A stretch of 64,000 nucleotides of DNA from contig NZ_CP058350.1 in NCBI RefSeq assembly GCF_005860795.2, positions 622,001 to 686,000 on the forward strand, given 5' to 3'. Numbering within the stretch: position 1 is the stretch's first letter; every line of letters starts with the position of its first letter. This document shows positions 1 to 64,000 of this stretch, piece after piece. Source of the stretch: Peteryoungia desertarenae. Lineage in GTDB: Bacteria > Pseudomonadota > Alphaproteobacteria > Rhizobiales > Rhizobiaceae. Under the pieces are notes generated by a model. The model was not told the DNA's origin. It saw only the letters and a program-made list of their open reading frames with translations, and made no database searches. Position numbers and translations under genes: made by a program.

Positions 1-1
1 C

Positions 2-667
2 TCTCTTGGTTTTACCTCCACCGTCGACTGGTCCTCGCTGCAGTCGAGCCTCGTTCTGGCGACCGAAGGTGTTGATCGCAGCTCCGTCGAAGTGAAGGAC
101 GTAACGGCCACGGTCACCGCTCCGGCAAGCCCCGGTCCGGTCCGCTTGACGGCGCCGCATTTTGAAAGCCATGTCCGTCGGCAGGAGGGCAATCTCGATT
201 TCGCCAGCCTCATCCGGGATGCCCAGATCACCTTGGGCTCGCCGGATGCCGGCAACCTGCTGGAGCTTCCGCCGCTCTCTTCCAGCATAGACGTGACGCT
301 GACGGGCAAAGGCGCCCTGCTCGATCCTCGTGAAGCGCCGAAACAAAGTCTCTATGGAACCACAGGCCAGATCCGCCGCTTCGTGACCGACCTTGGCGAA
401 GGGCGCGTGATGACCATTTCGGGTCCCATTGCCGTGGGCGAGGATGGGCTGGTCTCAGGCCAGTTGAATATCGAGATCGAAGGACTGGAGGGTTGGGCGA
501 CGACCGCCAAGCAACTCTATCCGGAACAGGGCGAGACCATCGATGATGCGATGAAGGTCCTGGCCATCCTCTTTGGCGGCCAGAACAACGGCAATGCACA
601 ACTCACCATCCGCGAAGGCAGAGTTTCGCTCGGCCTGATCCCGCTCGGACGCCTGCCGCCTCTTTGA
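2..667 (+). CDS. DUF2125 domain-containing protein (5' end outside window)
   Basis: The reading frame is open from base 2, so the gene begins before the window; about 221 C-terminal residues are visible and it stops at TGA 665-667. The first possible internal start is a GTG at 92, but the coding sequence clearly continues upstream (SLGFTSTVDW...). The visible part is rich in beta-strand-like segments with alternating polar and hydrophobic residues and no membrane segment. It resembles the C-terminal half of DUF2125 proteins, an uncharacterised alphaproteobacterial envelope-associated family, and function is unknown. It is convergent with the prephenate dehydrogenase gene, 24 bases away. Family assignment is by recollection of pattern. 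Confidence 0.72.
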   Translation, partial: SLGFTSTVDWSSLQSSLVLATEGVDRSSVEVKDVTATVTAPASPGPVRLTAPHFESHVRRQEGNLDFASLIRDAQITLGSPDAGNLLELPPLSSSIDVTLTGKGALLDPREAPKQSLYGTTGQIRRFVTDLGEGRVMTISGPIAVGEDGLVSGQLNIEIEGLEGWATTAKQLYPEQGETIDDAMKVLAILFGGQNNGNAQLTIREGRVSLGLIPLGRLPPL

Positions 668-691
668 TGAACGGGAGCGGCGGAAAAGGGT

Positions 692-1615
692 TCAGGCGTC
701 TGGACGCTGGCGCCCGAAATCGGGCACATCGACATCCTGGCCGGCCTCGATAATCGAGCGGCGGACGGCGCGCGTGCGGGTAAAGAGCTCCATCAGCTTG
801 TCGCCTTCACCCCAGCGGATTGCCCTTTGCAGATAGGCCAGATCCTCGGAGAAACGGGCCAGCATTTCCAGGATCGCGTCCTTGTTGTGCAGGCAGACAT
901 CGCGCCACATGGTCGGATCGGATGCCGCAAGACGGGTAAAGTCGCGGAAGCCCGAAGCCGAATACTTGATGACTTCGGACTCCGTCACCGTCTCCAGATC
1001 ATCCGCCGTGCCGACGATGTTATAGGCAATGATATGCGGCAGATGCGACACGATCGCCAGCACCTTGTCGTGATGCACGGCATCCATTTCGTCGACACGC
1101 GAGCCAAGCGCTTCCCAGAAATTGCGAAGACGCGCCAAGGCCTCCGGGTCCGTGTCGGGAAGTGGTGTGAAGATGCACCAGCGCCCCTTGAACAAACCGG
1201 CAAAACCGGCATCCGGGCCGGATTTTTCGGTACCCGCGAGTGGATGGCCCGGGATGAAGTGGACACCATCGGGCATATGCGGTGCCATCTGCGCAATAAC
1301 CGACGCCTTGGTGGAGCCGACATCGGTCACGATTGCACCCGGCTTCAGGCGGGAGGCGATCTCCTGAGCGACAGCTTCGGATGCACCGACAGGAACCGAG
1401 ACGACGACAAGATCGGCACCCTCGACCGCCTCTGCGGCAGATCCCGTATAAGAGCTACCGAGATCAAGTTCCTCGGCCCGCTTCAGCGTCTCGGCACTGC
1501 GGGTGGATATGACGACATGCTTTGCCAGGCCGAGCTTGCGGATGTCGCGCGCAATCGACGAGCCGATCAGACCGATGCCGATCAGCGCGATCCGGTCAAA
1601 CAGAACTGCAGTCAT
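692..1615 (-). CDS. tyrC: prephenate/arogenate dehydrogenase
   Basis: Oxidative decarboxylation of prephenate (or arogenate) with NAD(P)+ in tyrosine biosynthesis, cytosolic. The 307-residue protein starts with a Rossmann fold whose GxGLIG loop is at residues 13-18. The family motifs GHPLAGTEKSG (123-133) and SHLPH (190-194, the catalytic histidine region) are intact, and the C-terminal helical domain (residues ~180-290) has the expected ASGFRDFTRLA stretch. Length is normal for the monofunctional enzyme with no fused chorismate mutase. The ATG shares one base with the TGA of hisC (TGATG), so the two are translationally coupled and form the hisC-tyrC operon typical of rhizobia. Confidence 0.93.
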   Translation of the reverse strand: MTAVLFDRIALIGIGLIGSSIARDIRKLGLAKHVVISTRSAETLKRAEELDLGSSYTGSAAEAVEGADLVVVSVPVGASEAVAQEIASRLKPGAIVTDVGSTKASVIAQMAPHMPDGVHFIPGHPLAGTEKSGPDAGFAGLFKGRWCIFTPLPDTDPEALARLRNFWEALGSRVDEMDAVHHDKVLAIVSHLPHIIAYNIVGTADDLETVTESEVIKYSASGFRDFTRLAASDPTMWRDVCLHNKDAILEMLARFSEDLAYLQRAIRWGEGDKLMELFTRTRAVRRSIIEAGQDVDVPDFGRQRPDA

Positions 1616-2721
1616 CAGGAACGCCCCATGAAGGTGGTTAGCGCATCGATGACGCCGAGATTGGCCTCTTCCGAGCCGACCGACATGCGAAGGGCATTGT
1701 CGAAACCATAGCTCCTGACGGCACGGAGGACGTAGCCACGCGATGTCAGAAAATCATCGGCATCGGCAGCCCGCTTGCCATCCGTATCCGGGAAATGAAT
1801 GAGGACGAAGTTGGCGACCGAAGGCGTGACCTTCAGTCCGAGCTGGGTGAACGCCTCGCTTAGTCGCTCGATCCAGTGAGTGTTATGATCCACCGCCTGA
1901 CGAATGAAATCCTGGTCACGCATGGCAGCCGCACCGGCACTGATCGCCGGCGCATTGAGATTGAACGGTCCCCGGATACGGTTGAGCGCATCGATGATCT
2001 CGGCTGGCCCATAAGCCCAGCCGATGCGTAGCGCTGCAAGACCATAGGCCTTGGAGAAGGTACGCGTCATTACGACGTTGCGGCTCGTCGAGACCAGTTC
2101 GATACCGGCTTCATAATCGTTGCGCCGCACATATTCGGCATAGGCACCATCGAGAACCAGAATGACATGGGGCGGCAATGCCGCATGCAGACGACGGATT
2201 TCGCTCGCTGGCACATAGGTGCCGGTCGGATTGCCGGGATTGGCGATGAAGACGATCTTCGTCTTGTCGGTGACTGCAGCGAGAATGGCGTCGACATCCA
2301 CCCGGCAGTCGTTTTCCTTGGCAACCACAGGCGTCGCGCCGCAGGCCATGATCTGGATCTTGTACACCAGAAATCCGTGCTCGGTGATGATGCCCTCGTC
2401 ACCCGGACCGAGATAGACATGGCAGAGCAGCCCGAGCAGCTCGTCCGATCCATTGCCGCAGATGATGTTGGCTGCGTTCAACCCATGCACATCGGCTATG
2501 GCTTCGCGTAACAGCTTTGCCTGTCCGTCCGGATAGATTTCCAGATGCCCTGCGCTCTGCTTGAAGGCATCGAGCGCCTTGGGGCTCGGCCCGAGCGGCG
2601 TTTCATTCGAGGACAGCTTGAACACCCGCGCAACACCGGGGGCATGCTCCTTGCCGGGCACATAGGCTGCAATATCGAGAATACCCGGACGCGGCATAGG
2701 CTTTAGCGAGGCGCTGCTCAT
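1615..2721 (-). CDS. hisC: histidinol-phosphate aminotransferase
   Basis: PLP-dependent transamination of imidazole-acetol phosphate in histidine biosynthesis; related enzymes also act on aromatic keto acids, which fits the pairing with tyrC. Fold-type I features are visible: [11 protein letters not shown] near the N-terminus (residues 37-47), NPGNPTGTY (161-169), DGAYAEY (191-197), and the PLP lysine in [10 protein letters not shown] at K224. I chose the ATG at 2721 ([13 protein letters not shown], 368 aa) because an AGGAAG ribosome site lies just upstream and the extra 20 N-terminal residues of the longer frame look non-conserved. The stop overlaps the tyrC start by one base. Confidence 0.93.
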
Positions 2722-2856
2722 CAGACTGACTTCCTGTTCTGGAAAAGGACCGCTCAAAGGCCCCGGCGAAGGCTTTCGCAATAATGCGGAACAGCAAGTT
2801 TGTCGAGACTTTCGAGCCTTGCGGGGCTGATACCTATTCCCGCAGGCAAGCGCAGT

Positions 2857-3639
2857 TCAATAATCGCTGACATCCCAATGCAGGCGGCGATGCGGACCGA
2901 CGCCGACGCGGGTTGTCGGAACGCCCTGTGGCGCAAGAACCGGCGCAAAGACGCGGCGCGACGCCCGAGCCGCAACGGGTAGCCCCTGATAAAGGCGCTT
3001 CTGCGCCTCAACGACTATGACACCGGAAAAGGCAGGCCAAAGCATACGGCCCACGCGCTCGAAACCACGCCGCAGCCTGAGAAGAGCGCGCAGCTTCGAA
3101 GGCGGGAAGAAGAGCGCTTCGGCACTGGCGCCTGGCGTAAAATTGGTTTCCCTGAGAAGGGCCGTCAGTTGGCCGCGCGAATAGGGTCGCCCGGAACCGA
3201 AGGGCGTATGCTCCATCCGTGCCCAGACGCCTCGGCGGTTTGGGACGACGATTACAAGTCGCCCGCCCGGCGCGAGCACGCGCCAGATCTCCTTCAGGCT
3301 CTCGCGCGGATTTTCAGCAAATTCCAGCGCGTGCACCATCAGGACCCGGTCAATTGAGGAATCCGGCAACGGCAATTCTTCCTCGAAGACAAGGGCTGTG
3401 GCTGACAATTCGCCGATCGGCCAGTTTACGGCCCCCTGCCCCGCGGGCATGAAGGCCATTGTTCGTTCGGTATCGGGGCGAAACCGATCCAGGAAGGGCG
3501 TGCAGTAGCCAAGGCCGACGAGCCGCTCCTGCGGCAGCTTGGCCCAGATCGACGACAGCGCCATGGCGATCGCCTGCTCCGCGACGCGTCCGAGCATGGA
3601 GTGATAAAACTGACGTAGATCGACAATATCAACGTGCAT
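2857..3639 (-). CDS. class I SAM-dependent methyltransferase
   Basis: The protein of 260 aa carries a Methyltransf_11-like core: VGLGYCTPFLDRF (41-53) takes the place of the SAM-binding glycine loop, and DRVLMVHALEF (97-107) followed by IWRVLAPGGRLVIVVPNRRG (118-137) is the motif II/III block of small-molecule and lipid methyltransferases. Substrate is not identifiable. The start at 3639 (MHVDIVDLRQFYHSML) is preferred over the ORF's upstream start because rhizobial homologues begin near this point and because it leaves an 85-base divergent promoter region with gloB, the head-to-head neighbour. Confidence 0.78.
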   Translation of the reverse strand: MHVDIVDLRQFYHSMLGRVAEQAIAMALSSIWAKLPQERLVGLGYCTPFLDRFRPDTERTMAFMPAGQGAVNWPIGELSATALVFEEELPLPDSSIDRVLMVHALEFAENPRESLKEIWRVLAPGGRLVIVVPNRRGVWARMEHTPFGSGRPYSRGQLTALLRETNFTPGASAEALFFPPSKLRALLRLRRGFERVGRMLWPAFSGVIVVEAQKRLYQGLPVAARASRRVFAPVLAPQGVPTTRVGVGPHRRLHWDVSDY

Positions 3640-3724
3640 ATGCACATTGTTAGCAGACAGAGATTGGACTTCAAAGCCGAACTCGTTACATTCGGGCAAC
3701 CGACAAAGAAGGACCGTTTGACCG

Positions 3725-4498
3725 ATGAAATCCCTCGAACTGGAAGTCTTTCTGTGCCGCAGCGACAATTTCGGCGTGCTGCTTCACAGCCCCGATACCG
3801 GACTCACGGCCTCGATAGATGCGCCGGAGCTGCAACCCATCCTGAATGCCTGCGAGCGCCGCGGCTGGACGCTGAGCCACATCTTCACGACCCATCATCA
3901 TGGCGATCATGTGGAGGCAAACCTTGCTCTCAAAGAGCGGTTCGGTTGCGAAATCATCGGCCCGGTGAATGAAGCGATTGCCATTCCTGGCCTTGATCAG
4001 TCCGTTGGCGATGATGACGAGTTCCGGTTCGGCCCCCATAGGGTCAAGGTGATTGAGACACCCGGCCATACAGCAGGGCATATCTGTTATTATCTGCCGG
4101 ACGACAGTCTGCTCTTTGCAGCCGACACCCTGTTTGCGCTGGGTTGCGGTCGCCTGTTCGAACGTCCCGCCAAGGACATGTGGCATTCGCTGCAGAAGCT
4201 TGCATCTTTGCCGGACGAGACGGTCGTCTATTTCGGCCACGAATACACGCTCTCCAACGCGCGCTTCGCTGTGACAATCGACCCGACCAACACAAGACTT
4301 CTGGCACGCGCCGACGATATCGAACGGCAGCGGGCGAAAGGACAGTTCACCATTCCGACGACGATCGGGCTGGAGAAGGAAACCAATCCCTTCCTGAGAC
4401 CTTCGGATCCGGCCATCCGCAAGCATCTGCAGCTTGAGACTGCATCAAATGAGGATGTCTTTGCCGAAATCCGCAAGCGGAAAGACAATTTCAAATGA
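3725..4498 (+). CDS. gloB: hydroxyacylglutathione hydrolase (glyoxalase II)
   Basis: Hydrolyses S-D-lactoylglutathione to D-lactate and glutathione in methylglyoxal detoxification, in the cytosol. The metallo-beta-lactamase binuclear metal motif TTHHHGDH is at residues 55-62, with further ligands in GHTAGH (114-119), FAADTLF (131-137, D134) and GHEYT (171-175). The C-terminal HAGH domain with the substrate-binding KETNPFLR stretch is present, so it is a full-length 257-residue glyoxalase II. The downstream cupin gene starts inside the stop (ATGA overlap), so the two are co-translated. Confidence 0.95.
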
Positions 4499-4917
4499 AC
4501 GCAGCCGAGATTATCAAAACCCTTGGCATGCAGCGTCATCCCGAGGGTGGCTGGTATGTGGAAACCTATCGCGACGAAGAAGGTGGTAGCCGCGGCCACT
4601 CGACGGCGATCTATTATCTTCTCGAAGCCGGAGAGCGATCACACTGGCACAAGGTCAAGGACGCCTCCGAGGTCTGGCACTATTATGCCGGCGCGCCCCT
4701 TGCCCTGCATGCGTCGGCGGATGGTAAGATTGTCACGCGCCACGTGCTGGGCCCCGACCTCGCGAAAGGCGAACGCCCTCAGGTCGTGATCCGGGCTGAC
4801 GAGTGGCAGTCTGCCGAAAGCCTCGGGGATTTCACGCTTGTGGGCTGCACGGTGGCACCGGGCTTTTCCTTTGACGCCTTCGAGATGGCGCCGCCGGACT
4901 GGCAGCCGGGCGGCTGA
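4495..4917 (+). CDS. cupin domain-containing protein, DUF985 family
   Basis: A 140-residue single-domain cupin of the DUF985/YML079-like family. Visible signatures are [12 protein letters not shown] near residues 16-27, the [19 protein letters not shown] segment, and the closing [16 protein letters not shown] region. DUF985 proteins are small beta-barrels and their ligand is unknown. It overlaps gloB by 4 bases (ATGA), suggesting a shared transcript and perhaps a role in carbonyl metabolism; that link is inference. It abuts the convergent lysoplasmalogenase gene with no gap. Confidence 0.85.
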
Positions 4918-5556
4918 CTACGGGTTGGACAAAGACCAGGCAAGCAGCAGCTGGCCCGGGTAATAGGTTGCCCAGACGAGATTGGAAGCGATCATGTGGA
5001 GAGCCGGGGTGTCGGGCAGTGTAAACTTGCGCAAGACCAGGATGATGTCAGACACGATGAACAGTGCCATGCCGACAAAGACCAAGGGATTGCGCACGGA
5101 CAGGCTGAACAGCGCTACGGCGAAGAAGACCAGCACGTAAAGTGCAAGAGCCGGTGCCGCACTGCCTGCAGGTCGCCAGATGTGAGCGAGGATTGCAAGC
5201 GTGAAGGCGGCAAGGAAAAGACCGGTCGCCGGTCGCCACCATTCCTCGATGAAGAGAGAAAGATCGGACTGCGGGTACAGCAGTGCCGCATAACAGAAAT
5301 GACCGAAAAGGAACGCAACAAGGCCGCGCAGGAAAGCAGGCTTTCCATCATAGGCCAGAAAGGCATCGCCAAGCGCGCCGAAAAGGAGTGCGGCGACGAG
5401 AAGCGGAGACTGGCCAAGAAGCAAGACATAGAGGGCCAGCAAGAGAACCGGCAATGTTTTCCACGCGGCGCGCATGTGGCTCCTGGGCCGCGACAAGACC
5501 AGGAAATAACTCACGCCACCCGTAATCGACAGGGCCAGTATAGTGGTCGCAGACAT
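4918..5556 (-). CDS. lysoplasmalogenase family membrane protein (YhhN/TMEM86)
   Basis: A 212-residue integral membrane protein with about seven to eight hydrophobic helices and very short loops. The pattern GALGDAFLAY (short acidic motif after a hydrophobic helix) and the C-terminal SDIILVLRKF...VWATYYPGQLLLAWS block match the YhhN family, whose animal members cleave lysoplasmalogen vinyl-ether bonds; the bacterial substrate is uncertain. It stands on its own between a convergent cupin gene and a same-strand transporter gene 57 bases upstream, with which it may share a transcript. Confidence 0.82.
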   Translation of the reverse strand: MSATTILALSITGGVSYFLVLSRPRSHMRAAWKTLPVLLLALYVLLLGQSPLLVAALLFGALGDAFLAYDGKPAFLRGLVAFLFGHFCYAALLYPQSDLSLFIEEWWRPATGLFLAAFTLAILAHIWRPAGSAAPALALYVLVFFAVALFSLSVRNPLVFVGMALFIVSDIILVLRKFTLPDTPALHMIASNLVWATYYPGQLLLAWSLSNP

Positions 5557-5613
5557 TCACACCTGCCATCCTTGAACGCGTGCAACAAGCGGCAGAACTC
5601 GGCCCCCTTGGGA

Positions 5614-6489
5614 CTACGTTCTTTGGCTGTGCCGGAAGATCATATCCTTGGCCGCGAGTGCTGCGCCACCCGTGATCAGCAGGCATGCGAGTCCAATTCT
5701 GACACTAAGCTCTCCAAACCCAAAAATGATCAGAAGAATGGTCGAGAGAAGCGGTGCCGCATAGCTGGAGGCGCCCAGGATCTGGATATCGCCGTTCTTT
5801 ACCCCATAGTCCCAGACATAGAAGGCAGCACCAACCGGCAGGAGACCAAGCCCGGCAACGGCCAGCCATTCGAGCGCGGATACAGGCCAGACCGTCTGCT
5901 CGAGAAAAACATGGCAGACCAGCGAAAGCGCGGACGTGGCAAGGCAAAAGCCAGTCACCACATCGGTCGAAACCGCCTCGAACCGTCGGCTGAGCAGGGA
6001 GTAGGCAGCCCAGGTGAAGGCGCAGAGGAAGGCGGCGCCATATCCGAGGGCATAACGCGGATCGAAGGCGACGCCTTCGCGGGCAACAATCAGGAAGGTA
6101 CCGGCAAGGCCGGCGAGAGCGCCGGCCAAGTGATACCACCGCAGCTTTTCGCCGGGCAGCAGTGCCGAGCCTACGACGATCAGCAGCGGCCAGAGATAGG
6201 CGATGAGCCCCGCCTCGACAGCCGGCGCATTTCGAAGTGCCGTGAAATAGAGGAAGTGATAGCCGAACAGTCCGCCGATCCCGACGAACCAGACCTTTGC
6301 AGGCTGACGCAAGTCCTTCAGCCGGGACGGATCGCGGGCAAAGATGAAAAGACCAGGCAGGCTACCGATGGCAAAGGCAATGGCCGAGAGCTGGAAAGGT
6401 GGCATTTGACCCGATGCCGCCGTCATCAGAGCGAGAAAGGACCACATCAGGATGGCGGTAAACCCGATCAGCGTTGCCCGCGTCTTCAT
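5614..6489 (-). CDS. DMT-superfamily transporter, YddG-like (EamA domains)
   Basis: The 291-residue protein has ten predicted membrane helices arranged as two EamA repeats of five. The opening LIGFTAILMWSFLALMTAASG and GYHFLYFTALRNAPAVEAGLIAYLWPLLIV in the middle are close to YddG-type exporters of aromatic amino acids, so efflux of a hydrophobic amino acid is the best guess. The internal repeat FLYFTALRNAP...AYLWPLLIV is the usual EamA signature. A GAGGGAGGGT stretch just before the ATG at 6489 serves as ribosome site. Confidence 0.85.
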   Translation of the reverse strand: MKTRATLIGFTAILMWSFLALMTAASGQMPPFQLSAIAFAIGSLPGLFIFARDPSRLKDLRQPAKVWFVGIGGLFGYHFLYFTALRNAPAVEAGLIAYLWPLLIVVGSALLPGEKLRWYHLAGALAGLAGTFLIVAREGVAFDPRYALGYGAAFLCAFTWAAYSLLSRRFEAVSTDVVTGFCLATSALSLVCHVFLEQTVWPVSALEWLAVAGLGLLPVGAAFYVWDYGVKNGDIQILGASSYAAPLLSTILLIIFGFGELSVRIGLACLLITGGAALAAKDMIFRHSQRT

Positions 6490-6533
6490 TTGACCCTCCC
6501 TCCAGAAATCATTGGCAGGAAGGCCTTCAAACC

Positions 6534-7298
6534 CTACCCATCAAAGCGTGTGGCGGAGATGAAAACGGTCCCGTAGCGCGTGGGGATACGCGCATAGACG
6601 GGAGCGTATAACTGGAGCTGTGCTGTCCTTGCAAATGCGATTTCGATGTCGTCGATCGATTTCAGATATTCGATATCCTTGCGGCCCTGGCGATAGCCCG
6701 AGCGTGGCACATAACGGACACCACAGACGGTCACATCGCCCTTGAAACCGCCGGTGTTCTGGCTGCGCTGATTTTTCGGCGACAGAACGAGATCGATGCG
6801 GCTTTCGCCATCATAGATGGCAATGGTGCGCCGACAGATATCGCCCTGATCGGAAATCAGCAGGGCTCCGATTGGATCAAGGACCCCCTTGAGATCGGCT
6901 TCGGTTACCGGAACCCAGCTTTCGGGACGTGGTTTTGGCGGCGGCGTGACCGTTGTGCTCACGGCAACCCCATCGCGAAAGGCAACCTCATAGGTGCTTT
7001 CCTTGCGACCATTGCGATAGAGGAGTTCGTAGCGTTCAGCAGCCAGTGTTCCATTGACATGGCGACCGCTGACACGCGATTTCGCCGAGATATCTCTGAC
7101 CATGTCGGCAAGACCGACAGCCTGGAACTGTCCGTCGATCTCATAGCGACCATCCTTGATCCGCGTTTCGAACGAAAGCTTGGCAATCGGCAGGACCCCA
7201 AGCGCAACGGAGTAGGATGACTGGGAGCGAATTTCAGTCGCCTGTAGCGGCTGATACTGGGACAGGAAGAGGGCAGCAACCAGTAACCGAAGACGCAC
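6534..7298 (-). CDS. DUF3108 domain-containing exported protein
   Basis: The 254-residue protein starts with a cleavable signal peptide ([20 protein letters not shown]), so it should be periplasmic. The mature region is beta-rich with the DUF3108 layout: [33 protein letters not shown] start, the [16 protein letters not shown] linker, and the DPIGALL motif near the middle. DUF3108 proteins are common in rhizobia next to rpmB and have no known function. It is divergent from rpmB with a 237-base spacer. Confidence 0.82.
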
Positions 7299-7418
7299 GA
7301 TGAGAACCCCATGGAAGCAAGGCGGCCAGTTTGGACAACCAGCTGTATCCTTGCTGTCGACTATGGCAACAAAATAGCGCGGATGGCAGAGGCCGGTCTA
7401 CAAAATCCAAGGATTGGC

Positions 7419-7447
7419 TTGACGTGCGGGCCGAGCCTGACTATAGA
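7419..7447 (+). promoter_or_regulatory. sigma-70 promoter of rpmB
   Basis: TTGACG at 7419-7424 and TATAGA at 7442-7447 are separated by exactly 17 bases. This is close to the alphaproteobacterial housekeeping consensus. It lies about 90 bases upstream of the rpmB ATG, leaving a leader of roughly 80 bases. Confidence 0.7.
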
Positions 7448-7535
7448 ACCGCAACTTTCCAATCAAGCGCTGTTGGATTGCCTGACCGGCATTTGCCCGG
7501 AAGCAATGCGATGGCCTAAGAAAAATAGGTGTACC

Positions 7536-7826
7536 ATGTCCCGCAGTTGCGAATTGACCGGCAAGGGCGTCCAGACGGGCAACAATGTGAGCCACGCCAA
7601 CAACAAGACCAAGCGCAAGTTCCTGCCGAACCTGTGCGACGTTACGCTGATCTCGGACGTTCTCGGCCAGCGCTACCGTCTGCGCGTTTCCGCTGCTGCC
7701 CTGCGCACGGTTGAACATCGCGGTGGTCTTGACGCGTTCCTGCTGAAGTCCAGCGAAACCGAACTGAGCATGCGCGCCCGCCTGCTGCGCCGCCAGATCG
7801 TCAAGAAGACCGCCGAAGCCGCTTAA
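7536..7826 (+). CDS. rpmB: 50S ribosomal protein L28
   Basis: The 96-residue basic protein begins [27 protein letters not shown], the L28 signature in which the gene product binds 23S rRNA in the large subunit. The alphaproteobacterial form lacks the zinc-binding cysteines and has the extended basic C-terminus ([13 protein letters not shown]). The start at 7536 is fixed by homology; the in-frame extension upstream to 7311 runs through the promoter and is not coding. A rho-independent terminator follows at 7851. Confidence 0.98.
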
Positions 7827-7850
7827 TCAGCGCCTTTGAGCCCTTCTATC

Positions 7851-7888
7851 AAGGCTTGGCCGGACCTCCGGACAAGCCTTTTCGTTTG
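7851..7888 (+). terminator. rho-independent terminator of rpmB
   Basis: AAGGCTTG (7851-7858) pairs perfectly with CAAGCCTT (7873-7880) around a GC-rich loop, followed by TTCGTTT. Confidence 0.7.
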
Positions 7889-7948
7889 AGTTGAGATTGG
7901 CCAGCCGAAAGAAACCTCAAGTCTGGCCGATCTGTTCCGTTCCTCCAA

Positions 7949-7977
7949 CTGGTGGCATCACCCAGGATAAAAAAATG
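7949..7977 (+). promoter_or_regulatory. candidate preQ1-I riboswitch overlapping the yhhQ ribosome site
   Basis: CTGG (7949-7952) can pair with CCAG (7962-7965), enclosing a short loop TGGCATCAC, and is followed directly by GATAAAAAAATG. A small stem, a loop containing the GC/CA core and an A-rich tail that folds back on the stem is the layout of preQ1-I aptamers. The SD-like AGGA overlaps the 3' stem strand, so ligand binding could hide the ribosome site. The next gene is a queuosine-precursor transporter, which is the expected target. The stem is only 4 bp, so this is a candidate. Confidence 0.5.
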
Positions 7978-8610
7978 CTCATGAAGACTCATTTCATCGC
8001 CTATAGCCTGTTGATGACAACGATTGTCGTTGCATCCAACTTCCTCGTCCAGTTTCCGCTGAGCGGCACGCTGGCCGGTATCAGCCTTGGCGACCTCCTC
8101 ACCTATGGTGCTTTCACCTACCCGATCGCCTTCCTGATCACCGATCTGACCAACCGTCAGTTCGGACCCTCGGCTGCGCGCAAGGTGGTACTGGTCGGCT
8201 TCGTGGTTGGCGTGATCCTGTCCGTGATTCTTGCAAGTCCGCGCATCGCTATCGCGTCCGGTACGGCTTTCCTCGTGGGTCAGCTGCTCGACATCGCGAT
8301 CTTCAATCGGCTGCGCGCTGCCAGCTGGTGGAAGGCTCCCCTGCTCGGATCGCTGCTCGGCTCTATCCTTGATACGGCAATCTTCTTCGCGCTGGCTTTT
8401 GCTCCGGCTTTCTTCCTGTTGGGTCCGAACGACGATTTCGCGATCGCCTGGGCGCCGCTCCTCGGGATCTTCGCAACAGAAGCACCGCGCTGGATTTCCT
8501 GGGCGCTCGGCGACCTGACGGTGAAGATGCTGGTCGGATTTGCGATGCTCTTGCCCTATGGCGCACTGCTGAGCATCATCAAGCCCATGCCGCAGAGCAG
8601 AGCCTTGTAG
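7975..8610 (+). CDS. yhhQ: queuosine precursor transporter, VUT/YhhQ family
   Basis: The 211-residue membrane protein has about six hydrophobic helices. TDLTNRQFGPSAARKVV (after helix 3) is the YhhQ family signature; E. coli YhhQ imports the queuosine precursors preQ0 and preQ1 used in tRNA wobble modification. The ATG at 7975, or the ATG at 7981, is preferred because the longer frame from 7891 passes through the candidate riboswitch. A terminator at 8626 follows. The alphaproteobacterial copy may supply preQ1 salvage in a strain that also makes it. Confidence 0.88.
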   Translation: MLMKTHFIAYSLLMTTIVVASNFLVQFPLSGTLAGISLGDLLTYGAFTYPIAFLITDLTNRQFGPSAARKVVLVGFVVGVILSVILASPRIAIASGTAFLVGQLLDIAIFNRLRAASWWKAPLLGSLLGSILDTAIFFALAFAPAFFLLGPNDDFAIAWAPLLGIFATEAPRWISWALGDLTVKMLVGFAMLLPYGALLSIIKPMPQSRAL

Positions 8611-8625
8611 TCCTTAGGTCATTCT

Positions 8626-8652
8626 TCCCGGAGGCCTGCCGCGTCTCCGGGA
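8626..8652. terminator. bidirectional terminator between convergent genes
   Basis: TCCCGGAG (8626-8633) and CTCCGGGA (8645-8652) form a perfect 8-bp stem lying exactly between the end of yhhQ and the stop of the phytase-like gene. The T-tract is weak on the + strand. Confidence 0.6.
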
Positions 8653-9669
8653 TCATCTTTCCAGTCGAAATTCCAGCATGAGCGTACGCTGCAAAAGCGA
8701 ATGGTTATCATCCGAGACCAGGGTCAGACGCACGGAACCGTCATCCGCCGACCGTGCATCAATCCCCTCCATATTGTCGATCTGCGACGCGTGATCCGCC
8801 TCCAGGATCACTTCGCCATCGACAATGGCACCCGGACGGATGGCATCCGCTGCAATGCGCCGAAGCCGCATGGCAACGCCGGTGGAGATGGCAAAACGAC
8901 GCTCGAGCAGAACAAGGTCACCGTTTGGCAGAAATACGCCATCGGTTATGTCGAAACCATCGCGTGGACGCACACGGAATTCGCCTTGTAGCGATCCGTC
9001 CAGGATCCCCGCGATATTGTTGCCGTTCTGGTCGACGCTTTTTTCAGAGATCGCAACGAGGGCCGGCCCAAGCACACTTTCTGACGGCGCAACCACAAGC
9101 GTTTCCAGCCCGCCATTGTTTCTGAGTGCGCCCGTGTCGAAGGGAAGCGCCAGCGGCGCGGATGGGCGAGCCTCGTGCAGCGCTGAAACGGGTGCATATT
9201 GCACAACCCTGTGCCGCTGCTCGAAACCGACATAGACCTCACCATCCCTCAGGGCAAGACTTTCGGCATCAACCAGCATCTTGCGGCTCTCGCGACCGGA
9301 CTCATCGAGCATTGCGGCAAGACTGACGCCATCCAAGCCGATGAGCCGGCCATCAGGGTCACGACGAGCAGTGCCCTCAATCCAGTAGCCGGTATCGAAG
9401 ATGCCGAGAAAGCGATCGTCGGCAAGAAAGCGAAAGGAGGAGAAGGCACCGAACAACGGTTCGTCGGAAGAAAGTTCAAGCCCGCCCACAAAGGTTAGGC
9501 CCGGCGCAAGCGTGGCACTACCGCCAAAGGCGCTGATCACCTCAGCCTCGACGACAATCGGCAGGGCTTCTCCAGCCACCAGTTCCGACTTCTGGCAGGC
9601 GGTGAGAGCAACAAGCGAAACCATACCAAGCGCCATCAGGCCCCGGTCTCTCAAGGCCCTCTTAGGCAC
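8653..9669 (-). CDS. esterase-like activity of phytase family protein (phytase-like lipoprotein)
   Basis: The protein of about 338 aa has an N-terminal lipoprotein signal, [16 protein letters not shown], with LTAC as lipobox, so it should be a membrane-anchored periplasmic protein. The rest looks like a beta-propeller of the PF13449 phytase-like type: [31 protein letters not shown] near the start, a [17 protein letters not shown] blade, and the closing [27 protein letters not shown] block. Enzymatic activity is not established for the family. I chose the GTG at 9669, which overlaps the end of cobT (GTGCCTAA). Confidence 0.8.
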
Positions 9670-11560
9670 GGCGACGACGCCCCGCACCTTGACCGAACGA
9701 GCTCCTCTCTTCAAAGAGAGCGGCCAGCTGCTCGGTCATGGCACCCGCCAGTTCATCGGCATCGACGATGGTGACGGCACGCTGGTAATAGCGCGTCACG
9801 TCATGGCCGATACCGATGGCCAGCAATTCCACCGGCGAGCGCGTCTCGATCTGCTCGATGACAGCACGCAGATGCCGCTCTAGGTAATTGCCGGGATTGA
9901 CCGACAATGTCGAGTCATCCACCGGCGCACCATCGGAAATCATCATCAGGATCTTGCGCTGTTCCCGCCGGGCGACGAGACGGTTATGCGCCCACATCAG
10001 CGCTTCACCGTCGATGTTTTCCTTCAACAGGCCTTCGCGCATCATCAGGCCGAGATTGCGCCGCGCACGCCGCCAGGGCGCATCGGCGGACTTGTAGACA
10101 ATGTGGCGCAGATCATTCAGGCGTCCAGGTGCCGGCGGCTTGCCGCCAGCGAGCCATTTCTCCCTCGACTGGCCGCCCTTCCAGGCCTTGGTGGTAAAGC
10201 CGAGGATCTCAACCTTGACGCCACAGCGTTCGAGCGTACGGGCGAGAATATCGGCGCAAGACGCGGCAACCGTGATCGGTCGACCACGCATCGAGCCGGA
10301 ATTGTCGATGACCAGCGTCACGACGGTATCGCGGAACTTGGTGTCCTTCTCCTTCTTGAAGGAGAGTGGCTGCATCGGATCGATGATCATGCGCGTCAGC
10401 CGCGCGGGGTCCAGATAACCTTCTTCAAGGTCGAAGTCCCAGGACCGGTTCTGCTGCGCCATCAGGCGGCGCTGGAGCCGGTTCGCCAAGCGCCCGACAG
10501 CACCCTGGAGGTGCGCAAGCTGCTTGTCCAGGAAAGCCCGTAGCCGGTCCAGTTCGGCCTCGTCACACAACTCTTCAGCCGTGATGATTTCATCGAATTC
10601 CTGGGTGAAGATACGGTAGTCGACCTTCTCGTTGAAATCGTCGAAGGGGCTCGCCGGGCGGCGCATCTCGCCGGGGGTCTCGCTGTCGTCATCGCCCTCG
10701 TCCGACATGTCTTCGTCAGACATCTCGGCACCGTCCATCTCACCGTCTTCAAGCTGCTCCTGAGAACTCTCGCTTTCCTCAGCGGGCGCTGATTCCTGTC
10801 CGGCTTCCTCTTCGGCGGTTTCCTGCTCCTGTTCACCGCTGCGAGGCTGCTCCTCGTCGGTTGTCTCGTCGTCGCTGCCCTCTTCCGGGTCCTCACCGAT
10901 ATCCTCGGCCATCTCCAGCGCGCTCAGCATATGGCGGATCTCGCGCGCAAAGGCGTTTTGATCATTCATTGTGGCTTCGAGGTTATCAAGGCTGTTGCCC
11001 GCCTTGTCCTCAATGAAGCCGCGCCACAGATCAAGCACCTTGCCTGCAGTCTCCGGTGGCTTTTCACCGGTCAGCTTCTCGCGCACAAGCATGGCAACCG
11101 CTTCCTGCAGCGGTGCATCCTCCTGGCGCGAGATCGTGCTGAAATTCGCTTTGGCATATTTCTCGGTGTTCATCGACCGGATGTTCGCTGCCATGCCGGG
11201 CATTCGCCTGGTCCCGATCGATTCAACCCGGGCCTGTTCAACGGCATCGAAAACCGAACGGGCATCGGCACCTTGCGGCGCCATCGATGCGTGGATCTTC
11301 TGGTCATGACAGGCAAGGCGCAGGGCCATACTGTCACCTAGCCCGCGAGTGACCGCCAGCTCATGGGCCGTTGGACGCTTTGAAAGCTCTGGCAAGCGGA
11401 CACGGTCGCCGGCGAGACCCGGACGTTCATTGGCGAAAACGACTTCCACTTCGCCATTGCCGGCCACCGCCCGGACGCAGCCGGTGATGGCGCGGCGCAT
11501 CGGTTCGGTATCGACCCCGCCACCCGGTTTGGCCCTCGAATTATCGCCGCGACCTGCCAT
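9662..11560 (-). CDS. cobT: aerobic cobaltochelatase subunit CobT
   Basis: The large subunit that, with CobS and CobN, inserts cobalt into hydrogenobyrinic acid a,c-diamide using ATP. The 632-residue protein has a long Glu/Asp-rich region at about residues 215-290 ([16 protein letters not shown] and following), then a C-terminal von Willebrand factor A domain whose MIDAS-type motif DNSGSMRG is around residues 420-427. It ends in a basic tail (AGRRRRA). The ATG is 12 bases from the end of cobS, and the same order occurs in other rhizobia. cobN is not in the window. Confidence 0.95.
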
Positions 11561-11572
11561 GCCTATCGGTCC

Positions 11573-12565
11573 TTATGCGCCAAGCACGATGTTGGCCGCA
11601 CTTTCCTTCAGTTCCACGCCAAAGGCGCGCTGGTATTGCTCAGCGACAAGCGTCCGTTCAAGCTCGTCGCACTTGTTCAGGAAGGTTGCGCGGAAGGCAA
11701 AGGCCACATCACCGAAGATCTCGGCATTCTCGGCCCAGGTGATGACGGTCCGAGGGCTCATGACGGTCGAAAGGTCGCCATTGACGAAGGCGGCGCGCGT
11801 CAGATCGGCAAGGCGCACCATGCGTGATACCGTATCGCGCCCCTCGGCGGTCGCGCCAAAGCTCTTGACCTTGGCCGAGACGATGTCGACTTCCTTGTCA
11901 TGCGGCAGGTAGTTGAGCGTGGTCACGATCGACCAGCGGTCCATCTGTGCCTGGTTGATCTGCTGCGTGCCGTGATAGAGGCCAGTCGTATCGCCGAGAC
12001 CGACCGTGTTGGCGGTCGCGAACAGGCGGAAGGCCGGATGCGGGCGGATGACGCGGCTTTGATCGAGCAATGTCAGGCGGCCCGAGCTTTCCAACACGCG
12101 CTGGATGACGAACATCACGTCCGGGCGGCCGGCATCATATTCATCAAAGACAAGCGCGACATTGTGCTGATAGGCCCAGGGCAGGATACCGTCCTTAAAT
12201 TCGGTAACCTGCTTGCCATCCTTCAAAACGATCGCGTCCTTGCCGACGAGATCAATACGGCTGACATGACTGTCGAGGTTGACACGTACGCAAGGCCAGT
12301 TCAGGCGGGCGGCCACCTGCTCGATATGGGTCGATTTGCCGGTTCCATGGAAGCCGGAGACCATGACACGACGGTTGTGAGCAAAGCCCGCCAGAATCGC
12401 AAGCGTCGTCTCACGGTCGAACAGATAATCGGGATCAAGATCCGGAACATAAGGATCGCCCTTCGAATAGGCTGGAACACGTATATCGGTGTCGATGCCG
12501 AATACCTCACGCACCGACACGGTCGTGTCGGGCAGATTGGCAATATCAAGGTCAATTTTGCTCAT
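11573..12565 (-). CDS. cobS: aerobic cobaltochelatase subunit CobS (AAA+ ATPase)
   Basis: AAA+ partner of CobT in the aerobic B12 pathway. From the start [13 protein letters not shown] (330 aa) the Walker A motif GFHGTGKST lies at about residues 67-75, and the Walker [14 protein letters not shown] at about 127-139; a sensor-1 asparagine is in [11 protein letters not shown]. The extra 12 residues upstream (to 12601) lack support, so I start at 12565. An N-terminal region precedes the ATPase core as in other CobS proteins. It is immediately upstream of cobT in the operon. Confidence 0.95.
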
Positions 12566-12623
12566 TGTGTCTCCATGCCGGACGCCGCCGCCCGGCTGCA
12601 TAAGGATGCCGCTGATCTTCGGA

Positions 12624-13250
12624 TTAACAGAAACCAGCCTGCTTTAACAATTGGTAGGCCTGAATAACAGCGCGAAAACGCTCTTCCGATCCCCTGTCTC
12701 CGCCATTTGCGTCAGGATGGTGTTTTTTGACAAGCTCCTTGTAGCGCATCTTGATCTCCTGCGCGGTGGACTGCACCGTAAGTCCCAATGTATCCAGCGC
12801 TTTCGCCTCAAGTGTCTTGAGCTTCCGCTCGGTCGGCTGGTAACGCGAGGTCCCGCCGCGGCCCTGCTGCACGAAGCCGAAGGGATCCTTGATGCGCGCC
12901 TGTGACGCAGCAGAACCGGACCGGGCCGTCGAATGCAGAGGGCTTGCCTTGGCCGCCTTGTTGACGCCGACCGTCCAGGTTGGACGATGTCCGGTGATCG
13001 CTTCCTTCTGATAGCGTGCAATCTCTGTGTCGGACAGGCCGGAGAAATAATTATAGCCCTTGTTGTATTCCTTCACGTGCTCGAAGCAGAACATGAAAAA
13101 CTGCCCCTCGGCATGACGGCCAACAGGTGCGCGATGGGCGCCCGGCTTGTCGCAGCCGTCCCACTGACAGGTCGGAGTTGTTTTCTCGGGCTCCGCATCG
13201 CACTTGCGCCGGGTGCGGATCCGATCGAAGTATTTCGAGTCAAGTTTCAT
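12624..13250 (-). CDS. J-domain (DnaJ-like) molecular chaperone protein
   Basis: The 208-residue protein carries a J domain at its C-terminus, not the N-terminus: [31 protein letters not shown] with the HPD tripeptide that stimulates DnaK ATPase. Upstream is a region with a Cys pair (CQWDGCDK) and histidines ([30 protein letters not shown] stretch) that may bind zinc. This architecture is conserved in rhizobia next to cobS/cobT. Its clients are unknown. The ATG at 13250 ([16 protein letters not shown]) is chosen; the basic start is a typical conserved beginning. Confidence 0.85.
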
Positions 13251-13366
13251 GCTGTGATTATGGGGCGCTGGCCAAGGGTCGACAAGAATTGACAAACAGG
13301 ATTGTTCGGCGCTTTGTGGGGCTTTTTCCAGAAGCAGGAAATCAGGATCAAGGTCAGGATAGAGGT

Positions 13367-13648
13367 ATGAGCGTCCGCGCCCGCATTGAAGCTACCCTTC
13401 GCGATCGGTTCAGCCCCGAAAGACTGATCGTCATCGACGAGAGCAGCCATCATGCCGGACATCAGCCCGACATCACCGGGACGGGTGAAACCCACATGCG
13501 GGTGCGCATCGTTGCAGGCGCATTCGAAGGCATGACGCGGCTCGCACGGCACCGGGCGGTTACCGAAGCCTTGAGGCCAGAACTCGACGCCGGCCTTCAT
13601 GCGCTGGCAATCGAGCCGGCAGCTCCCGGCGAACCAACCCGCTGGTGA
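13367..13648 (+). CDS. BolA family protein
   Basis: The 93-residue protein MSVRARIEATLRDRFSPERLIVIDESSHHAGH... matches the BolA/IbaG fold: an N-terminal helix, the variable loop, then TGETHMRVRIVAGAFEGMTRLARHRAV with the RHR(A/M)V helix. The histidine of the H-x-x-H loop SSHHAGH is present. BolA proteins pair with monothiol glutaredoxins in Fe-S and iron-signalling chemistry. The ATG at 13367 has a ribosome site AGAGG immediately upstream. It is divergent from the J-domain gene and convergent with the CorC-type gene. Confidence 0.93.
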   Translation: MSVRARIEATLRDRFSPERLIVIDESSHHAGHQPDITGTGETHMRVRIVAGAFEGMTRLARHRAVTEALRPELDAGLHALAIEPAAPGEPTRW

Positions 13649-14953
13649 TCAGGACTCGGTCGTCGCAGGTTCGACGGGGCGGATGCGCAGCTTGGTGATG
13701 CGGTTCTTCTCCCGCTTCATCACGATGAACCGCTTGCCGTAGAAGGTGAAGGCCTGACGTTCCTCCGGGATGCTCTTTGATTCGTGGATGACAAGCCCGG
13801 CAATGGTGGTCGCTTCTTCATCAGGAAGCTGCCAGTCCATGGCACGATTGAGGTCGCGAATCGGAACACCGCCATCCACCACAATCGACCCATCGCTGTC
13901 CTGACGCACACCCTGCATTTCCAGGTCATGCTCATCGGCAATATCGCCAACGATTTCTTCCAGGATATCCTCGAGCGTCACGACGCCCTGCACTTCACCA
14001 TATTCATCGACAACCACGGCAAAATGGCTCTTGCGACGCAGGAAGGCGTTGAGCTGATCTTTCAGGTTGGTGGTATCCGGTACGAACCAGGGCTTCTGGG
14101 CGATCTTCACAATATCCAGATCCTTGGGCTCGACATTTGGCTCGGCCAGCGCCCGGGTCAGATCCTTGGCATGGACGACACCGATAATGTTGTCGGTCGA
14201 GCCCCGCCAGACCGGCATGCGGGTATAGGGGCTTTCGAGAATGTTGCGGATGACGACTTCCGGCGGATCGTCGGCATTGACGGCGCGCATGGCCGTCCGG
14301 TGGATCATGATGTCGGAGACTTCAAGTTCGCCAAGGTCGAGCACGCCGCCGAGCCGGTCGCGGTCGGCCTTCACCACCGCACCCTCGCGATGCAGCAAAG
14401 CCACGGCACCACGCAACTCTTCGTGGCCGGAAAGCATGGATGCCTCGCCCGAAATCGAAACACCGAAAGCGCCGAGCAGTTTGCGCACGATCCAGTTGAC
14501 AGCGCTGGAAAGCGGGCCGACCAGAAGCACGAAAGGCCGAACGAAAGGCGCAACGAAGAGAGCAAAGCGCTCGGGCGCCGAAATCGCCCAACTCTTCGGC
14601 AGGACCTCGGAAAACACGACGAGCAGGGCCGTCATCAAGAGTGTCGCAACAGCAACGCCGGAATCGCCGAACAGGCCGAGAAACAGGCTGGTGGTCAGCG
14701 CCGAGGCCAGGATGTTGACGAGATTGTTGCCGATCAGCAAGGCGCCGATCAGGCGATCACGGCGCTCGATCAGGAAGTTGACGAGCGTGGCGCGCTTGTC
14801 GCCGTTCATCTCAAGCGTGTGCATGCGCGCCCGTGACGTCGCGGTCAAAGCCGTTTCCGACCCGGAAAAGAAGCCGGACAGGATGATGAGCAGCAGGATC
14901 GCCAGGAGCGTCAGCCAGTATTCGGCAAGGGTCGCAATCAGGCTTTCCATCAT
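13649..14953 (-). CDS. hemolysin family / CNNM-CorC transporter (DUF21, CBS, CorC_HlyC)
   Basis: A 434-residue inner-membrane protein. The N-terminal DUF21 region (residues ~1-190) has four hydrophobic segments with the FSGSETALTATSRARMH signature. A pair of CBS domains follows around 205-330 (VSDIMIHRTAM, YTRMPVWRGSTDNIIGVVHAKDL, VVDEYGEVQGVVTLEDILEEIVGDI) and a C-terminal CorC_HlyC domain ends the protein. Members are CNNM-type divalent-cation (Mg2+ or Co2+) transport proteins; the name hemolysin is historical. It overlaps aroB by 4 bases (ATGA), so it is the third gene of the aroK-aroB operon. Confidence 0.9.
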   Translation of the reverse strand: MMESLIATLAEYWLTLLAILLLIILSGFFSGSETALTATSRARMHTLEMNGDKRATLVNFLIERRDRLIGALLIGNNLVNILASALTTSLFLGLFGDSGVAVATLLMTALLVVFSEVLPKSWAISAPERFALFVAPFVRPFVLLVGPLSSAVNWIVRKLLGAFGVSISGEASMLSGHEELRGAVALLHREGAVVKADRDRLGGVLDLGELEVSDIMIHRTAMRAVNADDPPEVVIRNILESPYTRMPVWRGSTDNIIGVVHAKDLTRALAEPNVEPKDLDIVKIAQKPWFVPDTTNLKDQLNAFLRRKSHFAVVVDEYGEVQGVVTLEDILEEIVGDIADEHDLEMQGVRQDSDGSIVVDGGVPIRDLNRAMDWQLPDEEATTIAGLVIHESKSIPEERQAFTFYGKRFIVMKREKNRITKLRIRPVEPATTES

Positions 14954-16077
14954 ACCACTCTCATTTCTTCCAGGAAGCGATGGACTTCGGATACAGGAAC
15001 ATCATCGGCGACAAAAGACTGGCCAAGATCCCGTGTCAGGATGAATGTCAGCTTGCCCCCTTTGACCTTCTTGTCCTGCGCGATCGCCGCCATCAATGCA
15101 TCGGTCGGCGCGAGTTCGCCCGGGATCTCGCTCATCCGAGTTGGCAGACCGACAGCCTTGAGATGCCGCTCGACGCGATCGGCAAGATCCGGGCTTGCGA
15201 GATTGAGACGGGCGGAAAAGCGGTGGGCCAGAACCATCCCGATGGAGACGCCTTCTCCGTGAACCAGGCGGCTGCTGTCATATTCGGTAACCGCTTCCAG
15301 CGCATGACCGAAGGTGTGGCCAAGGTTCAAGAGGGCTCGGCGACCGTTCTCCCGTTCATCGGCGACGACCACGTCTGCCTTAGCCTGACAGCTCTGGGCA
15401 ATGGCCTCGATACGGGCCGGCCCACCGGCGAAAACGTCCTGCCAGTTCCTCTCCAGCCATTCAAAGAAGTCCGGCTTGTCGATCAGGCCGTATTTCGCCA
15501 CCTCGGCATAGCCGGCTCGAAATTCGCGCTCGCTCAGCGTATTGAGGATGTCCGTGTCGGCAATCACCAGATCCGGCTGATTGAAAACACCGACAAGGTT
15601 TTTGCCGTGGCGGGTATTGATGCCCGTCTTTCCACCGACGGAGGAATCGACCTGGGATAAAAGAGACGTCGGGATCTGCACGAAGCGCACGCCTCTCCGC
15701 ACGATGCCTGCGGCAAAGCCGGTAAGATCGCCGATCACACCGCCACCCAGCGCAATCACCGCATCATTGCGCTCGATACGGGCTTCCAGAAGCACGTCGC
15801 AGACTTCGGTCAGGCTTTCAAAACTCTTTGTCTTCTCGCCTGCCGGCAGGGTTACGGAAACAGCTTCGATGCCGTCTGTCTGGAGGCTGTCCATCAGCCC
15901 ATCCAGATAAAGCGCACCAACATTCGCGTCGGTCACGATGGCCGCCCGGCGCCCCTTGATGCGGGTCGAGATTTCCCCGCCAGCCTTGGCGATGAGGCCT
16001 GGTCCGATCAGAATGTCATAGGCACGCTCGCCCAGCGGTACGTGGACGATGCGCTCCGCAGTTTCCGATTTACTCAT
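14950..16077 (-). CDS. aroB: 3-dehydroquinate synthase
   Basis: Second step of the shikimate pathway: converts DAHP to 3-dehydroquinate with NAD+ and a divalent metal. The 375-residue protein shows the dinucleotide-binding region AVIALGGGVIGDLTGFAAG and RFVQIPTSLLSQVDSSVGGKTGIN, the catalytic block of the family, and NLGHTFGHALE, where histidines bind the metal. Length is normal. It overlaps both neighbours by 4 bases: aroK upstream and the CorC-type gene downstream. Confidence 0.97.
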   Translation of the reverse strand: MSKSETAERIVHVPLGERAYDILIGPGLIAKAGGEISTRIKGRRAAIVTDANVGALYLDGLMDSLQTDGIEAVSVTLPAGEKTKSFESLTEVCDVLLEARIERNDAVIALGGGVIGDLTGFAAGIVRRGVRFVQIPTSLLSQVDSSVGGKTGINTRHGKNLVGVFNQPDLVIADTDILNTLSEREFRAGYAEVAKYGLIDKPDFFEWLERNWQDVFAGGPARIEAIAQSCQAKADVVVADERENGRRALLNLGHTFGHALEAVTEYDSSRLVHGEGVSIGMVLAHRFSARLNLASPDLADRVERHLKAVGLPTRMSEIPGELAPTDALMAAIAQDKKVKGGKLTFILTRDLGQSFVADDVPVSEVHRFLEEMRVV

Positions 16078-16664
16078 TTGGGTTTACCCTTGTCACAGTA
16101 ATCGATGATTGCCTCAAGCACTTCGTCGACAATCACATCCTTGCGGACATCGCGGGACTGGACAGTCAAATCCGCCTCCGCATAAACCGGGTAGCGACGA
16201 TCCATGAGGTCCTGCAACGTCTGCTTCGGGTTTTCAGTCTTCAGAAGCGGTCGATGGTCGCGCTTGTTGACCCGCTCCCACAAAACATCCAGATCCGCCT
16301 TGAGCCAGATGGACAGGCCGGCGGACTTGATGTGATGTCGACTGTTGTCGTTGATGAAAGCCCCCCCGCCGGTCGAAATGACCCTCGGGCCACCCCGCAT
16401 CAGTCGCTTTATCACCCGTGTCTCAAGTGCGCGAAACTCGTTTTCGCCATAGGCCGCAAACAATTCGGTGATTGTCATGCGCGAAACGCGTTCGATTTCA
16501 TGATCGGTATCAATGAATGGCAGACCCAGTTGCGTGGCCACCATACGGCCAATCGCCGACTTGCCGGCCCCCATGAGCCCAACAAATACAAGATTTCGAC
16601 GTCCGAGTGCCGTCCGGGCGCGCTGGCCAAGAGTCGGCTCTGCGGTAAGAAGGATGTCTGTCAT
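16074..16664 (-). CDS. aroK: shikimate kinase
   Basis: ATP-dependent 3-phosphorylation of shikimate. The protein contains the P-loop GLMGAGKSAIGR, the shikimate-binding DTDHEIE motif (GLPFIDTDHEIERVS), the RALE motif (FRALETRVIKRL) and the ISTGGGAF strand. I start at the ATG at 16664 (MTDILL, 196 aa); a GTG four codons upstream (16676) is an alternative. The gene is first in the aroK-aroB-corC operon, with an ATGA overlap to aroB, and is divergent from the small membrane protein gene and xerD. Confidence 0.96.
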   Translation of the reverse strand: MTDILLTAEPTLGQRARTALGRRNLVFVGLMGAGKSAIGRMVATQLGLPFIDTDHEIERVSRMTITELFAAYGENEFRALETRVIKRLMRGGPRVISTGGGAFINDNSRHHIKSAGLSIWLKADLDVLWERVNKRDHRPLLKTENPKQTLQDLMDRRYPVYAEADLTVQSRDVRKDVIVDEVLEAIIDYCDKGKPK

Positions 16665-16810
16665 CAGCCCGTTCACTACTGTTTAAGGAACGGTATTGAC
16701 AAATGCAGGCCAAGCGTCAAGCCGTTGCGCGAAATCAGGCTGGCCCCCACGAGCACTTGCAAGCCGTCGGAAGCCTATACATATCTTGGATTGACCGGCA
16801 GAGGACCGAG

Positions 16811-16966
16811 ATGCCTACACTGTTCCGCTTTCTCTTCATCTGCGCGACGATCGCCGGGATCATTTATGGCGCCATGTGGTCGCTGGTGACATTCGTTGAA
16901 CCAAGGGAACGGGAAGCCACAATCCGCATTCCTTCGGAACGCATAAATCCGCCCGCTGCAGAATGA
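16811..16966 (+). CDS. small single-pass membrane protein, unknown
   Basis: A 51-residue protein, [20 protein letters not shown] followed by [21 protein letters not shown]... One N-terminal hydrophobic helix (residues ~5-30) is followed by a short acidic/basic cytoplasmic or periplasmic tail. Small proteins of this kind precede xerD in several rhizobia and are sometimes misnamed histidine kinase; nothing here supports that. It lies 13 bases before xerD, so probably shares its transcript. Confidence 0.65.
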
Positions 16967-16979
16967 ACGGGAAGACCCA

Positions 16980-17921
16980 TTGTCCAGCTTTGCTCACGCC
17001 CGTATCGAAGCCTTCCTGGAAATGATGAGCGCCGAGCGCGGCGCAGCAGCCAATACACTCGCATCTTACGAACGCGATCTCGACGACCTGTCGGATTTCC
17101 TGTCAGGCCGCTCCGTATCCATAGACAGCGCAATGCGTGAGGACTTATCCGCCTATCTGGTCGATCTCAATCGCCGCGGCTTCCAGGCCACCTCGCAGGC
17201 AAGACGCTTGTCCGCGATGCGACAGTTCTACAAATTCCTCTATGCAGAAGGCCTGCGGACGGACGATCCAACTGCCATCCTGGATGCTCCGAAGAAGGCA
17301 AGATCCCTACCAAAGACACTGAGCGTCAGCGATGTTGACAGGATGCTGGCCCTTGCCGAGCAAGAGGCCGAGGCCGATGAGCCTGACAGGTTCATAAGGC
17401 TGCGGCGGCTGCTTCTCGTCGAACTGCTCTATGCGACCGGCATGCGCGTCAGCGAACTCGTCTCGCTTCCTGCAAAGGTCCTGAGCCAGGAGGGTCGTTT
17501 TCTCATCGTGCGCGGCAAGGGCAACAAGGAACGTCTTGTTCCCCTTTCGCGTTCAGCGCTGAACGCCATGGCACGCTACGCGAAGGCCCGAGCGGCAATA
17601 CCCGGTTATGAGGAAAGTCCGTGGCTTTTCCCGGCGTCCAGCAAGGAAGGCTATCTGGCAAGGCAGGTCTTTGCGCGGGAATTGAAGTATCTTGCCATAA
17701 GGGCGGGATTATCGGCGGCTGCAGTCTCTCCCCATGTGCTGCGCCACGCCTTTGCCAGCCACTTGCTTGGCAATGGTGCTGACCTTCGCGTGGTTCAGGA
17801 ACTGCTGGGCCATAGCGATATCTCGACCACGCAAATCTATACCCATGTGCTGGATGAAAGGCTGCAGGAACTCGTCTATACGCATCACCCCCTTGCAAAA
17901 CAGGGCAAAAACCACGATTAG
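16980..17921 (+). CDS. xerD: site-specific tyrosine recombinase XerD
   Basis: Partner of XerC in resolving chromosome dimers at dif. The 313-residue protein has an N-terminal SAM-like core-binding domain (residues 1-~95; ALRHxF-type motifs follow) and a C-terminal catalytic domain. Visible catalytic positions are R in TGMRVSEL, the HxxR of [13 protein letters not shown] in [15 protein letters not shown], and the tyrosine nucleophile in the IYTHV segment. The start is a TTG at 16980 with GGGAAG upstream; no in-frame ATG precedes it before the neighbouring gene ends. It could be XerC, but the pairing with aroK is the usual rhizobial xerD location. Confidence 0.9.
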
Positions 17922-17985
17922 GACCGGCAACGCCGGTACCTGACGGCAGACAAGCGCCCAGGGCAACACGATCGGAACCGACTTC

Positions 17986-18939
17986 ATGCATAATTATCTC
18001 GACTTCGAAAAGCCAATCTCAGACCTCGAAGCTAAGATCCGCGAACTGAAGAAGCTGGCGGAAGAAGATGAAAGCATCGACACTTCGGAAGAGATCACCC
18101 GGCTGGAGGCCCGCGTCCAGGAGGCCATGGTCGAGATCTATTCAAAGCTCAACGCCTGGCAGAAGACCCAGGTGGCGCGCCATCCGCAGCGACCGCACTT
18201 CGTGGATTACGCCGCGCGTCTGTTTACGGACTTCACACCCCTCGCCGGTGACCGGAAGTTTGCAGAAGATGCTGCCATCCAGGCCGGGCTCGGTCGCTTC
18301 CGGGGTCAGCCTGTAGCCATTATCGGCCAGGAAAAGGGCAACGACACCAAGTCACGCCTCAAGCACAATTTCGGCAGCCCGCGCCCGGAAGGCTACCGCA
18401 AGGCTATCCGCATCATGGAAATGGCTGACCGTTTCGGTTTGCCGGTCATCTCATTGATCGATACGGCTGGCGCCTATCCCGGCGTTGGCGCCGAAGAACG
18501 TGGTCAGGCCGAAGCCATTGCGCGCTCGACTGAAACCTGCCTCGGCCTCAAGGTACCGATGATCTCTGTCGTGATCGGTGAAGGCGGCTCCGGCGGCGCT
18601 ATCGCGATTGCAACGGGCAACCGCGTCTACATGCTGGAACACGCAATCTATTCGGTGATCTCGCCGGAAGGGGCCGCTTCAATCCTGTGGCGCGATTCTA
18701 CCCGCGCAAAGGAAGCGGCGACCAACATGCGCATAACAGCTGACGACCTGAAGGGTCTTGGCATCATTGACGCCATCATTCCGGAACCTGTCGGCGGGGC
18801 GCATCGCGCGCCGGAGCGTGTAATTGATGCAACGGGTGAAGTGATTGCCGCGGCCCTTGCCGAACTTTCACCACAACCAGGCGACAAGCTTCGTGCGGAT
18901 CGTCGCCAGAAGTTCCTGGATATCGGGCGCAATCTTTGA
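17986..18939 (+). CDS. accA: acetyl-CoA carboxylase carboxyltransferase subunit alpha
   Basis: One of the two carboxyltransferase subunits that make malonyl-CoA for fatty acid synthesis. The 317-residue protein starts [27 protein letters not shown] with the coiled-coil N-terminus of the family, then the crotonase-like core: [49 protein letters not shown], and [12 protein letters not shown] as the oxyanion-hole segment. Length is normal. It follows xerD by 64 bases and is probably transcribed with it or from its own promoter. accD is not in the window. Confidence 0.97.
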
Positions 18940-18966
18940 GGCTGAGCTCGTTTTCACGCATCCTCG

Positions 18967-18990
18967 CAAGATGTTGATCGCAACATCTTG
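18967..18990 (+). terminator. 10-bp perfect hairpin after accA
   Basis: CAAGATGTTG (18967-18976) and CAACATCTTG (18981-18990) form a perfect stem with a 4-base loop, 28 bases after the accA stop. There is no T-run, so it may be a weak terminator or an operator-like dyad. Confidence 0.45.
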
Positions 18991-19103
18991 ATTGACTGGA
19001 TCGACAGGCATTTGGTTTATGATTTGTGAAGAAAGCGATCCTAGACTAGAAGGGCTGGGTCCTAATGGGCCTGTTGTTCTCTTCAGTGAAAGAACCGAAT
19101 TGC

Positions 19104-20321
19104 ATGCGCTGGACACACACAGCTATCCTTTTGATCCTGGCAGGCGGTCTCGTCGGCTGCAATGATGCACTGGAAAGCGTCGATCCGCGTATCGCCGCGA
19201 ACAAGGTGCATCAACCTTTGCCGCCCCGGATCTTGAATGAAATGAAGAAGAAGGGGATGCCGCGCAACTCCCCGATCGCATTTCGCATTTTCAAGGAAGA
19301 AGGTATCCTGGAGGTTTGGAAGGCCAAGGCCGACAACCGCTTCGAGAAGATTGTCGAGTACGAGATCTGTGCGTGGTCCGGACGGCTGGGACCGAAGTTC
19401 AAGGAAGGTGACCGTCAGGCGCCCGAGGGCTTCTATCCCCTGTCTCAGCACCATCTCAACCCGAATTCCAAGTATTTTCTCGCGATCAACACCGGTTATC
19501 CGAACCGCTTCGATCAGGCGAATGGCCGTACCGGCACCCATCTGATGATTCATGGCGCCTGTTCGTCATCTGGCTGCTATTCCATGACGGATGCACAGAT
19601 GCTCGAAATCTATGCCTTTGCACGTGATGCATTCGCTGGTGGCCAGCAGAACATTCAGCTTCAGGCCTTTCCATTCCGCATGACGGCGGAAAACATGGCG
19701 CGGCACCGACACAGCCCGCATATAGAATTCTGGCAGAACCTGAAGGTCGGTTATGACAATTTCGAGGTTACGAAGCGTCCGCCCGAGGTGAATGTCTGCG
19801 ATCGACGATACGTGTTCAACATGCAAGCGGCAGAGGGCAAGTCTTTTGTCCCAACCGCCGCATGCCCGCCCATGTCGAAGCCGCCGGCGCTGGAGATGGC
19901 CCTTGCATCCTACAACAAGGCCTATGACGCCGCCTATGAAAAGGCGCTGAAGAAGTACGACGGAAAGATCTGGATTGATCCGACCGAGGCCGAGCGCAAG
20001 GCGCTGGTCGCGGATTTGCGCAAGTCTCGCGCGCATGATCTGGCTTTTGCCCCGACAGGATCAGCCCTCAAGGCAGGGCGTCTTGCTCGTTTGGAAGATG
20101 TACAGAACGGCTCGGCTTCGGCTGCGGTTTCTGAAATGGCAGCCCCAGCAGCAAATGAAACTACGAACAATCAATCGGCACCGGCGGCAAACACAAACGC
20201 AACTGTCGCCGCGGCAGGGCAATCCGCGCCGATTCCGCAACCGAACCCGATGAATACTGCGCAAAACCAGCAGGGTGAGGCCCAGACAGCAGAGAAGAAG
20301 CCCTTCTGGAAGATCTGGTAA
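19104..20321 (+). CDS. L,D-transpeptidase (YkuD/YafK-type) lipoprotein
   Basis: The 405-residue protein begins MRWTHTAILLILAGGLVGC, a lipoprotein signal with lipobox LVGC (C19). A YkuD-type catalytic domain covers roughly residues 55-210: HGACSSSGC at 150-158 supplies the conserved histidine (H150) and nucleophilic cysteine (C158). The best family guess is the YafK/DpaA group, which acts on peptidoglycan-linked partners. The C-terminal third (from ~330) is a low-complexity Ala/Asn/Gln/Pro-rich tail, unusual for the family core. I chose the ATG at 19104 over the ATG at 19065 because the signal peptide starts there. Confidence 0.85.
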   Translation: MRWTHTAILLILAGGLVGCNDALESVDPRIAANKVHQPLPPRILNEMKKKGMPRNSPIAFRIFKEEGILEVWKAKADNRFEKIVEYEICAWSGRLGPKFKEGDRQAPEGFYPLSQHHLNPNSKYFLAINTGYPNRFDQANGRTGTHLMIHGACSSSGCYSMTDAQMLEIYAFARDAFAGGQQNIQLQAFPFRMTAENMARHRHSPHIEFWQNLKVGYDNFEVTKRPPEVNVCDRRYVFNMQAAEGKSFVPTAACPPMSKPPALEMALASYNKAYDAAYEKALKKYDGKIWIDPTEAERKALVADLRKSRAHDLAFAPTGSALKAGRLARLEDVQNGSASAAVSEMAAPAANETTNNQSAPAANTNATVAAAGQSAPIPQPNPMNTAQNQQGEAQTAEKKPFWKIW

Positions 20322-20325
20322 GACT

Positions 20326-20553
20326 ATGGACCAGCCGGAGATCTATGACCTCAAGGGTCTGAAATGCCCCTTGCCGGTCTTGCGTACGCGAAAGCGACTT
20401 TCAACCCTGCCGTCCGGGACCAGTCTCTGGGTTGAGACCACCGATCCGCTGGCCGTAATCGACATACCGCATTTCTGTCGGGAGGATGGCCATGAGCTTG
20501 TCCAGTCCGAGACGGTAACCGGCGGCCATCGATTCCTGATCCGCAAGTCGTGA
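20326..20553 (+). CDS. TusA-family sulfur carrier/sulfurtransferase
   Basis: The 75-residue protein has the two-layer TusA fold signature with the catalytic cysteine in LKGLKCPLPVLRTRK (C14). It begins MDQPEIYDLKG. TusA-like proteins relay persulfide sulfur to tRNA thiolation, molybdenum cofactor or oxidation pathways; the substrate here is unknown. It lies 4 bases after the L,D-transpeptidase stop, so co-transcription is likely. Confidence 0.9.
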   Translation: MDQPEIYDLKGLKCPLPVLRTRKRLSTLPSGTSLWVETTDPLAVIDIPHFCREDGHELVQSETVTGGHRFLIRKS

Positions 20554-20597
20554 CGTGAAACAGCAGCGCTGATCGGAACGGGGGGAACTGGCCAAGG

Positions 20598-21737
20598 TCA
20601 GAATTTCACGCCCGGAACGGCAAGCGGATTGTCCAGCATGGCCGTCCGATCCGGACGGTCAATGGCAAGCTTGCCCGTAAACGCGCCAAACAGATCCCGG
20701 ACATAGTTTTCGGAAAGATCACGCGTGATCAGAACCAAACGGGTGCGGTGATCCTCTCCTGGCCATGCCGGCAGGCGCACCGGCGGATGAAAGATCGACT
20801 GCACGCCATGCAGGACAAGCGGGCGATCCGGGCGATCCGTCAAAGCGACAATTCCCTTCATCCGAAGGATCTTTTCCGGATGGGTCGACCGGAGAAGATC
20901 GATGAACATGTCCAGCGCCATGGGGTCGATCGGAACATCATGTAGGATCGAGAAGGACCGGATGGACGCGTTATGCCGGTTCACATCATGATGATGGTGA
21001 TGGTGGTGAGCATCATGGTGATCGTCGTGGTCATGGCTGTGATGATGATGGTGCTCATCCGCGATCTCGTCACGAAGCCACCGATCGACATCAGCGATCT
21101 TGGTGGAGGGATCATAAAGCCCATTGACCAGAAGAGACGCCGGACGGACACCAAGTTGATCGGCATCTGTGATGGGCGCTCGCGGGTTAAGGTCGCGCAT
21201 GCGCTGCCGGAGAGCATTGACGGTCGAAACATTGGCCAGCGCCTGCTTGGTCAGGATGAGACGATCGGCGACCGCAACCTGGCGAACCGCTTCGGAAAAC
21301 TCGGCAAGAGTCGGAAGACCATTGACTGCATCAACCACCGTGACAACGCCATCCAGCTCGAAATGCTGGCCAATCGCCGGATGCCCCATGACCGACTGCA
21401 TGACTGGAGCCGGGTCGGCGAGACCTGTGGTTTCGATGACGATCCTCGAGAGCCGTTTCAACCGTCCCGTCTGCATCCCGTCAATCAACTCGGCCAAGGT
21501 GTCGACCAGTTCACCACGGACCGTGCAGCACAGGCAGCCGTCAGATAGCTCCACAACACTGTCGCTCGAAGCCTCGACCAGCATATGATCTATGCCGACC
21601 TCGCCAAACTCGTTGATGATCAGCGCTGCATCGCGCATGTCCGGATCTTTCAGGATCTGGTTGAGCAAGGTCGACTTCCCAGCCCCGAGGAAGCCGGTGA
21701 TGATGGAGACCGGAATCCGGTCAGCGAGCTGGGACAT
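20598..21737 (-). CDS. COG0523 GTP-binding protein (CobW/ZNG1-like metallochaperone)
   Basis: A 379-residue G3E-family P-loop GTPase. Visible: Walker A GFLGAGKST (residues 15-23), the metal-binding CxCC motif in DGCLCCTVRGEL (C68, C70, C71), and IETTGLADPAPV (Walker B/switch). A histidine- and aspartate-rich loop follows at about residues 231-262 (runs of five and seven histidines). The C-terminal CobW_C domain begins near residue 265. COG0523 proteins insert or buffer zinc, cobalt or nickel; because cobS/cobT are elsewhere, a zinc role is at least as likely as cobalamin synthesis. It lies 8 bases after the D,D-carboxypeptidase gene and is probably co-transcribed. Confidence 0.88.
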   Translation of the reverse strand: MSQLADRIPVSIITGFLGAGKSTLLNQILKDPDMRDAALIINEFGEVGIDHMLVEASSDSVVELSDGCLCCTVRGELVDTLAELIDGMQTGRLKRLSRIVIETTGLADPAPVMQSVMGHPAIGQHFELDGVVTVVDAVNGLPTLAEFSEAVRQVAVADRLILTKQALANVSTVNALRQRMRDLNPRAPITDADQLGVRPASLLVNGLYDPSTKIADVDRWLRDEIADEHHHHHSHDHDDHHDAHHHHHHHDVNRHNASIRSFSILHDVPIDPMALDMFIDLLRSTHPEKILRMKGIVALTDRPDRPLVLHGVQSIFHPPVRLPAWPGEDHRTRLVLITRDLSENYVRDLFGAFTGKLAIDRPDRTAMLDNPLAVPGVKF

Positions 21738-21745
21738 GCTGGATC

Positions 21746-22855
21746 TCAGAATGTGGGTCGGGGCTTCGGGATCGGTACATTGGCGATCTCGCCAGCACCG
21801 GCCGCAGGCTTCCTCGGGGTTTCGCTACCCGGCACCAGTCCGGCAAAAACCATTCTCGGCGGACGACCCATTTCCCGGATATAGGGAGACAAGAGCTTCA
21901 TCCGGCCTGCATCATCGCGGCCCTCGCTGCGGATCTGGCGCGCAGTCGGGTTGCAGATTTCAGCGCTGATGTCCGTGACCCGATCACGCCCGTCGCCATA
22001 GGGCCGCAACTGGGTGAGAAGCTCGCCGGCACGGGAAGCCGTCAATCCCTTTTGGAGGAGTTCAGCAGAAAGATCCGCGCGCGCGCCCAGGCTGTCCGAA
22101 CCAAGAACAACGGAGACGACAGTGCGGCCATTGCGGGTGGCAGAGGAGACCTGATTGAAGCCTGACGCACAGATGTAACCGGTCTTCATGCCATCCGCTC
22201 CGTTGAAGCGACCGATCAGGAGGTTGAAGTTCGGGTAATCTTTTGAACCGGTCGTCACCCCTTCAAGCGCGAAATATGACGCATACTCGGGAAACTCGCG
22301 ACGCAGCGCCACCGCCAGCAGCGCCATATCCCGCGCCGTCGTATATTGGCCCTTGCCGGGCAGGCCATTGGCATTGACGAAGCGCGAGGAGGTCATGCCG
22401 AGACGCTGGGCTTCGGCATTCATCCGCGCAATGAACTTGTCATTACTGCCGCTGATCGCCTCGCCAACTGCAACCGAAACGTCATTTGCCGATTTGACGA
22501 TCATGAGCTTGAGCGCACTGTCGAGCGTGAGTTGGGCACCCGGCCTGAAATACATTTTGCTGGCCGGCTGCGCTGCGGCCTTTTCACTCATCGTGATGAC
22601 CGTATTCAACGAGATTTCGCCAGCCTTGATCGCTCGAAAAGCAGTATAGACGGACATCAGCTTGGTGAGCGACGCCGGATACCATTTCTTGAAAGCTTCC
22701 TCATGCGCAATGACGCGACCGCTACCGACATCGACGACCATTGTCGGATTTGCCTCGGCGGCAACCGGTGCAACAAGTGCAAGCAGGCAGGCTCCGGCTG
22801 CGGCCTGACGCAGGCGGGCCGTCATGCATGACATGCGGGCAGACTTCGTAAACAC
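21746..22855 (-). CDS. D-alanyl-D-alanine carboxypeptidase, S11 family
   Basis: Penicillin-binding protein that trims the terminal D-Ala of peptidoglycan pentapeptides in the periplasm. The 369-residue protein has a signal peptide ending near LALVAPVAAEA (residues ~20-35). The three catalytic motifs are intact: SLTK (S62, K65), SAN (122-124) and KTG (224-226). The C-terminal ~110 residues lack the usual PBP5-C sandwich domain pattern and are short and Pro-rich, ending in PIPKPRPTF. It is upstream of the COG0523 GTPase gene in the same operon. Confidence 0.92.
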   Translation of the reverse strand: MFTKSARMSCMTARLRQAAAGACLLALVAPVAAEANPTMVVDVGSGRVIAHEEAFKKWYPASLTKLMSVYTAFRAIKAGEISLNTVITMSEKAAAQPASKMYFRPGAQLTLDSALKLMIVKSANDVSVAVGEAISGSNDKFIARMNAEAQRLGMTSSRFVNANGLPGKGQYTTARDMALLAVALRREFPEYASYFALEGVTTGSKDYPNFNLLIGRFNGADGMKTGYICASGFNQVSSATRNGRTVVSVVLGSDSLGARADLSAELLQKGLTASRAGELLTQLRPYGDGRDRVTDISAEICNPTARQIRSEGRDDAGRMKLLSPYIREMGRPPRMVFAGLVPGSETPRKPAAGAGEIANVPIPKPRPTF

Positions 22856-23013
22856 GGCTTATTTCCTCATGCGATATGGATGGAACTCGCAAACCAGAGA
22901 TGCTTGCCATATGTAGTGAAGCAATGGCAAAGCCCATTGCATACGTCAATCTTAGGGCGCACTTTCCGTCCCGACAATTCCGTGATGTCAAAAACAGTTA
23001 GCAGGAAAACACC

Positions 23014-24177
23014 ATGCCCGTCCTGAATCGCGCTTCGGAAATCCAAGAGGAAGCAACCGAGTGGCGCCGCCATCTGCATGCCCACCCGGAGATCCTCTAC
23101 GAAGTTCACGATACCGCGGCCTTCGTTGAAAGGAAGCTCCGGGAATTCGGCGTCGATGAAATCGTGACAGGGTTGGGCAGGACGGGTGTAGTCGGCATTA
23201 TCAACGGTCGCGGTTCGAGCAGCCGCACGATCGGCCTGCGCGCCGATATGGATGCGCTACCACTGGACGAGATTACCGGCAAGGACTATGCCTCGACCAT
23301 CCCGGGCCGCATGCATGCATGTGGGCATGATGGCCATACATCCATGCTTCTGGGGGCTGCAAAGTATCTCGCAGAGACCCGCAATTTCGCCGGACGTGCT
23401 GCCGTGATATTTCAACCTGCGGAAGAAGGCGGGCGGGGTGCGCTCGCCATGGTCGAGGATGGCCTGATGGATCGTTTCGCGATCGAAGAGGTCTACGGCA
23501 TGCATAACATGCCGGGACTGCCGGTCGGCACCTTCGCCATTCGCAAGGGGGGCATCATGGCGGCTCCCGACAAGTTCTCACTGAAGCTTACCGGCCGTGG
23601 CGGCCACGCGGCGGAACCGCACAACACCGCCGATACCATAGTCATCGGTGCCCAGATCGTCGGCGCCCTGCAGACGATCGCCGCACGCAATGCCAATCCG
23701 CTGCGCTCCGTCGTGGTCTCGGTGACACAGTTCCATGCCGGGACCACCCACAACATCATCCCCGAAGAGGCCTTTATCTCCGGAACGGTACGTTCGCTGG
23801 ACGAAGAGGTCCGCGACCTGGCCGAGCGCCGGATCGGCGAGATCGCCGCCGGCATCGCCGCCGCCCACGGCGCCGCCATCGAATACGACTATGAGCGCGC
23901 TTGCCCGGTCACGGTCAATCACGCCGACCAGACGAATTTTGCCGCACAGGCAGCCATCGATGTTGCAGGACGAGATCACGTCGACACGGAGGTCGATCCG
24001 ACCATGGCCGGTGAAGACTTCGCCTTCATGCTGCAGGCAAGGCCCGGCGCCTATATCCTGATCGGCAATGGCGAAACTGCTGGCCTGCACAATCCAGCCT
24101 ATGACTTCAATGACGAAGCCATCGCCTATGGGGTGTCCTATTGGGCCAAATTGGTGGAGCAGCGATTGCCGGCCTAG
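23014..24177 (+). CDS. M20 amidohydrolase (hippurate hydrolase/IAA-amidohydrolase type)
   Basis: The 387-residue protein shows the M20D signature: RADMDALP (76-83), CGHDGHT (103-109, metal ligand Cys/His), FQPAEEGGRGA (134-144, E137/E138 catalytic/metal), MHNMPG and GRGGHAAEPH, and the closing GEDFAFMLQ. These enzymes release N-acyl groups from amino acids; the exact substrate (hippurate, N-acetyl amino acid or auxin conjugate) is not readable. The dimerisation domain is the inserted part at about residues 180-295. It ends with a terminator hairpin before the tRNA. Confidence 0.9.
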   Translation: MPVLNRASEIQEEATEWRRHLHAHPEILYEVHDTAAFVERKLREFGVDEIVTGLGRTGVVGIINGRGSSSRTIGLRADMDALPLDEITGKDYASTIPGRMHACGHDGHTSMLLGAAKYLAETRNFAGRAAVIFQPAEEGGRGALAMVEDGLMDRFAIEEVYGMHNMPGLPVGTFAIRKGGIMAAPDKFSLKLTGRGGHAAEPHNTADTIVIGAQIVGALQTIAARNANPLRSVVVSVTQFHAGTTHNIIPEEAFISGTVRSLDEEVRDLAERRIGEIAAGIAAAHGAAIEYDYERACPVTVNHADQTNFAAQAAIDVAGRDHVDTEVDPTMAGEDFAFMLQARPGAYILIGNGETAGLHNPAYDFNDEAIAYGVSYWAKLVEQRLPA

Positions 24178-24187
24178 CATTCCTCCG

Positions 24188-24220
24188 CAAAAGCTCTTGG
24201 CTTGGAGCTTCGGCTTTTGT
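24188..24220 (+). terminator. possible terminator after M20 amidohydrolase
   Basis: CAAAAGC (24188-24194) pairs with GCTTTTG (24213-24219), with an A/T-rich stem base and a GC-rich loop. Confidence 0.5.
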
Positions 24221-24235
24221 ATGCAGGGGATTAGT

Positions 24236-24312
24236 GGTCCCGTAGCTCAGCAGGATAGAGCATCAGATTCCTAATCTGAGGGTCACGTGTTCGAATCACG
24301 TCGGGATCACCA
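24236..24312 (+). tRNA. tRNA-Arg (anticodon CCU)
   Basis: A 77-base cloverleaf: acceptor GGTCCCG (24236-24242) pairs with CGGGATC (24302-24308), discriminator A then an encoded CCA (24310-24312). The anticodon arm CAGAT/TCCTAA/ATCTG has the loop TTCCTAA with anticodon CCT. The T loop TTCGAAT is standard. No tRNA neighbour is visible, and no duplicated 3' end suggests an inserted element nearby. Confidence 0.97.
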
Positions 24313-24439
24313 CCATATCTCCAATTGTCGAACCCTAGATATTGAAGGGTTGTACAAACTGCTAAAATGCTCATGATAAGGCCTGTGCCACGAAGCGGGC
24401 GGAGGTTTCCGTCGGCTCCCAACCAGGGAGGACACCATT

Positions 24440-24673
24440 ATGGTATCTGCATCCCAAGGCGCATCGGCCAACAAAGCCGACATCGTCGAAAGAGCGGTAA
24501 GACGGATCAATCGCCAGGAAAACTTGATCCCCGACATGACGTATGCAGAAAATGCAGCCGCACTCTTGGTTTATCTCTATGAGAATGGAGTGCATGACGA
24601 AGAAGAGCTTGTGGAACTGGCCTTGATGGCCAAGGGCAAACGCTACGATCCCAAGAATGGCAACTTCGTCTGA
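24440..24673 (+). CDS. hypothetical small protein, unknown
   Basis: The 77-residue protein (MVSASQGASANKADIVERAVRR...) is predicted mostly helical and charged, with a C-terminal KGKRYDPKNGNF tail. A strong ribosome site AGGGAGG lies 9 bases before the ATG. I do not recognise a family. It precedes the general-stress cluster and has no EcfG motif upstream that I can see; a hairpin at 24681 closes it. Confidence 0.62.
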   Translation: MVSASQGASANKADIVERAVRRINRQENLIPDMTYAENAAALLVYLYENGVHDEEELVELALMAKGKRYDPKNGNFV

Positions 24674-24680
24674 CAATGAA

Positions 24681-24700
24681 CGGGGGCCGTCTCGCCCCCG
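24681..24700. terminator. GC-rich hairpin between convergent genes
   Basis: CGGGGGC (24681-24687) and GCCCCCG (24694-24700) form a perfect 7-bp stem between two converging genes. Only a weak T-tract follows. Confidence 0.5.
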
Positions 24701-24705
24701 GATAT

Positions 24706-24876
24706 TCATCGCATCCGGTCCCGGCTATCCTTGTCATAGAGGTCTCTGATAGTTTCCGATTGAGACAGCTTTTCCCGGGAAGACAGTTTGCGCTGCCTCG
24801 TCAGCGCGAATAACAGCGCGCCTCCCAGGATGACGGGACCGATTGCGACTGCAAAGAACCATAAGAAATTGCTCAT
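24706..24876 (-). CDS. 56-residue single-pass membrane protein, stress cluster
   Basis: Reading the minus strand from ATG at 24876 gives MSNFLWFFAVAIGPVILGG followed by ALLFALTRQRKLSSREKLSQ and a charged tail ending DRMR. Residues ~4-26 form one hydrophobic helix, then a basic/acidic cytosolic tail. The ribosome site AAGGAG is 6 bases upstream, and a candidate EcfG-type promoter (GGAAC-N16-GGTT) lies 34 bases before the start. The gene is only 171 bases and easily missed. Function is unknown; the promoter suggests membership of the stress regulon. Confidence 0.65.
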   Translation of the reverse strand: MSNFLWFFAVAIGPVILGGALLFALTRQRKLSSREKLSQSETIRDLYDKDSRDRMR

Positions 24877-24909
24877 GTTTGCTCCTTTGAAAGAGATCCA
24901 TAAGCAAGC

Positions 24910-24934
24910 AACCCCGTTAGGACGCGTTGGTTCC
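24910..24934 (-). promoter_or_regulatory. candidate EcfG-type promoter of the 56-aa membrane protein gene
   Basis: On the minus strand GGAAC (24930-24934) is followed by 16 bases and GGTT (24910-24913). The alphaproteobacterial general-stress consensus is GGAAC-N16/17-CGTT, so the -35 matches exactly and the -10 differs at one base. Confidence 0.5.
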
Positions 24935-24953
24935 GAGGTCTGGAGCGACGGAT

Positions 24954-25124
24954 TTAATCCTGCCGCTCATTCAAGGCATCCTGCAATTGCAGCGCCAGGT
25001 CATGCAAATGTGGCGGCACATCTTCGCGCTTCAGTTCGCTCATCAGGATGTTCAGCTTCTGATGGACGACATCGTCCTTGCGGGCTCGGGAGGAGTCTGG
25101 GTCGGTTTTTGTCTTCTGTGCCAT
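24954..25124 (-). CDS. NepR-like small protein (putative anti-sigma factor paralogue)
   Basis: The 56-residue protein starts MAQKTKTDPDSSRARKDD and then has a helical core, HQKLNILMSELKREDVPPHLHDLALQLQDAL. Relative to the first core Leu, the Leu, Glu-x-Val-Pro and following Leu spacings match the NepR pattern (L...L.E.(I/V)P...LL..L). NepR proteins bind and block EcfG-type sigma factors, and one is encoded 1.1 kb away. Start at 25124 has GGAGGA upstream. The acidic/proline features are weak, so this is a candidate, and it might instead be an unrelated small helical protein. Confidence 0.4.
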   Translation of the reverse strand: MAQKTKTDPDSSRARKDDVVHQKLNILMSELKREDVPPHLHDLALQLQDALNERQD

Positions 25125-25283
25125 GTCATGTCCTCCGGCCGTTACCAACTTGCAACTGCCAGCAGTTACGGTTCACTTACATTTCACCACTACGCAAATG
25201 TTGGGAAATCGGATTGCCTTATCAGCGAACGGAAATCCGACATGCCTGATCGCACGGTCGAAATAGCCCATGGGGCCATCCTC

Positions 25284-25625
25284 TCACACCGCACCGGGCA
25301 AGCTGCCGAACTCCGGAAATTTTTCCGACATGGCTTCACGACTGTCAAACATCATGGCTTCCGAGTGGAGAGTGACTGAGATGTTGTCTCCCACATCCAG
25401 AGGTTCGGCCAGACCGACTTCGACCGAACCGTCGTGATTGCGCTGCAACTCGGCGACGGAGGAAAATCCCATCTGGAGCAACCAGTCCCGAGGGGCCTTC
25501 AAGCTGACCGTGACATGCCAGCTTTCGTCCGTCGCGGCTAGTGCCTTCAGCTGGTAGGTCACGAGCGCATGGCTATCCCCCACATGAAGGCTACCCTGCC
25601 CCTCTGCCATTTCCACTTGTTTCAT
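25284..25625 (-). CDS. hypothetical protein, stress cluster
   Basis: The frame is open far upstream, but the first start with a ribosome site (AGGAC) is the ATG at 25625 (MKQVEMAEGQ), giving 113 residues. The product looks like a small beta-rich globular protein: LVTYQLKALA, WHVTVSLKAPRDWLLQMGFSS, and GSVEVGLAEPLDVGDNISVTLHS. I do not recognise a family. A candidate EcfG-type promoter lies 49 bases upstream of the ATG. The longer frame to 26681 runs antisense over two genes and is rejected. Confidence 0.55.
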   Translation of the reverse strand: MKQVEMAEGQGSLHVGDSHALVTYQLKALAATDESWHVTVSLKAPRDWLLQMGFSSVAELQRNHDGSVEVGLAEPLDVGDNISVTLHSEAMMFDSREAMSEKFPEFGSLPGAV

Positions 25626-25673
25626 CTTTGTCGTCCTCGCGGGATTCGTCTTCACTGCTGTTGCAAGCGGTCG

Positions 25674-25698
25674 AACCAGAGGGGCATCGAGATGTTCC
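25674..25698 (-). promoter_or_regulatory. candidate EcfG-type promoter of the 113-aa protein gene
   Basis: Minus strand GGAAC (25694-25698), 16-base spacer, then GGTT (25674-25677). It is divergent from the exact promoter at 25769. Confidence 0.5.
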
Positions 25699-25768
25699 CG
25701 CAAACCTTCAGAACATATAGCAAGTGTCGATGACAGGAACCCGCAGGATCGACATTTGGTATTACTGT

Positions 25769-25793
25769 GGAACATCGCAGCGGGGGCGGCGTT
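25769..25793 (+). promoter_or_regulatory. EcfG-type promoter of the 87-aa stress protein gene
   Basis: GGAAC (25769-25773), exactly 16 bases, then CGTT (25790-25793). This is a full match to the general-stress sigma consensus of alphaproteobacteria. It is 40 bases before the ATG at 25833. Confidence 0.75.
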
Positions 25794-25832
25794 CGAGTCG
25801 AAGCCTGACAATATCAAACGACGGAGAACGGG

Positions 25833-26096
25833 ATGTCGGACGCGCAACAGACCACCGATCATGAGAGTATCCGGCGGTGGGTGGAAGAACGCAATGGCCG
25901 GCCTGCCCGCGTGAAATCGACCAAGCCCGGAGGTATTCTCCGTATCGATTTCGGCGAACCCGAAGAGTCTCTTGAGCCGATCGACTGGGACCAGTTCTTC
26001 CGGATCTTCGAGGAGAATGATCTGGCTTTCTTGCATCAGGACAAGATCAATTCGGGCAGTCAGAGCCGCTTCAACAAATTCGTTTCCCGCAAATGA
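25833..26096 (+). CDS. conserved small stress-cluster protein
   Basis: The 87-residue protein MSDAQQTTDHESIRRWVEERNGRPARVK... continues with GGILRIDFGEPEESLEPIDWDQFFRIFEENDLAFLHQDK and ends NKFVSRK. Close relatives in rhizobia exist, often annotated as 1,4-alpha-glucan branching enzyme; the short, acidic single domain does not support a carbohydrate enzyme. The pattern is soluble and highly acidic in the middle. Function is unknown, and its exact EcfG-type promoter marks it as a stress-induced gene. It is upstream of the sigma factor but separated by that gene's own promoter. Confidence 0.68.
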   Translation: MSDAQQTTDHESIRRWVEERNGRPARVKSTKPGGILRIDFGEPEESLEPIDWDQFFRIFEENDLAFLHQDKINSGSQSRFNKFVSRK

Positions 26097-26138
26097 AGGT
26101 TCGAACGCATACCTCGATCCGCTCATCTCCGCGCCAGC

Positions 26139-26163
26139 GGAACCTTGGTTGCTCAAGGACGTT
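26139..26163 (+). promoter_or_regulatory. EcfG-type promoter of the sigma factor gene (autoregulation)
   Basis: GGAAC (26139-26143), 16 bases, CGTT (26160-26163). The motif overlaps the ORF track's longer start, so the real start must be further downstream, at the TTG at 26211. Confidence 0.75.
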
Positions 26164-26210
26164 TCATGCGCATTGCGCTCAATTGCATTTATCCCTGGAG
26201 GAGGGCGACC

Positions 26211-26729
26211 TTGTCGACACAAAGACCAGAGCTTGCCGCACAATCCGAGGTGGTTGAACTCATTCCCGCTTTGAGGGCCTTTGCCCGGACATTCTGCCCC
26301 AAGCCGGAAGAAGCCGATGATCTCGTGCAGGAGACGCTCACGAAAGCGCTCGCCAACCTCGACAAGTTCGAACCGGGTACGCGGCTTAAATCCTGGCTCT
26401 TCACAATCATGCGCAACACGTTTTGCACCCGTATCAAGAAAAGCAGCCGCGAGACGATCGGCCTGCCGGAAGGGATCACGGCTCGACTGACGACGGAGGC
26501 AAGCCAGGAATGGACTGTCCAAGCGGAAGAGGTTCGCAGAGCTCTGGAACGCTTGCCATCGCATCATCGCGAAATGCTGGTCCTGATCGTCATGCTGGGA
26601 GAGCGCTATGAGGATGCCGCCGAGATTTGCGGCTGCGCTGTCGGAACGGTGAAAAGCCGGCTGAGCAGGGCACGCCAGCAATTGAGACGCGAACTCGGAG
26701 AAGTGTCTTCCCCCGCCTCACTCGAATGA
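26211..26729 (+). CDS. EcfG-type ECF RNA polymerase sigma factor
   Basis: The product of 172 aa has region 2 (ALRAFARTFCPKPEEADDLVQETLTKALANLDKFEPGTRLKSWLFTIMRNTFC) and region 4 (ALERLPSHHREMLVLIVMLGERYEDAAEICGCAVGTVKSRLSRARQQL), typical of the EcfG/ECF15 general-stress group. I choose the TTG at 26211: GGAGGAGGG lies about 5 bases upstream, and the longer frame from 26145 lies across the promoter. The ATGA overlap places topoisomerase IB directly downstream as the second gene. The canonical phyR and nepR genes are not adjacent, so this may be a second EcfG copy. Confidence 0.88.
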   Translation: MSTQRPELAAQSEVVELIPALRAFARTFCPKPEEADDLVQETLTKALANLDKFEPGTRLKSWLFTIMRNTFCTRIKKSSRETIGLPEGITARLTTEASQEWTVQAEEVRRALERLPSHHREMLVLIVMLGERYEDAAEICGCAVGTVKSRLSRARQQLRRELGEVSSPASLE

Positions 26730-27802
26730 ATGCATCAGATGAAAGGCGACCACAAGCCGATCTGTTGAAACCGGATTTAGCCAGCCTGCGGCAGATGGGT
26801 CTGATTTATGTGACAGATACCATGCCGGGGATCACTCGGCGAAGATGCGGCAAGGGCTTTGCCTATCGTTGGCCAGATGGTGCCCGGCTCGATGATCATG
26901 CGACACTGGCCCGCATCCGCAATCTTGGCCTCCCGCCAGCCTATGAACAGGTCTGGATTTGTCTCGATCCGAAGGGGCATCTGCAAGCGACGGGTCTCGA
27001 CGCCAAAGGGCGCAAGCAATACCGCTATCATCCAGACTGGGCTGCCTGGAGAAGCCAGCAGAAGTTCGATCAACTGTTGCCCTTCGGCAGGAAACTGCCC
27101 GTCATCCGCCGCCATGTTCTTGAAGACCTCAAGGGGGACGGCGACCTTCAGACATTTCTCCTCGCGACACTCGTCATACTGCTTGATGTGACCCACATGC
27201 GGGTCGGAAACCGCAGCTATGCCGAGGAAAACAAGACTTTCGGGGCGACAACCCTGCTGAAACGCCACCTGCATTTCGACGAAGACGCGATCCGCATCAG
27301 CTTTACTGCAAAGGGAGGAAAGCGCGTTCGCCGCACATTGCGGCATCCGAGACTGCAACGCGTGCTGGAGGAGATTTCCGACCTGCCAGGCCGCGACCTG
27401 TTCTCGTGGAAGGACAGCGGAGGTACACTCCATCGCATCGATTCCGGTCGCCTGAACCAATACTTGTCGGAAACGAGCGGCAATCACGTCTCCGCCAAGA
27501 CCTTTCGCACATGGGGCGGCAGCGTCGCGGCCCTCGCCGCGGCGGGCAAAGCACTTCGCGCGGGCGAGAAGATTACCGTCAAGCTCATGTGCCAAGCCGC
27601 CGCCGAGACACTGCACAACACTCCGGCAATTTGCCGCAACAGCTATGTCCATCCTCATATCCTGAAGCTTGCTTCCGATGACGACGCAGCAGAACGTCTG
27701 GTCTTGGTGGATCAGCCAGATAAGATTAGTGGGCTCAGGAGAGACGAGGATCGATTAATGGCATTTCTGCAGCAGGCTTCTGTTCGAGATGAGCAGACAT
27801 GA
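26726..27802 (+). CDS. DNA topoisomerase IB
   Basis: Eukaryotic-type topoisomerase that relaxes supercoils through a 3'-phosphotyrosine. From the ATG at 26726 the 358-residue protein carries the catalytic tyrosine in NSYVHP (Y307), R159 in THMRVGNRSY, K197 in TAKGGKR, and R261 in KTFRTWGGS. The N-terminal region before residue ~90 has the GRRCGKGFAYRW stretch that binds DNA. It overlaps the sigma-factor stop by 4 bases (ATGA), so it is translated with it. Bacterial TopIB genes sit in stress regulons of several alphaproteobacteria. A terminator shared with DUF892 follows. Confidence 0.93.
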   Translation: MNASDERRPQADLLKPDLASLRQMGLIYVTDTMPGITRRRCGKGFAYRWPDGARLDDHATLARIRNLGLPPAYEQVWICLDPKGHLQATGLDAKGRKQYRYHPDWAAWRSQQKFDQLLPFGRKLPVIRRHVLEDLKGDGDLQTFLLATLVILLDVTHMRVGNRSYAEENKTFGATTLLKRHLHFDEDAIRISFTAKGGKRVRRTLRHPRLQRVLEEISDLPGRDLFSWKDSGGTLHRIDSGRLNQYLSETSGNHVSAKTFRTWGGSVAALAAAGKALRAGEKITVKLMCQAAAETLHNTPAICRNSYVHPHILKLASDDDAAERLVLVDQPDKISGLRRDEDRLMAFLQQASVRDEQT

Positions 27803-27805
27803 CAA

Positions 27806-27828
27806 AAGCCGGCTTGGGGAGCCGGCTT
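27806..27828 (-). terminator. rho-independent terminator of the DUF892 gene
   Basis: AAGCCGGCT (27806-27814) and AGCCGGCTT (27820-27828) form a perfect 9-bp stem. On the minus strand it is followed by TTTTG, 23 bases after the stop of the DUF892 gene; it may also stop topoisomerase transcription. Confidence 0.75.
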
Positions 27829-27850
27829 CAATCATCAGCGTGATGAATGA

Positions 27851-28351
27851 TCACGCAGCCTTTTTCTGGGCAGCTGTATTGACCGCCTTCTCGGCAAGCT
27901 TGGTCAGCGCTTCGTCCGTCCTGGATTCCTCATCCAGCGTCTGCTTGAGAAGTTTGGCAGCATCCTTGTAGCCCAGCTGTTCGGCCCAGGCATGAAGAGT
28001 ACCGTAGCGGCTGATTTCGTAGTGCTCGACCGCCTGAGCCGCTGCAAGCAGACCTGCGTCTAAGGCCGCGGTACCTTTGAACTCTTCAAGGATCTCTTCA
28101 CCCTCCGAGACAATGCCTTCGATGGCATCACAGGTCTTTGCCCGGGGGCGCTTTCCAATCATTTCAAATACCTGCTGGAGCCGCTCGATCTGGCCTTCCG
28201 TCTCGTCCCGGTGCTTTTCGAAGGCAGCCTTCAGCTTTTCGTCCTGTGCTCCACGGGCCATTTTCGGCAGTGTCTTCAGGATCTTACGCTCGGCGTAATA
28301 GATGTCCTTCAGCGTTTCGTGGAACAGGTCTTCAAGGGTTTTCTCAGCCAT
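27851..28351 (-). CDS. ferritin-like domain protein, DUF892/YciE-YciF family
   Basis: The 166-residue protein is a four-helix bundle of the YciF type: MAEKTLEDLFHETLKDIYYAERKILKTLPKMARGAQDEKLKAAFEKHRDETEGQIERLQQVFEMI... with acidic metal-ligand positions on the helices (E, H in KHRDETEGQ; EHYEISRYGTL). YciE/YciF proteins are expressed in general stress in enterobacteria, and their metal chemistry is unsettled. A candidate EcfG-type promoter is 40 bases upstream. Confidence 0.88.
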   Translation of the reverse strand: MAEKTLEDLFHETLKDIYYAERKILKTLPKMARGAQDEKLKAAFEKHRDETEGQIERLQQVFEMIGKRPRAKTCDAIEGIVSEGEEILEEFKGTAALDAGLLAAAQAVEHYEISRYGTLHAWAEQLGYKDAAKLLKQTLDEESRTDEALTKLAEKAVNTAAQKKAA

Positions 28352-28390
28352 GTGATTTATCTCCTATCGCTTAGAAACAAGCTCCCTAAC

Positions 28391-28416
28391 AACAGGAGAT
28401 CACCTCCAATTGTTCC
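28391..28416 (-). promoter_or_regulatory. candidate EcfG-type promoter of the DUF892 gene
   Basis: Minus strand GGAAC (28412-28416), 17 bases, TGTT (28391-28394). The -35 is exact, and the spacer is one longer with a -10 mismatch. Confidence 0.4.
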
Positions 28417-28461
28417 TGCCGAATGGAGTCAATCGTGGGCCGACGATGAGGGGCCTTTCAA

Positions 28462-28486
28462 GGAACGTTCGCCCCCAACGGACGTT
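28462..28486 (+). promoter_or_regulatory. EcfG-type promoter of the BON-domain gene
   Basis: GGAAC (28462-28466), 16 bases, CGTT (28483-28486); a full consensus match 51 bases before the ATG at 28537. Confidence 0.75.
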
Positions 28487-28536
28487 GGACACGGGACGCC
28501 GCGATACAGCGGCCCGGAACCAAGGAGGATCAAGAT

Positions 28537-29298
28537 ATGGTCAACCGAGACAGAGACAACTGGTATGCAAGCCGCGAAGCCCGCAACGTCCAGCGAAGAC
28601 CTGGTGGGTATAGTGGCGACGGTGACTACGGCCCCGGCGAAAGCGGCTTTGTCCGAGGCTACGAGCAACGCCGACCCGATGCCGACCGCTATGGCCCTGA
28701 TCGACAGATGGACTATGGAAATGAAGGTGGCTACGGCTCCTATGCCGGGTCGCGTTATCCCCGCATGGGCCGTGAGGACTGGACAACCGACGACCTCGGC
28801 TATTACGGCGACATGAGCGATCGGGGCTATGGCGACCGCACCCGTGGATATGCCCGCGGGGCGGGCAGCGGCTATTATCCATCCGATCATCCTTCCTATC
28901 GGGGCGGCTATGGTCGACGTCGAGGCGAGCCCGAGGAAGATCGCGGCTTTCTGGATCGGGCGAGCGACGAGGTGGCATCCTGGTTCGGCGATGACGAGGC
29001 GTCCAGGAGACGCGAACGTGACACCCATCGCGGCAAGGGACCCAAGGGCTACAAGCGTTCCGATTCCCGAATACAGGAGGACGCGAATGACCGTCTCGCC
29101 GATGACGGCTCAGTCGATGCCTCGGACATCGAGGTGAGCGTAAAGGATGGCGAAGTGACGCTCAGCGGCTTTGTCACAGACCGTTGGGAAAAGCGCCGTG
29201 CCGAAGATTGCGTGGACGAGGTCTCGGGCGTCAGTCACGTCCAGAATAACCTTCGCGTTCGCACCTCGGGCGAGGGCCAGACACAGACGTCGATCTAG
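28537..29298 (+). CDS. BON domain-containing protein with Gly/Tyr/Arg-rich N-terminus
   Basis: The 253-residue protein splits in two. Residues 1-~165 are a disordered-looking region rich in Gly, Tyr, Arg and Asp with repeated short motifs such as RGYGDR and YGRR. Residues ~175-250 form one BON domain (DASDIEVSVKDGEVTLSGFVTDRWEKRRAEDCVDEVSGVSHVQNNLRV), a fold linked to phospholipid or envelope binding in OsmY-type proteins. No signal peptide is visible, so location is uncertain. An exact EcfG-type promoter places it in the stress regulon. Its stop overlaps the convergent P-type ATPase stop. Confidence 0.82.
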   Translation: MVNRDRDNWYASREARNVQRRPGGYSGDGDYGPGESGFVRGYEQRRPDADRYGPDRQMDYGNEGGYGSYAGSRYPRMGREDWTTDDLGYYGDMSDRGYGDRTRGYARGAGSGYYPSDHPSYRGGYGRRRGEPEEDRGFLDRASDEVASWFGDDEASRRRERDTHRGKGPKGYKRSDSRIQEDANDRLADDGSVDASDIEVSVKDGEVTLSGFVTDRWEKRRAEDCVDEVSGVSHVQNNLRVRTSGEGQTQTSI

Positions 29299-31148
29299 CC
29301 AGTTGCCAGTTTTGGCGGTGTGAGGGCCCTTAGTGCATTGAGGATGACGGCGACATCGATCACCTCCTGCAAGACGGCCCCCTCCACCGGCAAAAGATAA
29401 CCGAAGGTCGCGGCCACCATTGCGACTGCGGACAGACAGAGGCCGGCGATGGCGCTTTGCAGTGCGATGCGCCGGCTTCTTTGCGCTATGGCAAGGGCGA
29501 CCGGGAGACGACCAAGATCATCGGTCAGCAACACGACATCCGCCGCTTCCGAGGAAGCCGCAGACCCCCGCGCACCCATGGCAACCCCGACATCGGCAAG
29601 GGCAAGTGCCGGCGCGTCATTAACGCCATCACCAACCATCATGACCGCGCCCTGACGACGTTCGGCCTCCACGAGACGGACCTTGTCTTCCGGCTTCAGT
29701 TCACCATGGGCTGCATCCACACCAAGGCTTGTCGCGGCTCGTTCGACAATTGACGTCTGATCACCAGATGCCAGCACCAGACGGGTAACACCTGCTGTGC
29801 GGAAGGCGGCCAGACTGTCCGCAGCATCTGCGCGGATGCGGTCAGACAATAAAATCCGGGCTGCAAGGATACCATCAATGGCAACATGAACGACTGCGAT
29901 ACCATCATCGAGCTTGAGCTTTGGCGGCAAAATGCCTGTAAACCGGGCGACATAACCGCGACCGCCGACGGCAATCCGGACCCCGTCGACCCTGCCGTGC
30001 AAACCCTCCCCTGGCGCTTCTTCAACCTCATCTGGGGAGGCGAGCTTCAAACCTCTCGAAGCGGCTGCCTCGATCAGTGCGGTTGCCATCACATGACCGG
30101 ATGCCTGATCGAGACCAGCCGCCAGAGATAGCACATGATCTGACGTGAAACCCGCTTCACAAATCACTTCCGTAACCTTCGGCTTACCACCGGTCAGGGT
30201 GCCGGTCTTGTCCATGACGGCAATCTTGACGGAGGCCAGCGCTTCAAGCGCACCACCGGACTTGATGAGAACGCCATTGGCAGCCGCCTTGGACATCCCG
30301 GAGATGAGCGCCACAGGCACGGCAAGGATCAGCGGACAGGGCGTCGCGACGACCAGAACCGCCAGAGCCCGGACTGGATCACCGCTCAGCCAATAAGCAA
30401 AACCCGCAAAGACGAGCGTGATGGCAAGGAAACTGAGCGCATAGCGATCTGCAAGGCGCACCATCGGCGCCCGGCTTTCCTGCGCTGCCTCGACCAGCCG
30501 AACGATGCCAGCATAGGTACTCTGCGCCGAGGGACGAAGAACGGAAAGGTCAAAGGGTGCAGAAACGACGGTTGCACCGCTTGGGACTTCGCCCCCGGCC
30601 CCGATCTCGACCGGCACGGCTTCCCCCGTGAGTGCGGAAAGATCGAGGATCGCGTTCCCCTTGGAGACCCTGCCGTCTACGGGAACCACTTCACCCTTGC
30701 GCAGCAGGATTCTGTTGCCGGGGACGAGATCTTCGATCGGAACTTCCATAAGACCTGACGGCTGATAGCGCATGGCAGTGCGGGCGACACGACCAAGCAG
30801 AGCGGTCATGTCGCGTCGCGCGCGTCCTTCGGCATAGTTTTCAAGCTGCTGCCCACCCGCATACATAACCGCAACAATGGCAGCAGCCAGCGTCTGGTCG
30901 AGGGCAAGCCCCACGCCGATGGACAGTGCCGCAATGAGATCGACACCAGCCCGGCCAGCAACCAGGGAACGGACAATCTGCAGACAGAGTGCCACAAGAA
31001 CGACCAGTGCACCGGCACGCCAGAGCGATTCGCCATGCAACGGCAGCTCGAACCAGTGCAGGAGACCGCCGCCGACAAGGCCGCAAATGGCGATGACGAC
31101 GAGAAGAAATGGCGCAGCTCGATCATAGGTCTTGGTAAAGGCGATCAT
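29295..31148 (-). CDS. heavy-metal-translocating P1B-type ATPase
   Basis: The 617-residue protein has the P1B-ATPase order: membrane helices 1-~110, A domain with TGEAVP (174-179), the metal-site motif TPC in ATPCPLILAVP (269-271), the phosphorylation motif DKTGTLTG (313-320), and the GDGVNDAPALA hinge near residue 510. The TPC triplet is the P1B-5-type site rather than the CPC of Cu/Zn/Cd pumps, but the C-terminus lacks the hemerythrin-like domain known for that group. No N-terminal heavy-metal domain is visible. The ATG at 31148 (MIAFTKTYD) is preferred over the longer frame. The cation is unproven. Confidence 0.87.
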   Translation of the reverse strand: MIAFTKTYDRAAPFLLVVIAICGLVGGGLLHWFELPLHGESLWRAGALVVLVALCLQIVRSLVAGRAGVDLIAALSIGVGLALDQTLAAAIVAVMYAGGQQLENYAEGRARRDMTALLGRVARTAMRYQPSGLMEVPIEDLVPGNRILLRKGEVVPVDGRVSKGNAILDLSALTGEAVPVEIGAGGEVPSGATVVSAPFDLSVLRPSAQSTYAGIVRLVEAAQESRAPMVRLADRYALSFLAITLVFAGFAYWLSGDPVRALAVLVVATPCPLILAVPVALISGMSKAAANGVLIKSGGALEALASVKIAVMDKTGTLTGGKPKVTEVICEAGFTSDHVLSLAAGLDQASGHVMATALIEAAASRGLKLASPDEVEEAPGEGLHGRVDGVRIAVGGRGYVARFTGILPPKLKLDDGIAVVHVAIDGILAARILLSDRIRADAADSLAAFRTAGVTRLVLASGDQTSIVERAATSLGVDAAHGELKPEDKVRLVEAERRQGAVMMVGDGVNDAPALALADVGVAMGARGSAASSEAADVVLLTDDLGRLPVALAIAQRSRRIALQSAIAGLCLSAVAMVAATFGYLLPVEGAVLQEVIDVAVILNALRALTPPKLATG

Positions 31149-31252
31149 GTTGACTCCGGTGCAGCTTACCGAACATACAGCACGGACCCTTGCTGGCATT
31201 CGCTTTCCCTTGTAGAGCCTTCTGATACTGAAGCAATTCGGACATAAGCCGC

Positions 31253-32446
31253 ATGACTGACACTGACAGGCGTCGCCGCATCACCCTCTTAGGTTCGACG
31301 GGATCGATCGGCGTCAACACGCTGGATGTCGTCCAACAGCTGGGTGGTCGCGAACGCTTCGAGATCATGGCCCTGACGGGAAATGGCAACATAGCGCTTC
31401 TGGCCGAACAGGCACGCGCATTCGGCGCGAAGCTTGCCGTGACAGCAGATGAACAACACTATCAGACACTGAAGGATGAACTGTCTGGTACGGGGATCGC
31501 CGTGGCAGCCGGCGCGTCAGGCCTCGATGAGGCCGCGAGCCTTGATGCCGGCTGGGTGATGGCGGCAATCGTTGGAACCGCAGGACTTGCCCCGACACTG
31601 ACGGCTGCAGCCCGAGGCGCCGATATAGCGCTCGCCAACAAGGAATGCCTCGTGTCCGCAGGTTCGCTCTTCGTCGAAGCTGTCCGGAAGGGCGGAGGGC
31701 GGCTGATCCCCGTCGACAGCGAACATTCGGCGATCTTCCAATGTCTCGAGGAGCCGCAACGGCATGCCCTTGAGCGCATCATTCTGACTGCCTCCGGAGG
31801 ACCGTTCAGAACCCATACACGCGAGCAGATGGAAAATGTGACGCTCGCCACCGCGCGCGCGCATCCCAACTGGTCAATGGGTTTGAAGATCTCTGTTGGC
31901 AGCGCATCTATGTTCAACAAGGCCCTGGAGATGATCGAGGCCAGGCACCTGTTCAACGTCCGACCGGATCAGATCGAGGTTGTGGTACATCCTCAGTCGA
32001 TCATCCATTCCATGGTCGGCTACGCCGATGGTTCGGTAATGGCCCAGCTGGGCGTCCCCGATATGCGCACGGCAATCGGCTATGCACTGACATACCCAAA
32101 ACGCCCTGCCCTGAATGTCGACCGGCTCGATTTTGCAAAGCTATCAAGACTGGATTTCGAAGCACCGGACGAAACCCGTTTTCCCGCATTGCGACTTGCC
32201 CGAACCGCATTGGAACGCGGCGGATTGCAGGGCGCAATTCTGAATGCAGCGGAGGAAACGGCGTTCGGCGCCTTTGTCGAGGAGAAGATCCGCTTCCTCG
32301 ATATGGCAGACGTGGTGGAACAGGTGATGGACGACATGGTGCAGTGTCCGCCTGGAAGCAGCATAGATGACGTTTTTGCCGCTGACGCAGAAGCGCGCGG
32401 TCGCGCGAAAGGCGTCATTGCCACCTATGCAAAGGCCGCCCAGTAG
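31253..32446 (+). CDS. dxr: 1-deoxy-D-xylulose-5-phosphate reductoisomerase
   Basis: NADPH-dependent rearrangement and reduction of DXP to MEP in the non-mevalonate isoprenoid pathway. The 397-residue protein has the N-terminal Rossmann motif LLGSTGSIGVNTLDV, then IALANKECLVSAG, the conserved EHSAIFQCLE, SASGGPFR-type TASGGPFRTH, and PNWSMGLKISVGSASMFNKALE with the metal-binding acidic/Ser residues. Length is standard. Divergent from the P1B-ATPase gene, and convergent with hemA. Confidence 0.97.
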   Translation: MTDTDRRRRITLLGSTGSIGVNTLDVVQQLGGRERFEIMALTGNGNIALLAEQARAFGAKLAVTADEQHYQTLKDELSGTGIAVAAGASGLDEAASLDAGWVMAAIVGTAGLAPTLTAAARGADIALANKECLVSAGSLFVEAVRKGGGRLIPVDSEHSAIFQCLEEPQRHALERIILTASGGPFRTHTREQMENVTLATARAHPNWSMGLKISVGSASMFNKALEMIEARHLFNVRPDQIEVVVHPQSIIHSMVGYADGSVMAQLGVPDMRTAIGYALTYPKRPALNVDRLDFAKLSRLDFEAPDETRFPALRLARTALERGGLQGAILNAAEETAFGAFVEEKIRFLDMADVVEQVMDDMVQCPPGSSIDDVFAADAEARGRAKGVIATYAKAAQ

Positions 32447-32486
32447 GAGGCCTGCATTCAATCAACACAGCAGATTTGCGGCTTGT

Positions 32487-33701
32487 TCAGGCCACCGCAC
32501 GCGCAAGCGCGCAACGCGACCAGAGCTGATGCAGCGAACCGACGAGATGTTCGAGATCGGCGTCCGAATGCAAGGGCGTTGGCGTAATGCGCAGGCGTTC
32601 GGTCTTTTTCGGGACCGTCGGGTAGTTGATCGGCTGCACATAGATGGAACAGTTGTCGAGCAGCAGGTCGGAGATCCACTTGCACTTGGCGGCGTCGCCG
32701 ACCATGACCGGCACGATATGGCTCGGGTTCGGCATATGCGGGATGCCGGCGGCGTCCAGCATGGAGCGCAGGCGACGCACACGTTCCTGATGGGCAAAGC
32801 GCTCGATCTGGCTGGTCTTCAGATGACGGATCGAAGCCAAGGCTCCAGCGGCCAGAGCCGGCGGCAGAGCCGTCGTGAAGATGAAGCCCGAGGCAAAGGA
32901 GCGGACGAAGTCGCAAAGGGCAGCAGAAGCGGCGATATAGCCACCCATCACGCCGAATGCCTTGCCAAGTGTGCCTTCGATAATCGTCAGGCGATCCATC
33001 AGGCCTTCGCGCTCGGCAATACCGCCACCATGGGCTCCATACATGCCGACGGCATGAACTTCGTCGAGATAAGTCATCGCGCCATATTTGTCGGCGAGAT
33101 CACAGATCTCCTTGATCGGCGCGATATCGCCATCCATCGAATAGACGGATTCGAACGCGATCATCTTCGGCGCCTTCGGATCGGCAGCAGCCAGCTTGGC
33201 CTCAAGGTCCTTCAGATCGTTATGCTTCCAGATGACACGCTCGGCCTTGGAATGGCGAATGCCTTCGATCATCGATGCATGGTTCAGGGCGTCTGAAAAG
33301 ATGATCAGGCCGGGGATCTTCGCACCGAGCGTGCCAAGCGTCGCCCAGTTGGAAATGTAACCTGAGGTGAAGATCAGCGCCGATTCCTTGCCATGCAGAT
33401 CGGCAAGCTCGCGCTCCAGCAGAACATGATAATGATTGGTGCCGGAAATGTTGCGGGTGCCACCGGCACCGGCGCCACAGTCATCGATCGCCTGTTTCAT
33501 GGCGTTGACGACAAGTTCGTTCTGACCCATTCCAAGATAGTCGTTCGAACACCAGACCGTCACGTCCTGAGTGCCGTTTTCCGTATAGCGGGTTGCTCGG
33601 GGAAAATTGCCACGCTGGCGTTCCAGATCGGCAAAGACACGGTAACGTCCTTCTTCGTGAAGTCCGTCCAATTCGCTCTTGAAAAACGCCTCGAAATCCA
33701 T
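32487..33701 (-). CDS. hemA: 5-aminolevulinate synthase
   Basis: Condenses glycine and succinyl-CoA to 5-aminolevulinate, the C4 route to heme used by alphaproteobacteria. The 404-residue PLP enzyme from ATG 33701 ([11 protein letters not shown]) shows [13 protein letters not shown], the [11 protein letters not shown] aspartate, and the PLP lysine in EGTLGKAFG (K247). The TTG at 33707 two codons upstream is an unlikely start. An FNR/FixK-type dyad at 33849 lies about 148 bases upstream, suggesting regulation by oxygen. Confidence 0.97.
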
Positions 33702-33848
33702 GCCCAAGCTCCAGTCTTTGACTTTCTTTTGAAAGCCAACGGCATCAGGGTCAACCCCCGTTTTGTAAATTCATTCTAAACTGCGACAAATGGCGCGCAA
33801 ATCAGAATTCTCGCAATCAATTGCTAATGAATTATGGTCCCTGCCAAC

Positions 33849-33862
33849 TTGATCTGCGTCAA
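33849..33862. promoter_or_regulatory. FNR/FixK-type operator upstream of hemA
   Basis: TTGATCTGCGTCAA (14 bases, perfect TTGAY-N4-RTCAA dyad) is the consensus anaerobox bound by FnrN/FixK proteins in rhizobia. A class II activator at this place would put the start site near 33814. Confidence 0.65.
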
Positions 33863-33872
33863 TTACGATAAA

Positions 33873-33896
33873 AAAGGACGACCGAAGCCGTCCTTT
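33873..33896 (-). terminator. rho-independent terminator of the molybdenum hydroxylase operon
   Basis: AAAGGACG (33873-33880) pairs with CGTCCTTT (33889-33896). On the minus strand TTTTTT follows the stem, 24 bases past the coxM-type stop. Confidence 0.7.
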
Positions 33897-33919
33897 GTTT
33901 TCTGGTGCACGACGAAAGC

Positions 33920-34720
33920 TCAGCTGGCCTGGACTGCGCGCTTTGCCATCACCTTTATGAGATTGGCGCGATACTCTGCCGTGCAGTGCATGTCGGCCAT
34001 CAGCGATGCAGTTTCAATCTCGACACCATCAACCGACTGCGGCGACCAGTTGGACGCAAGCGCCGCTTCCAGACCGCCATGGCGGAAAACGCCTTCCGAA
34101 CCGGCACCCGTCACCGCAACTCGAACTTCGCCACCCGATTGGGCCACGAAGACGCCGGTCATCGCATAGCGGGAAGCAGGGTTGGGGAACTTCGCATAAC
34201 CAGCCTTCTCAGGCGCCGTGAAGGTGACACCTGTGATGATCTCACCAGGCTCCAGTGCTGTCTCGAACAGGCCAACGAAGAAGTCGTCGGCTGCAATGCT
34301 GCGGTGATCGGTGACGATAGTCGCTCCCAGCCCCAGCATGGCGGCGGGATAATCTGCAGCCGGATCATCATTGGCCACCGAACCGCCGATCGTACCCATG
34401 TGCCGCACATGGGGATCCCCGATCAGCGAAGCGAGATGGCAAAGTGCCGGACAGACCGCCCGAAGCGCGGCAGACGAAGCAACGTCGGCATGGGTGACAC
34501 CGGCACCGATGGTCACGTTTCGACCATCCACGCTGATCCCCTTGAGTTCCGGCAGGTGCCGCAGGTCGATCAGATCGGACGGCTGGGCAAGCCGCTGCTT
34601 GAGGGCGGCGATCAGGGTCTGACCACCGGCGATGAACTGCCCGTCATCTGCTTCTTTCAGCAGGCTGACCGCCTCTGACAAGGAGGACGCACGCTGATAA
34701 CTCGTTGAATAAAGCTGCAT
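33920..34720 (-). CDS. molybdenum hydroxylase FAD-binding subunit (CoxM-like)
   Basis: The 266-residue medium subunit of a xanthine-dehydrogenase/CODH-family enzyme. FAD-binding signatures are visible: LKEADDGQFIAGGQTLIAALKQRLAQPS near the N-terminus and LASLIGDPHVRHMGTIGGSVANDDPAADYPAA (AxxxGTxxG) in the middle. The C-terminal half (~165-265) is the CO_deh_flav_C domain. It transfers electrons from the [2Fe-2S] centres of the small subunit to FAD. The operon order is small-large-medium (S-L-M), as in the form II enzymes. Stop is followed by a terminator at 33873. Confidence 0.85.
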   Translation of the reverse strand: MQLYSTSYQRASSLSEAVSLLKEADDGQFIAGGQTLIAALKQRLAQPSDLIDLRHLPELKGISVDGRNVTIGAGVTHADVASSAALRAVCPALCHLASLIGDPHVRHMGTIGGSVANDDPAADYPAAMLGLGATIVTDHRSIAADDFFVGLFETALEPGEIITGVTFTAPEKAGYAKFPNPASRYAMTGVFVAQSGGEVRVAVTGAGSEGVFRHGGLEAALASNWSPQSVDGVEIETASLMADMHCTAEYRANLIKVMAKRAVQAS

Positions 34721-34732
34721 GATCTTCCTCCC

Positions 34733-37099
34733 TCATTCAGCGGCCTGCCGCGTCTGAACGGCCTGCAAGGCAGTCCAGACGGCAAGCGGGGTTGCGGGCA
34801 TGTTCAGGTGATTATTGCCGATCGCATCGGTGATGGCATTCATCAGAGCTGGTGGTGAACCGATGGCCCCGGCCTCACCGCATCCCTTGATCCCGAGTGG
34901 ATTGCCCGGACACGGCGTGTTCTGATGCGACACCTGGAAGGACGGCAGATCATCGGCACGCGGCATGGCGTAATCCATGTAGCTTGCCGTCAGTAGCTGG
35001 CCGGTCGCCGAATCATAACGAACCCCTTCGAGAAGGGCCTGTCCGATGCCTTGGGCAATGCCTCCATGCACCTGTCCCTCGACAATCATCGGGTTGATGA
35101 TGTTACCGAAGTCGTCTGCCGCGACGAACTGGATGATCTCGGTCTTGCCCGTTTCGGGATCAACCTCGACCTCGGCGATGTAGCAGCCCGCCGGGAAGGT
35201 AAAGTTGGAGGGATCATAGAAGGCCCCCTCCTTGAGGCCGGGCTCCATGCCGGATGGCAGGTTGTGCGCCGTATAGGCAGCCAGCGCCACTTGGAACCAT
35301 GGAACCGCCTTGTCGGTTCCGGCAACCTTCAGTTCCCCGTTTTCAATGACGACGTCGCTCTCGTCAGCTTCCATCAGATGCGCTGCGATCTTCTTCGCCT
35401 TGGCCTCGACCTTGTCGAGCGCCTTGACAATAGCGGACATGCCGACCGCACCGGAGCGGGAACCATAGGTGCCCATGCCCATCTGGACCTTGTCAGTATC
35501 ACCATGGACGATCGAGACATTGTCCAATGGCACACCGAGCCGCTCGGCAACAAGTTGGGCAAATGTGGTTTCATGGCCCTGGCCATGGCTGTGCGAACCG
35601 GTGAGCACCTCGACGGTGCCAACGGCATTCACCCGAACCTCAGCCGATTCCCATAGGCCAACACCGGCACCCAGCGAACCAACCGCCGCCGACGGCGCGA
35701 TGCCGCAGGCTTCGATGTAGCAGCTCATGCCGATGCCGCGCAGCTTGCCACGTTTGGCGGCTTCTGCCTTGCGGGCTGGGAAGCCGTTCCAGTCTGACGC
35801 TTCCATTGCCGCAGAGAGCGATGCCTCATAGTCACCAGCGTCGTAGCACATGATGACCGGCGTCTGGTATGGGAAGCTGCGGATGAAGTTCTGCCGACGC
35901 AGCTCAGCGGGCGAGACGCCCAGTTCACGGGCCGCCGTTTCGACGGTCCGCTCCAGCAGATAGGTCGCTTCCGGTCGCCCTGCCCCGCGATAGGCATCGA
36001 CCGGGACGGTATTTGTATAGACGGTGCGGACATTGCAGTGGATCGCGGGGATGGCGTACTGACCCGACAGAAGTGTCGCGTAGAGATAGGTCGGCACCGA
36101 CGACGAGAAGAGCGACATATAGGCCCCGAGATTGGCGACCGTGTCGACCTTCAGGCCAATGATGTTGTTGTCCTTGTCAAAGGCCATCTTCACCTTGGAC
36201 ACGTGATCGCGTCCATGGGCATCGGTAAGGAAGGCTTCGGTGCGGTCCGACGTCCACTTGACCGGCACGCCGGTTTTCTTGGAAGCCCAGAGACACACCA
36301 CCTCTTCGGGATAGATATAGATTTTGGAACCGAAACCGCCGCCGACGTCGGGCGCGATGACGCGGAGCTTGTGCTCCGGCGCGACATTATAGAAGGCGCT
36401 CATCACAAGGCGCGCCACATGCGGATTCTGGGACGTTGTGTAGCAGGTGAAGTGATCCTCTGCCGTGTCATAAACCCCCAGGGTCGCCCGCGGCTCCATG
36501 GGATTGGGCGAAAGCCGGTTATTGAGGATCTCGATCTCGGTCACATGGGCCGCCTGGGCAATAGCCGCATCTGCGGCAGCGCTGTCACCGATTTCCCAGT
36601 CAAAGATCAGGTTGCCGGGGGCCTCGGGATGAAGCTCCGGTGCGCCAGACTGCAGAGCCGCGACTGCGTCGGTAACGACAGGCAATTCCTCATAATCCAC
36701 GACGACCGCTTCGGCTGCATCACGCGCCTCGCCGACACTGTCCGCAATCACGATTGCAACGGCATCGCCCACATAACGAACCTTTTCATGCGCCAGTGGT
36801 CGCCAGGCACCCATTTTCATCGGACTGCCGTCTTTGGAATGGATCATCCAGCCGCAGATCAGATTGCCGATACCGTCTGCCAGAAGCTGCTTGCCGTCGA
36901 GAACGTCAATCACGCCCGGCATGGCCTTGGCCGCAGAAACGTCGATCGATTTGATCTTTGCATGAGCATAGGGCGAGCGTACAAAGCTCGCAAACTTCAT
37001 ACCCGGAACGACCATGTCATCCGTATACCGGCCCTTGCCGGTCAAGAACCGCTTGTCTTCCTTGCGCGTCACGCGCGCGCCAATTCCTTCCACACCCAT
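34733..37099 (-). CDS. molybdenum hydroxylase large subunit, form II CoxL-like (AYRGAGR)
   Basis: The 788-residue molybdopterin-cytosine-dinucleotide subunit. Family motifs are GGGFGSK (253-259), GAGRPE in [12 protein letters not shown] (AYRGAGR at 369-375), and the catalytic glutamate region [13 protein letters not shown] near residues 740-752. True CO dehydrogenases carry the AYXCSFR loop with a cysteine that binds copper; AYRGAGR has none, so CO oxidation is not supported and the substrate (an aldehyde, purine or N-heterocycle) is unknown. It lies 12 bases upstream of the coxM-type gene. Confidence 0.85.
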
Positions 37100-37210
37100 C
37101 TTCTTCTCCTCCAGAAAAACAGGATTCCGGTCAGTGACATCGGGCAGCAGCCGTACAATGAACCCTCAGGCTCATGATGAGCCCGGTTCCTACGAGCCCT
37201 GCCAAGCGCC

Positions 37211-37699
37211 TTATTCGGCGGCCTGACGGCCCGCATGCATTTCTTCATTGGCTGCCAGCACGGCCTTGACGATGTTGTGGTAGCCGGTGCAGCGACAGAT
37301 ATTGCCTTCCAGTTCATGCCGCACCGTGGCTTCATCGAGGGAGCCATTGTGACGACAGATCATGTCGAGCGCCGTCATCACCATGCCCGGCGTGCAGAAG
37401 CCGCATTGCAGACCATGATGTTCCTTGAAGGCAGCCTGGACGGGGTGAAGCTCGCCATTGTTTGAAATGCCTTCGATGGTGGTGATCGAAGAGCCGGACG
37501 CCTGAACGGCAAGGATCGAACAGCTTTTGATCGATTTCCCGTCCATGTGAACGACGCAGGTGCCGCACTGGGTCGTATCACAGCCCACATGCGTTCCTGT
37601 CAGTCCCAGATTTTCCCGAATGAAATGTACGAGCAGCGTGCGGTCTTCGCACTCACCGCTCACTGAGCGGCCGTTCACCGTCAGCGTCACCTTCGTCAT
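37211..37699 (-). CDS. molybdenum hydroxylase [2Fe-2S] subunit (CoxS-like)
   Basis: The 162-residue small subunit carries two [2Fe-2S] clusters. The N-terminal plant-ferredoxin-type site uses C40, C45, C48 and C60 ([14 protein letters not shown] ... KSC). The C-terminal helical cluster uses CGFCTPGM and the pair in CRCTGYHNI. It is the first gene of the S-L-M operon, separated from the large subunit by 111 bases. No accessory maturation genes (coxDEFG) are nearby. Confidence 0.88.
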
Positions 37700-38012
37700 G
37701 TTGTTCCTCCTCGTGTCCTCCCTGACACTGGGCTTATCGTGTGTGTTTTCCGTGTGGCGATCAACAACTTTGCGATGGCGAAACGAAAAATTCCATTCCG
37801 CAGCGCAGCAATGGGAGCCTTGTAAATCCTGCGTTCATCTTCGAACGCTCATGGAAGGAAGCCACTTCCAGATGGGGCGCTCAAGGCCATAGACATTCAT
37901 GATGATGAAGCTATGGTTCAAAGGCGCACCGCCAAAGCCAGAATGCCCGGGGTGGGGTGGCGCGAGAGAATCGATCCGGCCCGACCGGAACCATGAACTA
38001 GGAGAGAAATCG
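37700..38012. other. intergenic region between coxS-type gene and glycine-zipper lipoprotein gene
   Basis: This 313-base gap has divergent promoters for the neighbouring genes. I see no complete -35/-10 set, no FNR/FixK dyad and no conserved RNA. AGGAGAG precedes the lipoprotein ATG. Confidence 0.4.
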
Positions 38013-38276
38013 ATGAAAAAGGCTCTTGTGCTCTTGCTGGTTGGCTTGTCGGCAGCCAGCTGCACCCAGACGGAACGTGGCGCGGCCATCGGTGCGGGTG
38101 CTGGTGCGATTATCGGTGGCGCGGTGACCGGCAACGTCCGTGGCGCGGCTGTCGGCGCAGCCATCGGCGGCGTGTCTGGCGCTGTCATCGGCAATGTCAG
38201 CCAGCAGCCCGGCCAGTGCTACTATCGTGACCGCTATGGTCGCCGCTACATTGATAGCTGCCCGCGCGGCTACTGA
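38013..38276 (+). CDS. glycine-zipper (YMGG-like) outer-membrane lipoprotein
   Basis: The 87-residue protein starts with a lipoprotein signal MKKALVLLLVGLSAASC (lipobox AASC, C17). Residues ~25-65 are a glycine-zipper helix of GxxxG repeats (AAIGAGAGAIIGGAVTGNVRGAAVGAAIGGVSGAVIGN), as in YMGG and SlyB-like proteins. The C-terminus YYRDRYGRRYIDSCPRGY is tyrosine/arginine-rich with a cysteine. The role is structural envelope stabilisation by family analogy. A terminator follows at 38283. Confidence 0.85.
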   Translation: MKKALVLLLVGLSAASCTQTERGAAIGAGAGAIIGGAVTGNVRGAAVGAAIGGVSGAVIGNVSQQPGQCYYRDRYGRRYIDSCPRGY

Positions 38277-38282
38277 TCTTGA

Positions 38283-38318
38283 ACAGGCGGGTGCGCGCGG
38301 CGCGCCTGCCTGTTTTCT
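38283..38318 (+). terminator. rho-independent terminator of the glycine-zipper gene
   Basis: A 14-bp GC-rich stem with two G-T wobbles (arms at 38283-38296 and 38300-38313) is followed by TTTTCT. Confidence 0.75.
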
Positions 38319-38416
38319 CCGGAAAAACCGAATTTTCTATATTCTTTTTCGCTGTTTTTCGCTTAAGTTGCACATGGGCGGGGGAAGCCCAAACAGTCGC
38401 GAAAGCGAAATTGCGT

Positions 38417-40351
38417 ATGCCGAGTAAGAGTTTGTCGTCGCCAGACGGTACGTCGTTTCGACGTATTGGTACAACAGCGTTTGCTGTGTGCCTTGCTTTC
38501 CTGAATCCTGTCACGACCAAACCGGCTTCCGCGCTAGAACTCTTTGGCATAGAGCTTTTTGGCAGCGACGAGCCGGAGCTCGAAGTCGTGGATCCGGTCA
38601 GCTTTAACGTAAGCATCGACGTAACAGGGGCTTCGGAAGAGATTGCTGAGAAGCTCGAACAGGCATCCTTGCTGATCCAGGAAGAAGATGAACCCGTCTC
38701 CGGCGACCTCGGTCTTGTGATCAAGGCTCGCGATGATCGAGACCGACTTATTGCAACACTTTACGAGAACGCCCGTTACGGCGGCATCGTCACCGTATTG
38801 ATCGCCGGCCGCGATATCGACAGCCTCCCACCGAGCCCGACCTTTGACCGCAGCGAACCGATCCCCGTGTCGATCAATGTCGCGCCTGGACCCCTATTCA
38901 CACTTGGAGATATCAGTCTCGAGGGCGATGCCGCCAGCCTCGACGCCTCCGAATATGGGCTGACGACCGGGGGAGAAGCTGGATCGCTGACGATCATCAA
39001 CGCGACCGATCGCATGGTGAACGCCGTCAAGCAACAGGGGCGCCCCCTGACCACCCTGGCCAGCCGCGACGTCGTTGCCGATCACGCAACCACGACAGTG
39101 GATGTGACGATCGCGATCGAGGGCGGACCAGTGGCACCCATCGGCAATGTGACAGTCAAGGGCGCACGTTCCGTTGAGCCGGCTTTCATCGAGCGCTATT
39201 CGCGTCTGCGCGAGGGAGAGGAATATTCGCCGCAACAATTGCGCAAAGCCGCAGAACGCCTGCGGGCTCTGGGCGTTTTCTCATCGGTCTCGATCGAGGA
39301 AGCCGAAGAACTCGGGCCGGAGGGCGGGCTTCCGATCGGGATCGTCGTGTCGGAAGGCAAACACCGCTACTTCGGTGTCGGCGCAAATTATTCCTCGATC
39401 GACGGTCTCGGGCTGGAAGGCTATTGGGGCCACCGCAACCTCTTCGGCGAGGCTGAGTCCCTGCGGCTGGAAGGCTCCATATCAGGTCTCGGCGAAGTCA
39501 GCGATGTGACCGATGTCTCGGACCTGAATTACAGTCTTGGCGCAACCTTCATCAAGCCCGGCGCCTTCTTCCCCTCAGCGACCTTCGAGGCAAGGCTCGC
39601 GGGAGAGACGCTCAACACGGACCACTACGAAGCAGACTCCTTCCTCGGATCTGCAAGCCTTTCCTACGAGATCAATGATACCGATACGGTGACGGGCGGG
39701 CTTTCCCTGACCTATGACATGATCAAGGATGCCTTTGGCGAAAACGACTACCTGACCCTCGGCGTTCCGCTCACCTATACCCGCGACAGCCGAGACAATC
39801 GCCTGAACCCGACCGAGGGCTATCGCGCCAGCATTTCGACGACACCCAGCTATGATGTCTTCGGCAGCACCTTCTTTACGTCCGTGGAGGGGTCCATCTC
39901 TGGCTATCTCGGTCTTGGCGAAGAGGATCGGCTCGTCCTTGCAGCAAGGCTGGACGCAGGCTCACTCTTTGGCGGCAGCGACCTGTCCGCAATTCCCGCC
40001 ACGCGGCGGTTCTTTGCCGGCGGCGGCGGCTCCGTGCGCGGCTATTCGTTCCAGGAGATTTCGCCCTACAACGCTGCCGGCAAGGCAACGGGCGGACGCT
40101 CCTATGTCACCGGATCGGTCGAGGCCCGCATCAGCGTGACGGAAACCATCGGCATCGTGCCATTCTTCGACTTCGGCACCGTTTCAGCAGACGTGACACC
40201 AGACTTTTCGGATCTGCGTATGGGAGCCGGCGTGGGCCTGCGCTATATGACACCGTTCGGGCCCCTTCGTCTCGATGTCGCTGTTCCGCTTCAACGATAT
40301 GAGGGTGGCAGCACTTACGGAATTTATGCTGGGATCGGTCAGAGCTTCTGA
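38417..40351 (+). CDS. tamA: translocation and assembly module outer-membrane protein TamA
   Basis: Omp85-family outer-membrane protein that works with TamB in autotransporter/envelope assembly. The 644-residue protein from ATG 38417 has a signal-like N-terminus and three POTRA domains (roughly residues 60-300: NVAPGPLFTLGDISLEG and PVAPIGNVTVKGARSVEPAFIERYSRLREGEEYSPQQLRKAAERLRALGVF) followed by a C-terminal bacterial surface antigen barrel from ~330, with the VRGYxF-type loop RGYSFQEISP near 540 and a barrel-closing F at the end (YGIYAGIGQSF). The longer frame from 38279 overlaps the terminator and is rejected. tamB follows. Confidence 0.93.
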   Translation: MPSKSLSSPDGTSFRRIGTTAFAVCLAFLNPVTTKPASALELFGIELFGSDEPELEVVDPVSFNVSIDVTGASEEIAEKLEQASLLIQEEDEPVSGDLGLVIKARDDRDRLIATLYENARYGGIVTVLIAGRDIDSLPPSPTFDRSEPIPVSINVAPGPLFTLGDISLEGDAASLDASEYGLTTGGEAGSLTIINATDRMVNAVKQQGRPLTTLASRDVVADHATTTVDVTIAIEGGPVAPIGNVTVKGARSVEPAFIERYSRLREGEEYSPQQLRKAAERLRALGVFSSVSIEEAEELGPEGGLPIGIVVSEGKHRYFGVGANYSSIDGLGLEGYWGHRNLFGEAESLRLEGSISGLGEVSDVTDVSDLNYSLGATFIKPGAFFPSATFEARLAGETLNTDHYEADSFLGSASLSYEINDTDTVTGGLSLTYDMIKDAFGENDYLTLGVPLTYTRDSRDNRLNPTEGYRASISTTPSYDVFGSTFFTSVEGSISGYLGLGEEDRLVLAARLDAGSLFGGSDLSAIPATRRFFAGGGGSVRGYSFQEISPYNAAGKATGGRSYVTGSVEARISVTETIGIVPFFDFGTVSADVTPDFSDLRMGAGVGLRYMTPFGPLRLDVAVPLQRYEGGSTYGIYAGIGQSF

Positions 40352-40380
40352 TCCGATTGCGCGATGACGAGCAAGGCCTC

Positions 40381-43300
40381 ATGACACTGATGAAGTCCGC
40401 ATTTTTCTGGATTGGTCGCATCATTGCTGCCGCGTTCGCGGTTGTGATGACACTTCTGATCGTGGGGCTTCTGCTTGGTGGCTTCACCCGTTTCGGAGCC
40501 GAGTTTGCAGCAGAGCAGATCGCTGGACTGATCTCTTCGGAAAACCAGCAGATCAGGATCGAGGGTCCGAGCCCGCTGCTCCGCCGAGAGCTGACGATCG
40601 ACCGGATCACGGTTGCAGACAAAGAAGGCGTCTATGCGCAGGTCGACGATCTCTCGCTTCAATGGTCCCCGCTGGACCTCTTGTCCGGTCGCTTCACGGC
40701 GGACCGAATTTTTGCCGAAACAGTGAGCCTATTGCGTCCACCAGAGCCGAGTGACACACAGCAAGCCGACGATGGAGCGCCCTTCTCGCTACCGATCGAG
40801 ATCGACGTCGAGGAGCTCAATCTGCCAAGGGTCGAGGTCGGAGAGGCGATTGCAGGTCGGCAGGCAAATTTCGGTGTAACGGGCAGTGCCCAGGCAATTG
40901 GCAGCGAGCTTCAGGCTTCGCTCGACATGCAGCAACTGAGTGGTGGGGAGGCAAGGCTCAGAGGCGATGTCGCCTATGCGCCTGATGACAACCGGTTGCG
41001 TCTCGATGTCGATTTTTCAGAGCCGCAGGGCGGACTTCTGGCGTCCATGCTGCAATTGCCTGGTGACCCGGCGCTCAGTCTGGACATTCAAGGAGACGGT
41101 CCCATCAGCGATTGGCGCGGCATGATCGGCGCCGAACTGGACGGACAGCCCACCGCCAATCTGATGGTCGAACATGAGCTTCTCGACAACCAGCAACGGC
41201 GCATCACTATCGACGGACAGGGGCAGTTTGCCGAACTCTTGCCGCCGCAACTGCGCGAGCCCTTTGCCGGCGAAACAGAAATTGACGTTTCGACGGTGCT
41301 TGATCCCTCCGGCGCCATCACCATTGAACGGGGTAATCTTCGCTCGGCCAGTCTCGCTGTGGAAGCGTCCGGTCGCTATGACGCCACCGGAGAAAATACG
41401 TTATCCGCTATCTTCAGAGCAACCGGTGAGCCTGTGTCCATTCAATGGACGGTTGGTGAAACCCCGCTCTCCTTTGCCCTGGAAGACCTGTCACTTGAAC
41501 TTAGTGGCATGGCTTCAAACGCCTCCCTGACTGCTGCTCTTTCCCTTGCGCAACTCCAAATCCCGGATACTCAGCTATCAGACATTGAAATTGCCTTGTC
41601 GAGTAACGGGTTCGACATTGCTGATCGCAGTGGTCCGCTGACGATCAAAGCCTCGGCGGCGCAAGTCCGCTCGACAGACCCGACATTGTCTCAGTATCTC
41701 GAAGCACCGGTAGAGATCGCAGCCGACATCATGCTGAAGGCCGACAGTGTCGAGGTCCTCTCACTCTCCCTCGACAGCGGTCGCATTGATGGGCAAGCGT
41801 CCGGGGTTTACGACCTCGCACAAAACAGTCTCTCAGCCGACTTTGCAACAACAGTCAGTCCCACTCTTCTGCCTGAGCAATTGGCATCCCGTCTGGAAAA
41901 TGAGGTGTCCATACGTGGCCACATTGACTACCGTCCGCCGCGAGACATCGCGATCAGTGACCTGACGATCTTGACCGACAAGGGGTCCATCTCCGGCGAG
42001 GCGAGCCTTGACGCAAACAATGAGGTAAACGTCAATCTCGAGGGTGAACTCAACGATCTGTCGCTGCTCTCCGAAAACATCAGCGGACGAGCCAATCTGA
42101 GTATTTCGGCAAGCGGCCCACTAGATGAACTTGAGGGCGAGGCAACAGTCACTGTGCCGGAAGGCCAAGCCGCCGGATATGACATCGAGGATCTGACCGT
42201 CACAGCACAAGGTACGGCGGACCCGGTAAACCCCAGAGGCGACATCACACTTTCAGGGCGCCTTGGAGGCCAACCGATCGAGGGCTCGGCGGAACTGACT
42301 ACGGAGGATGGACAGACACGCATCCCGCAGATCAGGCTGAGCAATGGTGAAAACACCGTCGAAGGGTCGCTCACACTCAACGACAATTTCCGCCCCTCCG
42401 GCACGATCAATTTCGATCTGCCGGACATTGGTCCCTTGGCAGCCCTCGCGGGCCAGGAAATCTCTGGGGATCTTAGCGGGGAGGTTCGCCTGTCTTCGAC
42501 CGGCGAAAACACGAGCGCCGATATCCGAGCCGAAGGCGATCAACTGTCGCGTGACGGACTGTCGATATCCAAACCAAGGCTTGATATCTCTGCCTCAAAC
42601 CTTGCCGAACTGTCTGCTGAGGGTAGTCTGACGGCGGAGGAAATCCGGTCTGGCGAAACCCGTATCCAGGATCCGACCATCTCGCTTGAACAACTGGCGG
42701 GCAACACCGCGATCGATGCCGAGGGACTGCTGGACGGCGTCCCTATCCAGCTTAATACAAACCTTCGCCAGGGCGATAATGGCCTTGAGATCGACATCGA
42801 TCCTTTCTCGACCACCATCCGCGGCATCCCGATCCAGCTGAACGAACCGCTGAACCTTACAGTATCCGATGGCACGGCGACGATCCCCCCAACCACGCTG
42901 TCAGTTGGAACGGGGGAAGTGACCGTAAGCGGGACGGCGGGTCAAAGCCTCGACCTCAACTTGCAGCTCAATTCTGTTCCTGCGAGCCTCGCGTCTGCCT
43001 TTGCACCGGACATCGCACCGTCCGGGACGATTTCAGGTAGCGCCGAGGTCACCGGGACACCTGCTGCACCAAATGTGACCTATGATTTGACATGGTCCGA
43101 GGCTCAGGTGGCCCAAACGCGCAGCGCCAATCTGCCTCCGCTAACCGTTACCGCAGAAGGAAGCTTCCAGAACAATCAGCTGACGATTGAGACCAATGTC
43201 AGTGGCAGCGGCTTGTCGTTGTCCGGCGGTGGCTCAATCTCCCTTGCCAACCAGAGACTCGATCTGCAGTTTGATGGCGTTATCCCGTTTCAGTTGCTGA

Positions 43301-44541
43301 CCAGCATCCTGGCGCCGCAGGGCCTCTCCCTTGAAGGCCAGGCAGCCGTTGATCTTTCCGTGACCGGCACCACTATGAACCCGCAGATCCGTGGTCAGAT
43401 TACGACAAGCGAAAGCCGGCTCGTGGATGTGCGCCGCAACCTGGCCCTGGAGGGGCTGAACGGCAGCGTCAACTTCACGGGAACAACAGCCGAGATCTCC
43501 AACCTGACAGGTCGCCTTGCAACGGGCGGCACTGTCAGCGTCAACGGTACAATCAATCTGACAGGTGCTGGTCTCCCTGCTGACATCGCAATTGTTTTGG
43601 ACAATGCGGTCTATGTCGACGGAACCACGGTGACCAGCAGGGTTAACGGGAATCTGACGCTCACAGGGCCGCTGCTTGCCGGGCCTTTGCTGGCAGGCAC
43701 GGTGAACCTTGATGAGACTTCCATCACAATTCCCGAACGCCTGCCGTCGAGCCTTGCGGAGATCGACATAAGACATCGCAATGCGCCTCAGGCTGTGCGA
43801 AACCAGACGACAGAGGTTCGCCCGGCGGATGGCACGCAATCCAACTCTCCGGTTCGGCTTGACGTCAGGGTATCGTCGCCGTCTCAGATCTTTGTCCGGG
43901 GTCGCGGCATCGATGCCGAACTGGGCGGCGCATTGACGCTCACAGGAACAGTATCCTCTCCGATCGCAGTGGGAGCATTCGAGCTGAGACGGGGACGCCT
44001 TCAGATCCTGACGAAACGGCTTCAGTTTACCAGAGGCACGATCACCTTCGCCGGCTCGCTCGTTCCAAGGCTCGACATGGAGGCGACGACGACCTCAAAC
44101 AGCACGACGATCACGATTACCATTTCCGGCCTGGCGAATGATCCCGCGATTGCCTTCTCATCGTCTCCAGCCTTGCCACAGGATGAAATTCTCGCAGAGC
44201 TGATCTTCGGCCAGTCCCTGTCTCGTCTCTCACCCCTGCAGATCGCCCAATTGGCAGACGCCGCAGCGCAGCTGGCAGGCGGCACGTCTTCCTCGCTTTT
44301 TCAGGCGCTAAGGTCGACGCTTGGCGTCGACGACCTCGACATCTCGACGGACGAAACCGGACAAACGACATTCAGCGCCGGAAAATACCTGAATGATCGA
44401 ACCTATCTGGAGCTCCAACAAAGCGGCAACGGCGACAGCAAGGCGATCATCAATCTCGACATCGGTCGCGGGTTGAAGCTGAAGGGCGAAGCGGGCGGTC
44501 GCGGGGCCGGAGCAGGTATCTATTACGAGAAGGAATACTGA
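40381..44541 (+). CDS. tamB: translocation/assembly module protein TamB (AsmA-like)
   Basis: A 1386-residue inner-membrane-anchored protein. One N-terminal membrane helix (SAFFWIGRIIAAAFAVVMTLLIVGLLLGG, residues ~5-33) is followed by a very long beta-helix-rich periplasmic part, rich in D/N/T/S with repeated xxGxxSLT-type strands, and a C-terminal DUF490/TamB domain (from ~1050, EIDIRHRNAPQ, RGRGIDAELGGALTLTG, FARGQSLSRLSPLQIAQLADAAAQLAGG) that contacts TamA. It bridges the inner and outer membrane for lipid or protein transport. Start at ATG 40381; it is 29 bases after tamA. Confidence 0.94.
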   Translation: MTLMKSAFFWIGRIIAAAFAVVMTLLIVGLLLGGFTRFGAEFAAEQIAGLISSENQQIRIEGPSPLLRRELTIDRITVADKEGVYAQVDDLSLQWSPLDLLSGRFTADRIFAETVSLLRPPEPSDTQQADDGAPFSLPIEIDVEELNLPRVEVGEAIAGRQANFGVTGSAQAIGSELQASLDMQQLSGGEARLRGDVAYAPDDNRLRLDVDFSEPQGGLLASMLQLPGDPALSLDIQGDGPISDWRGMIGAELDGQPTANLMVEHELLDNQQRRITIDGQGQFAELLPPQLREPFAGETEIDVSTVLDPSGAITIERGNLRSASLAVEASGRYDATGENTLSAIFRATGEPVSIQWTVGETPLSFALEDLSLELSGMASNASLTAALSLAQLQIPDTQLSDIEIALSSNGFDIADRSGPLTIKASAAQVRSTDPTLSQYLEAPVEIAADIMLKADSVEVLSLSLDSGRIDGQASGVYDLAQNSLSADFATTVSPTLLPEQLASRLENEVSIRGHIDYRPPRDIAISDLTILTDKGSISGEASLDANNEVNVNLEGELNDLSLLSENISGRANLSISASGPLDELEGEATVTVPEGQAAGYDIEDLTVTAQGTADPVNPRGDITLSGRLGGQPIEGSAELTTEDGQTRIPQIRLSNGENTVEGSLTLNDNFRPSGTINFDLPDIGPLAALAGQEISGDLSGEVRLSSTGENTSADIRAEGDQLSRDGLSISKPRLDISASNLAELSAEGSLTAEEIRSGETRIQDPTISLEQLAGNTAIDAEGLLDGVPIQLNTNLRQGDNGLEIDIDPFSTTIRGIPIQLNEPLNLTVSDGTATIPPTTLSVGTGEVTVSGTAGQSLDLNLQLNSVPASLASAFAPDIAPSGTISGSAEVTGTPAAPNVTYDLTWSEAQVAQTRSANLPPLTVTAEGSFQNNQLTIETNVSGSGLSLSGGGSISLANQRLDLQFDGVIPFQLLTSILAPQGLSLEGQAAVDLSVTGTTMNPQIRGQITTSESRLVDVRRNLALEGLNGSVNFTGTTAEISNLTGRLATGGTVSVNGTINLTGAGLPADIAIVLDNAVYVDGTTVTSRVNGNLTLTGPLLAGPLLAGTVNLDETSITIPERLPSSLAEIDIRHRNAPQAVRNQTTEVRPADGTQSNSPVRLDVRVSSPSQIFVRGRGIDAELGGALTLTGTVSSPIAVGAFELRRGRLQILTKRLQFTRGTITFAGSLVPRLDMEATTTSNSTTITITISGLANDPAIAFSSSPALPQDEILAELIFGQSLSRLSPLQIAQLADAAAQLAGGTSSSLFQALRSTLGVDDLDISTDETGQTTFSAGKYLNDRTYLELQQSGNGDSKAIINLDIGRGLKLKGEAGGRGAGAGIYYEKEY

Positions 44542-44545
44542 TCGG

Positions 44546-44971
44546 TCACGTCATCTTGCTGGTTTTCAGCAGGATGCTGGACTCCGACGAGTTGATCCCT
44601 TCGATCGAGCGAATTCGTCGCAGCGTTTCATCGAAACCGGCGAGATCGCGCTCTTCAAGCTCTGCAATGAAATCCCAGCGGCCATTGGTACTATGAAGTG
44701 CGCGAACCTGAGGAATGCCCCGCAACTGATGCGCGACACGGTCGCCATACTTGCCGACAACTTCGATCATGACGACCGCGCGAACCCCGCTGGGCTGGAT
44801 TTCCTGCCCTGTGCGGATGGTGAATGCGGCAATTGTGCCATTCGCCACCAAGCGATCGATACGCGCCGCAATTGTCGCGCGTGACGCCCCGGTCATCGCC
44901 GCAAGGGACGCCGCAGGAATGCGTGCATTCTGGCGTAATGCGCCGAGTATCTCGCGGTCCAGATCGTCCAT
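44546..44971 (-). CDS. Lrp/AsnC-family transcriptional regulator
   Basis: The 141-residue protein has an N-terminal winged helix-turn-helix (LDREILGALRQNARIPAASLAAMTGASRATIAARIDRLVANGTI) and a C-terminal RAM/AsnC_trans_reg ligand-binding domain (VMIEVVGKYGDRVAHQLRGIP and FIAELEERDLAGFDETLRRIRSIEGI). It is divergent from rocF (spacer 127 bases), so it is probably the arginine- or ornithine-responsive activator of arginase. Ligand is not readable. Confidence 0.9.
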   Translation of the reverse strand: MDDLDREILGALRQNARIPAASLAAMTGASRATIAARIDRLVANGTIAAFTIRTGQEIQPSGVRAVVMIEVVGKYGDRVAHQLRGIPQVRALHSTNGRWDFIAELEERDLAGFDETLRRIRSIEGINSSESSILLKTSKMT

Positions 44972-45098
44972 GCTTCAACACTTTGTCATCAAGAAGCTGC
45001 ATAATGCAGAATGAAATGAACTTTATGACGATTTTTCGAGTTTTTGCAAACAACAAAAAAGCAGAAGGTGCAGACCCTAGACGTCGTGGAGTGGTGAT

Positions 45099-46031
45099 AT
45101 GCAAGATAATGCCAGCGTGACACTGATCGGTGTGCCTTTGGAAGAAGGATCAGGACGTGGTGGATGCTCGATGGGCCCGGCAGCCTTGCGCATTGCTGGG
45201 ATTGCGGCGACCCTGACGGAACTCGGCTATCGGATCACCGATCGTGGCGATTTGCGTCCAGCACCCGCCGAAGACCTGGCGCCAATGGCCGGCGCGAAAA
45301 ACCTTCAGACCGTCGGTGCATTTTGCCGGGCGATTGAACAGGCAACCTTTGAGGCCGCAGCCCAAGGCTCTGTGCCCGTCCTGCTTGGAGGAGATCATAG
45401 CCTGTCCATGGGCAGCGTTTCGGGGATGGCGCGATATGCGAGGACACTGGGGCGGCCGCTCTTCGTCCTCTGGCTGGATGCCCATGCAGACTTCAATTCG
45501 CCCGAGACGTCGCCGTCCGGGAATATGCACGGCATGCCAGTTGCCTATTTCTGCGGACAGGCAGAATTTGCACCTATCCTTGATGCCGCACGCCCACTGG
45601 TGGACACGACGCGCGTCTATCAGGTGGGCATCCGTTCAGTGGATGTTGAAGAACGTCGGTTGATCGCGAAACACAATGTCACGGTCTTCGATATGCGCGC
45701 GATTGATGAAGAGGGCATCGGCAGCATTGTCAGACGCATTCTTTCTCATGTTGAGAACGAAGACGGACTTCTGCATGTGAGCCTGGACGTTGACTTCCTT
45801 GATCCGGATGTTGCACCTGGCGTCGGAACCACGGTCCCGGGTGGAGCTACCTTCCGCGAAGCGCATCTCATCATGGAGATGCTGCACGACAGCAAGCGTG
45901 TTTCCGCTCTGGATATTGTAGAGCTCAACCCGTTTCTGGATGACAGAGGGCGCAGTGCCCGGATCATGGTGGATTTGGCGTCAAGCCTCTTCGGGAAGAA
46001 GATTCTCGACAGGCCGACCCGTCCGGCTTGA
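45099..46031 (+). CDS. rocF: arginase
   Basis: Manganese enzyme that splits L-arginine to ornithine and urea. The 310-residue protein has the metal-ligand motifs LLGGDHSLS (H100), DAHAD (127-131) and SLDVDFLDP (228-236), with the GxxxPEM-type closing region VSALDIVELNPFLD. Size and motifs exclude agmatinase-like divergence only partly. It sits downstream of the divergent Lrp-type regulator and ends before a 152-base gap with a strong terminator. Confidence 0.93.
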   Translation: MQDNASVTLIGVPLEEGSGRGGCSMGPAALRIAGIAATLTELGYRITDRGDLRPAPAEDLAPMAGAKNLQTVGAFCRAIEQATFEAAAQGSVPVLLGGDHSLSMGSVSGMARYARTLGRPLFVLWLDAHADFNSPETSPSGNMHGMPVAYFCGQAEFAPILDAARPLVDTTRVYQVGIRSVDVEERRLIAKHNVTVFDMRAIDEEGIGSIVRRILSHVENEDGLLHVSLDVDFLDPDVAPGVGTTVPGGATFREAHLIMEMLHDSKRVSALDIVELNPFLDDRGRSARIMVDLASSLFGKKILDRPTRPA

Positions 46032-46354
46032 CCCTCTCGTTTTGCGTCTCGGACGCCGGTGTAGGAAGACACACTTGCTGACAATATCATGCTTGCTCTT
46101 GCAGCCAGACCAGTGAGAGGTGGTTCGAAACACACAGCCTCATTCATGGTCGAACTGTATGCACAACAAATGACCACTAGGCGCTCACGCATGACCAGCG
46201 TGAGCTTTTATAAATATCCGAAATTAAATGTATATTAAATTTAGCCCCTCATAAATTAGGGTATTCCGACTGCAGTCATCGAGCCCGCAAGCGACTGCCG
46301 GACCTTTTTGAGCGGGCACCGTGGGTTCAGACACGGTTTTTGGGAGAGAGTGCA
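46032..46354. other. intergenic region between rocF and the chemoreceptor gene
   Basis: This 323-base gap holds a terminator (46183-46212) and an A/T-rich stretch at 46206-46260 that stands out from the GC-rich surroundings. No protein-coding frame with a ribosome site or codon bias is visible, and no named promoter motif is clear. Confidence 0.5.
46183..46212 (+). terminator. rho-independent terminator after rocF
   Basis: GCTCACGC (46183-46190) pairs with GCGTGAGC (46198-46205), loop ATGACCA, followed by TTTTATAAA. Confidence 0.75.
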
Positions 46355-48139
46355 ATGGGATTCCTTCAGACAGCCGGCAGCGATGCGGCAGCCGTACTCG
46401 CGGCATTTGCAAAATCACAGGCCATGATCGAATTCGATCTCGAGGGCAATATTCTCACCGCCAATGAGAATTTCTGTCAGGCGGTCGGTTACAGCCTCTC
46501 CGAGATCAAGGGCAAGCACCACCGGATCTTCTGTGAGGCAACCTATGCGGCGAGCAAGGAATACAGGGACTTCTGGGCAAGGCTCGGGCGCGGCGAATTC
46601 GACAGCGGCGAATACAAGCGCTTCACCAAGAGTGGCCAGGAAATCTGGATACAGGCCTCCTACAACCCGGTCTTCCGTGGCAAGAAGCCCTACAAGGTGG
46701 TGAAGATTGCCAGTGATGTCACAGCAGCCAAGACAGTGTCTGCGGAAAATACCAGCAAGCTGGAAGCCATTTCACGGGTTCAAGCGACGATCGAATTTAC
46801 CCCGGCCGGTGAAATTTTGACAGCCAACGAGAACTTCCTGCAGACGGTGGGCTACGCGCTCTCCGAGATCAAAGGCAAGCATCACTCGATGTTCTGCGAA
46901 CCGGCCTATGTCCAGACATCCGAATACAGCCAGTTCTGGAAAGATCTGGCGAGCGGCAAATACGTGGCGCAGGAATTCAAGCGACTTGGCAAGGGTGGTA
47001 AGGTTGTTTGGATCCAGGCATCCTATAATCCGATCTTCGATGCCAGCGGTCGTGTCTTCAAGGTCGTCAAATACGCGACGGACATCACCGAACGGGTGCG
47101 TGCAGTTGACGACATCGCGGATGGCTTGTCAGCGCTTGCGAATGGCGATCTCACCGCACGTATCGAAAAACCTTTCATTCCTTCGCTGGAAAAGATTCGT
47201 CTCGACTTCAACGAGTCGATTGGCAAACTTGAACAGGCAATGCTGAGCGTCAGCACGAATACTGACGGGATCGCCTCGGGCTCAGAGGAAATCCGGAGCG
47301 CTTCCGACAATCTTGCCAAGCGCACAGAGCAGCAGGCGGCTGCCGTCGAGGAGACAGCCGCTGCGCTGGAGCAGATCACTCAGACCGTGGCAGACAGCTC
47401 GAAGCGTGCGACAGAAGCAGGACAGCTCGTCAGCCGGACAAAGAGCGGGGCTGAGAAGTCTGGTGAAGTCGTCAAGAATGCCATCAGCGCGATGGATCAG
47501 ATCGAAAATTCGTCCCGCGAGATCTCGAACATCATTGGCGTAATCGATGACATCGCCTTCCAGACCAATCTGCTGGCGCTGAATGCCGGTGTCGAAGCAG
47601 CCCGTGCGGGCGAAGCCGGCAAGGGCTTTGCCGTCGTTGCCCAGGAAGTTCGCGAACTGGCACAGCGCTCTGCAAAGGCCGCCAAAGAAATCAAGGCGCT
47701 GATTACCGCGTCTTCCAGCCAGGTCAAGAACGGTGTGGAACTCGTTGGCGAAACCGGCAAGGCCCTGCAACAGATTGTCAGCGAAGTGCAGGAGATCAAC
47801 GCCAACGTCATCGCGATCGTGGAGGCATCTCGTGAACAGTCGACCGGGCTTCTGGAGATCAACAAGGCAGTCAACGCCATGGACCAGAACACGCAGCAGA
47901 ATGCCGCCATGGTCGAGGAAAGCACGGCTGCTAGCCATAGTCTGGCGAAGGAAGCAAAGTCTCTGCGCGACCTCGTAGCGCAGTTTAGAATTGGTAAACA
48001 ATCTTCCCCTAAAGTGAGTGTAGCGCGTACGGATGCCCAGCCTGTGGCATCGCCGGCACGCAAACTCATGGCAAGGGTCGCCTCGGCATCAGGCGCAGCG
48101 ACTGCGGCCAAGGCTCAGGAAGGTTGGGAAGACTTTTGA
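46355..48139 (+). CDS. cytoplasmic methyl-accepting chemotaxis protein with two PAS domains
   Basis: The 594-residue protein from ATG 46355 has no membrane helix. Two near-duplicate PAS domains lie at residues ~20-125 and ~140-250 (TANENFCQAVGYSLSEIKGKHH and TANENFLQTVGYALSEIKGKHH), followed by a HAMP-like linker and a long MCP signalling domain with the DDIAFQTNLLALNAGVEAARAGEAGKGFAVVAQEVRELAQRSAKAAKEI hairpin. The C-terminus ends GWEDF, close to the NWETF pentapeptide that docks the CheR/CheB adaptation enzymes. It resembles soluble rhizobial receptors such as McpY. The stop overlaps cheW by one base. Ligand unknown. Confidence 0.93.
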   Translation: MGFLQTAGSDAAAVLAAFAKSQAMIEFDLEGNILTANENFCQAVGYSLSEIKGKHHRIFCEATYAASKEYRDFWARLGRGEFDSGEYKRFTKSGQEIWIQASYNPVFRGKKPYKVVKIASDVTAAKTVSAENTSKLEAISRVQATIEFTPAGEILTANENFLQTVGYALSEIKGKHHSMFCEPAYVQTSEYSQFWKDLASGKYVAQEFKRLGKGGKVVWIQASYNPIFDASGRVFKVVKYATDITERVRAVDDIADGLSALANGDLTARIEKPFIPSLEKIRLDFNESIGKLEQAMLSVSTNTDGIASGSEEIRSASDNLAKRTEQQAAAVEETAAALEQITQTVADSSKRATEAGQLVSRTKSGAEKSGEVVKNAISAMDQIENSSREISNIIGVIDDIAFQTNLLALNAGVEAARAGEAGKGFAVVAQEVRELAQRSAKAAKEIKALITASSSQVKNGVELVGETGKALQQIVSEVQEINANVIAIVEASREQSTGLLEINKAVNAMDQNTQQNAAMVEESTAASHSLAKEAKSLRDLVAQFRIGKQSSPKVSVARTDAQPVASPARKLMARVASASGAATAAKAQEGWEDF

Positions 48140-48618
48140 TGGCAACGACAATTAACTCGACTAGCTTCGGCGGCGAAACCCTCGAGATTATCGCTTTCCG
48201 CCTTCACGATCAGGAATTCTGCGTCAAGACGACCACAATCCGCGAGATTCGCGGCTGGGCCCCTTCTACGCCGATCCCTCATGCACCGGCGGATGTCATT
48301 GGAGTGATGAACCTGCGTGGTTCCGTTATCCCGATCATCGACCTTGCCTACAAGCTTGGCATGAAAAGCACTGTAGCCAACGAGCGCTCTGCGATCGTGG
48401 TTGCCGAAGTCCACAACATGGTCATCGGCATGCTGGTCGACCGGGTGTCGGACATCCTGACCATCCCGTCGAGCCAGGTTCAGCCGGTTCCAGAAGTGTC
48501 GGCATCTTTCGACAAGACGTTCTCGGAAGGCATCATTGCGAACGAGAACGGCATGATCTGCTTCCTGAACCTCGCCAAGATGTTCAAGGGCAGCGACCTG
48601 GAAGACATGGCGGCGTAA
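48139..48618 (+). CDS. cheW: chemotaxis adaptor protein CheW
   Basis: The 159-residue coupling protein links receptors to CheA. The SH3-like double subdomain pattern is intact: ETLEIIAFRLHDQEFCVKTTTIREIRGW, PIPHAPADVIGVMNLRGSVIPIIDLAYKLGM, and VVAEVHNMVIGMLVDRVSDIL. The start ATG overlaps the receptor stop (TGATG), so the two are translated in coupling. A UUCG-tetraloop terminator follows. Confidence 0.94.
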   Translation: MATTINSTSFGGETLEIIAFRLHDQEFCVKTTTIREIRGWAPSTPIPHAPADVIGVMNLRGSVIPIIDLAYKLGMKSTVANERSAIVVAEVHNMVIGMLVDRVSDILTIPSSQVQPVPEVSASFDKTFSEGIIANENGMICFLNLAKMFKGSDLEDMAA

Positions 48619-48641
48619 AGCCAGTCATCAAAGTATGAACG

Positions 48642-48673
48642 AAAGCGGCTTCGGCCGCTTTTGTTGTTTTTGG
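48642..48673 (+). terminator. UUCG-tetraloop terminator after cheW
   Basis: AAAGCGGC (48642-48649), TTCG loop, GCCGCTTT (48654-48661), then a T-rich run. It may also serve the convergent fds operon. Confidence 0.85.
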
Positions 48674-48677
48674 CTTA

Positions 48678-48917
48678 CTAAATCGAGACCTGATCGGGCC
48701 TTCGAACATGGATCGCCGCTGCCCTCACCAGCGGCAGGAAGCCGGCATCGGACTGCTCGACAAGCTCGAAGAACCGCCGGCGCATCCGTGGCTCCCAGAA
48801 CTTGTTGATATGGGTGGCAACCCCTTCCACCCTGACCGCCTCCGGCTGCGAAGCAAAGAAGGTGGCGATCTGGTTCGCCATCCGGACAAGCTTCTCATCC
48901 GCGTGATCAAGCGACAT
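48678..48917 (-). CDS. fdsD: formate dehydrogenase subunit delta
   Basis: A 79-residue protein from ATG 48917 (MSLDHADEKLVRMANQIATFFASQPEAVRVEGVATHINKFWEPRMRRRFFELVE). This matches the FdsD family, a small helical protein needed for assembly of the NAD-dependent molybdenum formate dehydrogenase; the HINKFWEPRMR motif is the most conserved part. It overlaps the fdhD stop and is the last gene of fdsGBA-fdhD-fdsD. Confidence 0.9.
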   Translation of the reverse strand: MSLDHADEKLVRMANQIATFFASQPEAVRVEGVATHINKFWEPRMRRRFFELVEQSDAGFLPLVRAAAIHVRRPDQVSI

Positions 48918-49740
48918 GACTGTTTTCTCCCTCGGCCACCCGGTCGGGCCGGGTGAAAATCTCGAAATCCTCGTCGCGCGCAATGCCGATCAAGGTAATG
49001 CCGGCCTGCGCGGCCGTGCGGATGGCAAGCGCTGTCGGCGCGGAAATGGCAATCAGCACGGGCGCACCGAGCGCTGCCGTCTTCTGCACCATCTCGACGG
49101 ACAGACGGCTCGTGACCACAACCGCCCCCTGAGCCGGCTCCCAGCCGCCGATGACGACGGCACCGACGAGCTTGTCGAGCGCATTGTGACGGCCGACATC
49201 CTCGCGGATCGCGACAAGCCCTTGCCTCAGGCTGTAGAAGCCTGCGGCATGGACGGCGCGTGTCTGGCGGTTGAGATCCTGCCGCCCCGTCAGCTGCGCC
49301 ATGGCCTGGGAAACGTCCCGGGCGGCCACACGGAATCCCTCTGCCCCGACAGGCCGGACAGGGCGGCTCGCCTGTTCGATCGATTCGATCCCGCAAAGCC
49401 CGCATCCGACGGGACCGGCCATGCGCCGACGCCTGGCAACCAGCGCCTCGACCGTCATCTCCTTCAGCGTCACCTGCACATCGATCCCATCACCCGCCTC
49501 GATGGCGTCGATGGCAACCACATCTTCGGCCCCCTCGATGATGCCCTCGGCGAGCGAGAAGCCGACGGCGAAATCCTCGAGATCATCGGGCGTCGCCATC
49601 ATCACCGCATGGGTGGAGCCGGCATAGGAAAAGGCGATCGGCACCTCCTCCGGCACGAGCCGGCTGCTGGCCGAGACGTGCCCGTGGCTCGCCTTCAGCC
49701 CGCCGACAATCCGTACCGTGGAGCCGATCACATCGCTCAT
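48907..49740 (-). CDS. fdhD: formate dehydrogenase accessory sulfurtransferase FdhD
   Basis: The 277-residue protein delivers sulfur from IscS to the molybdenum cofactor, making the Mo=S form that formate dehydrogenase needs. The CGLC motif (C113, C116) in VGCGLCGIESI is the catalytic loop. The AVHAAGFYSLRQGLVAIREDVGRHNALDKLVGA stretch is the binding region conserved across FdhD. The ATG overlaps the fdsA stop (ATGA). Its place between fdsA and fdsD is the usual Fds operon order. Confidence 0.94.
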   Translation of the reverse strand: MSDVIGSTVRIVGGLKASHGHVSASSRLVPEEVPIAFSYAGSTHAVMMATPDDLEDFAVGFSLAEGIIEGAEDVVAIDAIEAGDGIDVQVTLKEMTVEALVARRRRMAGPVGCGLCGIESIEQASRPVRPVGAEGFRVAARDVSQAMAQLTGRQDLNRQTRAVHAAGFYSLRQGLVAIREDVGRHNALDKLVGAVVIGGWEPAQGAVVVTSRLSVEMVQKTAALGAPVLIAISAPTALAIRTAAQAGITLIGIARDEDFEIFTRPDRVAEGENSHVA

Positions 49741-52619
49741 TCCGCCGCTTCCAGCTTGCCGGCAATGCGTCGCGAACGACGGCTCAGCTCCTCATACTCC
49801 TCCTGCCACTCGGTCGGGCCGTTGGACGGCGAGACCTGCACGGCGGTCACCTTGTATTCCGGGCAATTGGTTGCCCAGTCAGAGAAGTCTGTCGTGATGA
49901 CATTGGCCTGCGTATTGGGGTGATGGAAGGTCGTGTAGACCACGCCCGGCGCCACGCGATCGGTGATCAGAGCGCGGAGCGTCGTTTCGCCGGAACGGCT
50001 GGCAAGCTTGATCCAGTCGCCATCCTTGACGCCGCGCTGTTCGGCATCATGCGGATGGATCTCCAGGCGGTCTTCCTCATGCCAGACACTGTTTTCCGTG
50101 CGCCGCGTCTGCGCACCGACATTGTATTGCGATAGAACGCGACCGGTGGTCAGAAGCAGCGGGAAGCGCGGGCCGGTGCGCTCGTCCGTCGGCACATATT
50201 CGGTGCGGATGAACTTGCCCTTGCCGCGCACAAAACCGTCGACATGCATGATCGGCGATCCCACAGGAAATTTCTCGTTGCAGGGCCACTGCACCGAGCC
50301 CATCTTTTCCAGATACTCATAGGAGACGCCGGCAAAGCTCGGCGTGGTCGCCGCAATCTCGTCCATGATCTGCGACGGATGGGTGTAGTTCCAGGTTAGG
50401 CCCATGGCCTGGGCGAGCTTCTGCGTCACTTCCCAGTCGGCATAGCCATTCTTCGGCGTCATGACTTTGCGCACGCGGTTGATGCGGCGCTCGGCATTGG
50501 TGAAGGTCCCGTCCTTTTCGAGGAAGGTCGAACCCGGCAGGAAGACATGCGCATAGTTCGCCGTCTCGTTGAGGAAGAGGTCGTGCACGACGACGCATTC
50601 CATGGCGGCAAGGCCGGCCGAAACATGCTTGGTATCGGGATCGGACTGCAGGATGTCCTCGCCCTGGATATAGATGCCCTTGAACGTGCCATCAACGGCG
50701 GCATCCAACATGTTCGGGATGCGCAAGCCCGGCTCGTTGCTGAGCTCGACACCCCAGAGCTTTTCGAAGGTCTCGCGGGTCGCATCGTCGGAGACGTGGC
50801 GATAGCCGGGCAGCTCATGCGGGAAGGAGCCCATGTCGCAGGAGCCCTGGACATTGTTCTGGCCACGCAGCGGGTTCACGCCGACGCCGGGGCGGCCAAT
50901 ATTGCCGGTGACCATCGCAAGGTTGGCAATCGCCATGACGGTGGTCGAGCCCTGGCTGTGTTCGGTGACGCCGAGGCCGTAATAGATGGCACCATTGCCG
51001 CCGGTGGCAAACAGGCGCGCGGCACCGCGCAGTTCAGCAGCCGGCACGCCGGTGAACTTTTCCGTTTCCTCGGGCGAATGCGCCGGTTCAGAGACGAAAG
51101 CGGCCCAATCTTCGAACTCCGACCAGTCGCAGCGCTCGCGGATGAAGCGCTCGTCGAACAGGCCTTCGGTGACGATGACATGAGCAAGTGCTGTCAGTAC
51201 GGCGACATTGGTGCCGGGCTTCAGCGGCAGGTGGTAAGACGCCTCCACATGCGGGGTGCGCACCAGATCGATGCGGCGCGGATCGATGACTATCAGCTTC
51301 GCCCCCTGGCGGAGCCGCTTCTTCAGCCGCGAACCGAAGACGGGGTGACCATCGGTCGGATTGGCGCCGATGACCACGACGACATCGGAATGCTCGACCG
51401 AGTCGAAGTTCTGCGTACCGGCAGACGTGCCGAAGGCCTGGCCGAGGCCGTAACCGGTCGGCGAATGGCAGACGCGGGCGCAGGTGTCGACATTGTTGTT
51501 GCCGAAGCCGGCGCGGATCAGCTTCTGGACCAGATAGGTCTCTTCATTGGTGCAGCGCGACGAGGTGATGCCGCCGATCGCTTCCCGGCCATACTGATAC
51601 TGGATGCGCTTAAACTCGGAAGCGACATGCGCATAGGCCTCTTCCCAGGTCACTTCGCGCCAGGGATCGGTGATCTTCTCGCGGATCATCGGGTTGAGAA
51701 TGCGGTCCCTGTGGCTGGCATAACCATAGGCGAAGCGGCCCTTGACGCAGGAATGGCCGCGATTGGCCTGGCCATCTTTCCACGGCACCATGCGCACCAG
51801 TTCCTCGCCGCGCATCTCCGCCTTGAAGGAACAGCCGACGCCGCAATAGGCGCAGGTGGTGACTGCCGAATGCTCCGGCTGGCCGATTGCGATCACGGAT
51901 TTTTCCGTCAGCGTTGCCGTCGGGCAGGCCTGAACGCAGGCGCCGCAGGAGACGCATTCCGACGAGAGAAACGCTTCATGCGCACCGGGCGAAACGCGGC
52001 TGTCGAAACCGCGGCCCTCGATGGTCAGTGCAAACGTCCCCTGCACCTCTTCGCAGGCGCGCACGCAGCGCGAACAGACGATGCATTTTGAGGGATCATA
52101 GGTGAAATAGGGATTGCTCTCGTCCTTCGGCATCCACTGGGCGTTGATGGCACCCTCGGCAGACCGCGCCTTGACGTGGTTTTCGCCGTCATAGCCGTAG
52201 CGTACATCGCGCAAGCCAACGGCACCGGCCATGTCCTGCAGCTCGCAGTCGCCGTTGGCAGCACAGGTCAGACAGTCGAGCGGGTGGTCGGAAATGTAAA
52301 GCTCCATCACGCCCTTGCGGATGGCCTTTAGCCGCTCGGTCTGCGTATGGACGACGATGCCGGGTGCGACCGGTGTGGTGCAGGAGGCGGGCGTGCCGGT
52401 GCGGCCCTCCACCTCGATCAGACAGAGGCGGCAGGAACCGAAGGCATCGACCATATCTGTCGCGCAGAGCTTCGGCACCTGAATGCCGGCCTCCATCGAG
52501 GCGCGCATAATCGACGTGCCCTCGGGCACGGTGATCTCGCGACCGTCGATGGTGAGCGTCACCAGTTTCTCGGAACGCGAGGCGGGCGTGCCGTAGTCGA
52601 TTTCAGGAACGAGGGGCAT
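49737..52619 (-). CDS. fdsA: NAD-dependent formate dehydrogenase alpha subunit
   Basis: Catalytic molybdenum subunit oxidising formate to CO2. The 960-residue protein has an N-terminal [2Fe-2S] ferredoxin domain (C52, C63, C66, C80), a NADH-dehydrogenase-G-like His-Cys-Cys-Cys site (around HPLDCLTCAANGDC, 112-125), two [4Fe-4S] clusters (CIVCSRCVRACEE near 179-191; CVSCGACVQAC near 222-232), and the molybdopterin core. The active site is a cysteine, C384 in DTCARVCHSPTGYG, not selenocysteine. It ends with an ATGA overlap to fdhD. The 5' neighbour fdsB is separated by a 151-base gap that contains a palindromic repeat. Confidence 0.96.
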   Translation of the reverse strand: MPLVPEIDYGTPASRSEKLVTLTIDGREITVPEGTSIMRASMEAGIQVPKLCATDMVDAFGSCRLCLIEVEGRTGTPASCTTPVAPGIVVHTQTERLKAIRKGVMELYISDHPLDCLTCAANGDCELQDMAGAVGLRDVRYGYDGENHVKARSAEGAINAQWMPKDESNPYFTYDPSKCIVCSRCVRACEEVQGTFALTIEGRGFDSRVSPGAHEAFLSSECVSCGACVQACPTATLTEKSVIAIGQPEHSAVTTCAYCGVGCSFKAEMRGEELVRMVPWKDGQANRGHSCVKGRFAYGYASHRDRILNPMIREKITDPWREVTWEEAYAHVASEFKRIQYQYGREAIGGITSSRCTNEETYLVQKLIRAGFGNNNVDTCARVCHSPTGYGLGQAFGTSAGTQNFDSVEHSDVVVVIGANPTDGHPVFGSRLKKRLRQGAKLIVIDPRRIDLVRTPHVEASYHLPLKPGTNVAVLTALAHVIVTEGLFDERFIRERCDWSEFEDWAAFVSEPAHSPEETEKFTGVPAAELRGAARLFATGGNGAIYYGLGVTEHSQGSTTVMAIANLAMVTGNIGRPGVGVNPLRGQNNVQGSCDMGSFPHELPGYRHVSDDATRETFEKLWGVELSNEPGLRIPNMLDAAVDGTFKGIYIQGEDILQSDPDTKHVSAGLAAMECVVVHDLFLNETANYAHVFLPGSTFLEKDGTFTNAERRINRVRKVMTPKNGYADWEVTQKLAQAMGLTWNYTHPSQIMDEIAATTPSFAGVSYEYLEKMGSVQWPCNEKFPVGSPIMHVDGFVRGKGKFIRTEYVPTDERTGPRFPLLLTTGRVLSQYNVGAQTRRTENSVWHEEDRLEIHPHDAEQRGVKDGDWIKLASRSGETTLRALITDRVAPGVVYTTFHHPNTQANVITTDFSDWATNCPEYKVTAVQVSPSNGPTEWQEEYEELSRRSRRIAGKLEAAE

Positions 52620-52637
52620 GGCGCTTACCTTTCCGCC

Positions 52638-52754
52638 GTCATCCTCGGGCTTGTCCCGAGGATCTGCTGCGTCTGAACTTCGGGAGCCGGTTCAGTTGTG
52701 AACGTCCCCCGCATGGCAAAGTCGGTAGATCCTCGGGACAAGCCCGAGGATGAC
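52638..52754. repeat. palindromic intergenic element inside the fds operon
   Basis: Bases 52638-52665 and 52727-52754 are perfect 28-bp inverted repeats of each other, and each arm is itself nearly palindromic around TCGGG/CCCGA. The 117-base unit fills the fdsB-fdsA gap. Its form fits the abundant RIME/REP-type elements of rhizobial genomes; copy number cannot be counted here. Confidence 0.8.
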
Positions 52755-52770
52755 GAAAGAGAAAAGAAGC

Positions 52771-54327
52771 TCATTCCGCAGCCTCCCGGACCGGTGCCGG
52801 CACAAAATCTTCCGGGAAATGCGTCATGGCGCTCATCACCGGATAGGGGGTGAAACCACCGAGCGCACAAAGCGAACCGAATTTCATGGTGTTGCAGAGA
52901 TCTTCCAGCAGCACCTTGTTCTTCTCCGGCTCGATACCTTGCGCGATCTTGTCGACCGTCTCGACGCCACGCGTCGATCCGATGCGGCAGGGTGTGCACT
53001 TGCCGCAGCTTTCGACCGCGCAGAACTCCATGGCGAAGCGCGCCTGCTTCAGCATATCGGCGCTGTCATCGAAGACCACCACGCCTGCATGGCCGATGAG
53101 ACCGCCAGCGGCGGCAAAGGCCTCATAGTCGAAGACCGTATCGAACAGCGACGGCGGGAAATAGGCACCGAGCGGGCCGCCCACCTGCACCGCCTTGACC
53201 GGCCGACCGGACATCGTTCCGCCGCCGATCTCGTTGATCAGCTGGCCGAGCGGCAGGCCGAAGGCGGTTTCATAGAGGCCGCCATGCTTGAGATTGCCGG
53301 CGAGCTGGATCGGGATCGTGCCATGTGAGCGACCGACGCCGAAATCGCGGTAGAACTGCGCACCGCGATCCATGATCACGGGAATGGAGGCGAGCGACAT
53401 GACATTGTTGACGACGGTCGGCTTGCCGAACAGGCCCTGAAGTGCCGGAAGCGGCGGCTTGGCTCTGACAACGCCGCGCTTGCCTTCGAGGCTGTTCAGC
53501 AGCGAGGTCTCCTCGCCGCAGACATAGGCGCCGGCACCCATGCGCACTTCCATGTCGAAGGCGTAAGGCGATCCCATGACCGAGGCACCGAGGATGCCTT
53601 CGCGCCGCGCGATCTGGATCGCCTCTTCCATCATGGCAATCGCATGCGGATATTCGGAGCGGGTATAGACATAGCCCTTGGTGGCACCCACCGCGATGCC
53701 GGCAATCGCCATTCCTTCGATCAACACGAAGGGATCACCCTCCATGATCATCCGGTCGGCAAAGGTGCCGCTGTCGCCCTCATCGGCATTGCAGACGATG
53801 TATTTCTGCTTGGCCCTCGCATCCGCCACCGTCTTCCACTTGATGCCGGTCGGGAAGCCAGCGCCACCGCGACCGCGCAAGCCACTGTCGGTGACCTGTT
53901 TGACGATCTCGGCGGGTGCCATCGCAATGGCGTTGGCGAGGCCCTTGAGGCCCTGATAGAGGCGATAGTCATTGAGCGAGAGCGGATCGGTGACGCCGCA
54001 GCGGGCGAAGGTGAGCCGCGTCTGGCCCTTGAGGAAGGGGATGTCGTGGGTGAGGCCATGGCCAAGCGGATGATCGCCGCCCTCCAGGAAGCCGGCATCG
54101 AAGAGCGAAGGCACATCGGAGGCCCTGACCGGACCATAGGCGACGCGGCCCTTCTCGGTGCGAACCTCGACCAGCACTTCCAGCCACAGCATGCCGCGCG
54201 AGCCATTGCGGACGATGGTCACGTCCTTGCCGCGCGCCCTGGCTTCGCGGGTGATGGCAGCCGCCACCTTATCGGCACCAACGGCAAGCGCTGCCGCATC
54301 GCGGGGGACGAAGACGGTGACACTCAT
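52771..54327 (-). CDS. fdsB: NAD-dependent formate dehydrogenase beta subunit (NuoF-like)
   Basis: The 518-residue flavin and iron-sulfur subunit passes electrons to NAD+. The first ~120 residues form an N-terminal 2Fe-2S thioredoxin-like extension; then the NuoF core follows: TDSGLRGRGGAGFPTGIKW, the NADH/FMN site (CNADEGDSGTFADRMIMEGDPF) and GAYVCGEETSLLNSLEG. The [4Fe-4S] cysteines lie in ESCGKCTPCRIGSTRG. It overlaps fdsG by 4 bases (ATGA). A gap and palindromic repeat then separate it from fdsA. Confidence 0.95.
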   Translation of the reverse strand: MSVTVFVPRDAAALAVGADKVAAAITREARARGKDVTIVRNGSRGMLWLEVLVEVRTEKGRVAYGPVRASDVPSLFDAGFLEGGDHPLGHGLTHDIPFLKGQTRLTFARCGVTDPLSLNDYRLYQGLKGLANAIAMAPAEIVKQVTDSGLRGRGGAGFPTGIKWKTVADARAKQKYIVCNADEGDSGTFADRMIMEGDPFVLIEGMAIAGIAVGATKGYVYTRSEYPHAIAMMEEAIQIARREGILGASVMGSPYAFDMEVRMGAGAYVCGEETSLLNSLEGKRGVVRAKPPLPALQGLFGKPTVVNNVMSLASIPVIMDRGAQFYRDFGVGRSHGTIPIQLAGNLKHGGLYETAFGLPLGQLINEIGGGTMSGRPVKAVQVGGPLGAYFPPSLFDTVFDYEAFAAAGGLIGHAGVVVFDDSADMLKQARFAMEFCAVESCGKCTPCRIGSTRGVETVDKIAQGIEPEKNKVLLEDLCNTMKFGSLCALGGFTPYPVMSAMTHFPEDFVPAPVREAAE

Positions 54328-54803
54328 GCCCGCACCTCCGCCAGAATGTCGCTAAGACAGTGTTCGTCGAGCCGCGCATGTAGCTCGCCGTCGAGCATCG
54401 CAGCCGGCGCCTGGGCGCAGAGGCCGAGACAGAAGACGGGTTCGAGGGTGACGGCACCGTCAGGCGTCGTCTCGTGCCAGTCGATGCCGAGCTTGGCCTT
54501 GATCTTGTCCGCCAGAGGCTCGCAGCCCATCGACTGGCAAGCCTCGGCGCGACAGAGCTTTAGAACATGTCGTCCGGAGGGGTGGGACTTGAAATCATGG
54601 TAGAAGGTGATGACGCCATGCACCTCAGCGCGCGACAGGTTCAATGCATTTGCGATGATCTGCTTGGCGACTTCGGGGATATAGCCGAATTCCTCCTGCA
54701 GGCGGTGCAGGATCGGCAGCATCGGCCCCTCCAAGTGTTGCAGTTCAGCGACGATCGCTGCAACGCGGGCAGAAACGTCGTCCACAGCCACACGAATGTT
54801 CAT
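54324..54803 (-). CDS. fdsG: NAD-dependent formate dehydrogenase gamma subunit (NuoE-like)
   Basis: The 159-residue [2Fe-2S] subunit, first gene of the operon. NuoE features are visible: EEFGYIPEVAKQIIANALNLSRAEVHGVITFYHDF, then CRAEACQSMG and CLGLCAQAPAAM, whose four cysteines bind the cluster. The start ATG at 54803 has AGGAGGACC upstream; the longer frame is rejected. The LysR-type gene lies 64 bases upstream on the same strand. Confidence 0.93.
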   Translation of the reverse strand: MNIRVAVDDVSARVAAIVAELQHLEGPMLPILHRLQEEFGYIPEVAKQIIANALNLSRAEVHGVITFYHDFKSHPSGRHVLKLCRAEACQSMGCEPLADKIKAKLGIDWHETTPDGAVTLEPVFCLGLCAQAPAAMLDGELHARLDEHCLSDILAEVRA

Positions 54804-54867
54804 AGGTCCTCCTCGCCCGCCACACTCTGCCGGGCTCACTCGTCAGAGAATGATGAGGGGTCAAGGC

Positions 54868-55806
54868 TCAGGAGGTCAATACGGCGCTTCCGTCGTTCGA
54901 TAGAAGATTTCTATCGAAGGCATTTGAGGCCGACAGCAAGCGCGCCTCATGCAACAGGCCTGAGACGAGCGGGGTGAAGGGTTCGCGATGGGTGGCGACC
55001 AATCCCACCAGATGCTCCGCCTCGGGTGACGTGATTGGGATCATCCGGATCTCCTCGCCGAAGCCGAAGGATTGGGCCACATTCTTCGGCATGACCGAAG
55101 CCCATTTGCCGGTGCGGATATGGGAAAAGAGCACGATCATCGAATTGGACTCAAGCGTCGGCTTCGGCGCCACACCGGCTTCCGTCATGTGCTGGTTGAT
55201 GATCCGGCGGTTTTGCATGTCGGCGGTCAGTAGACAGAGCCTGAGATCAGCCACCTCGCTCCAGGAGACGCTGTCACGATCGGCAAGCGGCGCACCGACA
55301 GCCGTGATCAAGTGATAGCGCTCGGAATAGAGCGGCACGCTGGTGACGCGACCAAGAGGCTCGTTGTCGAGATAGGTGATGCCGGCGTCGATCTCGAGGT
55401 TTTCAAGCAGGCTCAGGACCTGCAGCGAGGTGCGTGACAGGACCGAAAAGGTGACGTCCGGATGCCGTGCCTGGAAGGGTTCGGTGAGCTTCTGCACCAT
55501 GGCAAGCGCGGTGGGAATGACCGCGAGCCGGATATGGCCGGCAAGACCACGCCGCGCGGCGCGCATCTCCTCGCGCATGGTTCGGGTGTCCCCAACGATG
55601 CGCCGCGCCCATTCGAGAACCCGCTGGCCCTCCGGGGTGAGACCGAGAAAACGTGAACCGCGCTGGACCAGCATCACACCGAGTTGTTCTTCGAGCTGGC
55701 GGATACCGGCAGACAGCGTCGGCTGTGTCACGCCGCATTCTTCCGCCGCGCGACCAAAATGCTGCTGGCGGGCAAGCGCGATGAAGAATTCCAGCTTGTC
55801 AATCAT
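54868..55806 (-). CDS. LysR-family regulator of the fds operon (inferred)
   Basis: The 312-residue protein has an N-terminal wHTH (MIDKLEFFIALARQQHFGRAAEECGVTQPTLSAGIRQLEEQLGVMLVQRG) and a C-terminal LysR substrate-binding domain with two Rossmann lobes. The pattern is like CbbR/CysB-type regulators of C1 or redox operons. It is directly upstream of fdsG on the same strand, so it may be co-transcribed or autoregulated; a role in formate metabolism is inference. GC content here is similar to the fds genes. Confidence 0.9.
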   Translation of the reverse strand: MIDKLEFFIALARQQHFGRAAEECGVTQPTLSAGIRQLEEQLGVMLVQRGSRFLGLTPEGQRVLEWARRIVGDTRTMREEMRAARRGLAGHIRLAVIPTALAMVQKLTEPFQARHPDVTFSVLSRTSLQVLSLLENLEIDAGITYLDNEPLGRVTSVPLYSERYHLITAVGAPLADRDSVSWSEVADLRLCLLTADMQNRRIINQHMTEAGVAPKPTLESNSMIVLFSHIRTGKWASVMPKNVAQSFGFGEEIRMIPITSPEAEHLVGLVATHREPFTPLVSGLLHEARLLSASNAFDRNLLSNDGSAVLTS

Positions 55807-55844
55807 CGCCAGGGATCCAAAGTCTGGCAGACACGAGGCGTTGC

Positions 55845-56219
55845 TTAGTCGTCCCTCGAGTCGCTCTCGAGGCTTGCCATCTTGCTGCCCGGCTCACAAT
55901 ACATCTTGTACAGCACCGAAATCAGTTCGTTCAGCTGTGGGTCGGCAATCCGGTAGTAGATCTGACGTCCATCCCGTCTGGTCTGCAGGATGTTTTCCAT
56001 GCGAAGCCGGGCCAGTTGTTGCGATACCACAGCCTGCTGCAGTCCAAGAAACTGCTCGATTTCGCTGACAGTGCGCTCACCATTGCTGAGAAGACAGAGG
56101 ATCAGAAGGCGCGTCTCATGCGACAAGGCTTTCAACAATCCACTCGCCGCCCTGGCCTTGGACATGAAATCGTCCAGCCGTTCTTCTGTATCGGTCTCCG
56201 ATACTTGCGCAAGATCCAT
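55845..56219 (-). CDS. ArsR-family regulator, BigR/SqrR-like
   Basis: The 124-residue protein from ATG 56219 (MDLAQVSETDTEERLDD) has the ArsR winged helix (ERTVSEIEQFLGLQQAVVSQQLARLRMENILQTRRDGRQIYYRI). It lacks metal-binding cysteine pairs of the ArsR/SmtB type. Two single cysteines at C42 (LLILCLL) and C108 (YKMYCEP) match the positions of the disulfide/persulfide pair of BigR and SqrR, sensors of sulfide and persulfide. It is unlike the fds genes in composition. The longer frame (to 56360) is probably non-coding. No sulfide-detoxification gene is adjacent. Confidence 0.82.
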   Translation of the reverse strand: MDLAQVSETDTEERLDDFMSKARAASGLLKALSHETRLLILCLLSNGERTVSEIEQFLGLQQAVVSQQLARLRMENILQTRRDGRQIYYRIADPQLNELISVLYKMYCEPGSKMASLESDSRDD

Positions 56220-56421
56220 GTTTAAACCCACTGCAATAGTCCCTTGGAGCCTTCTACACGATCCAGCAGGATCGAGCATTCGAAACCGGCGCACAGCGTT
56301 AATTGCGCACATGGCGATATATAAGGCACGTACGCTAAACCACCAGTGTAGATAGCCCATCCCTTTGCCATAACACCAGAATTTATGAGGCCAGATGGCA
56401 TTTGGCCCAAAAATGAAACGA

Positions 56422-57372
<951 letters not shown>

Positions 57373-57522
57373 TCATGCAGTCCGACAATGGCACAGGAAC
57401 TGCCATGCATGAAGCGTCTCCCTGAAAAGTTGCAGAGAAAGCGCGTGACCAAGGCAGCAAAGCTTTGCTTTATGTCCCCACCGACATTTATGGTCGGAAG
57501 AGAGCGAGCGACGAGGGGGCTC

Positions 57523-58443
57523 ATGCGCAAACTGCCGGCACTGTCCGCAATGAAGATTTTCGAAGTTGTTGGTCAGACCCGCAGCTTCACCCGTGCGGCA
57601 GATCGCCTGAACCTGACACAAAGTGCTGTCAGCCGTCAGGTCCGCAATCTCGAGGAGCAACTGGGTGAGACATTGCTGGTGCGCCGGCACCACCATCTTG
57701 AGCTTACTCCTGCGGGCACTGAACTCCTGGCGACACTCCAGCACGCCTTCCACAATGTCGAACTGACCGTTCGCAACATCATGGAACGCGGTAACCTGCG
57801 TCGACTGCGCATCAATGTCCCACCGACCTTTGCCAGACGATGGCTGATGCCTCGCCTTGGCAGGCTGCGTCGTGTCCTGCCAGATATCGACATCAGTATC
57901 ACGACCGACCTTCAGGACAGCCTCTCTGAGCGCAGTTTGTTAGATTGCGCCATTCGCTTTGGTGACGGGGAATGGCCGATGCTGAATGCGGATCTGCTGA
58001 TGACGGAGCGTCACATCGCCGTCTGCGCCCCGTCGCTTCTTGAGGAGGCAAAGCACGATCAGGCACTCGATCTCGCAAGGCTCACCTTTCTGCATGTCCT
58101 CGCCTCAGCCGACAGACGCTACCTGACTTGGCAAAGATGGCTGGATGCTGCAGGACTGACGGAGACCGATACGGCAGGGGGGCTGGAGTTTGACCTGCTT
58201 GATCTCGCGATCGAAGCGGCTTCCTCGGGTCTCGGCGTGACGGTTGCCGACCGTTTCATGGTTCAGGATCTGATTGATCAGGGCAAACTGACCGAAGTGC
58301 TTGATGTAGAAGTAGAAGGGCACGAATCCTACTGGCTGGTGGCCCGGACAGACAGTCCGCCCAACCCGAATGTTTCCGCGTTCCGTTCATGGTTGCTGGA
58401 AGAACTGCAAACGTCGACTGGTTCCAGCAAGACGACAAAGTAA
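57523..58443 (+). CDS. LysR-family regulator (GcvA-like)
   Basis: The 306-residue protein from ATG 57523 (MRKLPALSAMKIFEVVG) has the LysR wHTH, TRSFTRAADRLNLTQSAVSRQVRNLEEQLGETLLVRR, and a GcvA-type substrate-binding domain with DCAIRFGDGEWP and YLTWQRWLDAAG. Rhizobial GcvA-like regulators usually control amino acid or sugar-acid operons. It stands between the divergent LDH-type gene and the aldehyde dehydrogenase operon, so it is the likely regulator of both. The GAGGGGG sequence sits just before the ATG. Confidence 0.9.
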   Translation: MRKLPALSAMKIFEVVGQTRSFTRAADRLNLTQSAVSRQVRNLEEQLGETLLVRRHHHLELTPAGTELLATLQHAFHNVELTVRNIMERGNLRRLRINVPPTFARRWLMPRLGRLRRVLPDIDISITTDLQDSLSERSLLDCAIRFGDGEWPMLNADLLMTERHIAVCAPSLLEEAKHDQALDLARLTFLHVLASADRRYLTWQRWLDAAGLTETDTAGGLEFDLLDLAIEAASSGLGVTVADRFMVQDLIDQGKLTEVLDVEVEGHESYWLVARTDSPPNPNVSAFRSWLLEELQTSTGSSKTTK

Positions 58444-58541
58444 CGCAGCATTCCTTTTTTTCATGCTTCACCCGAAAAATCCTCGCTTGCGAGACCGGGC
58501 GAAAGAGATCCACCCTTGCATCGACTTGCAAGGAGACATCT

Positions 58542-59966
58542 GTGGAACGCTATCAGAATTTCATCGGCGGTCTTTTCGTCGAACCGAGAACCGCGAACAC
58601 AATCGATGTTCGCAATCCGGCAACAGGCGACATCTTCACATCAGTTCCGGCAGCAACGGCCGATGAAGTCGTCGACGCAGTAAGGGCGGCGTCAAAGGCG
58701 CAACGTGATTGGGCAAGGCAGCCGGCCATAAATCGCGGGGAAGCCCTTCGCAAGCTCGCAAACATCCTGGAGAAGAACGCTGGCCGGATCGGTGAGGCGC
58801 TGGCGCGGGAATCGGGCAAGAGCCTGGCGGATGCGACCGGAGAGGTGATCTATGGCGTCGAACTGATGCGCTACCACGCCGAATGGGCCCGCCGGATCGA
58901 AGGCGAAGTGATCGACAGCGACACGCCCGACGAGACGCTGATGCTCAAGCGCGCGCCAATCGGCATTGTTGCCTGCCTGATCCCTTTCAATTTTCCCATC
59001 TATACACTGGTGCGCAAAATCGCCCCGGCCCTCATTACAGGGAACGCCGTTGTGGTGCGCCCCAGCAATACGACACCCACATCGGCCTTCGTCTTTGCCG
59101 AATGCATTGCCGAGGCGGACCTGCCGCCGGGTCTCGTCAACATCATGACCATGAGCCATGACGTGGCCGAGGCGATGTGCACCCGGCCCGAGATAGGCAT
59201 GATCACGCTGACTGGGAGCGTGTCGGCGGGGCAGAAAGTGCTTGATTTCTGCAAGGCAAACATTGCCAAGCCATCTCTTGAACTGGGCGGAAAGACGCCT
59301 GTAATTGTCGAACCGGATGCCGATCTTGATGCCGTAGCCAAAGGCGTCCTGGCGGCCAAGACGGCTCATTGTGGGCAGGTCTGTACATCCGTGGAACGTC
59401 TTTATGTGCACCGGTCAGTGCATGATGCTCTGCTTGAAAAGCTGAAGGCATCGTTTTCCGACAGGAACTTTGGGGATCGGTCGTCCAATCCACAAGCAAT
59501 GGGTCCACTTGCGAGCGAAACCGCACGGAGTCGCGTGCACGCCATGGTCGAAAGGGCCATGGCAGAAGGTGCCAATCTGGAGACCGGCGGCTTTGTTCCG
59601 CAAGGTGCCGGCTATTTCTATCCTCCCACTTTGTTGTCCGGCTGCCGGCATGACATGGAGATCGTCCGGGAAGAGGTCTTCGGACCGGTCCTGCCGGTGA
59701 TCATCTATGACGATTTCGACGCAGCGCTTGCCATGGCAAGCGACCACCAGTTCGGCCTCGCCTCCGTCGTCTTCACCGAGAATTACCGAAAGGTGATGAA
59801 GGCCGCGAACGAGATCGAGGCGGGCGAACTCTACATCAACCGCTTCCCGGCCGATCCCTACCAGGGTTACCACGCCGGCTGGAAACGCTCCGGCCTCGGT
59901 GGCGACGACGGCAAGCACGGCATGCTGGAATTCACCCAGACCCGCCTCGTCATCCTCAAGCAGTGA
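58542..59966 (+). CDS. aldehyde dehydrogenase, AldA-like (lactaldehyde/glycolaldehyde type)
   Basis: The 474-residue NAD(P)-dependent ALDH starts at a GTG (58542) with AAGGAGA upstream. Catalytic residues: E247 in LELGGKTP and the nucleophile C281 in HCGQVC. The ending, YINRFPADPYQGYHAGWKRSGLGG, is close to E. coli AldA, whose substrates are L-lactaldehyde and glycolaldehyde. It is the first gene of a + strand operon with a dehydratase and a GMC oxidoreductase. Composition rises in GC towards its 3' end. Confidence 0.9.
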   Translation: MERYQNFIGGLFVEPRTANTIDVRNPATGDIFTSVPAATADEVVDAVRAASKAQRDWARQPAINRGEALRKLANILEKNAGRIGEALARESGKSLADATGEVIYGVELMRYHAEWARRIEGEVIDSDTPDETLMLKRAPIGIVACLIPFNFPIYTLVRKIAPALITGNAVVVRPSNTTPTSAFVFAECIAEADLPPGLVNIMTMSHDVAEAMCTRPEIGMITLTGSVSAGQKVLDFCKANIAKPSLELGGKTPVIVEPDADLDAVAKGVLAAKTAHCGQVCTSVERLYVHRSVHDALLEKLKASFSDRNFGDRSSNPQAMGPLASETARSRVHAMVERAMAEGANLETGGFVPQGAGYFYPPTLLSGCRHDMEIVREEVFGPVLPVIIYDDFDAALAMASDHQFGLASVVFTENYRKVMKAANEIEAGELYINRFPADPYQGYHAGWKRSGLGGDDGKHGMLEFTQTRLVILKQ

Positions 59967-60008
59967 TTGCCGATTAGCCGGCTCAAGAATTTTTCATCGG
60001 GGGCAGTC

Positions 60009-61226
60009 ATGAAAGTCGCTTCACTCAAGACACACGTTGTCGCAACGCCCGCGCCGCATATCGGCGGTATGTACTGGATCTTCGTCGAGCTGGAGACGGC
60101 CTGCGGCATCAAGGGCGTCGGCGAGATCTATTCGACCGCCTTCCACCCCTCTGGCATCGCGGTTCTCGTCGAAGACGTCTTCACCCGCTATCTCGAAGGT
60201 CACGACCCGCACCAGATCGAGCGCTTCTGGCGCGCGGCCTATTCGAGCGGCTTCACCCAGCGGCCGGACCCGACCATGGTCGGGATCATCTCCGGCCTCG
60301 AAATCGCCTGCTGGGACATCATCGGCAAGGCTGGCGGACGGCCGGTCGCCGATCTGCTGGGCGGCCCGGTCCACGACAAGCTGCGCGCCTACACCTACCT
60401 CTATCCGAAGAATTCAGCCGGGGAATACGACTACAACGATCCCGATCTCGCCGCCGAAGAGGCGATCCGCATGGTCGAGGCGGGTTTCACCGGGCTGAAA
60501 TTCGATCCGGCGGGCCCCTATACCAATTATTCCGGTCACCAGCTGTCACTGCCGGTCATGGACCGCTGCGAAGAGTTCTGCCGCAAGATCCGTGATGCCA
60601 TCGGCAACCGCGCCGACATCCTTTTCGGCACCCATGGCCAGATGGTGCCCTCCTCGGCGATCCGACTTGCGAAGCGGCTGGAGAGATACGATCCGCTCTG
60701 GTTCGAGGAGCCCGTTCCTCCCGGCCAGGAAGCGGCGATGGCGGAAGTCGCCCGCGCCACTTCGATCCCCGTCTCGACGGGCGAGCGGCTGACGACGAAA
60801 TACGAATTCCAGAGAGTATTGCAGCTTGGCTCTGCCTCCATCCTGCAGATGAATGTCGCTCGCGTCGGTGGGCTTCTGGAAGCAAAGAAGATCGCCGGGA
60901 TGGCCGAAACCTTTTATGCGCAGATCGCGCCGCATCTCTATAACGGCCCGGTCGGGGCAGCCGCCTCGATTCAGCTCGCGGCCACCTGCCCGAACTTCCT
61001 GATCCACGAGGCGATCATGGATTTCGGCGGCTTCCATGCCGAGGTGCTGAAGACGAAGCTCGGCTTCGACGACGGCTATCTCATTCCGTCGCGCGAGCCG
61101 GGCCTCGGCATCGAACTGAACGACGAGGTCATCGCAAAGCACACGCCCTATACCGGCGACAGGCTGCACCTGCAGATGGCGCCCGAGCATGCCGACGTAA
61201 AGGCCTTCGCACCGGCCAAGGGCTGA
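60009..61226 (+). CDS. mandelate racemase/muconate lactonizing enzyme family (acid-sugar dehydratase)
   Basis: The 405-residue enolase-superfamily protein has the TIM-barrel metal ligands D203 (ADILFGTHG), E234 (WFEEPV) and E259 (STGER), a catalytic H209 in FGTHG, K164 in GLKFDPAGP and H309 in APHLYNG. This arrangement fits the D-gluconate/galactonate-type acid-sugar dehydratases rather than true mandelate racemases. Start at ATG 60009, 42 bases after aldehyde dehydrogenase. The specific sugar acid is not determined. Confidence 0.87.
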   Translation: MKVASLKTHVVATPAPHIGGMYWIFVELETACGIKGVGEIYSTAFHPSGIAVLVEDVFTRYLEGHDPHQIERFWRAAYSSGFTQRPDPTMVGIISGLEIACWDIIGKAGGRPVADLLGGPVHDKLRAYTYLYPKNSAGEYDYNDPDLAAEEAIRMVEAGFTGLKFDPAGPYTNYSGHQLSLPVMDRCEEFCRKIRDAIGNRADILFGTHGQMVPSSAIRLAKRLERYDPLWFEEPVPPGQEAAMAEVARATSIPVSTGERLTTKYEFQRVLQLGSASILQMNVARVGGLLEAKKIAGMAETFYAQIAPHLYNGPVGAAASIQLAATCPNFLIHEAIMDFGGFHAEVLKTKLGFDDGYLIPSREPGLGIELNDEVIAKHTPYTGDRLHLQMAPEHADVKAFAPAKG

Positions 61227-61235
61227 GGATATCCT

Positions 61236-62855
61236 ATGATCTTCGATTTCATCGTGGTCGGTGCAGGCTCGGCAGGCTGCATCGTGGCCAGCCGCCTGAG
61301 CGAAAGCGGGCGTCATACGGTGCTCCTGATCGAGGCGGGCGGCGAGGACAAATCCTTCTGGTTCAAGATCCCGGTCGGCTATGCCAAGAGCTACTACAAT
61401 CCGAAGGTCAACTGGATGTACCGCACCGAGCCCGAGCCCAATCTCGGCTGTCGGCGGATCTACGCTCCGCGCGGCAAGGTGCAGGGTGGTTCCGGCTCGA
61501 TCAATGCCATGGTCTTCGTACGGGGCGCGCGTCAGGATTTCGACGACTGGCGCGATGCCGGAAACCCGGGCTGGGGCTTCGACGACGTGTTGCCCTACTT
61601 CCGCAAGTTGGAAACCCATGCCCGTGGCGAAAGCCCGTGGCATGGTGGTAATGGCCCGATCCATGTGACGCCGATGCGTGGCGCCACGCATCCGGTGAGC
61701 GACGCTTTTCTCGACGCCTGCAACGAGCTTGGCTTGCCCCTGAACGAAGATTTCAACGGCGCGACGATCGAGGGCGCCGGCGTCTACGACGTCAACACAA
61801 GGCGCGGCCAGCGCTCGCATTCGAGCGCTGAATATCTGCGCCCGGCGCTCAAGCGAGCGAACCTGACGATCGAGCGCGAGGCCCATGCGCGGCGTCTGCT
61901 GGTCGAGACGGACGGCAGGGTGTCGGGCATCGAGGTCATGCAGCATGGGCGGGCGAGACGCTTCAGCGCCCGCCGCGAGGTGATCCTGGCGGCAGGGGCC
62001 GTCGATACGCCAAAGCTGATGCAGCTTTCAGGCCTCGGCGATGGGGCAACCCTCTTTGCCCAGGGTATCGAGACGCGCAGGCATCTGCCCGCCGTCGGCA
62101 AGAACCTGCAGGACCACCTCTGCGCCAGCTTCTACTACCGCTCGAAGAAGCCGACGCTGAATGGCGATTTTGCGAGCCTGATCGGCCAGGCCCGCTTTGG
62201 CTTGATGTGGCTGCTGAAGCGCAGCGGTCCCTTTGCGATGAGCGTCAATCAGGCCGGAGGCTTCTTCCGAGGCTCGCCTGAGGAGATCAGGCCCAACATC
62301 CAGCTCTATTTCAACCCGCTCTCCTACCGCATTCCGGACAATCCGCGGGCCAGCCTGACGCCCGAGCCCTATCCCGGCTTCCTGATCGCCTTCAACGCCT
62401 GCCGGCCGACGAGCAAGGGAACGGTGACCATAGCGTCACCCGATGCCGCAGACGCCCCCCTGATCCGCCCGAACTACCTGTCGACGCAACGGGACATCGA
62501 GGAGGTCCTGCAGGGGAGCCGGATGATGCGCCGGATCGCGAATGCGCGGGCGCTGTCGGATTGGGTGGAGGAGGAGGTATCGCCTTCGAAGACGGTCGAA
62601 AGCGATGACAAACTGCTTGACTATTTCCGCTTCAACAGCGGCTCCATCTACCACCTCTGCGGCACCTGTGCGATGGGCAGCGATCCCCGCGAAACTGTGG
62701 TGGATGCCCGGCTCCGGGTGCATGGCGTCCCGGGGCTTCGCATTGTCGATGCCTCTGTCTTCCCGAACATCACGGCGGGCAACATCAACGCCCCGACGAT
62801 GATGGTCGCCGAAAAGGGCTCGGCGATGATCCTGGAGGATGCCGCATCTGCCTGA
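61236..62855 (+). CDS. GMC-family FAD-dependent oxidoreductase
   Basis: The 539-residue protein opens with the FAD-binding motif [23 protein letters not shown] and the GMC signatures [20 protein letters not shown] and (near residue 250) [15 protein letters not shown]. The catalytic histidine lies in [12 protein letters not shown] near residue 470 with the closing [19 protein letters not shown]. Family members oxidise choline, alcohols or sugars at the membrane or in the cytosol. It starts 9 bases after the dehydratase stop, so is coupled. It could create the lactone or aldehyde that feeds this pathway. Confidence 0.9.
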
Positions 62856-62865
62856 TATCAGCGCA

Positions 62866-62894
62866 TGAAAAAAGCCGGACGCGAGGACCCGGCT
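62866..62894 (-). terminator. terminator of the ATP synthase operon
   Basis: AGCCGG (62873-62878) pairs with CCGGCT (62889-62894); on the minus strand the stem is followed by TTTTTT, 28 bases past the atpC stop. Confidence 0.7.
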
Positions 62895-62921
62895 CCTTTA
62901 ACGACTTACAGAACGCCGAAC

Positions 62922-63329
62922 TTATGCAGCAACGAGGATGCCGTTGAGATTTGTCAGTTCAGCGAGATATTGTTCAAGCTTCGTGCGATGATCGTTGTGA
63001 TGCGCGCTGTCGAGTTCCTTGCGAGCGTCATCAATCCGCTTCTTCAGCGTCTCGGCAGAGATTTCGCTCATTGGGACAGCCGACTCAGCCAATAGCGTGC
63101 AGCCTGTCGGCAGGACGTCGGCAAAGCCGCCAAATACCACATATTTGGAGACCTGACCGGAAGCGAGCTTCACGGAGACCACACCCGGCTTGATGGTTGT
63201 CATGGTCGGAGCATGGTTTGCCATCACGGTCATTTCGCCGTCTGTCGCCGGAATGACCACTTCGCTCACCTTTTCGGAAAGCAGCAGACGCTCGGGCGAT
63301 ACGAGTTCAAAAGAGAAATTGTCGGCCAT
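62922..63329 (-). CDS. atpC: ATP synthase F1 subunit epsilon
   Basis: The 135-residue protein of the central stalk, regulating ATP hydrolysis. The N-terminal beta sandwich (NFSFELVSPERLLLSEKVSEVVIPATDGEMTVMANHAPTMTTIKPGVV) is intact, and a C-terminal two-helix hairpin follows (ETLKKRIDDARKELDSAHHNDHRTKLEQYLAELTNL). It is the last gene of the atp operon, 61 bases after atpD and followed by a terminator. Confidence 0.96.
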   Translation of the reverse strand: MADNFSFELVSPERLLLSEKVSEVVIPATDGEMTVMANHAPTMTTIKPGVVSVKLASGQVSKYVVFGGFADVLPTGCTLLAESAVPMSEISAETLKKRIDDARKELDSAHHNDHRTKLEQYLAELTNLNGILVAA

Positions 63330-63390
63330 GACGGTTCACTTCTTCAATTGAGTGGGAGAGGCGTGCGCCTTCACGCACGCCGGTCCTTGA

Positions 63391-64000
<610 letters not shown>

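Follow-up and report, generated by a model that had tools for sequence, protein, structure and literature searches.

The locus described here, in Peteryoungia desertarenae, raises the question whether a sigma factor gene and the small genes around it, preceded by promoters of the EcfG type, make up a stress module of their own or are just a part of the general stress regulon of the species. We call window the whole stretch of 64,000 nucleotides which was analysed; its positions are those of contig C1 minus 622000. From the comparison with related loci we consider it fairly probable that the cluster is a second, non-canonical EcfG (EcfG2) stress module, made up of a sigma factor, a NepR-like brake and stress genes with promoters in common.

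Promoter sites and their genes

An earlier note on this DNA described three exact and three near EcfG-type motifs, each before a start codon. All six were found again, and the presence of six sites before six starts is confirmed:

24910..24934, minus strand: promoter of tm56, GGAAC-N16-GGTT, near match; GGTT is kept in L039, L040 and L042
25674..25698, minus strand: promoter of p108, GGAAC-N16-GGTT, near match
25769..25793, plus strand: promoter of p87, GGAAC-N16-CGTT, exact; CGTT in 9 of 9 gene-bearing loci, window included
26139..26163, plus strand: promoter of the sigma gene, GGAAC-N16-CGTT, exact
28391..28416, minus strand: promoter of the DUF892 gene, GGAAC-N17-TGTT, near match
28462..28486, plus strand: promoter of the BON gene, GGAAC-N16-CGTT, exact

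The genes of the cluster, p64 being left for a later section, are:

24706..24876, minus strand: tm56, a 56-residue membrane peptide (open frame); similar proteins in 5 of 16 loci (L038-L053)
25284..25625, minus strand: p108, a rare protein of 113 residues; 6 proteins at E<=0.001 in 5.8 billion, itself one of them
25833..26096, plus strand: p87, a conserved small protein; 960 homologues, some named 1,4-alpha-glucan branching enzyme in UniRef
26211..26729, plus strand: EcfG-type (EcfG2/RpoE5-like) non-canonical sigma factor, 172 aa, TTG start (Pfam sigma r2, r4_2 and PhyR_sigma2 over cut-offs; tree)
26726..27802, plus strand: topoisomerase IB (PF01028, PF21338); its ATG overlaps the sigma stop
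27851..28351, minus strand: DUF892 ferritin-like protein (PF05974, E 2.3e-63)
28537..29298, plus strand: protein with BON and SWFGD domains (PF04972, E 2.6e-20; NF033157, E 1.4e-14)

The gap between -10 element and start codon is 33 bases for tm56, 48 for p108, 39 for p87, 47 for the sigma gene (TTG at 26211), 39 for DUF892 and 50 for BON. The earlier note had topoisomerase IB co-transcribed with sigma, and the two genes do overlap by an ATGA at the sigma stop; a similar gene lies directly behind sigma in 8 of 15 loci (L038-L052). A terminator-like hairpin is found just 3' of tm56 (24700-24681). The 108-residue form of p108 has no Pfam match. For p87 the Pfam search led nowhere, and its model (mean pLDDT 85) gave no significant match among solved folds.

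Counts of the motif are of little help. In the window the exact N16/17 pattern is found 5 times, as compared with a mean of 0.87 in shuffled sequences, none of which (0 of 100) reached at least 5; the two matches outside the cluster (17528 and 39743) fall within long open frames. The genome scan for GGAAC-N16/17-CGTT which the earlier note had proposed showed, with the exact pattern, no excess genome-wide (88 matches vs 124 in the reversed control), so motif counting was dropped as a proof; at the locus itself the sites are conserved. The same note expected one motif per 262 kb per strand, which is right for uniform composition and N16 only: with both strands and both spacer lengths counted, the 88 matches in 4.34 Mb amount to roughly one per 49 kb. 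A check of exact sites against gene starts was crude and covered the first 30 of the 88. Along the first 3.1 Mb of C1, groups of at least three exact sites within 3.6 kb are not rare (778 of 5000 placements drawn at random). Six BGTT sites are rare there (2 of 5000), the K sites being taken among the matches listed (100 of 134).

No proof can come from counting motifs alone. The test that decides is conservation: in 15 related loci an EcfG-type site is present in 52 of 61 promoter slots, as against 1 of 57 regions upstream of control genes, with 0.009 expected per slot. The sites and their spacing are kept while the spacers diverge. Besides the window, the DUF892 gene has its site within 110 bp in 14 of the 15 loci and the sigma gene in 12 of them; the BON gene has it in 5 of the 7 related loci with a BON match. 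The tm56 site is absent in L048 and L052. In a wider set of related sigma loci, 43 of 80 have a site within 330 bp of the sigma gene, always with CGTT. Of the earlier view, the EcfG-type promoters, the stress-type genes and the EcfG-like sigma gene behind its own conserved site are supported. As judged by sequence conservation, promoters of the GGAAC-N16/17-CGTT type are found both at this gene and at its neighbours: five stress or other genes and the sigma gene lie behind conserved, predicted EcfG-type promoters. The general-stress reading of the cluster is partly supported.

The sigma factor and the canonical EcfG regulon

The window sigma matches PF04542, PF08281 and PF22029 above cut-offs, which correspond to ECF sigma regions 2 and 4 and to PhyR sigma-like similarity. 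It is not the main general-stress sigma of the genome, and to this extent the earlier reading is not supported. The canonical EcfG lies with PhyR, the only one found in the genome, and two Pfam-level NepR at C1:365-371 kb, about 280 kb away, and is 46% identical to the window sigma, whose own gene does not adjoin phyR and nepR. In a tree of 100 rows the canonical EcfG rows (40, several of them identical) are separate (support 93/89) and the window sigma falls in a set of 14 rows (97/87). RpoE5 and Rhizobium etli EcfG2 are also outside the canonical group; since the tree does not settle its deeper forks and R. etli EcfG2 sits on a long branch, they need not form one clade with the window sigma. 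By sequence and tree, the window sigma is probably a non-canonical EcfG paralogue of the EcfG2/RpoE5 type. Two other sigma genes positive for PhyR_sigma2, at C1:215 kb and C1:2005 kb, were rejected as extra EcfG copies: each is followed by a presumed anti-sigma frame, and their identity of 33-42% to EcfG and to the window sigma was counted against them.

The earlier note called the module self-amplifying. As stated this is not supported: canonical EcfG could read the same sites, so that self-amplification can only be inferred. The whole cluster might even be nothing more than an outlying part of the canonical EcfG regulon, with the local sigma as a low-output target and the small protein p64 as a passenger, a reading which we find rather unlikely. 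It agrees with the DUF892 site in 14 of 18 genomes counted as being without EcfG2 (13 of 17 leaving out G018), with the fit of the exact sites to the consensus reported for R. etli EcfG1 (PMC3892343) and with the overexpression of RpoE5 in Sinorhizobium meliloti, which is reported to raise one target only (PMC6180224). However, the window sigma is 84-93% identical in 11 related loci, where dxr, a housekeeping gene, reaches 80-86% and p87 and topoisomerase IB, the neighbours of the sigma in the cluster, mostly 60-69%. Conservation like that of dxr, and above that of the neighbours, indicates that the sigma is under strong constraint. Furthermore, R. etli EcfG2 is described as having a regulon of its own and driving its own promoter in E. 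coli (PMC3892343).

Genomes were counted as EcfG2-positive, by hand, when they had a second sigma 53-99% identical to that of the window and not better matched by canonical EcfG; there are 18, our own included. G018 and G075, with a sigma 47-48% identical whose score placed it nearer the window's than the canonical sigma, were both counted as negative. DUF892 genes were compared in loci from 30 of the 52 genomes with a match. The best DUF892 gene of 12 EcfG2-positive genomes has as first -10 base 2 C, 1 T, 1 G and 1 A, with 7 genes lacking a site at 15-110 bp; in 18 negative genomes there are 5 C, 4 G, 4 A, 1 T and 4 without site. Such unlinked genes have a site in only 5 of the 12 positive genomes, which counts against the reading as an EcfG2 module. 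When the DUF892 gene is linked to an EcfG2-type sigma, in 18 other loci (L053-L117, L122 and L123), we find 11 G, 4 A and 3 without site. Within the cluster this base is C for p87 and sigma and mostly G or T for tm56, p108 (6 G and 5 T in window and relatives), DUF892 and BON. The idea that it is set by the presence of EcfG2 in the genome was abandoned: the DUF892 counts gave no support.

A NepR-like gene near the sigma gene

24954..25124, minus strand: p64, NepR-like anti-sigma candidate, 56 aa from the ATG at 25124; a longer TTG form has 64 aa

This gene is absent from the earlier note's account of the cluster. It has GGAGG seven bases before its ATG, and GGAG precedes the start in 11 of 11 rows of its clade. 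Members of its family are found near 67 of 80 EcfG2-type sigma loci at E<1e-3, as compared with E 2.8 for the best match in reversed DNA; 52 of the 80 loci supplied seeds, which leaves 15 independent finds. The window p64 is not a seed and scores 3.6e-12.

Taken alone, p64 has no match to Pfam NepR (PF18557) and an unconvincing one to a NepR profile (E 1.2), so the case for NepR rests on the family. Aligned with NepR by hhalign it gives a probability of 95.7%, E 9e-9 and a score of 43.4, the best of 100 column shuffles being 15.4. Matches to NepR chains in the PDB are weak by themselves (E 0.16 and 0.23); the best solved relative is chain A of 5uxx for the window sigma and chain B of the same entry for the p64 family. 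NepR has two helices joined at a conserved proline. The predicted model of p64 (mean pLDDT 74) has this layout, with helices 9-33 and 38-55 broken at E-D-V-P, and gave no significant match in a fold search. Judged by these profiles, the p64 family is homologous, at the level of the family, to the anti-sigma factor NepR.

The family profile has 37 matches in 101 genomes. The gene nepR is usually placed directly upstream of canonical EcfG, and 17 of the 27 weaker matches are in just this position, on the same strand and less than 100 bp away. Six of the ten strongest are instead within 5 kb of an EcfG2-type sigma; one of the ten is our own genome, a row of the profile. Strong matches are present in 9 of the 18 EcfG2-positive genomes vs 1 of the other 83 (Fisher 2e-7), and in this exception the cut end of an EcfG2-type sigma lies beside the match, at a contig end. 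The other 9 of the 18 have no match at E<1e-6, which counts against the association.

It is hardly credible that the EcfG-type sites and the small p64 frame are chance products of GC-rich sequence. Short open frames are common, and the exact motif lacks genome-wide enrichment, but conservation both of the promoter slots, where spacers have diverged, and of the p64 family near sigma genes already refutes this explanation. Six residues of the family, the start among them, are invariant across 33 rows, and the clade has a ribosome site.

A NepR homologue might also bind PhyR and not the sigma, acting as an anti-anti-anti-sigma factor: this has been proposed for M. extorquens, where two NepR homologues bound PhyR but, in two-hybrid tests, no EcfG (PMC4814048). 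We consider this improbable for p64, in spite of its homology. Genes of the family keep company with EcfG2-type sigma genes, and a match to PhyR, always a weak one, turned up in only 4 of the 80 sigma loci. Where 23 of 23 NepR rows have a tyrosine, 32 of the 33 p64 rows have leucine or methionine and one has valine, so the surface of p64 differs from that of NepR. We infer that p64 binds and inhibits the window sigma. The cluster is then probably a sigma and anti-sigma module rather than an amplifier alone.

A possible second partner switch

The EcfG2 module which we favour might work as follows. Without stress, the NepR-like protein would hold what little EcfG2 there is. Once stress sets in, phosphorylated PhyR would free canonical EcfG, which would turn on the promoters of the cluster, that of ecfG2 included, and EcfG2 would then boost transcription of itself and its neighbours. 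In only 3 of 72 members of the p64 family (L049, L051 and L090) does an EcfG-type site precede an in-frame start by 15-120 bp; a brake gene mostly without such a site would set a threshold for the sigma to outgrow. Two of these three belong to the close clade, so an unregulated brake is not universal. The window p64 could also be read from the p108 promoter, about 550 bases upstream, which would give a delayed negative feedback.

With the canonical PhyR-NepR-EcfG partner switch the module shares sigma family, promoter motif and anti-sigma family. It differs by the absence of PhyR beside its diverged sigma and by p64, which is strongly diverged from canonical NepR. The closest known systems are other non-canonical copies. 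RpoE5 of S. meliloti (SMb21484) is an ECF15 sigma 54% identical to ours over the matched part. In its locus (L121) the rpoE5 promoter given in PMC6180224 is found 80 bases ahead of the sigma gene, and an open frame of the p64 family (L121:4540-4695, E 4.1e-18, itself a seed) lies tail-to-tail with rpoE5. A hint is already in print: the account of rpoE5 in PMC6180224 has it as an RpoE2 target and the adjoining frame as similar to RsiA1/RsiA2. Unlike our cluster, the 8.4 kb shown have no topoisomerase IB, DUF892 or BON gene annotated, the -10 element is CATT in the table of that paper, and the gene is on pSymB.

R. etli EcfG2 (PF00052, presumably L122:6674-7201) is, like the window sigma, away from phyR and nepR, and a ferritin-like gene with an EcfG-type site (AGTT) adjoins it. 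In contrast to the window, it is plasmid-borne, has other neighbours (cytochrome P450) and showed no NepR-like gene in the 20 kb read around it; the p64 family was not found beside it in L122 or L123. The gene is reported to be autoregulated and partly EcfG1-dependent (PMC3892343). Extra EcfG copies in the general stress response are also described for Caulobacter (SigU), Sphingomonas (EcfG2) and Methylobacterium (PMC8103513, PMC4814048). These copies are likened to ours by their descriptions; those of C. crescentus and Sphingomonas are reported not to interact with NepR (PMC3892343).

Among the matters treated in a review (PMC8103513) are the questions that remain on ECF sigma factors without an obvious anti-sigma factor, and the lack of consensus on the functions of EcfG paralogues; where it deals with R. 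etli, the chromosomal NepR is the only one named. For such extra copies, a NepR-like gene conserved in linkage with EcfG2-type sigmas is a concrete candidate partner. As a tentative extension, the non-canonical EcfG of Rhizobiales might be a second partner switch with a dedicated, strongly diverged NepR that has lost its response to PhyR and is governed by a different antagonist or simply by the amount of sigma. In that case EcfG2 would bring in a second input, with a threshold built into the switch. Our results suggest that reports of no nearby anti-sigma gene can reflect short, diverged genes; many genes of the p64 family are annotated as hypothetical protein.

EcfG-type promoter sites in the cluster and related loci

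All six EcfG-type sites which an earlier note described in this cluster, three of them exact and three near matches, are present where it placed them, pointing into genes at 33–50 bases from their starts. The genome scan it proposed, run here with the exact pattern GGAAC-N16/17-CGTT, gave 88 matches in 4.34 Mb (three contigs), against 124 for the reversed pattern; such counts by themselves are weak. When 66 exact sites were placed at random on 3.1 Mb, 778 of 5000 trials had at least three within 3.6 kb, while six BGTT sites came this close together in only 2 of 5000 (with K sites taken from the matches listed, 100 of 134). Another group, six GGAAC-N16/17-KGTT sites within 4.1 kb (C1:1075222–1079338, same genome), is possibly a further stress cluster.

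Conservation settles the question: we take the sites as real because they are conserved across related loci. The sigma protein was the query in a single scan of species genomes, and these loci are the best 80 of 512 confirmed relatives. The best 15 (L038–L052) are close relatives and not independent, with a sigma identity of 76–93%. Their promoter slots for the six genes number 61, and GGAAC-N16/17-BGTT is found in 52 (120 bp, right strand), against one of 57 regions upstream of five control genes; 0.009 per slot is expected from the site rate elsewhere. The spacers have diverged and both promoter elements are retained. In L039 and L040 no sigma-gene site was found and the p87 promoter is still present; in L052 the sigma-gene site lies farther away. 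Among all 80 sigma genes, 43 have a site within 330 bp upstream, always CGTT; the 27 Mesorhizobium-titled loci all lack one.

The first base of the -10 element is C at p87 (9/9) and at the sigma gene (13/13), and G or T predominates at tm56, p108, DUF892 and BON. This base may divide two promoter classes; no dependence on the presence of EcfG2 in the genome was seen.

The sigma factor

The genome has a canonical set at C1:365–371 kb: the canonical EcfG, two NepR, an HWE kinase and a PhyR that combines a receiver with both sigma-like domains. The window sigma, at C1:648 kb, is 46% identical to this EcfG. The canonical EcfG rows are set apart (93/89) in a tree of 100 rows, and the window sigma falls inside a 14-row set (97/87). 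RpoE5 and R. etli EcfG2 also lie outside the canonical group. The deeper branching order is uncertain, and two ECF sigma factors of the same genome, both unrelated, group on the canonical side with long branches. From these sequence comparisons we call the window sigma a putative non-canonical EcfG2-type factor. Among solved structures, 5uxx_A matches it best (E 3.7e-36).

Among 101 genomes of the family, one per genus as listed, a match to the sigma at E<=1e-35 is found in 81, mostly canonical EcfG; 18 have an EcfG2-type copy by hand count, 53–99% identical. In the canonical locus (L118:4839–7003, minus strand), EcfG and PhyR are separated by two genes, a putative zinc metallopeptidase (Peptidase_Mx) and the HWE histidine kinase.

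A NepR-like gene beside the sigma gene

An unannotated ORF resembling the anti-sigma factors RsiA1 and RsiA2 is reported at S. meliloti rpoE5, on the strand opposite its downstream gene (PMC6180224). For this reason we assembled 31 sequences into a NepR profile: the two of this genome and 29 from canonical EcfG loci, each of these 29 having a NepR match. Among six-frame ORFs it usually picked out a single ORF, on the minus strand, at each sigma locus; the window ORF (p64) matched weakly (E 1.2). A second profile, with 54 of those matches as seeds and the window excluded, finds p64 at 3.6e-12; its best reversed-DNA match is 2.8. Of the 80 loci, 67 contain the family at E<1e-3; the 15 close relatives are all among them, L049 being the weakest (8.3e-4). 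Since 52 of the 80 loci supplied seeds, 15 of the 67 count as independent finds. It was not found at this threshold in L053, L058, L059, L065, L070, L073, L075, L092, L094, L105, L111, L113 and L114; L058, L059, L065 and L070 have weak matches at a shared position, and L113 matches the NepR profile.

Pfam NepR is matched by 14 of 33 aligned members (best 1.8e-4), p64 of the window not being among them. The top two PDB matches of the family are NepR chains, 5uxx_B, from the same entry as the sigma relative, and 4qic_B (E 0.16 and 0.23). By hhalign the family aligns with NepR ungapped over 36 columns (95.7%, E 9e-9); the score of 43.4 compares with at most 15.4 in 100 column shuffles and 13.1 for the reversed alignment. 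Some members are already named 'Anti-sigma factor NepR domain-containing' in UniRef, and the predicted model of p64 has two helices with a break at E-D-V-P. We read the cluster as a non-canonical EcfG module in which p64 is the probable, diverged NepR partner; as such it varies a type already known. The sites observed in the earlier note hold, being conserved, and its interpretation holds in part: an EcfG module is present, its sigma is non-canonical, and p64, the probable NepR partner, was absent from that account. Among the papers listed by literature searches, in a collection with few subscription journals, we did not find one on a family-wide NepR-like gene tied to non-canonical EcfG.

The p64-family profile has 37 matches in the 101 genomes. 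Seventeen of the 27 weaker ones lie less than 100 bp upstream of canonical EcfG on the same strand, which is the place of nepR. Of the other ten, one is 133 bp behind canonical EcfG, one is at 2.4 kb from a sigma of EcfG2 type, and 8 are at other places. Among the 10 strongest (one from this genome, a profile row), six are less than 5 kb from an EcfG2-type sigma. Another, in G035, is on a 13.6-kb contig also bearing topoisomerase IB; that of G060 is 27 kb from the sigma, that of G070 on a different contig, and that of G073 at a contig end, next to a truncated EcfG2-type sigma (63% over 38 residues). Strong matches occur in 9 of 18 EcfG2-positive genomes against 1 of 83 others, G073 (Fisher 2e-7). 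G073 also has an 18-kb stretch (L246) in which no EcfG-type sigma was found; there a second p64-like gene adjoins a tm56-like gene (7504–8222), with a p87 gene (15839–16096) 8 kb from this pair.

Transcription and neighbourhood of the cluster genes

In contrast to the sigma gene, with an EcfG-type site in 43 of 80 loci, few p64 genes have one. Among 72 loci bearing p64 (including the window, L121 and L124), an NGTT site of any kind is within 400 bp upstream of the core in 7, and 15–120 bp before some in-frame start in 3 (L049, L051, L090). No terminator-like hairpin was found on the minus strand in the p108-p64-tm56 gaps of the window, and one lies directly after tm56, so in this window p64 may additionally be read from the p108 promoter.

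Of 18 genomes counted as EcfG2-negative, 14 have an EcfG-type site before DUF892 genes; on this pattern the canonical EcfG is probably also able to serve the cluster promoters. In Sphingomonas melonis the EcfG-dependent genes include topoisomerase IB, with a GGAAC...CATT promoter, according to PMC6599016; the position of topoisomerase IB behind the window sigma fits this dependence.

The cluster is directly preceded by a tRNA gene:

24236–24312, plus strand: tRNA-Arg (CCT)

The outer neighbours are mostly retained in L038–L052 (P-type ATPase and dxr in 13/15, amidohydrolase in 11/15), while by tblastn topoisomerase IB, BON, p87 and tm56 are present in some and missing from others, a pattern like that of a variable island. 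The p108 protein (25284–25625, minus strand) has only 6 matches at E<=0.001 among 5.8 billion proteins; despite this near-absence of relatives, the p108-like frame retains its EcfG-type site in the clade.
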